Source: a virus
IMG/VR virus record: IMGVR_UViG_3300020470_000203
Coordinates: 1-24,518 of that record
Direction: 5' to 3' (one strand)
Length of the DNA: 24,518 bases
Positions 1 to 24,518 of the stretch are shown here, piece after piece. The first letter of the stretch is position 1, and each line of letters begins with the position of its first letter. Position numbers and translations under genes: made by a program. The notes under the pieces are model-generated. The model saw only the letters and a list, made by a program, of their open reading frames with translations, searched no databases and was not told where the DNA came from.

Positions 1-2
1 AG

Positions 3-224
3 TTTTTACGAGGTGAGATAGAAGAAAAAGATTTGAAGATGAGACAAAAGTATAGTGATGATAGTGATTACATTATGAAGTGGTGGAAACCAAAGGCTAT
101 CAAAAGATATTCTAAGTTATTTGATGAAGGTAGACTAAAGCCTGAGAAGTTATTCTACGGAGATATCGTAGGTAAGACTTGGGAAGAAACCAAAGAAATG
201 TATTTAAGTGAGGTAGGTAGATGA
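3..224 (+). CDS. Unknown protein, C-terminal fragment (5' end outside window)
   Basis: The frame is open from the first bases of the window to the TGA at 222-224, so this is the last 73 or so residues of a gene that begins upstream. A TTG at 33 and an ATG at 39 lie inside the open frame, but neither has a clear ribosome binding site and there is no need to start there. The fragment is charged and mostly helical, with a Trp-rich stretch (KWWKPKAIKRY) and a GKTWEETKEMY segment near the end. I do not recognise the family. Its stop overlaps the start of the methyltransferase gene (ATGA), so the two are probably translationally coupled and may belong to the same modification cassette. Confidence 0.6.
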   Translation, partial: FLRGEIEEKDLKMRQKYSDDSDYIMKWWKPKAIKRYSKLFDEGRLKPEKLFYGDIVGKTWEETKEMYLSEVGR

Positions 225-784
225 GAAAAGTATTTTTAGATTGTGGCGCACACAAAGCAACTTCCATCAAGAAGTTCAGAGAAGAGTATCCTAATTCAGG
301 AGACTATGAAATTATTTCATTTGAATGTAATCCAAAATTTAAATCTATATTAGAAAATACAGATGGAATAACATTTCACAATAAGGCTGTTTGGATTAAA
401 GATGGTATAGAAAAATTTTACATTGGACATGGAGCATCTTCTTCTTTGATACACGGAAAAACTCGTGGTAATTTAGATTTTGATAATCCGATTGAAGTGG
501 ATTGTATAGATTTAAGTAAATGGATTACAGAAAATTTTGATAAAGATGATTACATAATTTTAAAGATGGATGTTGAAGGTGCTGAATATAATGTGTTAGA
601 AAAGATGATTGATGAGGGTACTATAAATTATGTTGATAAACTCTATGTAGAGTTTCATGGAATGCGTGTCTTTAAGACAAGAGAAGATACAAAAAAAATT
701 AGAACCGAAATTAGAGGTCGTGGTATACCAGTACATAATTGGGATGCTACGGCAAAGAAACCAATATTAGCAATTAACGAATAG
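221..784 (+). CDS. FkbM-family SAM-dependent methyltransferase
   Basis: A 187-residue Rossmann-type methyltransferase. The SAM-binding loop is seen near the N-terminus (VFLDCGAH, residues 4-11). An acidic strand end follows (ISFECNP, 32-38), and the FkbM hallmark KMDVEGAEYNVL lies at 115-126. FkbM enzymes usually O-methylate sugars or small molecules, often in polysaccharide and glycan clusters; the substrate here cannot be read. The ATG overlaps the previous stop by four bases (ATGA), so translation is probably coupled. The length is close to a bare FkbM domain with no added module. The 738-residue orphan gene and a glycosyltransferase follow on the same strand, which fits methylation of a glycan or of a glycosylated target, but that link is inferred. 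Confidence 0.85.
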   Translation: MRKVFLDCGAHKATSIKKFREEYPNSGDYEIISFECNPKFKSILENTDGITFHNKAVWIKDGIEKFYIGHGASSSLIHGKTRGNLDFDNPIEVDCIDLSKWITENFDKDDYIILKMDVEGAEYNVLEKMIDEGTINYVDKLYVEFHGMRVFKTREDTKKIRTEIRGRGIPVHNWDATAKKPILAINE

Positions 785-792
785 GAAATAAA

Positions 793-3009
793 ATGGAAAC
801 AACTATGACACCAACAAAAATTAGAAAAAATGGTAATACAAAGATAGTAGATATGAAAAGTGGATTTCGTGATAAAGTAACTAAGGTAAACTCTTATGAA
901 GTAGGAGTCAAACCAGATCGAAGGGGTAATGGAATGACAAATAATTTATCAAATGAAATAAAAAGAATTATCATCTATTCAGCTGATGATAAAAACTTAA
1001 TAAGTTTTTTAGAAAAAACACATTCTGAATTATCTAGGTCACAATCTAAATTAACAGTTCCATTCCAAATGGATTTAACTGATGATTCTGTAAAAGAAAT
1101 TTATAAATACTATGACAGTCCAAATACAGCAAAAAATATTGTGGATGAAATTGGACATAGGATTTATATAGTAAGACCTCTTGAACAAACATCAGCTCAA
1201 AGACAAACTGGCGCATACCAACAAACTCAATTGTTTGATACTTTAGAAGGAAACACACTTCCAAATGCTGACATCGTTATTAGGATTGATAAACCATTTA
1301 ATGGCATCACTTATTGTTACGATGGGCAGCATGGTACTCTTACTTCTAAAGATGCTGAAAGTAAAACATTTTACTTAGCTGATACTATTGATGAATTAAA
1401 TAAAAAAGAAACAGAAAGTTACGATTTTACTTATTCTCCAATTTGGACAGATGTTGATAAATTTAGAAAACAATGGAATGAAGAAACATTCACACTTAAA
1501 GACCTATGCTCTTTCAGTAGTGTAATAAGAAACGCAGTTGAATCTGATCAGAAGAGAGTTTTAGTAGGTCAAGTACATTTTACTGATGGTCAGGGAGCAT
1601 CACAATTAATCCGTAAAAGAAATGAACACATTTCATCTCACTCTAATTCTCAAAGGACAAAATCTGAATGTAATGGTACTAAAATTAATGATGTGTTATA
1701 TGATAGAGAATATGAAATAAATGAACCTAATGAGGGTGTTTTTCCTGTCACATTTACTAACAATTCATACGCTTTATCAGAAATAATTCCTAAAATTGAA
1801 TTGTTCAATCAAACCGGTTTGAAAAGGTTTCCAAGTGGAACTATTCCTAAAAAATTCTTTTACAATCTTCGTAGTAAAAATTACGAACTTATGAACTATG
1901 ATCAATACTTGGTTTTTTTCTATAATACATTTTTATCTTTTATAGAAAAGGACAGTGACACAGGAACCTACATCTTCAAAAAACCATCTATGAGTATTAA
2001 TAGCTTACGAAACAATGTTAGTGATTTTAGTTTAGGTGATTTTTGGGCAACATACAGTATTAAGCCTAATGTAGTTGATAAGTGGGTTTCTGTATTTAAA
2101 TCATTAGAATTTGAAGAGGATGAGTTGTTCAATGTAGTTCAAGATTTGATTCATATCGCAAATCATTCTACAAAGAAAACTTTTACAAAAAAACTATCTG
2201 AGTTGAACAATTTGATAAAGCATTGGGCAGATGGTTATAATTCAGATATGAAACAAATACTGAAAGATGCAAATTTAGATGATGAAAAAATGCTTACTGA
2301 TGCTAAAAGGGCGGAATATAAATCTTTAAAAGACGATAGGGAGCGTATAAAGAAACTACTATTTAACACAAAAGATCAATTCATAAACTTAGTTAGATTA
2401 TCTATTCAAACAAAACCATCAACACAATCAATAACAAAGTGGACAGAGGGTATTATAGGTGTTATGATTAGTGGATTCAAAACTTATTATGAGGGTAACT
2501 CATCTTTGTTTTTAGGGGGCTCTACCGGCACACTTCATAGGTTTAATAATATAGATAAAGTTTTCTTAAACAAAGCTTTTGTAGATAAAGTAAAAGAAGA
2601 AACTACATCATCTGATACAAGTCTTTGGTCTCGTAGCGAAGGTAAAAAGTATCTAGATATTTTGGGATTTGAAGGAATAAATTTGTATTATTGTCACCAT
2701 TCCAAAGGATATGTTACAATCGAAAATTTTGAAAGTCATCACTTGTCCTTTCGCAGTAAGAATCCTCAGAAAAAATTTGAATTTTGGTTTCCTCTCTCTT
2801 CAAAGTACAATAACTATATTAGTGACGATGAAGAAAAAAACATCGTTAATGATGGTGGAAATTTTATAGATGCTTGTAAGTTTATGTTAAAGCAATCTGA
2901 AACTGAGAGAGATCTTACAGATGATGACAATTTGTACGATATCTATGAGGATAATATTTCTACTTTTAAAAAGTGGATTCGTAAAGCAGAAAGACATTTA
3001 GGAGTTTAA
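793..3009 (+). CDS. Large orphan protein with a DGQH motif; function unknown
   Basis: A 738-residue soluble protein that I do not recognise. It starts at an ATG preceded by GGAAATAAA. The N-terminal third carries YCYDGQHGTLT (about residues 175-185), placed after a region rich in predicted strands. This recalls the DGQHR/DGQQR signature of ParB/Srx-like, DndB-type and DUF262 (GmrS) proteins, but the usual Arg after DGQH is Gly. A second segment, HFTDGQGASQLIRKRNEHIS (about 263-282), has a similar DGQ. The central part (about 420-560) is helical and Lys-rich. The C-terminal part has a possible HH/Cys cluster (LYYCHHSKGY, about 635-644). No signal peptide or membrane segment is visible. It lies between a methyltransferase and a glycosyltransferase gene. 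A role in DNA modification or defence is a guess from the weak motif and the context. Confidence 0.5.
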   Translation: METTMTPTKIRKNGNTKIVDMKSGFRDKVTKVNSYEVGVKPDRRGNGMTNNLSNEIKRIIIYSADDKNLISFLEKTHSELSRSQSKLTVPFQMDLTDDSVKEIYKYYDSPNTAKNIVDEIGHRIYIVRPLEQTSAQRQTGAYQQTQLFDTLEGNTLPNADIVIRIDKPFNGITYCYDGQHGTLTSKDAESKTFYLADTIDELNKKETESYDFTYSPIWTDVDKFRKQWNEETFTLKDLCSFSSVIRNAVESDQKRVLVGQVHFTDGQGASQLIRKRNEHISSHSNSQRTKSECNGTKINDVLYDREYEINEPNEGVFPVTFTNNSYALSEIIPKIELFNQTGLKRFPSGTIPKKFFYNLRSKNYELMNYDQYLVFFYNTFLSFIEKDSDTGTYIFKKPSMSINSLRNNVSDFSLGDFWATYSIKPNVVDKWVSVFKSLEFEEDELFNVVQDLIHIANHSTKKTFTKKLSELNNLIKHWADGYNSDMKQILKDANLDDEKMLTDAKRAEYKSLKDDRERIKKLLFNTKDQFINLVRLSIQTKPSTQSITKWTEGIIGVMISGFKTYYEGNSSLFLGGSTGTLHRFNNIDKVFLNKAFVDKVKEETTSSDTSLWSRSEGKKYLDILGFEGINLYYCHHSKGYVTIENFESHHLSFRSKNPQKKFEFWFPLSSKYNNYISDDEEKNIVNDGGNFIDACKFMLKQSETERDLTDDDNLYDIYEDNISTFKKWIRKAERHLGV

Positions 3010-3011
3010 GT

Positions 3012-4349
3012 ATGGGAATACATTTTGACTATGGTGATGGTGATATCGAGTATAAATTTCGAGCTCTTATTTATCCAAACATAACTTTACAAAGTGACTT
3101 TTCTAAAGATAGTTATTATATTATAATGTCTAAGATATTAAAGGAATTGACAAAAATAAGGTTTGATACTTTTTTTACTGTTTTAACTCCTGAAAAAATG
3201 CCAGGCTTCCAATATGATAATACGGAACAAATAATATATAAACAGCCATCTTATCCAAATAAAATGAGACAAGACTTTCAAACGGAGCAGTTAGATAAGA
3301 TAATAGACTATAAAAAGAATGATTGGGATTTTGTTTATTGTTATTTACCAGAACATGCGGAACGACTTGATAATTATTTTAAGAATCTAACCAATTGTAG
3401 ACCTGTTATATTTGGTTATAGTGCTTATATAGAAATTCCAGCAACAACAAAATATGAAGCTAATTTATTGTATAGTCATTATGCTGGATTAATTAAAATG
3501 AATAGTTGTGGTGTAAACTCTCAAGCAGTAAAAGACACTATTATGGAACACGCACCAAGTTGTTTACCCAAAGATGATGTTAAAAAACTAGAAAGTATTT
3601 TACAACCATTACCTAGAGGCTGGGATAATGTGGAAGGGAAACGAAAGAAACCACAAACAGACCCTAAAGTAATTGTGTGGAATCATAGGCCAAATACTTA
3701 CAAAGGTTATGGTTGGTTTTTGAAACAGATGGATGAACTATGGGAACAAAGAAAAGATTTTAAAGTGTGGGTGCCGCTTTCATATACAGTAGAGAGAGAA
3801 TATATTTACAATAAAAAGTTTGATAGACAAGGATACTTTACAGAATTATCTAAGTGTTGGGTTGGCGTGTGTGGTCAATCACTTCATACAGGTTGGGCTA
3901 ATTCTGCTTCTGATGGTATGGCGGTTGGTGTACCTTATATCTTTTATGATGCTGATTACTATGAACAATATGCTAAAGATGCTGGTATATATTTTAAAAA
4001 AGATGATGAATTTATGAACGAAGTGAATAAAATATTGGATGATAAAACACATAGAAATGAATATTCTACTAAATGTAAAAAATTAGGAAAAGAAAATACT
4101 TGGAAAAGTGTAACACCACAATATAATGAACACTTTCTATTAGCAGAAAAAGAATTAAGAATGGTAAAAGAAACAACAGATGGGTATAAAAGAATATTGA
4201 ATTACATTCATAAAAAAGAACAGGTAACTAAAGAACATCTATTAGATTATCTTGGTTGGGGTAGAGGAATACCTTTTGATATCTATAGAAATAGACTTAG
4301 AGAAGAGCCAACAATTAAATTAACAAAAATCGGTTATGAGGTTAGATAA
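3012..4349 (+). CDS. GT-B-like glycosyltransferase with possible C-terminal winged helix
   Basis: 445 residues; AGGAG lies just upstream of the ATG. The N-terminal half looks like a Rossmann domain that would bind the acceptor. The second domain opens with KVIVWNHRPNTYKGYGWF (about 219-236), a strand-loop-helix typical of the nucleotide-sugar-binding half of GT-B enzymes. HTGWANSASDGMAVGVPYIF (about 292-311) follows, which matches the acidic-residue/Gly loop where GT4-like enzymes hold the sugar donor. The last 55 residues or so (about 390-445) read like a separate winged helix, with helices, then YRNRLRE, and a wing-like TIKLTKIGYEVR. A DNA-binding tail would suit a transferase acting on phage DNA, as T4 glucosyltransferases do, but virion or host glycan targets remain possible. 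The stop abuts the start of the HD gene. Confidence 0.75.
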   Translation: MGIHFDYGDGDIEYKFRALIYPNITLQSDFSKDSYYIIMSKILKELTKIRFDTFFTVLTPEKMPGFQYDNTEQIIYKQPSYPNKMRQDFQTEQLDKIIDYKKNDWDFVYCYLPEHAERLDNYFKNLTNCRPVIFGYSAYIEIPATTKYEANLLYSHYAGLIKMNSCGVNSQAVKDTIMEHAPSCLPKDDVKKLESILQPLPRGWDNVEGKRKKPQTDPKVIVWNHRPNTYKGYGWFLKQMDELWEQRKDFKVWVPLSYTVEREYIYNKKFDRQGYFTELSKCWVGVCGQSLHTGWANSASDGMAVGVPYIFYDADYYEQYAKDAGIYFKKDDEFMNEVNKILDDKTHRNEYSTKCKKLGKENTWKSVTPQYNEHFLLAEKELRMVKETTDGYKRILNYIHKKEQVTKEHLLDYLGWGRGIPFDIYRNRLREEPTIKLTKIGYEVR

Positions 4350-5129
4350 ATGAAACAACTTACAGAACAACAAATAGTAGAGAATTGGAATAAGTTAATA
4401 CAACTTATAGAAGATACCTTTTCAGGTGAAAGAAAAGAGAAACTCTTAGAGATGTATAAATACTTTGAGGATAGAATGTCAGTAGCACCAGCTAGTGGAA
4501 AAGCCGCATATCATAATGCTATGGTAGGTGGGTATGTAGAGCATGTATTGCATGTAACTGAACTAGCTCTTCAAATTAAAGAGTTGTGGAAGTCTAATGG
4601 CGCCACCATCAACTTCACCGATGAAGAACTTATCTTCGCTGCTTTACATCACGACTTAGGTAAGGTTGGTGACTTAGATAAAGATTATTATATACCACAA
4701 GACTCCGAATGGCATCGTAAGAATAGAGGTGAAATATTTAAACATAATCCTGATCTTCAATACATGACCGTTACCGATAGAGCAATTTATCTTCTTAATC
4801 ATTTCGGTATCCAAATGTCTCAATGGGAGTATATCGGATTACGTTTAACTGATGGTTTATATGAGGAAGCAAATAAATCTTATTACATATCTTACAATCC
4901 TGATTGGAGTTTAAAAAGTAATATAGCGTATATACTTCACCAAGCGGATTCTATGGCAACACACATCGAAGGTGACGAATGGAAACGAGCAGATGAAGAA
5001 TTTAATACTAATCTAACTACCAATATGAAAAAAGCAGTAGAACCAAAAACTGAAACTAAACAACCATCACCTAAATTAAGTGAAAAGTCACAAGATTTAT
5101 TTGATGAACTTTTTGGAGATAAAAAATGA
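4350..5129 (+). CDS. HD-domain phosphohydrolase
   Basis: A 259-residue HD-superfamily metal-dependent phosphohydrolase. The metal ligands are visible: His65 in GGYVEHVLHV, the His101-Asp102 doublet in AALHHDLGKVGD, and a distal Asp200 in HQADSMATH. Such enzymes cleave phosphoesters of nucleotides or nucleic acids; the substrate is not readable. After the domain (up to about residue 215) comes a linker rich in Lys, Glu, Thr and Pro, then a short hydrophobic tail SQDLFDELFGDKK. That tail resembles the C-terminal peptides by which T4-type proteins dock on the sliding clamp. The gene begins immediately after the previous stop and its own stop overlaps the next start (ATGA). It therefore leads the run that ends in the late sigma factor. 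Confidence 0.85.
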   Translation: MKQLTEQQIVENWNKLIQLIEDTFSGERKEKLLEMYKYFEDRMSVAPASGKAAYHNAMVGGYVEHVLHVTELALQIKELWKSNGATINFTDEELIFAALHHDLGKVGDLDKDYYIPQDSEWHRKNRGEIFKHNPDLQYMTVTDRAIYLLNHFGIQMSQWEYIGLRLTDGLYEEANKSYYISYNPDWSLKSNIAYILHQADSMATHIEGDEWKRADEEFNTNLTTNMKKAVEPKTETKQPSPKLSEKSQDLFDELFGDKK

Positions 5130-5386
5130 TTCTGGAAATAAGTCTTGTATTTATGGTCCTTTTATTTGTAATTTCCAGTTATATAATATGGAACTTAAAT
5201 AAAAAGTTAGAATTATTAGAAGGTTGGGTAGAACAATTTATACAAGTAATAGATAGAGTAAATAGGGATTTGAAACAAGCAGATTACAGAGGTTCATTTG
5301 AATCAGATGATGAAGTGGGTTTCATATTCAAAGAAATTAAAAACACAATAAAACAACTAGATAGGTTTAGAGGAGAAGAACAATAA
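5126..5386 (+). CDS. Small one-pass membrane protein
   Basis: 86 residues. The N-terminus is one hydrophobic segment (about residues 3-22, rich in Ile, Leu, Val and Phe), followed by a Lys/Asn stop-transfer turn. The rest is an amphipathic, probably coiled-coil helix ending with DYRGSFESDDEVGFIFKEIK. Type I or III topology is likely, with the charged part in the cytoplasm. The gene is locked between its neighbours: ATG overlaps the HD stop (ATGA) and its TAA overlaps the sigma start (TAATG). GGAGATAAAA precedes the start. I know similar small conserved proteins of unknown function from T4-like marine phages, but I cannot name a role. It is too small and too membrane-bound to be an obvious gp33 co-activator. 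Confidence 0.75.
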   Translation: MILEISLVFMVLLFVISSYIIWNLNKKLELLEGWVEQFIQVIDRVNRDLKQADYRGSFESDDEVGFIFKEIKNTIKQLDRFRGEEQ

Positions 5387-6147
5387 TGCCATCAGCACAA
5401 GTATCAGGTTCATCAGTTAAGAAAACTCGTAAGAGAAAAAAGAAAAAGAAAAATTATTACTTTCACGAAGGTACTGAGAAAGCAATAATCAGATATAATA
5501 ATAGTGATGATCCAGTCTTAAAGAATAAGATATATAATGAACATATTAAATTTGCTTTTGATAAATTAGCAGAAAATATAATTCATACATTTAAATTTTA
5601 CTACTTTGATTCTGGTTCAGAAGAAGTAAAAAATGAAGTGGTTTCTTTCTTAGTTATGAATATGCACAAATTCAAAGAAGGTAAGGGAAAAGCTTTTTCA
5701 TACTTTAGTATTGTAGCTAAAAACTATCTGATTCTTAACAATAATAAGAATTATAAGATGGGTAAAATTCATCACAAAATAGATGTATTAGATTATAAAA
5801 GAAATATTATAGGCGAAGTTAGTGGTAGAGATAGAGATGAAGTTAATAATCTTTTTGTAGATGAATTAATCAGATTTTGGGAACACAACTTACCAGCAGT
5901 ATTTAGAAGAGAAAAAGATATTAAGATAGCTGACTCTGTATTACATATGTTTAGAATGAAAGAGAATATCGAAAACTTCAACAAAAAAGCACTTTACATT
6001 CTCATCCGAGAAATGACAGGTGCTAACACACAACACATCACAAGAATAGTAAATGTAATGAAGAAATATAATAAAAGATTGATTACCGAATTTGAAAGAG
6101 ATGGTGCTGTTGATTTATCTTATACCGGCTCTTTAATTAGAGAATAA
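5386..6147 (+). CDS. 55: gp55-like sigma factor for late transcription
   Basis: 253 residues. The segment from about 24 to 124 matches the plan of T4 gp55 and sigma-70 region 2. It has a helix that would hold core polymerase, then HKFKEGKGKAFSYFSIVAKN (94-113), equivalent to the regions 2.3-2.4 that melt and read the -10 element. The tail from about 200 to 232 (NKKALYILIREMTGANTQHI and on) looks like a helix-turn-helix of region-4 type. T4 gp55 is shorter (about 185 residues) and ends in a sliding-clamp-binding peptide, which I do not see here. Residues 12-22 are almost all Lys and Arg. GAGGAG lies upstream of the ATG. Last gene of its run; a strong terminator follows. The TATAAATA sites near 6453-6501 are the natural targets. 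Confidence 0.78.
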   Translation: MPSAQVSGSSVKKTRKRKKKKKNYYFHEGTEKAIIRYNNSDDPVLKNKIYNEHIKFAFDKLAENIIHTFKFYYFDSGSEEVKNEVVSFLVMNMHKFKEGKGKAFSYFSIVAKNYLILNNNKNYKMGKIHHKIDVLDYKRNIIGEVSGRDRDEVNNLFVDELIRFWEHNLPAVFRREKDIKIADSVLHMFRMKENIENFNKKALYILIREMTGANTQHITRIVNVMKKYNKRLITEFERDGAVDLSYTGSLIRE

Positions 6148-6149
6148 AA

Positions 6150-6175
6150 AAAAGGGGAGTTTTCACTCCCCTTTT
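6150..6175. terminator. Bidirectional intrinsic terminator
   Basis: A perfect inverted repeat: AAAAGGGGAGT, loop TTTC, ACTCCCCTTTT. The stem is 11 bp with a GC-rich core, and each strand ends in a T run. It lies 3 bases after the sigma-factor stop and 12 bases beyond the end of the converging minus-strand gene, so it can stop transcription from both sides. Confidence 0.93.
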
Positions 6176-6186
6176 CTGTTTCCGAA

Positions 6187-6408
6187 CTACTTACGGAACA
6201 AACCCACCAACACCAACAACGCGACGAGTCCAGCGAAACCAGATTCGCCGAATGTGTTTATGATTGATGTCAGGTTACCAATAACGTTGACGCCAAAGAC
6301 ACCACTTCCAAAAATTACTTCGGATATAGCACCGATAGCTACAAAAGACATCATAAGATGAGCTAAATCATCTATGTAGCCTTTTACCATTGTTATTATT
6401 TCCTTCAT
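6187..6408 (-). CDS. Small hydrophobic protein on the minus strand, two membrane segments
   Basis: 73 residues, the only convincing minus-strand gene. On that strand GGAG sits 8 bases before the ATG, and a T4-late-type TATAAATATC lies about 85 bases upstream. The protein has a short charged N-terminus, a hydrophobic segment from about 16 to 40 broken by Glu30, a polar GNLTSIINTFGESG stretch, and a second hydrophobic helix (about 58-71) ending in Arg-Lys. Two membrane passes are likely. Its G+C content is about 40 percent (90 of 222 bases), against about 28 percent in the first 120 bases of the next gene. It could be a holin-like protein, a membrane effector or a small virion protein; nothing decides between them. 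It converges on the terminator at 6150-6175. Confidence 0.8.
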   Translation of the reverse strand: MKEIITMVKGYIDDLAHLMMSFVAIGAISEVIFGSGVFGVNVIGNLTSIINTFGESGFAGLVALLVLVGLFRK

Positions 6409-6452
6409 GTTTATTCTCCATTAGTTAACAAAAAAGGGAGTTTCACCCTAAT

Positions 6453-6460
6453 TATAAATA
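6453..6460 (+). promoter_or_regulatory. T4-late-type promoter, plus strand
   Basis: TATAAATA, the exact T4 late -10 sequence read by gp55, in non-coding DNA 77 bases before the ATG at 6538. It continues as TATAAATATC. It probably drives the baseplate operon. No -35 element is expected for this promoter class. Confidence 0.6.
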
Positions 6461-6493
6461 TCATATATATTAATCAAAAGTTAAATTTGAAGA

Positions 6494-6501
6494 TATTTAT
6501 A
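6494..6501 (-). promoter_or_regulatory. T4-late-type promoter, minus strand
   Basis: TATAAATA read on the minus strand, again extended to TATAAATATC (6501-6492). It is placed to transcribe the small membrane-protein gene that starts at 6408. Its start point would fall downstream of the plus-strand site, so the two transcripts would overlap at their 5' ends. Confidence 0.55.
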
Positions 6502-6537
6502 TATGTAACAAATCCCTAACATAAAAGAGGTATAATA

Positions 6538-6918
6538 ATGGCTAACGATTACGAAATATTTGAGGGTAAGTCATTATCTGATTTATTCAAAGATATATAC
6601 GATAATACGACAAGAAATAAAGAACAACTAGAAGTCTTAATGAAAGAAGTTGTTGGTTTTATAAAAGATGGTGATACTGCAGTACAGATAATTCCTATGT
6701 TGAAAGAGTATTTAGAAATCAATGTAAAAAATGATGACCAATTAGTTAAAGTAGCTGCTATTGTTCAGAGAATGATTGCTAATGAAGGCAAAGGTGGTTC
6801 AACTGAAGAGTTTGGTTTAAGTGATGCAGAAAAAGAACAGTTGATGTCAGCTGTTGAGGATGTAGCAAATGATGTACAAAAACATTCAGATAAACTGTCA
6901 GGAAGTTTGGAGAGTTAA
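6538..6918 (+). CDS. Small helical protein opening the baseplate operon
   Basis: 126 residues, acidic and almost wholly helical by eye, with no Cys, signal peptide or membrane segment. The middle (about residues 25-80) has heptad-like spacing of Leu, Ile and Val that would suit helical bundling. The C-terminal part is a second helical region after a Gly-rich hinge (EGKGGSTEEFGLS). AAGAGG precedes the ATG by a good distance. It is the first gene after the late-promoter region and ends one base before the gp5-like gene, so it is probably a virion component or a chaperone made with the baseplate. I do not recognise the family. Confidence 0.75.
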   Translation: MANDYEIFEGKSLSDLFKDIYDNTTRNKEQLEVLMKEVVGFIKDGDTAVQIIPMLKEYLEINVKNDDQLVKVAAIVQRMIANEGKGGSTEEFGLSDAEKEQLMSAVEDVANDVQKHSDKLSGSLES

Positions 6919-8250
6919 ATGAGACCAGGTTACATAAGAAAAATAAAAGACATAGACAGAGGTGATAGTGATGGAGGATTTATTAATAAAAATCAAGCAT
7001 TAGATTTAATAGAAGAATATACTCGAAGTCACGAATTTTATGGTATAGAACCCGCATTAGTATTAAATACATATTTAGATGCGGAAGCTGGTAATTATCC
7101 AAAAATTGTAAATGATGATGGAAGTGAAATTCCAGATTGGAGTGCTTATGGTTCAGTACAAGTTAGGTTGTTATATTCACAGCCAGGAATAAATCAAGTC
7201 TACCCATCATTAATTGCTCCAATACATCCTCATGTGGTAACATATCCAATGCCAGGAGAAATAGTAAATGTAGCAGAATATGATGGTAGACTTTTTTATC
7301 ACAATCCGCTTGGCAGAAACAATAATATTAACTCAAATCAAAAAATACCAAAATCAAGTGCAATTAAAAATGATACAATAAAATATAACAGAAAAGTTTA
7401 TGCTGAACCAGGAGACACTTTATTTCAAGGAAGATTTGGACAAACTATTCATTTTGGAAGTGATAAAAATAATACTAAACCAAATATAAAAATATCAGTA
7501 GGTCAAGGTTATAACAGTCAATTAAATCAAATGAAAGCAGTCAATCAGAAATTTGTACATTTAGAAAAGATAAATGATGATGAAGCAAGTATTTATATAA
7601 CTACCAATGAAAATGTAGGATTAAGAACTGCTTCACACATGCAATCTAAAAGTGCATTTCCAATGGGTACCAGTAAAACTTCTATACATTCATTGATAAC
7701 TATGAATTCAGATTCCATATATTTAAATGCAAAACATAATAAATTAAATGAAGATACTGGAAATGTAGAAAAAAATGGTAGAATTCAAATGTTTGCCACA
7801 AAGGGTGTTAATATATCAGCACAAGACAATATTACTTTAGAAACACAACGTGGAAATATTTATCTTGGAAATAGATTTGGAAATAATCCAATGGTTAAAG
7901 GTCAAGAGTTAAAAGCTTTACTTCGTGACTTAGTTGTTTCTATGAATACTTATGTAAGTGCTGTAGAAAGAACTTTTGAAGATGAATGGATATATGATTC
8001 CCTAAAAGATGTAAGTAGATCATTTAAAAGAAAATTGAAAAAAATAAGAGATCAGCTAAAAGCAGAATCAGATCCAAAAAAGGATCCATGTCCATTTACG
8101 AGTAAAAGATTTTTTATTGATGATGAGGATAACTGGAGTGCTCCAAATATTGATTGGGAATCTTCAGAAGAACCTCAACCTGAAATTATTCAAAATTACC
8201 GAAGATACTCTATGCATGAAAATGTACCGATACCTATTGATGAGTTTTAA
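6919..8250 (+). CDS. 5: gp5-like baseplate spike protein (OB fold plus beta-helix)
   Basis: 443 residues. An N-terminal helical region precedes an OB-fold segment (about 70-135; YGSVQVRLLY, HPHVVTYPMPGEIVNVAEYD), as in T4 gp5 and VgrG-type spike proteins. GDTLFQGRFGQTIHFGS follows (about 163-180), a phrase common to gp5-like proteins of T4-like phages. Residues about 285-320 carry short alternating strands (IQMFATKGVNISAQDNITLE) that look like the start of a beta-helix. The C-terminal 120 residues are helical, then Pro- and acid-rich. No lysozyme domain is seen, unlike in T4 gp5. It would form the central membrane-piercing spike under the tail tube. GGAGAG lies before the ATG. Confidence 0.75.
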   Translation: MRPGYIRKIKDIDRGDSDGGFINKNQALDLIEEYTRSHEFYGIEPALVLNTYLDAEAGNYPKIVNDDGSEIPDWSAYGSVQVRLLYSQPGINQVYPSLIAPIHPHVVTYPMPGEIVNVAEYDGRLFYHNPLGRNNNINSNQKIPKSSAIKNDTIKYNRKVYAEPGDTLFQGRFGQTIHFGSDKNNTKPNIKISVGQGYNSQLNQMKAVNQKFVHLEKINDDEASIYITTNENVGLRTASHMQSKSAFPMGTSKTSIHSLITMNSDSIYLNAKHNKLNEDTGNVEKNGRIQMFATKGVNISAQDNITLETQRGNIYLGNRFGNNPMVKGQELKALLRDLVVSMNTYVSAVERTFEDEWIYDSLKDVSRSFKRKLKKIRDQLKAESDPKKDPCPFTSKRFFIDDEDNWSAPNIDWESSEEPQPEIIQNYRRYSMHENVPIPIDEF

Positions 8251-8264
8251 TACAGGAGTAAAAA

Positions 8265-8912
8265 ATGGATGCAAATAAAACAATAAAAAATTTGACTAAT
8301 CAATTTGAAAGTGTAGGCGGCGATGCTTTAAGTAATGGAGATAATATTATACAAACAATAAAAAGCTTGCCTGTATCTGATAAAGTACCACCAGAGGTTA
8401 TAAAAGAATCTGAAAAGATTATGTCAGATATAGAAAAACTACTTGCCTTTATTGTTACTGTTGAAGGGTATAGAAGAAATTATGAATCAACCGTTGAGTT
8501 TGCTGAAAAGGCTAAAAAAAGATATAAGGAATTATATGATTACTATGATATAGCCTCAGGTTTAAATCCTGTTATGGCATCATTGAAAATAGCTCAACTG
8601 GCAATCATAGAAGGATTTCAAAAAACTGTAGATGGTAGTAAAAATATAGTAAAATTTATTAGAAATAAATCTTATGAATTAAGATGGGAAGCTGGAGAAT
8701 TAGCTTATAATATCAAAGACGCAATTGCTGGGTTCTATCTTAAAACAAAAAACAGAAAAGAAATAGCAGAAATGAATGAATGGTTTGAAGAAACTGGAAT
8801 AGAGATGGAAGGTGATCTTGAAATAGAAGAATTAGAATTCGATGATTTTAGTGATTTAGAAGAACCACCACCACCGCCACCACCAGCAGGTGATACTGAT
8901 GATGAGGGATAA
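8265..8912 (+). CDS. Helical protein with acidic polyproline tail
   Basis: 215 residues. The first 170 or so are long amphipathic helices, including a mildly hydrophobic stretch (SGLNPVMASLKIAQLAIIEG) that is not a convincing membrane segment. From about residue 170 the chain becomes strongly acidic, then runs into seven consecutive prolines (201-207) and ends AGDTDDEG. AGGAG lies before the ATG. It sits between the gp5-like spike and the gp25 wedge genes, which suggests a baseplate or spike-associated job. I do not recognise the family. A seven-proline run normally needs elongation factor P for smooth translation. Confidence 0.72.
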   Translation: MDANKTIKNLTNQFESVGGDALSNGDNIIQTIKSLPVSDKVPPEVIKESEKIMSDIEKLLAFIVTVEGYRRNYESTVEFAEKAKKRYKELYDYYDIASGLNPVMASLKIAQLAIIEGFQKTVDGSKNIVKFIRNKSYELRWEAGELAYNIKDAIAGFYLKTKNRKEIAEMNEWFEETGIEMEGDLEIEELEFDDFSDLEEPPPPPPPAGDTDDEG

Positions 8913-8925
8913 ATTTAAAAATTAT

Positions 8926-8935
8926 ATATTTATAT
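8926..8935. promoter_or_regulatory. ATATTTATAT element upstream of 8952
   Basis: A 10-base AT element in the 39-base gap before the next gene. It is the same core found before 6538 and 20256. It lies only 16 bases before the ATG, so a start site would leave a very short leader around the AGGAG site. On the minus strand it reads TATAAATA. Confidence 0.3.
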
Positions 8936-8951
8936 TAAATAGGAGTCAATT

Positions 8952-9437
8952 ATGGCAAAATCAAGTAAACTTGCAAATCTAATTAAAGAATTAGTTAAGC
9001 AAGAGGTTAAAAAACAAGTAACTGAGATATTTATTAAAGAAGGTATAAAGTCTATGACTGAAAATGCATCTAAAAATGATGTAATGGAAGTGTTACCTCA
9101 AAGAAAACCCAAACCTAAAAAAGAAGTTACTTACACTAAAAATCCTGTATTGAATGATATTCTTAACGAAACAGCAAATGCTGGAACTGATGAATTTGAT
9201 GAGTATCCTACAATGACTGGTAAACCTTTTGATAGTACAAGAATGGCTGAGGCTATAGGGTATGGTAATATGACTATTGGTGATGCTGAAAGTCGTAGAA
9301 AACAAGCTGCTATACAAACTGCACAAGCAATAGGAGCTGATACAAACAATGAAGCAGTTCAGAATGTAATGCAGGACTTAACAAAAGATTACAGAGGTGT
9401 AATGAAAGCATTAGATAAAAAAGATGGAAAAATATAA
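8952..9437 (+). CDS. Hypothetical structural or assembly protein before gp25
   Basis: 161 residues, beginning after AATAGGAGTCAATT. The N-terminal 30 residues are a Lys-rich amphipathic helix, followed by a basic, Pro-containing linker (RKPKPKKEVTY, about 51-61). The middle is low in hydrophobics, and the C-terminal helix ends DLTKDYRGVMKALDKKDGKI. No catalytic motif, membrane segment or Cys is visible. Its stop overlaps the gp25 start (TAATG), so it is probably made together with the wedge proteins. I have the impression of similar short proteins beside wedge genes of T4-like marine phages, but I cannot name one. A virion or assembly role is inferred from position only. Confidence 0.7.
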   Translation: MAKSSKLANLIKELVKQEVKKQVTEIFIKEGIKSMTENASKNDVMEVLPQRKPKPKKEVTYTKNPVLNDILNETANAGTDEFDEYPTMTGKPFDSTRMAEAIGYGNMTIGDAESRRKQAAIQTAQAIGADTNNEAVQNVMQDLTKDYRGVMKALDKKDGKI

Positions 9438-9910
9438 TGTCTAACTTAGAAAAAGATTTAAATCCAAATACTTTTATAGGTATTAGTTTACCTTTATCGC
9501 ATGGTTCAAAAGGATTTTTTGGTCAAACAAAAACTACTTTACAACAAGCACGACATAATATAAAAAATCTTTTACTAACTATGAAAGGTGAAAGATTAGG
9601 AAATCCTACTTTTGGTAGTGATTTAATGAGAGTAGTTTTTGAGCAAGATGATAATCTTATTGAGGATAAAATTGAAGAAGCTATAAGAGAAGCTATGGAT
9701 AATTGGCTACCTTTTATAACATTAGCGGAAATTAAAACTGAACGTGATCATAACGCATTATCAAATAGAGTAATTGTTAAATTAAAATTTACAATGAATA
9801 TGGATCAAAATGTACAATCTGTAACATTGAATTTAGGACCTGATGCTCCATTTAGTGAATATGAAGTAAGTGATGTGGATACGGGTGAATATGTTACAGA
9901 TTATACATAA
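9437..9910 (+). CDS. 25: gp25-like baseplate wedge protein (GPW/gp25 family)
   Basis: 157 residues, the usual size or slightly long for this family. The family core is plain: QARHNIKNLLLTMKGERLG leads into NPTFGSDLMRVVFEQDDN (about residues 36-73), where the GER and the N-x-x-FG-S/C-x-L loop are the hallmarks. It continues with a helix (IEDKIEEAIREAMDNWLPFI) and then strands. Although some members are labelled lysozyme, gp25 is structural: it sits at the junction of baseplate and sheath and primes sheath polymerisation. The start overlaps the previous stop, and gp6 follows 16 bases later, the classic wedge partnership. Confidence 0.92.
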   Translation: MSNLEKDLNPNTFIGISLPLSHGSKGFFGQTKTTLQQARHNIKNLLLTMKGERLGNPTFGSDLMRVVFEQDDNLIEDKIEEAIREAMDNWLPFITLAEIKTERDHNALSNRVIVKLKFTMNMDQNVQSVTLNLGPDAPFSEYEVSDVDTGEYVTDYT

Positions 9911-9926
9911 AATTTGGAGAGTGTAA

Positions 9927-11963
9927 ATGCCATATAGTCAAAATAAAAAAGCAGCAAAGGAAGTTAGATATTTAAATAAAGATTTTTCTGCATTTAAAGC
10001 TAATCTAATTGAATTTGCTAAAATATATTTTCCAAATACTTATAATGATTTCAATGAATCTTCACCTGGTATGATGTTTATTGAAATGGCATCTTATGTC
10101 GGTGATGTACTTTCTTATTATATTGACAATCAATTCAAAGAAAGTTTATTATCTTTTGCAGAAGAAAAAAGAACTGTATATAATATGGCACAATCTTTTG
10201 GATATAAACCTAAATTGGGATCACCTTCTACTGGTGAATTAGAAGTATTTCAAACAGTACCTGCGATATCTTCTGGTGTAGGTGAAAATTTTACTACTAA
10301 ACCTGATTTAAGATATGCTATGGAAATTAAAGGTGGGATGAGATTACAATCTACTGATGGTATAGTCTTTTCAACAGTAGAAGATTGTAATTTTAAATTT
10401 TCAAGTTCTTATGATCCAATGGATATAACAGTTTATGAAAGTGCTGATAATATACCTGTTACTTATTTATTAAAAAAATCAGTTAAAATAGAAAGTGGAG
10501 ATATTGCAACAGAGTTTTTTCAATTTGGTACTGCTGTTAAATTTGATAGTGTTGCTCTTTCAAATCCAGTAGTTACTGAAATAATGAGTTGTACAGATGA
10601 TGATGGTAATAGTTGGTATCCAGTTGATTATCTAGCGCAAGATACTGTATTTGAAGATATGGATAATAATACAAATAATGATCCTGATTTGGCTCAATAT
10701 GCTGACCAATCACCATATTTATTAAAACTTTTAAAAACTTCTAGAAGATTTACAACTTTTATCAGAACCGATGGTAAAACAGAATTAAGATTTGGTGCTG
10801 GAATATCTGATTCGCCAGATGAAGAGATTATTCCGAATCCAAATAATGTGGGATCGTCTTTACCTGGTTCACCAAGCTATCTAAATACTGCATTTGATCC
10901 CTCCAATTTCTTAAACACTAAGACTTACGGACAAGCACCATCTAATACAACACTAGAAATAACTTATAGATATGGTGGGGGTGTAAATCATAATGTTATT
11001 TCTAATTCTATTACCAACATAATATCTTCTACTATAATTTTAAATTCAACGGGATTAAATGCTGGATTAGTTAATTCTACAAAAGCTTCACTAACAGTTA
11101 GTAATCCAGATTCGACACATGGTGGAAAAGGACCAGAAGAAATTATAGAAGTAAAAAATAACACATTAGCTTATTTTCAGGCACAACAAAGAGCGGTTAC
11201 TAAAGCTGATTATATAACTAGAGTATATGCTCTACCACCTAAATATGGAAATATTGCAAAGGCTTATATAGTACAAGATTCTCAAATAGATCCTTCTACT
11301 GTTAGTGTTAAGCCTAAAAAGAAAAAAAAGAAAAGAGCTTTAGATGGAAAAGAGGTGGTGAATATAGAACCACAAAAGCCTTCAGTCATACCAAATCCGT
11401 TGGCTATGAATTTGTATGTTTTAGGATATGATGCTAACAGATTTTTAGTAAAAGTTAATCAAGCAGTTAAAGAAAACATACAAACTTACTTAACTCAGTT
11501 TAGAATGATGACCGACGCTATTAATATTAAAAATGCTTATGTGATTAATATTGGAGTTAGGTTTAATATATTAACTAAATCAGGATACAACAAAGAACAA
11601 GTAGTTTTACAGGCTATAGAAAAAGTTACATCCTTTTTTGATTCTGATAAATGGCAAATTGGTCAACCAATTGTATTGGGAGATTTAGCTTATCAGATAT
11701 CTTTAGTAGATGGGGTTTCTGCAGTAGTTCCGCCTGAAGAAGAAGAGGATGATTTAGGAGCTAATAAAAAACCACCATTGATTCAAATTGTAAATAAACA
11801 TTTAAAATCACAAGGATACTCTGGACATTTATATGATATAGCTGGTGCTACTAAAGAAGGAGTTGTATACCCATCAATGGATCCAAGTATATTTGAAATG
11901 AAATACCCAAATATAGATATTGAATGTCGTGTGGTGGGTGATTCTACGGGAGGAAATAGCTAA
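9927..11963 (+). CDS. 6: gp6-like baseplate wedge protein (baseplate J-like)
   Basis: 678 residues, close to T4 gp6. The N-terminal region has the standard ESSPGMMFIEMASYVGDVL and YNMAQSFGYKP segments (about 44-95). A strand-rich middle carries TELRFGAGI (about 286-294). The baseplate-J core QQRAVTKADYITRVYALPP lies at about 418-437, and the dimerisation-like end has INIGVRFNILTKSGYN (about 540-556). Gp6 forms the ring that cross-links the wedges and rearranges as the baseplate opens. An insert at about 462-471 is nearly all Lys (KPKKKKKKR). GGAGAG precedes the ATG, and the stop overlaps the next start (TAATG). Confidence 0.92.
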   Translation: MPYSQNKKAAKEVRYLNKDFSAFKANLIEFAKIYFPNTYNDFNESSPGMMFIEMASYVGDVLSYYIDNQFKESLLSFAEEKRTVYNMAQSFGYKPKLGSPSTGELEVFQTVPAISSGVGENFTTKPDLRYAMEIKGGMRLQSTDGIVFSTVEDCNFKFSSSYDPMDITVYESADNIPVTYLLKKSVKIESGDIATEFFQFGTAVKFDSVALSNPVVTEIMSCTDDDGNSWYPVDYLAQDTVFEDMDNNTNNDPDLAQYADQSPYLLKLLKTSRRFTTFIRTDGKTELRFGAGISDSPDEEIIPNPNNVGSSLPGSPSYLNTAFDPSNFLNTKTYGQAPSNTTLEITYRYGGGVNHNVISNSITNIISSTIILNSTGLNAGLVNSTKASLTVSNPDSTHGGKGPEEIIEVKNNTLAYFQAQQRAVTKADYITRVYALPPKYGNIAKAYIVQDSQIDPSTVSVKPKKKKKKRALDGKEVVNIEPQKPSVIPNPLAMNLYVLGYDANRFLVKVNQAVKENIQTYLTQFRMMTDAINIKNAYVINIGVRFNILTKSGYNKEQVVLQAIEKVTSFFDSDKWQIGQPIVLGDLAYQISLVDGVSAVVPPEEEEDDLGANKKPPLIQIVNKHLKSQGYSGHLYDIAGATKEGVVYPSMDPSIFEMKYPNIDIECRVVGDSTGGNS

Positions 11964-13102
11964 TGCATTATTTTATTTTTCCAGAATCGGATACTACTTT
12001 ATATTTTTCATCTGCTAGTATGAATGCTGGATTAGATGAAATACTAGAAATAAGAAAAGATATGAAGGGCGATGGTACTAATGTTAAAGCATCTCGCATA
12101 CTAATGAAATTTGATTTATCGGAAATATCACAATCTATGGTTAGAAATACAATAAAAAATCCAAAATTTTATCTTAATCTTTTTGATGCTAACTCTACAG
12201 ATTTAGCTACTAGTCAATCGTTATGGGCTTATCCTGTCAGTCAAAGTTGGGTGCCAGGCGATGGATTTAGTTCGGATGTTCCTGTTACAAGTGAAGGTTC
12301 AAGTTGGAATTTTAGAACAAGTATAAATGATGAAGATTATTGGAGACCTGAATCAGGTAGTGAGTCTGGTTCTTATTTTCAAGGTGGTGCTTATTATAAT
12401 ACCATATATGCTTCACAATCTTTGAACTATGATATTAAAGATATCAGAATGGATGTAACTCCAATTGTAAATGGTTGGTTAAATCGCACATTTCCAAATG
12501 AAGGATTTATTATTAAAAGAACTGGAAGTATAGGTGATGGGAGTGCTACTGGTTCAGGTGATGAGGGTAGTAATGACAGGTTAGGCAATTTTTCTTTCTT
12601 TTCTAGAGAAACAAATACTATATATCCACCTAAATTAGAAGTTGAATGGTCTGATGCTAAATATTCTACAGGCTCATTAAGTGCATTAGATAGTTCTGAA
12701 TTAGAAGATTTAGTAATCTATATGAAAAATATCAGAGACAAATATAAGGAAAAATCAAAAGTAAAATTTAGAGTTTCAGGTAGAGGTAGATATCCTACAA
12801 AAACTTACTCTACTACATCATCACCTTTTTTAACTACAAAGTTTTTACCAATATCACAAAGTTCAGGTGATGGTTTTTACTATTCAGTTAAAGATGCAGA
12901 AACAGAAGATGTAATAATACCATTTGGAACTGGTTCACTTGTTAGTTGTGATTCATCAGGTAACTATTTTAATATGTGGTTAAACGCTTTTCAAGCAGAG
13001 AGATATTATAGATTTGAATTCAAAATGGTTAGTGGTAGCGGAACTATTGATGAGACTGTTCAATATTTTGATGATAATTTTACATTTAAAGTAGTTAGAT
13101 AA
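11963..13102 (+). CDS. DNRLRE/CBM96-like baseplate-associated protein
   Basis: 379 residues. Residues about 5-235 follow the DNRLRE (CBM96-like) pattern: an early strand series leading to ASRILMKFDLSEI, a paired-strand FYLNLFDANS, VSQSWVPGDG, then DVTPIVNGWLN, EGFIIKRTGS and a closing strand PPKLEVEWSD. Such beta-sandwiches occur in secreted and surface proteins and often bind carbohydrate. The rest (about 245-379) is a second beta-rich region with many Ser and Gly. GGGAGG lies upstream of the start. In this position, after gp6, it may be a wedge-tip or fibre-attachment protein that touches host glycans. The domain call is by pattern, without a search. Confidence 0.5.
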   Translation: MHYFIFPESDTTLYFSSASMNAGLDEILEIRKDMKGDGTNVKASRILMKFDLSEISQSMVRNTIKNPKFYLNLFDANSTDLATSQSLWAYPVSQSWVPGDGFSSDVPVTSEGSSWNFRTSINDEDYWRPESGSESGSYFQGGAYYNTIYASQSLNYDIKDIRMDVTPIVNGWLNRTFPNEGFIIKRTGSIGDGSATGSGDEGSNDRLGNFSFFSRETNTIYPPKLEVEWSDAKYSTGSLSALDSSELEDLVIYMKNIRDKYKEKSKVKFRVSGRGRYPTKTYSTTSSPFLTTKFLPISQSSGDGFYYSVKDAETEDVIIPFGTGSLVSCDSSGNYFNMWLNAFQAERYYRFEFKMVSGSGTIDETVQYFDDNFTFKVVR

Positions 13103-13103
13103 A

Positions 13104-13409
13104 ATGCCATATAGTAAAGAAGAACTAAAAGAATTACCATTCTATCAGAATTTGGTAGATGGGGATGAGCAAGATTACTTAGAGCGAAGAAGCATGATTC
13201 AAACAGAAATAGCTATTTCTGGATCTTCGTATGATGGTAATTTAATTACAAGAGATGAAAATGGAACTATACTTCTTTTTGAAAATCCCTATACAGGTAA
13301 ATTATATGAAGATGAAACTACAGAGCTTTTTGTTTCAAAAATTGTAGATCAATTAAAAGATGATGATTCGATAAACGAAGTAATAGATAGACAATTCAGA
13401 GAATTATAA
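13104..13409 (+). CDS. Small hypothetical baseplate-region protein
   Basis: 101 residues, acidic, mixed helix and strand, with no membrane segment or Cys. It begins MPYSKEELKELPFYQNL. The middle has GNLITRDENGTILLFENPYTG, which looks like a beta-hairpin. It ends in a helix (IVDQLKDDDSINEVIDRQFREL). There is only a weak ribosome binding site (AGTTAGATAAA), and the start lies 1 base after the previous stop, so it probably relies on translational coupling. Its stop overlaps the start of the giant wedge/fibre gene. The family is unknown. Its place between the gp6 block and the giant protein suggests a linker or chaperone for the latter. Confidence 0.7.
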   Translation: MPYSKEELKELPFYQNLVDGDEQDYLERRSMIQTEIAISGSSYDGNLITRDENGTILLFENPYTGKLYEDETTELFVSKIVDQLKDDDSINEVIDRQFREL

Positions 13410-16400
13410 TGTCAAGTCAATTAAAAACTGAAGATAAATTAAAAATACTAAAAGGTAAAACAAAGATAGTAGGCGGTAAACCATACGAAAATGGTCACTG
13501 GGGTACTATTGCTAGTAAAGATCGTGTATTGGTTGAATTATTAGATTTATCAGATACTTTAATTGATTATAAAGATTTTAGTATAGCTCAAGCAGGTATT
13601 GAAATTGTAGACGATAAATTAAAATTAAAACCAGGTTCTCATTTATCTGCATTTGGTTTTGAAACAGGTCAATTTAAAATACGATATAGGTTTATAAGAA
13701 ACTTAGCTGGAAGTGAAGATGTTGCATTAATAAGAACTAAATCAGGTTTTGAAGGTAATATATATTCTATAAATGATGATGCGAGTAACATTTATATAAC
13801 AGATGAAAAAAGGATTTATGCTGGAACAGAAGATGAGTATAGTCAAAATCCTGATGGTGCTGAGCAATTATTTTTAAATAATTTTAAATATGAAGTAGAC
13901 ACCATATCAGCTGACAGAAAAGAAATTAGATTAAAAGCTAAAAAAATTAGTGATGAAAATTTTAATGGTTATAATTACAATACGGATTTTTTAAAATTAC
14001 AAGAATCTACAAAAATTGATAATATTTCTACTCAAATAGAATTTATTGGTTACAATGTTACTTATAATGCTGGTGCTACAGGGCCTCCTAATTTTGATTT
14101 AAATGACAGTTTACATTTACAGATTACACCTACTGATGGTGGGTTTTCTTTTACTGATAATTTACGTTTAGGTACAATAACACTTCCTAATGCATTCAGA
14201 GTTGGAACAGATGTCACTACTGTTCGTACACAAGAAAATATAATGCCTAATGAAGATTTTGAGAGAATTTCAATTGATTTGACTACAGGAGAACCAAAAG
14301 ATATTAGTGGGCTTGGATGGGATCCAAGTTTACATAACGATGCTATAGAGGTTAAAGAATGGTCTACTGGTTATATAGGTCATTATAGTGGTACTTGGGG
14401 AGGAAGTGCTCATATAGGAACTCATGCAAAATTCGTCAAAGGAGAAGGAAAGGGTGGTGGAAATTGCTTAAAATTTATAGACCAAAATGATGCTTATGTA
14501 AATATAGATGAGTGGCCTACAACAGATCAATATCGTACATTGGAAGTCTCACATATGTTCACTAATTTAAATTCTTTTGGTGCTAAACCTTTAGATATAA
14601 TGAATTTAGAAATGGACATTAAAAGTACTGTTGCTGGTAAGGGTGTATCTATAAGAATAATATATCCGAGTGGTCTTTTTGTGGAAGAAATACCGACAAG
14701 TCCACCAGAAGGATATTGGGATCCTTTAAATCCTACTGCTCCTACGGAAACTATGCCTACTGATCCTCCAGAGGGATATGTTGAAAATACTGCTGGTGAG
14801 GCTCAGCAAATAGAATCACAGCCACCAAACAAATTAAGTGATATTCTAACGGCTTATAATTTAACATTTGCAGATTTGGCTGTAGGTGATACTAGTGAAT
14901 TTTGGGGAGGAGCTGGTGTTTGGGTAATAACTCAAACTACTGAAGGTAATGATCCAGTATATACTTGGCAACCAAATTTAATTTCGGAAACATATACTAA
15001 AATAAATACTATTAGTGACGGTGAAGAATGGCAGTGGGATGGATATGGTAGTTGGAATGCAATAAATGCTACAGATAATCCAAGTGCTCCTGCAGGAACT
15101 GTAAATGCTGGAGAATATCCTTTTTCAAATATAGTAAATACACACCCGTATGCTTTACCAGGAAATGGTGAGCCTATATTTTCAAGAGAAACTTTTCCTG
15201 GTCAAAATAAAGGGTGGCAAACTGGAACTGTAATTGATGATGGGGATACCGCATTTGCTGATTACGGACTTATACCTACAGTTGGCTCAAACGCTTTTAT
15301 TCTCTTAAAAGACGATTTAGTTTGGGCATGTACTCAGCAAAAGTACACCACAGATTATAAATACATTTATATGTTTACAATAGATCAAATGTTGCCAGCT
15401 ATACGAAATCAACTTGTTTCAGATGGTTCTTCAGAAGATAGTACTCATTCTGTATATAATGATATATTTAAACAAGGTTACATACAAAGTATTACACGAA
15501 CAAAAAATTTAGGAACAGATAGTGAAAATGATGATAAAACTCGAGCAAACTATTTTGTTGTATTTTATAATGACGGAAGAGGAACTGATAAGTCTAATAA
15601 AGTTTTTATGGTTGATATGGCTAGTCCTAATACATTTATAAATCCAGGTCATGGTCATGATAAAGTGGTTCATTTAAAAGATTTAGATTCTGGACTTAAT
15701 GATCTTGTAATGGAAAGTGGTGGTGAGATGGAGTGGTCTTACAATGGTGAAAAAATGAGTGGTGGTGCGTGGGATCATTATTGTATAGTAAAAGGTACTA
15801 ACAGATTATTTAAGCTTACTGATGGTGATGGTGATTTTTTTGAAAAAAGAGAAGATACGGGAGATTCTTGGTTAAATTCAGCAGATGATGATAATGGAAC
15901 AATAGATTTTAGTGTTGAATTTTCTGGAATTGATGGTAATTATTTAGATGTTTGGTTTCCAGCAAGACACGCTTCATCCCATTGGTCATTTTGGAGCGGT
16001 ATACATAACCAAACAGATTATATTAAAATGAAAAATCCACCTGACCAAGGTATAACAGAAAGAATTAATATAGATGAATTTGCTTATGGTTTAGGTGAAT
16101 TTGCAACTGCGGGAGCTCCTATACCAACAGGAGTTAGAGATCCAGGTGCTGATAATTATGGTTATCCACCAGAAGATAATCCTGACGGAAGAGTTGGTAA
16201 TAGTTCTGGATTCAAAGGTTTAGATGCTCCTATTTACGATGATGGTACAGCAATTTATAGTTATGATGATAATCCTAAAAAAGAAGGAACTATGAGTGAA
16301 GGAGAACAATGGAAATGGAACGGAGATGAGTGGATTTCAATCGGTGGTGCTCCTGATTATACTTACAGTAGTGTTTATGCCACTATGTATGCTAGTAATG

Positions 16401-19400
16401 CTGGTGGATGGGATAGATATTCTACTGAAGTTACAATACCTGAAAACTGGGATGTTACAGGTCCGTGGAGATTTGCAATAAGAGGACATAAAGTTGGGCT
16501 TACTGGCAATATAGGTGGTGTTACTTGGGTTGATAATTTATATGCTGATTTTACCTTAACAGATCAAACTGTTGAGACTCCTATTTATAGAGATTATACA
16601 GCTAAAATAGTCAATGTTATTGATAATCAAATTATAGAAGTAAATAGAACATATTTAGATGCTGCACAACAATTAACAAATGAAGATCCTGGATTATCTG
16701 TTGCAAATTTAGAAAATTCAAATCCTGTTTCATTTGATAATTTTAAAATAAGTTACTTAGTTTACAACCCATACGATTTGAGAACATATATTAAAATGAA
16801 CAATCAAATGTTTTTGACTACGAATTTTAAAAAAGATAAAACAAGTAACAACTATCCATTTTCAGTAGTTTATAAGCTATATGAAGAACTTCCACAACAA
16901 ATAAAAAGAAATGATGAAGTTACTGTTGTTAAAGAAATGGCTGATCCTGTTAGTGAAAATGTTAAAATAATAGATTTTGTAGATACAGAAGTTAGTGATA
17001 TAGTTTTAAAAACTCCAGACTTATCTAATGTTGAGAGTCCAGTACAAAGAAGAGCAACTAATTACAAAACAAAAAGCGATGTATTGACATCAGATACCGA
17101 AGTATCAAATGCTTTAAGAAATGAATTTTTAAGTCAAAGTATGGATAGTGCTGAGATTAATGTAGACTATTCTAGATTTGAAAATTTTATAAATTTTAGT
17201 TCTGTTAAAAGAAGAATAGAAAACTTTAGATATAAAGTTCAACAAATAGAAGCTCAAAAAGTTATTAGTGCTTCTTATGTAGGTGTTAGTGGTTCTAACT
17301 CTGATTTAAAAAAGGCTCTAAATACCATTAATGAGTATAAAACTGGATTCGATGACTTTGAAAAGTATATGTATTTTCAAAGCTCTTCATATGTTACAAG
17401 TTCTTTAGGAGAATTTTATGATAATGCGTGGCCTAAAGAAAGTGGAGACGGTACTGTTGGTAACGAATATGTTTTGTCTAGTACAACATCAAATAAAGCT
17501 AAAAGTTGGTATAGTGAACAAATATCAAGTGCTTCTATATATGATTTAGAAAATTTAAATAAACTAAGTGATATTTTACCAGAACATATAAAGATTAATT
17601 CTTCAAATGAGGATTATTTAAAAATGACAGATATGTTTGGTCATCATTTTGATAATATTTGGGTATACATAAAAGCTTTAGGTGATACATACGATAGAAG
17701 AGAAAAACTTACAGAAGGTATCTCTAAAGATTTATTAGAAAGTGTAGGTAAATCTTTAGGCTGGGAATTAGATGATGGAAAATCAAACATATCATTATCT
17801 AGATTTGCTTTAGGAAAAGAAGTTACTGGCTCATCATATTCTAATTATTCTACAAAATCAGAAAAGGATATTTCAAGAGAAATTTGGAGCCGTATAATAA
17901 ATAACATGCCTTTCTTTTTAAAAAATAAAGGAACTATTAGAGCTATAAGAGGATTAATAAGTATTTATGGTATACCATCAACGATACTCAGAGTAAAAGA
18001 ATATGGGGGTCCTAATTTACCAGACGATGCAACTCCACAATTTGAAATTAATAGAAAATTTACTAAAGCTTTAGGATTTAGAGGATCTCAATCTGTAAAA
18101 ACTGCTTGGTCTGATGATGTGAGTAGCGGTAGAAAACCTGATACGATTGAATTTAGATTTAAATCGCCTACAGGTTCTAATCAAATATTAGTAGAAAAAG
18201 CATCAATTATTCCCAATGTATCTTCTAGCTTCTACATTAAACTAAAAGATAATAATTTGCCTGATAATTATGGTCATGTAGCATTTCAAATAAGTGGTTC
18301 TGATGGTATGAAGGAAATAACATCTTCTAATTTACCAGTATATGACAATGATTTTTATTCTGTTATGGTTCGTAGAGTTTCTGGCAGCGATAATCATTAT
18401 GTAACACAATCTTTTGAATTATCTGTCGGTAAATATGATGCGGGTAGAAGTAAAATACATCTATACTCCACATCAACATTAACTATGCCAGGTGATTTAA
18501 ATGCCGATTCAGCATCTTACAATCTTAATTGGGAAAATGATGGTGAAATATACATAGGTGGTAGCGGAAGTATTGAAGTAACATCTACGATAGGTGCTCA
18601 ATTTAGTGGTTCTCTAATGGAATATAGACATTGGACAGAACCATTAAACACAGGTTCGTTTAAAAATCATATAGCTAATCCAAAAGCTTATAACGGAAAT
18701 TCACTATCATCATCGTATGAAAATTTAGTTCTGCGCTATTCCTTTGATGATAATTTAGATTTAAGTACAGATATAGATGGTATTCGTGATATAAGTGCTA
18801 ATCAAACAACTACATACTCAGGATCTCATAGTGGGTTTACGGGTAACTTTTTTGGAAATGTTGAAGATCAAACAAAATCATTTGTACCAAGTATAGGTGC
18901 TTTAAGAAGAGTTACAAATAAAATTAGAATTGAACCTAATAAACACATACCAGGTACAATATTAAGTGCAAATAGTAGAGCTACAATGGGTTCATATGAT
19001 ACTTCACCAGTAGATTCTAATAAAATTGGTGTTTACTTTGCTCCTACTGATGTAATCAATACTGATATAATAGAATCAGTAGCTGATTTAAACTTTGACA
19101 ATTACTTAGGTGATCCAAGAGATGTTCAGAAATTAGAATATAGAGGATTGAAAAATGTTGCTAATAATTATTGGAAAAAGTATACAGGTAAAAATGATTT
19201 TTGGGATTATATTAGGTTAATAAAATACTACGACCAATCCATTTTCCCACAGGTTAGAAAAATGATACCTGCTAGAGCAAAAGCTAATCTGGGAATATTA
19301 GTAGAACCTAATATATTTGAAAGACCTAAAGTAATTATAGGAAAAGATCCTGTTGTGGAAACTCCTATTTACAGAGATACCATAAAGATTATGGATGATT

Positions 19401-20170
19401 TTGTTGAAGTTACTTCTTCTTATAATCATGACAGACACATAGTTACAGATTATGATGCATATAACTCAACAATAAATCTTTATCGTATAGATAGTGGTAG
19501 TGCTACTGTTTCAATGAGTGCTGCTTACAAAACTTACGAAGGTAATGTAACTGGCTTTAAGGATGAAGTATATAAAAATACGATATGGCAGAGAATAGGT
19601 GAAGAAGGAGCTTACAAATCAGGATCAGTTACAACTGGTGATGTAAAATTTGCAGAAGTATTACAGCCTATTATTAGTGGGTCTAGAATTTATGGTAATA
19701 ATCAAAAATTAAGAAAAATTTATAATACTTATGCTAATGCGGTAAATGGTATTGCTGACTCTTCTACATACTACAATGTTGATATAGATAATTTAGTAGA
19801 ACATTGTACAGCAAAATTTAATTCTTATTATGCAGGAGTTAAAAATACAAAACTAACCACATTTGATGGTGGACCTCCAATTGAAGTTACTATTACATCA
19901 CCAACACGATTGGTTAAGAGTAAAGGTGGAGCATCATCATTAGATACTGGCGAAGGTAAAGTTGCTAAATTTTTACCAAAGAAAAAGAAGAAGAAAAAGG
20001 GTGGATTTTTCCAAAAATCTTTTGCTAAAACAAAACCTTCTACTCTTCAAAAAGCTATAAAACAGGCAGAAGAAGATAAGGGCGATTTTCTAACATTTGG
20101 AGAAACTATGAAAGTAGTTAATAAATTTAACAAAAATAATAATATTAAAAATAAGAAAAAGAAGAAATAG
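13409..20170 (+). CDS. Giant gp7-position wedge/fibre protein with LamG-like domain
   Basis: 2253 residues in one uninterrupted frame. In order: a beta-rich N-terminus (about 1-220); a sandwich resembling a carbohydrate-binding module (about 285-445); Trp-rich short units (about 496-552 and 960-980); another sandwich (about 995-1050). Next is a helical region typical of the phage tail protein I/gp7 group, with MTDMFGHHFDNIWVYIKALG (about 1408-1427) and FFLKNKGTIRAIRGLISIYG (about 1500-1519). A LamG-like domain (about 1560-1785) follows, then a helical stretch with FWDYIRLIKYYDQSIFP (about 1930-1946), and a Lys-rich end from about 2190. Its place directly after the gp6 group matches T4 gene 7, but T4 gp7 is about half this size. 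It probably joins a wedge component to receptor-binding modules. VETPIYRD occurs twice. The start overlaps the previous stop (TAATG). Confidence 0.6.
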   Translation: MSSQLKTEDKLKILKGKTKIVGGKPYENGHWGTIASKDRVLVELLDLSDTLIDYKDFSIAQAGIEIVDDKLKLKPGSHLSAFGFETGQFKIRYRFIRNLAGSEDVALIRTKSGFEGNIYSINDDASNIYITDEKRIYAGTEDEYSQNPDGAEQLFLNNFKYEVDTISADRKEIRLKAKKISDENFNGYNYNTDFLKLQESTKIDNISTQIEFIGYNVTYNAGATGPPNFDLNDSLHLQITPTDGGFSFTDNLRLGTITLPNAFRVGTDVTTVRTQENIMPNEDFERISIDLTTGEPKDISGLGWDPSLHNDAIEVKEWSTGYIGHYSGTWGGSAHIGTHAKFVKGEGKGGGNCLKFIDQNDAYVNIDEWPTTDQYRTLEVSHMFTNLNSFGAKPLDIMNLEMDIKSTVAGKGVSIRIIYPSGLFVEEIPTSPPEGYWDPLNPTAPTETMPTDPPEGYVENTAGEAQQIESQPPNKLSDILTAYNLTFADLAVGDTSEFWGGAGVWVITQTTEGNDPVYTWQPNLISETYTKINTISDGEEWQWDGYGSWNAINATDNPSAPAGTVNAGEYPFSNIVNTHPYALPGNGEPIFSRETFPGQNKGWQTGTVIDDGDTAFADYGLIPTVGSNAFILLKDDLVWACTQQKYTTDYKYIYMFTIDQMLPAIRNQLVSDGSSEDSTHSVYNDIFKQGYIQSITRTKNLGTDSENDDKTRANYFVVFYNDGRGTDKSNKVFMVDMASPNTFINPGHGHDKVVHLKDLDSGLNDLVMESGGEMEWSYNGEKMSGGAWDHYCIVKGTNRLFKLTDGDGDFFEKREDTGDSWLNSADDDNGTIDFSVEFSGIDGNYLDVWFPARHASSHWSFWSGIHNQTDYIKMKNPPDQGITERINIDEFAYGLGEFATAGAPIPTGVRDPGADNYGYPPEDNPDGRVGNSSGFKGLDAPIYDDGTAIYSYDDNPKKEGTMSEGEQWKWNGDEWISIGGAPDYTYSSVYATMYASNAGGWDRYSTEVTIPENWDVTGPWRFAIRGHKVGLTGNIGGVTWVDNLYADFTLTDQTVETPIYRDYTAKIVNVIDNQIIEVNRTYLDAAQQLTNEDPGLSVANLENSNPVSFDNFKISYLVYNPYDLRTYIKMNNQMFLTTNFKKDKTSNNYPFSVVYKLYEELPQQIKRNDEVTVVKEMADPVSENVKIIDFVDTEVSDIVLKTPDLSNVESPVQRRATNYKTKSDVLTSDTEVSNALRNEFLSQSMDSAEINVDYSRFENFINFSSVKRRIENFRYKVQQIEAQKVISASYVGVSGSNSDLKKALNTINEYKTGFDDFEKYMYFQSSSYVTSSLGEFYDNAWPKESGDGTVGNEYVLSSTTSNKAKSWYSEQISSASIYDLENLNKLSDILPEHIKINSSNEDYLKMTDMFGHHFDNIWVYIKALGDTYDRREKLTEGISKDLLESVGKSLGWELDDGKSNISLSRFALGKEVTGSSYSNYSTKSEKDISREIWSRIINNMPFFLKNKGTIRAIRGLISIYGIPSTILRVKEYGGPNLPDDATPQFEINRKFTKALGFRGSQSVKTAWSDDVSSGRKPDTIEFRFKSPTGSNQILVEKASIIPNVSSSFYIKLKDNNLPDNYGHVAFQISGSDGMKEITSSNLPVYDNDFYSVMVRRVSGSDNHYVTQSFELSVGKYDAGRSKIHLYSTSTLTMPGDLNADSASYNLNWENDGEIYIGGSGSIEVTSTIGAQFSGSLMEYRHWTEPLNTGSFKNHIANPKAYNGNSLSSSYENLVLRYSFDDNLDLSTDIDGIRDISANQTTTYSGSHSGFTGNFFGNVEDQTKSFVPSIGALRRVTNKIRIEPNKHIPGTILSANSRATMGSYDTSPVDSNKIGVYFAPTDVINTDIIESVADLNFDNYLGDPRDVQKLEYRGLKNVANNYWKKYTGKNDFWDYIRLIKYYDQSIFPQVRKMIPARAKANLGILVEPNIFERPKVIIGKDPVVETPIYRDTIKIMDDFVEVTSSYNHDRHIVTDYDAYNSTINLYRIDSGSATVSMSAAYKTYEGNVTGFKDEVYKNTIWQRIGEEGAYKSGSVTTGDVKFAEVLQPIISGSRIYGNNQKLRKIYNTYANAVNGIADSSTYYNVDIDNLVEHCTAKFNSYYAGVKNTKLTTFDGGPPIEVTITSPTRLVKSKGGASSLDTGEGKVAKFLPKKKKKKKGGFFQKSFAKTKPSTLQKAIKQAEEDKGDFLTFGETMKVVNKFNKNNNIKNKKKKK

Positions 20171-20200
20171 TTTTTTATTTACGAAAAACTTAAATTGATT

Positions 20201-20213
20201 ATATTTATATATG
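20201..20213. promoter_or_regulatory. ATATTTATATATG element upstream of fibre genes
   Basis: This 13-base string lies in the 85-base gap before 20256. It is identical to 6493-6505, before the other main late block. It sits 42 bases before the ATG, a suitable distance for a promoter. The minus strand reads TATAAATA, so direction is uncertain. Confidence 0.4.
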
Positions 20214-20255
20214 AATCAAAATTTAAAATCCAAACAATACATTTAGGAGTTTTTT

Positions 20256-20942
20256 ATGGGATTTCTCAACAACACTACAGTAACCGTAGATGCTATATTA
20301 ACTAAGAAAGGTCGAGAGTTATTAGCACAGGGTTCAAACGCTTTCAATATAACAAAATTTGCATTAGCTGATGATGAAGTAGATTACAAACTATTTGATG
20401 TTACTCATCCTAATGGTTCAGAACAATATGGTAATGTTATTGAAAATATGCCATTACTTGAAGCATTTGCAGATGAAAATCATGTGATGAGATATAAGTT
20501 GGTTACATTACCAAAAAATACTCAAAAAATGCCTATACTCACAGTACAGCCAGGAACTATACATTTTACTGCTGGTGCTGGATTAGTTCAACCAGCAATT
20601 ACAGTATCACCAACTACTGCTAATGTTTCAGATCAATCGTATACTTTTATTTTACACGATAGAACTGTTGCTAGAATGCAAGTTGGAGCTCCTGCTGGTG
20701 GACAGGGTGGTGGTGGAGCTACTACTCCATTTTTCTTAGGTGAGGATGATGCTCCAAATAGTAAAACTTTAGTAGCAGCTTCTGTAAAGGTTTTGGTAAA
20801 ACCATTACAAGCTTCAAGCGGAACATCATCAAAAAGTACTCAATTAACAGTAGTAGGAAACGATACGGGTGCTACAACTTCAATTACAGTTAAAAATAGT
20901 GTAATTTTAGGTACGGCTATGGATCCGTCAATATTTGGATAG
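20256..20942 (+). CDS. Tail or baseplate structural protein, Ig-like C-terminal part
   Basis: 228 residues. The N-terminal half has the phrase MGFLNNTTVTVDAILTKKGR, then FNITKFALADDEVDYKLFD and PNGSEQYGNVIENMPLLEAF, a block I have seen in structural proteins of T4-like marine phages. The second half is Ser/Thr/Gly/Val-rich with short alternating strands (TVQPGTIHFTAGAG, then TTSITVKN near the end), which fits an Ig-like fold around a Gly-rich loop (about 149-155). AGGAG precedes the start by 8 bases. It opens the fibre block after a non-coding gap with a promoter-like element. Its place suggests a tail-fibre base or distal baseplate part; its exact role is not known to me. Confidence 0.68.
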   Translation: MGFLNNTTVTVDAILTKKGRELLAQGSNAFNITKFALADDEVDYKLFDVTHPNGSEQYGNVIENMPLLEAFADENHVMRYKLVTLPKNTQKMPILTVQPGTIHFTAGAGLVQPAITVSPTTANVSDQSYTFILHDRTVARMQVGAPAGGQGGGGATTPFFLGEDDAPNSKTLVAASVKVLVKPLQASSGTSSKSTQLTVVGNDTGATTSITVKNSVILGTAMDPSIFG

Positions 20943-20952
20943 GAGTTAAAAT

Positions 20953-22056
20953 ATGGCTATTTATAAAGAATTCGACATACAACCACAGAGCAGTGCAGAA
21001 TCTGGTGATGTTATAACTAATATAAAAGATATTGTATCTTCAGGTATGTGGGCAAATGGTGCTGCTTCTATAACTACATTTTTCACACAATCTGCACAGA
21101 GTTCTAGTAATGGTGATTACTACTTAGATGTGTACTCATCTAATCCAGCTACTGATGCACAAGCTAAACCACAATTTTCTATTGCTTATGCTCATTTTAA
21201 TGGAAGTGGTTCAAAAGGAAGAATGGGTATTACTGGTAACAGAGCAGCTGCTAGTATATACAGACAACTTTCACAAACTCTTTTAGGACCAGGAGAAGAT
21301 AAGTTTACATTTGCAGGAACTGGAAATGACGGCGGTGTTGGTTTAGGTAGCGGTGATACCACTACTACACCACCTTATATATATGCTATATCTGTAAGTA
21401 GACAACAACTTCGTGAAAAGATGGATCCAGGTAATTGGGAATTACATTTATCAGGAAGTGGTCCTTTATTAGGTGCTCAAAATACAATTAAATTAATTGA
21501 CGATAGTGGGGCTACAACAAATCCTGCAGTAAATCAAGGTGGTAGAGTATTCAATATTGTTAGTGGCTCTATAGCAACTGGTGTTGCAGATATAAAATAT
21601 AGTGCTACTGCACAACCAGGTGGTGCTTATGGATTATTTTATCCTGATTTAGGATTATTAATTTTTAACGGTCCTGTTTTAAATGCATCAGCTTCTTTGG
21701 GAACTGTTGTAACTTCTAATGTTCTTGGTGGTAATAATGATAAATTTTTTGCAGCTATTAGTTCTTCAGTAGTAAGTCCAAAATTTCAATCTCGTAGAGA
21801 GGAAGTAATTACATCTCAACATTATTTCTGTAGAGTACCTAATAAAGAATTTAACTTTAGTTCTAACCCGACATTTGCTACGGCTTCTGATGGTTCATTT
21901 ACTCAAGCGACTTTCTTTAAGAATCCAAAAACATTTATAACACAGGTTGGACTATATAATGACGCTGGTGAATTACTTGCAGTTGCGAAACTAAGTAAAC
22001 CTCTATTGAAATCTTATTCAAGGGAAGCTATTATCAAAGTTAAATTAGACTTCTAA
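20953..22056 (+). CDS. Fibre/baseplate decoration protein, paralogue of the next gene
   Basis: 367 residues, Ser/Gly/Thr-rich, beta-strand type, with no membrane segment. Segments in order: AIYKEFDI at the start; a SIYRQLSQTLLGPGEDKF segment (about 101-118); SVSRQQLREKMDPGNWELHL; IKLIDDSGA; HYFCRVPNKEFNFSSNPTF; and a closing FITQVGLYNDAGELLAVAKL. The last four have clear counterparts in the next protein, in the same order, so the two genes arose by duplication. AGGAG lies upstream of the ATG. The repetitive beta architecture and the position in the late block point to a fibre or baseplate-decoration component that may meet the host. No catalytic motif is visible. Confidence 0.72.
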   Translation: MAIYKEFDIQPQSSAESGDVITNIKDIVSSGMWANGAASITTFFTQSAQSSSNGDYYLDVYSSNPATDAQAKPQFSIAYAHFNGSGSKGRMGITGNRAAASIYRQLSQTLLGPGEDKFTFAGTGNDGGVGLGSGDTTTTPPYIYAISVSRQQLREKMDPGNWELHLSGSGPLLGAQNTIKLIDDSGATTNPAVNQGGRVFNIVSGSIATGVADIKYSATAQPGGAYGLFYPDLGLLIFNGPVLNASASLGTVVTSNVLGGNNDKFFAAISSSVVSPKFQSRREEVITSQHYFCRVPNKEFNFSSNPTFATASDGSFTQATFFKNPKTFITQVGLYNDAGELLAVAKLSKPLLKSYSREAIIKVKLDF

Positions 22057-22074
22057 TTTCGGGAGACAATAGTC

Positions 22075-23073
22075 ATGTTTAAGAGACTAGACCCAACCGA
22101 TGTAGACAAAACTCCATTTAAAGTATATAAAGAGTTTACTGTTACCAATAACGACAGCGGTAGTGGTGTATATAATTTTAGAGCTATAAGTGGAAGCCGT
22201 CTTAATTTTATGACATCAAGTGCTGATGTAAAACACTACCCATCTGCTTCATTTTATTCGTTACCATCTTACTTTATGATAAACAATAGATATTACAGAC
22301 AAACAAAACCTGGTGTTAGAAGAACAGTCGTAAATCCTTATAATAATTTTGCATCAAATAATCCCGATCAATATAGAATGCTACACCAATCAGCTTCTAT
22401 AATTGCAATAAGTAAAACTATGTATGGTGAAAGAATGAAACCTAATTCCATAAGGTTAATAGATGATAGCACTTCTGATACTGTAACGATGGTTGATGAT
22501 GGGAAGGGTAATCTTTATGATTTAAGTGTATCTTCTAGTTTTGCTAAATTTGCAAGTCATAGTTTCAGCGATGATTATAAGATAGATGAAACAGGTAGTT
22601 TTGCAGGTAATATTTTTTATGAAGAGGGGGTTTTAGTAATAACAAATACAGGATCAAAATTTGTAGATGTTGGAACTAAAGTTGGTACTGATGGATTTTC
22701 TTTAGAATATAAAGCTCAAATAACATTAAATGAATATTCATATACTTGTATTGTTGGTGAAAATGAATTTAACTCATCTACTAATATATCTACTACATTT
22801 CAGAGAAGTGGTAGTATAAATGTTTCAGGTTCTGATAGCTGGAGATTCTTTCCACCTGGTGACGCAGCAAATAAATCTGGTTCATACAAACATTCATACG
22901 AACAGGCTACTAGATATGAAGCATTCACAACACATTCAGAGTTTCAACCTTATATTACTAAGATAGGATTGTACAATGATTTTGATGAATTAATTGCTAT
23001 TGGACAATTATCTGCTCCAATAAAAAACGATAGAGATTTGGCATTAGGTTTCGTAGTGAGGTTTGATGCGTAA
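22075..23073 (+). CDS. Fibre/baseplate decoration protein, second paralogue
   Basis: 332 residues, again Ser-rich and beta-type. It parallels the preceding protein in order: VYKEFTV near the start; AISKTMYGERMKPNSIRLID; a strand-rich centre; YTCIVGENEFNSSTN; and the terminal ITKIGLYNDFDELIAIGQL. Compared with its neighbour it adds an N-terminal MFKRLDPTDVDKTPF segment and lacks the Gly-rich loop. GGGAG precedes the ATG. The stop overlaps the start of the peptidase gene (TAATG). A role as fibre or adhesin subunit is inferred from context and sequence style. Divergence of two adjacent copies is common for proteins that contact variable host surfaces. Confidence 0.72.
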   Translation: MFKRLDPTDVDKTPFKVYKEFTVTNNDSGSGVYNFRAISGSRLNFMTSSADVKHYPSASFYSLPSYFMINNRYYRQTKPGVRRTVVNPYNNFASNNPDQYRMLHQSASIIAISKTMYGERMKPNSIRLIDDSTSDTVTMVDDGKGNLYDLSVSSSFAKFASHSFSDDYKIDETGSFAGNIFYEEGVLVITNTGSKFVDVGTKVGTDGFSLEYKAQITLNEYSYTCIVGENEFNSSTNISTTFQRSGSINVSGSDSWRFFPPGDAANKSGSYKHSYEQATRYEAFTTHSEFQPYITKIGLYNDFDELIAIGQLSAPIKNDRDLALGFVVRFDA

Positions 23074-23798
23074 TGGGTAAGTTTAAGAAAATGATGGAAG
23101 TATCCTCTAATATTGGTGGGTATGGTGCTGACGATGGTGAACCAGATACAGGATTTATCAGAGGAAATAAAAAAAGAACTTTGGGTACATTGGCTGGTAA
23201 ACCTGAACCTTGGTTTGAAAGGGGTGGATATGAGCAAGTAAATTTTCCTAAAGCTGATTACATTTATGGTAAGGGTGAAGAAGAAGATTTTGCTGTAAAG
23301 AAAACTGCTTATATAGCACAGATAGATAAAGATTTTGAAGCACATTTTGAAAAATGGGAAGAGTGGATTCCTGATGAAGATTTTGAAGAACAAAATACAC
23401 TTAAAGAAACAGGTTATAAAAAAGCTATGAAAAATATATTATTGGAAAGAATGGATTATTTAGAAACTGCTAAACAATTAGTTAAGAAATATAATTTAAA
23501 ATCCAAAGTAAAGATTGGTACTGGCAAAAACTTCGGAGAGTATATTCCTGAAACGGATACCATTACATTAAGACCATCTTATAAATCAGTTAAAGAATTC
23601 TTAATGACTGTATTACACGAAATACAACATGCTTTAGATGCTGATAGATTAGGAGTGAGAAAGTATATTAAAAAATATACACAGGCTGGTACGATGGCTA
23701 ATTATCATGGATTAGATCCACATGATGATAATAAGTGGGAAGAGAAGGCAGAAAGGTTTGCAGAAAAAGAAGTAAAAAAATATTTGAATAATAAATAA
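23073..23798 (+). CDS. HExxH zinc metallopeptidase
   Basis: 241 residues. The zinc site is HEIQH at 182-186 in a hydrophobic helix (FLMTVLHEIQHALDADRLG), preceded by an edge strand (DTITLRPSY). The third ligand is probably Glu223 or Glu224 in WEEKAERFAEKEV, an ExxAxxFA pattern like that of ImmA/IrrE-type peptidases. The first 130 residues are unrelated to that fold: they are charged, start with a Gly-rich GGYGADDGEP segment, and could be a substrate or virion anchor. No signal peptide is seen. It overlaps the stop of the last fibre gene, so it is made late. It could cleave a virion protein, or enter the host and cut a regulator; the sequence does not choose. Confidence 0.75.
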   Translation: MGKFKKMMEVSSNIGGYGADDGEPDTGFIRGNKKRTLGTLAGKPEPWFERGGYEQVNFPKADYIYGKGEEEDFAVKKTAYIAQIDKDFEAHFEKWEEWIPDEDFEEQNTLKETGYKKAMKNILLERMDYLETAKQLVKKYNLKSKVKIGTGKNFGEYIPETDTITLRPSYKSVKEFLMTVLHEIQHALDADRLGVRKYIKKYTQAGTMANYHGLDPHDDNKWEEKAERFAEKEVKKYLNNK

Positions 23799-23936
23799 TT
23801 TCTTTATATATATTATTAATGTTGACATTTAATTTGGTTATAAAAAATTCTAAAGGTTTTTTAATAAACTATTTTTGCCCTGAATTACATAATCTCAATT
23901 AAATATTAACAAGTAAACAAGTAACAAGTACTAAGT
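23799..23936 (+). promoter_or_regulatory. Control region between late and replication genes, with ACAAGTA repeats
   Basis: 138 non-coding bases, strongly A+T rich. Next to the coming gene are three copies of ACAAGTA (23909-23915, 23917-23923, 23924-23930) and a related CTAAGTA whose last A is the first base of the ATG. There is no Shine-Dalgarno sequence here. TTGACA occurs at 23822-23827 but lacks a well-spaced -10 partner. No convincing terminator is visible. Confidence 0.45.
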
Positions 23937-24290
23937 ATGAAATCAAGAAGTGCCAAGAATAAAGGCAAAAGACTTCAGAACTCTGTAAGAGATCTTTTGT
24001 TAGAAACATTCAATCAGTTAGAACCCGATGACATTCGTTCAGCAATTATGGGAGAATCTGGAGAAGATATTAAGTTATCACCAGCAGCTCGAAAACTCAT
24101 TCCTTATTCATTTGAATGTAAGAATCAAGAAAAATTAAATATATGGGATTCATTAAACCAAGCCGAAGAAAATAGTGGTGATTACAGTCCTGTTTTGATA
24201 TTTAAAAGAAACAGAAGTAAAACATACGCTGTACTTAATATTGAAAAATTTATAGAGCTGATAAATGAAAATAGTAAATCTACTAAATAG
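23937..24290 (+). CDS. PD-(D/E)XK nuclease, Holliday-junction-resolvase-like
   Basis: 117 residues. A basic N-terminus (KSRSAKNKGKRLQNSVRDLL) leads to the nuclease core: GESGEDIKLSPAAR (about 39-52) with Asp44, then FECKNQEKLNIW (59-70) with the Glu60-x-Lys62 pair, and a later strand PVLIFKRNRSKTYAVL. This is the PD-(D/E)XK order, and the form is like small archaeal-type or phage resolvases (Hjc, VRR-NUC relatives). It probably cuts branched DNA in recombination or packaging, in place of T4 gp49, which has a different fold. The ATG has no Shine-Dalgarno and follows iterated ACAAGTA repeats. The end overlaps the primase start by 26 bases. Confidence 0.72.
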   Translation: MKSRSAKNKGKRLQNSVRDLLLETFNQLEPDDIRSAIMGESGEDIKLSPAARKLIPYSFECKNQEKLNIWDSLNQAEENSGDYSPVLIFKRNRSKTYAVLNIEKFIELINENSKSTK

Positions 24291-24518
24291 AGTAATAGGA
24301 AATCACGGTAGACGATTAAAGAAAGCCGATGAATATATGTATTGGTCTCCTTTCACTTCACATCATAAACCAAAATTACAGATTAATATAAAAACTGGTA
24401 AGTGGCATTGTTGGGTATCCAATCAAGGTGGACACAATCTCTTTCAATTACTCAAAAAACTAAAAGCCAGTAGAGAACAATTTACAGAGTTAGGTGATAT
24501 AGTAGGTAAACCCTCTAA
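24265..24518 (+). CDS. DNA primase, N-terminal part (continues beyond window)
   Basis: 84 codons are visible; the frame is open to the window end. It starts at an ATG inside the nuclease gene with a weak AGAG upstream. Residues 24-66 match the N-terminal zinc-binding domain of phage primases: EYMYWSPFTSHHKPKLQINI, then GKWHCWVSNQGGHNLFQLLK. The fold and the conserved HHKPKL, WHCWV and GG-F-LL positions are kept. Of the four Cys expected in a CPFC...CWVC pattern, only Cys49 remains; the others read Ser28, Thr31 and Ser52. Primases make the RNA primers for lagging-strand synthesis with the helicase. The catalytic TOPRIM region would lie outside the window, so the call rests on this domain alone. 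Confidence 0.75.
   Translation, partial: MKIVNLLNRVIGNHGRRLKKADEYMYWSPFTSHHKPKLQINIKTGKWHCWVSNQGGHNLFQLLKKLKASREQFTELGDIVGKPS

Follow-up and report, generated by a model that had tools for sequence, protein, structure and literature searches.

The stretch of DNA analysed here (the window) comprises 24,518 nucleotides, positions 1 to 24,518 of the IMG/VR virus record IMGVR_UViG_3300020470_000203, and derives from a virus that we take to be T4-like, judged from its gene content. It encodes a glycosyltransferase with a C-terminal winged helix, here called GT-WH, which lies between two variable genes on one side and an HD-domain phosphohydrolase gene on the other (Table 1). The upstream end of the window cuts a gene of the DruA family (DUF4338); the fragment is identified by homology to a gene of the closest relative, L125, which itself matches DruA at E 5.1e-26, and is read as the 5' end of the island in which GT-WH resides. 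Downstream follow a backbone gene, the product of which is presumably gp55-like (late sigma), and tail and baseplate genes.

Table 1. Features of the window and divergent glycosyltransferases located ahead of HD genes in relatives
Feature	Position	Strand	Details and basis
DruA (DUF4338), 3' end, cut by window start	3..224	+	homology to L125:2446-3636
FkbM-type methyltransferase, exchangeable gene 1	221..784	+	Pfam Methyltransf_21, E 2.9e-14
738-aa protein, exchangeable gene 2	793..3009	+	no Pfam family
GT-WH, glycosyltransferase (GT-B) with C-terminal winged helix	3012..4349	+	445 aa, ATG start, coordinates include stop
GT-B catalytic core (predicted), residues ~13/14-382	3051..4157	+	structural match 7qsg_A, Z 29.7
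NHR-x4-K donor-side motif, residues 225-231	3684..3704	+	alignment of 22 relatives
GW-x5-DGM-x2-G motif region, residues 294-306	3891..3929	+	sits where the GT4 EX7E motif is expected
Winged-helix tail (predicted), residues 389-445	4176..4346	+	AlphaFold2 full-length, AlphaFold2 tail alone, structural matches
Predicted recognition-helix stretch, residues 423-430	4278..4301	+	AlphaFold2 and invariant residues in 28 relatives
HD-domain phosphohydrolase	4350..5129	+	HD, E 1.6e-5
Backbone gene labelled gp55-like	5386..6147	+	no library match below E 0.015
gp25-family baseplate wedge protein	9437-9910		Pfam
Divergent glycosyltransferase before HD	L251:2964-4409		
Divergent glycosyltransferase before HD	L252:794-2239		
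Divergent glycosyltransferase before HD	L256:1882-3381		
Divergent glycosyltransferase before HD	L262:3-992		
Divergent glycosyltransferase before HD	L269:4294-5745		

The first-pass annotation had described the protein as a GT-B-like enzyme ending in a winged helix, and structure prediction bears out both parts. The AlphaFold2 model of the full-length protein, built on an alignment of 22 sequences, has a mean pLDDT of 86.4 and a pTM of 0.83 and contains the two Rossmann-like domains of the GT-B fold. Structural comparison of the model places the methylmannose polysaccharide mannosyltransferase 7qsg_A first (Z 29.7 over 335 residues at 3.3 A), followed, among others, by BshA, MshA and PimA (Z 26.0-27.2). 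As modelled, core residues ~14-382 adopt a GT-B fold closest to these GT4 enzymes, from which GT-WH differs by an identity of 8-14 percent among the matches listed, by an altered EX7E site and by the added winged helix. The Pfam family Glycos_transf_1 is matched weakly by the window copy (E 2.4e-4; 21.1 bits, under the curated cut-off of 26.4) and over the C-terminal half of the glycosyltransferase only; it is found at E <= 1 in 19 of the 22 aligned relatives, with a best value of 6.9e-8. Matches in PHROGs are confined to weak glycosyltransferase families, and searches of PDB sequences with profiles of the glycosyltransferase and of the tail gave no credible match.

Residues N224, H225, R226 and K231 show no variation across the 22 aligned relatives, and we take this NHR-x4-K motif to be the phosphate-binding R/K pair of GT4 enzymes. 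For the second motif region the comparison is made with EX7E, which we take as the GT4 motif: its second position, D301, is invariant in the same alignment, and its first Glu is absent, being replaced by T, K, A or G. Because this Glu is missing, the sugar donor may be unusual or the enzyme may be inactive.

In the full-length model the tail block has a pLDDT of ~87-95 and consists of the elements H390-402, E404-406, H407-414, H423-429, E435-438 and E441-444, the helix-strand-helix-helix-strand-strand order of a winged helix (H1-S1-H2-H3-S2-S3 with wing). When the tail is modelled by itself the order is identical (pLDDT 84.9). The best structural matches are TFIIE-beta (7o4i_X, Z 7.8, 56 residues, 1.7 A) and, with an equal score, Z-beta of DAI (4ka4_B, 56 residues, 1.8 A); the C-terminal winged helix of SelB with SECIS RNA is also found (1wsu_A, Z 7.4, 58 residues, 1.9 A). 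Many solved winged helices match at Z 6.9-7.8 over 53-59 residues, values below 8 lying in the range that the tool calls common, and the best Foldseek hit has an E of 0.094, which is weak taken alone. For these two reasons the fold assignment draws on the predicted topology together with the consistency of the match list, and on these grounds the C-terminal residues ~389-445 are confirmed as a predicted winged helix. The match list mixes DNA-, RNA- and protein-binding winged helices.

Invariant tail residues in 28 relatives include W416, G417, Y425, R426, N427, L429, R430, T438 and Y442, of which R426, N427 and R430 are located on or beside the predicted third helix. The mean net charge is +6.9 in 54 distinct tails versus -7.8 in 36 cores; in a wider set of 142 tails the mean is +5.5 (range -2 to 12), and the window copy, with +3, has the weakest charge of the 54-tail set. 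The tail is usually basic and the core acidic, and the tail is a putative nucleic-acid-binding domain. Estimates of dN/dS are 0.10-0.25 for the tail in four of six pairs, one of the other two having no tail changes and one being saturated, and 0.06-0.16 for the core in five of the six, which indicates purifying selection on both parts.

Relatives were collected from IMG/VR by scans with glycosyltransferase alignments (26 loci) and by a tail-only search (182 confirmed relatives, 80 kept, the remaining 102 not included). The more distant clade II was reached via GTDB MAG contigs and yielded 400 confirmed IMG/VR glycosyltransferase relatives, of which 80 were kept; the 182 and the 400 may overlap. 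The two deeply diverged clades align end to end, tail included (hhalign E 1.5e-96). Viral and MAG contigs supplied 147 distinct relatives with a length of 300 aa or more, and 142 of them carry the tail motif. All 238 matches of the tail HMM among 5,507 ORFs are glycosyltransferase-family proteins, each of 12 contigs carries a single tail, and 73 tail ORFs at the 80 kept tail loci also match the glycosyltransferase core, the other seven being fragments that the contig end truncates to 145 aa or less. The idea that the tail is a module common to other proteins was rejected, as it was found on this family only, and by this distribution the tail is confirmed to be no chance fusion. GT-WH thus defines a conserved family of glycosyltransferases with a winged helix, previously unlisted in the libraries searched, and its carriers are uncultured marine viruses of bacteria; tblastn with four queries found no relative in a phage-record collection of 50,697 records. 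In the open-access literature no phage DNA-modification enzyme was found in which a glycosyltransferase is fused to a winged helix or HTH, subscription papers lying outside the scope of the search.

The five exceptions among the 147 are divergent glycosyltransferases with another C-terminus, situated at the HD-linked site and with no DruA in view, only one of these loci having 4 kb of upstream sequence. They measure 482-500 aa where complete (L262 is cut). As their C-terminus differs, a glycosyltransferase can occupy the HD-linked slot without a winged helix, and it is possible that they are functional replacements of GT-WH. A fold search of BFVD delivered A0A6J5M983, a 366-aa relative with 28 percent identity, which is too short to hold the tail as well. 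In a further pair of loci with near-identical neighbourhoods, about 28 linker residues between core and tail are lost in frame in L010:7965-9239 compared with L018:7965-9323, and the winged helix is retained.

GT-WH usually closes a hypervariable island, the layout being DruA, zero to three exchangeable genes, GT-WH. DruA is located upstream within 3 kb of 85 of 142 distinct tailed glycosyltransferases (largest distance 2,903 nt) and downstream of three; it is absent from seven with at least 4 kb of upstream sequence in view, and for 47 too little upstream sequence is present to judge. The resulting association of 88 in 95 is to be read as an upper bound, since loci with DruA were included at any upstream length. 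Exactly one DruA is present in 13 of 16 large contigs searched, in all 13 cases on the same strand as GT-WH and, by locus coordinates, upstream within ~3.1 kb; since the contigs are related, these are not 13 independent events. The contigs without DruA are G003, which ends inside the glycosyltransferase gene, G015 and G016. The pair persists across sites: in clade I it precedes the HD and gp55-like genes, in L025 and L041 it adjoins a polymerase-like gene, and other clade II members have it elsewhere. The preceding gene is overlapped or ends within 10 nt in 112 of the 128 cases with a plus-strand ORF in view upstream. Nothing lies between DruA and GT-WH in 21 of 83 islands. At the HD site, the space between DruA and the following fixed gene contains one or more genes in 35 of 39 islands that have the glycosyltransferase, versus one of six that lack it (Fisher p 6e-4, relatedness not corrected for).

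The 102 exchangeable proteins form 39 blast clusters, and nuclease and modification genes are among those exchanged between the fixed genes. Pfam assigns them to 33 overlapping families, from 25 of which the following counts are taken. Among nuclease and modification families these are GmrSD_N 13, Mom 7, HNH 5, N6_N4_Mtase 4, HNH_5 3, and two each of MethyltransfD12, Endonuclease_7, ResIII and HNH_4; sugar-related families are CTP_transf_like (5) and Glycos_transf_1 (2), and the single-member families listed include TAGT, FkbM and replication genes of the gp44 and gp45 kind. PADLOC reports NsnA 12, REase_II 9, PD-T4-2_A 7 and MTase_II 4 among the 102, versus none of these four among 104 of the 128 called ORFs of the 165-kb contig G001, a member of the same group that served as control after exclusion of island ORFs and of proteins below 120 or above 1000 aa. 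For NsnA the difference corresponds to a Fisher p of 1.5e-4, relatedness not corrected for. TIR-type and Pycsar-cyclase-type PADLOC matches were noted among the control ORFs.

Ten island proteins were checked individually against Pfam, which identified Mom (L041, E 5.4e-45), TAGT (L023, E 7.7e-11), a cytidylyltransferase (L163) and an HATPase (L081); the other six have no Pfam family, and three of these, read by eye, are possible restriction nucleases. The TAGT gene lies directly upstream of GT-WH in L023, and another TAGT is present in contig G016. The gene order in L041 is Mom, Mom, GT-WH, an 838-aa protein, a 231-aa protein and DruA, where we read the 838-aa and 231-aa proteins as DNA polymerase and sliding clamp. 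Mom was found in 9 of 19 contigs. Pairs or triplets of Mom genes near replication-type genes occur in L041 (2235-2993 and 2977-3777), G001, G002, G004, G011, G018 and G019, and a side reading is that these phages have multiple momylation enzymes each. Five clade II loci (L163, L171, L176, L181 and L193) show a small cytidylyltransferase-like gene, for example L163:4853-5239, before a gene of ~410-490 aa and the glycosyltransferase; its product could make an activated donor.

The candidates for nuclease or modification genes within the window are the end of DruA, the FkbM methyltransferase and the 738-aa protein, the latter resembling only faintly (hhalign probability 17, E 0.0015, DGQH/DGQQR region) the GmrSD_N/DUF262 proteins that occupy the equivalent place in relatives. 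In L125, the glycosyltransferase of which is 94 percent identical, DruA is followed by a 720-aa homologue of this protein with no FkbM gene between them. The HD, small and gp55-like genes stay in place at the site. A role of the HD phosphohydrolase in shaping the nucleotide pool for the glycosyltransferase, considered in the first-pass annotation, found no support: 41 of 73 distinct HD loci have the glycosyltransferase, 13 lack it in spite of upstream room and 19 are too short. Because HD persists without the glycosyltransferase it belongs to the backbone of the site, and it was rejected as a specific partner.

The same annotation had drawn a parallel to the glycosylation of T4 DNA. The alpha- and beta-glucosyltransferases of T4 have a GT-B fold. 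Like GT-WH, the T4 enzymes (PF11440, PF09198) are phage-encoded; GT-WH differs from them in having no sequence match to either Pfam family, in its own domain of DNA-binding type and in the lack of a hydroxymethylase in 29 contigs. The Pfam families listed with E <= 1, whether for the window copy or for the 22 members, include neither AGT nor T4-Gluco-transf nor PF20691 (TAGT); T4 AGT is also outside the best 50 structural matches listed for the core, which is uninformative either way. TAGT (TET-associated glycosyltransferase / beta-glucosyl-HMC-alpha-glucosyltransferase) is described as a proven family of phage DNA glycosyltransferases (PMC13216743) and, although it adjoins GT-WH in L023, is a separate protein family. 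By the sequence tests made, GT-WH falls outside the T4 and TAGT families. The thymidylate synthase/dCMP hydroxymethylase family (PF00303) was detected in the positive controls and in none of 29 contigs, Tet_JBP in none of 12 (run without positive control) and C5 DNA methylase in none of 20, whereas ThyX is present in 4 of 19. Because all contigs are fragments, absence of enzymes for hydroxylated bases is no proof; as no enzyme making a hydroxylated acceptor was found, a T4-style hydroxymethyl route appears unlikely, and the acceptor is probably not hydroxymethylcytosine. Of the parallel to T4, the GT-B enzyme, the winged-helix tail and a genomic context pointing to DNA stand, and the T4 chemistry does not. 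A sugar O-linked directly to cytosine with no hydroxymethyl bridge is reported for phage Thanatos, which, however, has a protein of the thymidylate synthase family (PMC12838424).

Our preferred reading, with a probability of roughly 0.5, is that GT-WH serves a phage-borne restriction/modification island as a glycosyltransferase of DNA (nucleic acid). The GT4-like enzyme would act on nucleic acid, the DNA of the phage itself being the likeliest substrate. Its core would take an activated sugar, a step for which the fold is the sole ground, and the winged helix would hold the enzyme on DNA, comparable to T4 alpha-glucosyltransferase, which is brought to DNA through binding of the gp45 clamp (PMC13216743). 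GT-WH would then be the most constant transferase of a hypervariable conflict island running from DruA over exchangeable nuclease, methylase or Mom genes to GT-WH; plausibly it would mark or shield phage DNA, with the exchangeable enzymes directed at other DNA, which they would attack or mark. Because a domain of DNA-gripping type is combined with an island rich in DNA-cutting and DNA-marking genes, GT-WH may add a sugar to DNA by an undescribed route.

DNA is favoured by the tail, by the restriction and modification company, by the Mom genes and polymerase-like context of L041 and by the TAGT gene beside GT-WH. Against it stand that no known source of hydroxylated bases was found and that proteins, too, can be the partners of winged helices (the tail matches include cullin WHB and ScpB). 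Further points against it are that the EX7E site lacks its first Glu, that the exchangeable genes are mixed, some being sugar-related (glycosyltransferase, cytidylyltransferase), replicative or of no known kind, that a quarter of the islands counted above (21 of 83) are empty, that five glycosyltransferases at the same site have no winged helix, and that the 738-aa neighbour in the window is only faintly GmrSD-like.

Phage glycosyltransferases that glycosylate capsids or tails are known. GT-WH might accordingly glycosylate a protein (a virion subunit, or a phage or host protein of replication or transcription) or a host surface glycan, with the winged helix as a protein contact or incidental. 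The window copy and clade I are located just ahead of tail and baseplate genes (the gp25-family gene at 9437-9910), the nearest core structures are GT4 enzymes acting on small molecules, lipids and polysaccharides, and winged helices can serve as protein-binding modules; elsewhere, however, the family has Mom genes and a putative DNA polymerase gene as neighbours, the tail is basic, and in G001 the tail occurs on GT-WH only, a cluster read from sequence as sugar metabolism and glycosyltransferases forming a separate block ~120 kb off. We regard a protein or glycan target as unlikely, if worth serious attention. That the enzyme acts elsewhere and the winged helix is an operator-binding domain controlling the island promoter, as in BirA or restriction controller proteins, is quite unlikely: the repressors BirA, ROK and CggR, which join winged helices to enzymes, are among the tail matches, and the glycosyltransferase closes a restriction-like operon with the tight spacing noted above, but one invariant tail is kept though the other island genes and the upstream DNA change.

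An RNA target, with the winged helix binding RNA as in SelB and the enzyme decorating tRNA or mRNA, would agree with the SelB-SECIS match of the tail and with the NHR-x4-K motif, which in our view recalls queuosine-tRNA glycosyltransferases. The exchangeable neighbours are DNA enzymes, however, and the window contains no tRNA, and we find this reading very improbable. No more credible is a selfish or decayed passenger, in which case GT-WH would be a conserved border of a recombination hotspot and share no function with the island genes. The empty islands and the hypervariable content would suit a passenger; purifying selection on core and tail, the company of DruA at different genomic sites and the excess of intervening genes in islands with the glycosyltransferase at the HD site speak against it.

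Within the preferred reading of a DNA glycosyltransferase, a more specific and doubtful proposal is that GT-WH and DruA together are the fixed half of a phage-borne, modular restriction system in marine T4-like phages. Jointly they would install a sugar-bearing, non-hydroxymethyl DNA modification that protects phage DNA, for example by glycosylation of an acylated or directly hydroxylated base, DruA being GNAT-like, while dozens of swapped-in nucleases, methylases or Mom enzymes would attack or mark competing DNA. The published annotation of DUF4338 is that of a GNAT acetyltransferase domain (PMC10853773). The family is that of Druantia DruA (PF14236), present here as a single phage gene. A likeness exists to jumbo phages, in which momylation is paired with an endonuclease and was proposed to combine self-protection with attack on host or superinfecting DNA (PMC7824862); Mom is present in phages with GT-WH too. 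In jumbo phages Mom is fused to the nuclease, whereas in the GT-WH islands the genes are separate and exchangeable between DruA and GT-WH, and the section on momylation in that source names no glycosyltransferase (PMC7824862).

Few routes of phage DNA glycosylation are known, most of them starting from hydroxymethyl or from a hydroxyl made by TET. The large family described here combines a glycosyltransferase with its own winged helix and stays in the company of DruA and rotating restriction-like genes, and it is this neighbourhood that is new. If GT-WH acts on DNA, a new base modification awaits in abundant marine phages, and DruA, the role of which in Druantia is not explained in the portions of the literature covered, gains a testable partner. 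Should GT-WH not act on DNA, the island would still offer a ready catalogue of nucleases and modification enzymes carried by phages.

Some further observations concern relatives and flanks. The sugar block of G001 (L115-L123, 135-162 kb) comprises ~25 genes with the look of sugar-metabolism and glycosyltransferase genes (epimerase, isomerase, transketolase-like, acetyltransferase) and resembles a phage-carried surface-polysaccharide cluster. In the same contig, the start of a 912-aa protein (123599-126337) looks by eye like the carboxypeptidase-regulatory-like / TonB-receptor type, a hint at a Bacteroidota-like host. Glycosyltransferases of Arthrobacter phage Kitkat, a lead from BFVD, gave only weak profile comparisons (hhalign probability 1 and 51) and are at best possible tail homologues. 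These proteins, gp88 and gp93 (L134:41767-43272 and 44232-45698; 501 and 488 aa), are GT-B-like with C-terminal extensions, one with a WG...YLRRAL stretch like the tail motif, and the Kitkat genome also has ParB-like nuclease and methyltransferase genes. In the window, a 73-aa ORF on the minus strand (6187-6408), a membrane protein by its look, recurs at the same place in several relatives. The product of 23073-23798 is metallopeptidase-like and weakly matches (E 0.0017) a PHROG named anti-restriction protein; positions 23937-24290 encode a RusA-like resolvase / PDDEXK protein (phrog_244, E 2.6e-20).
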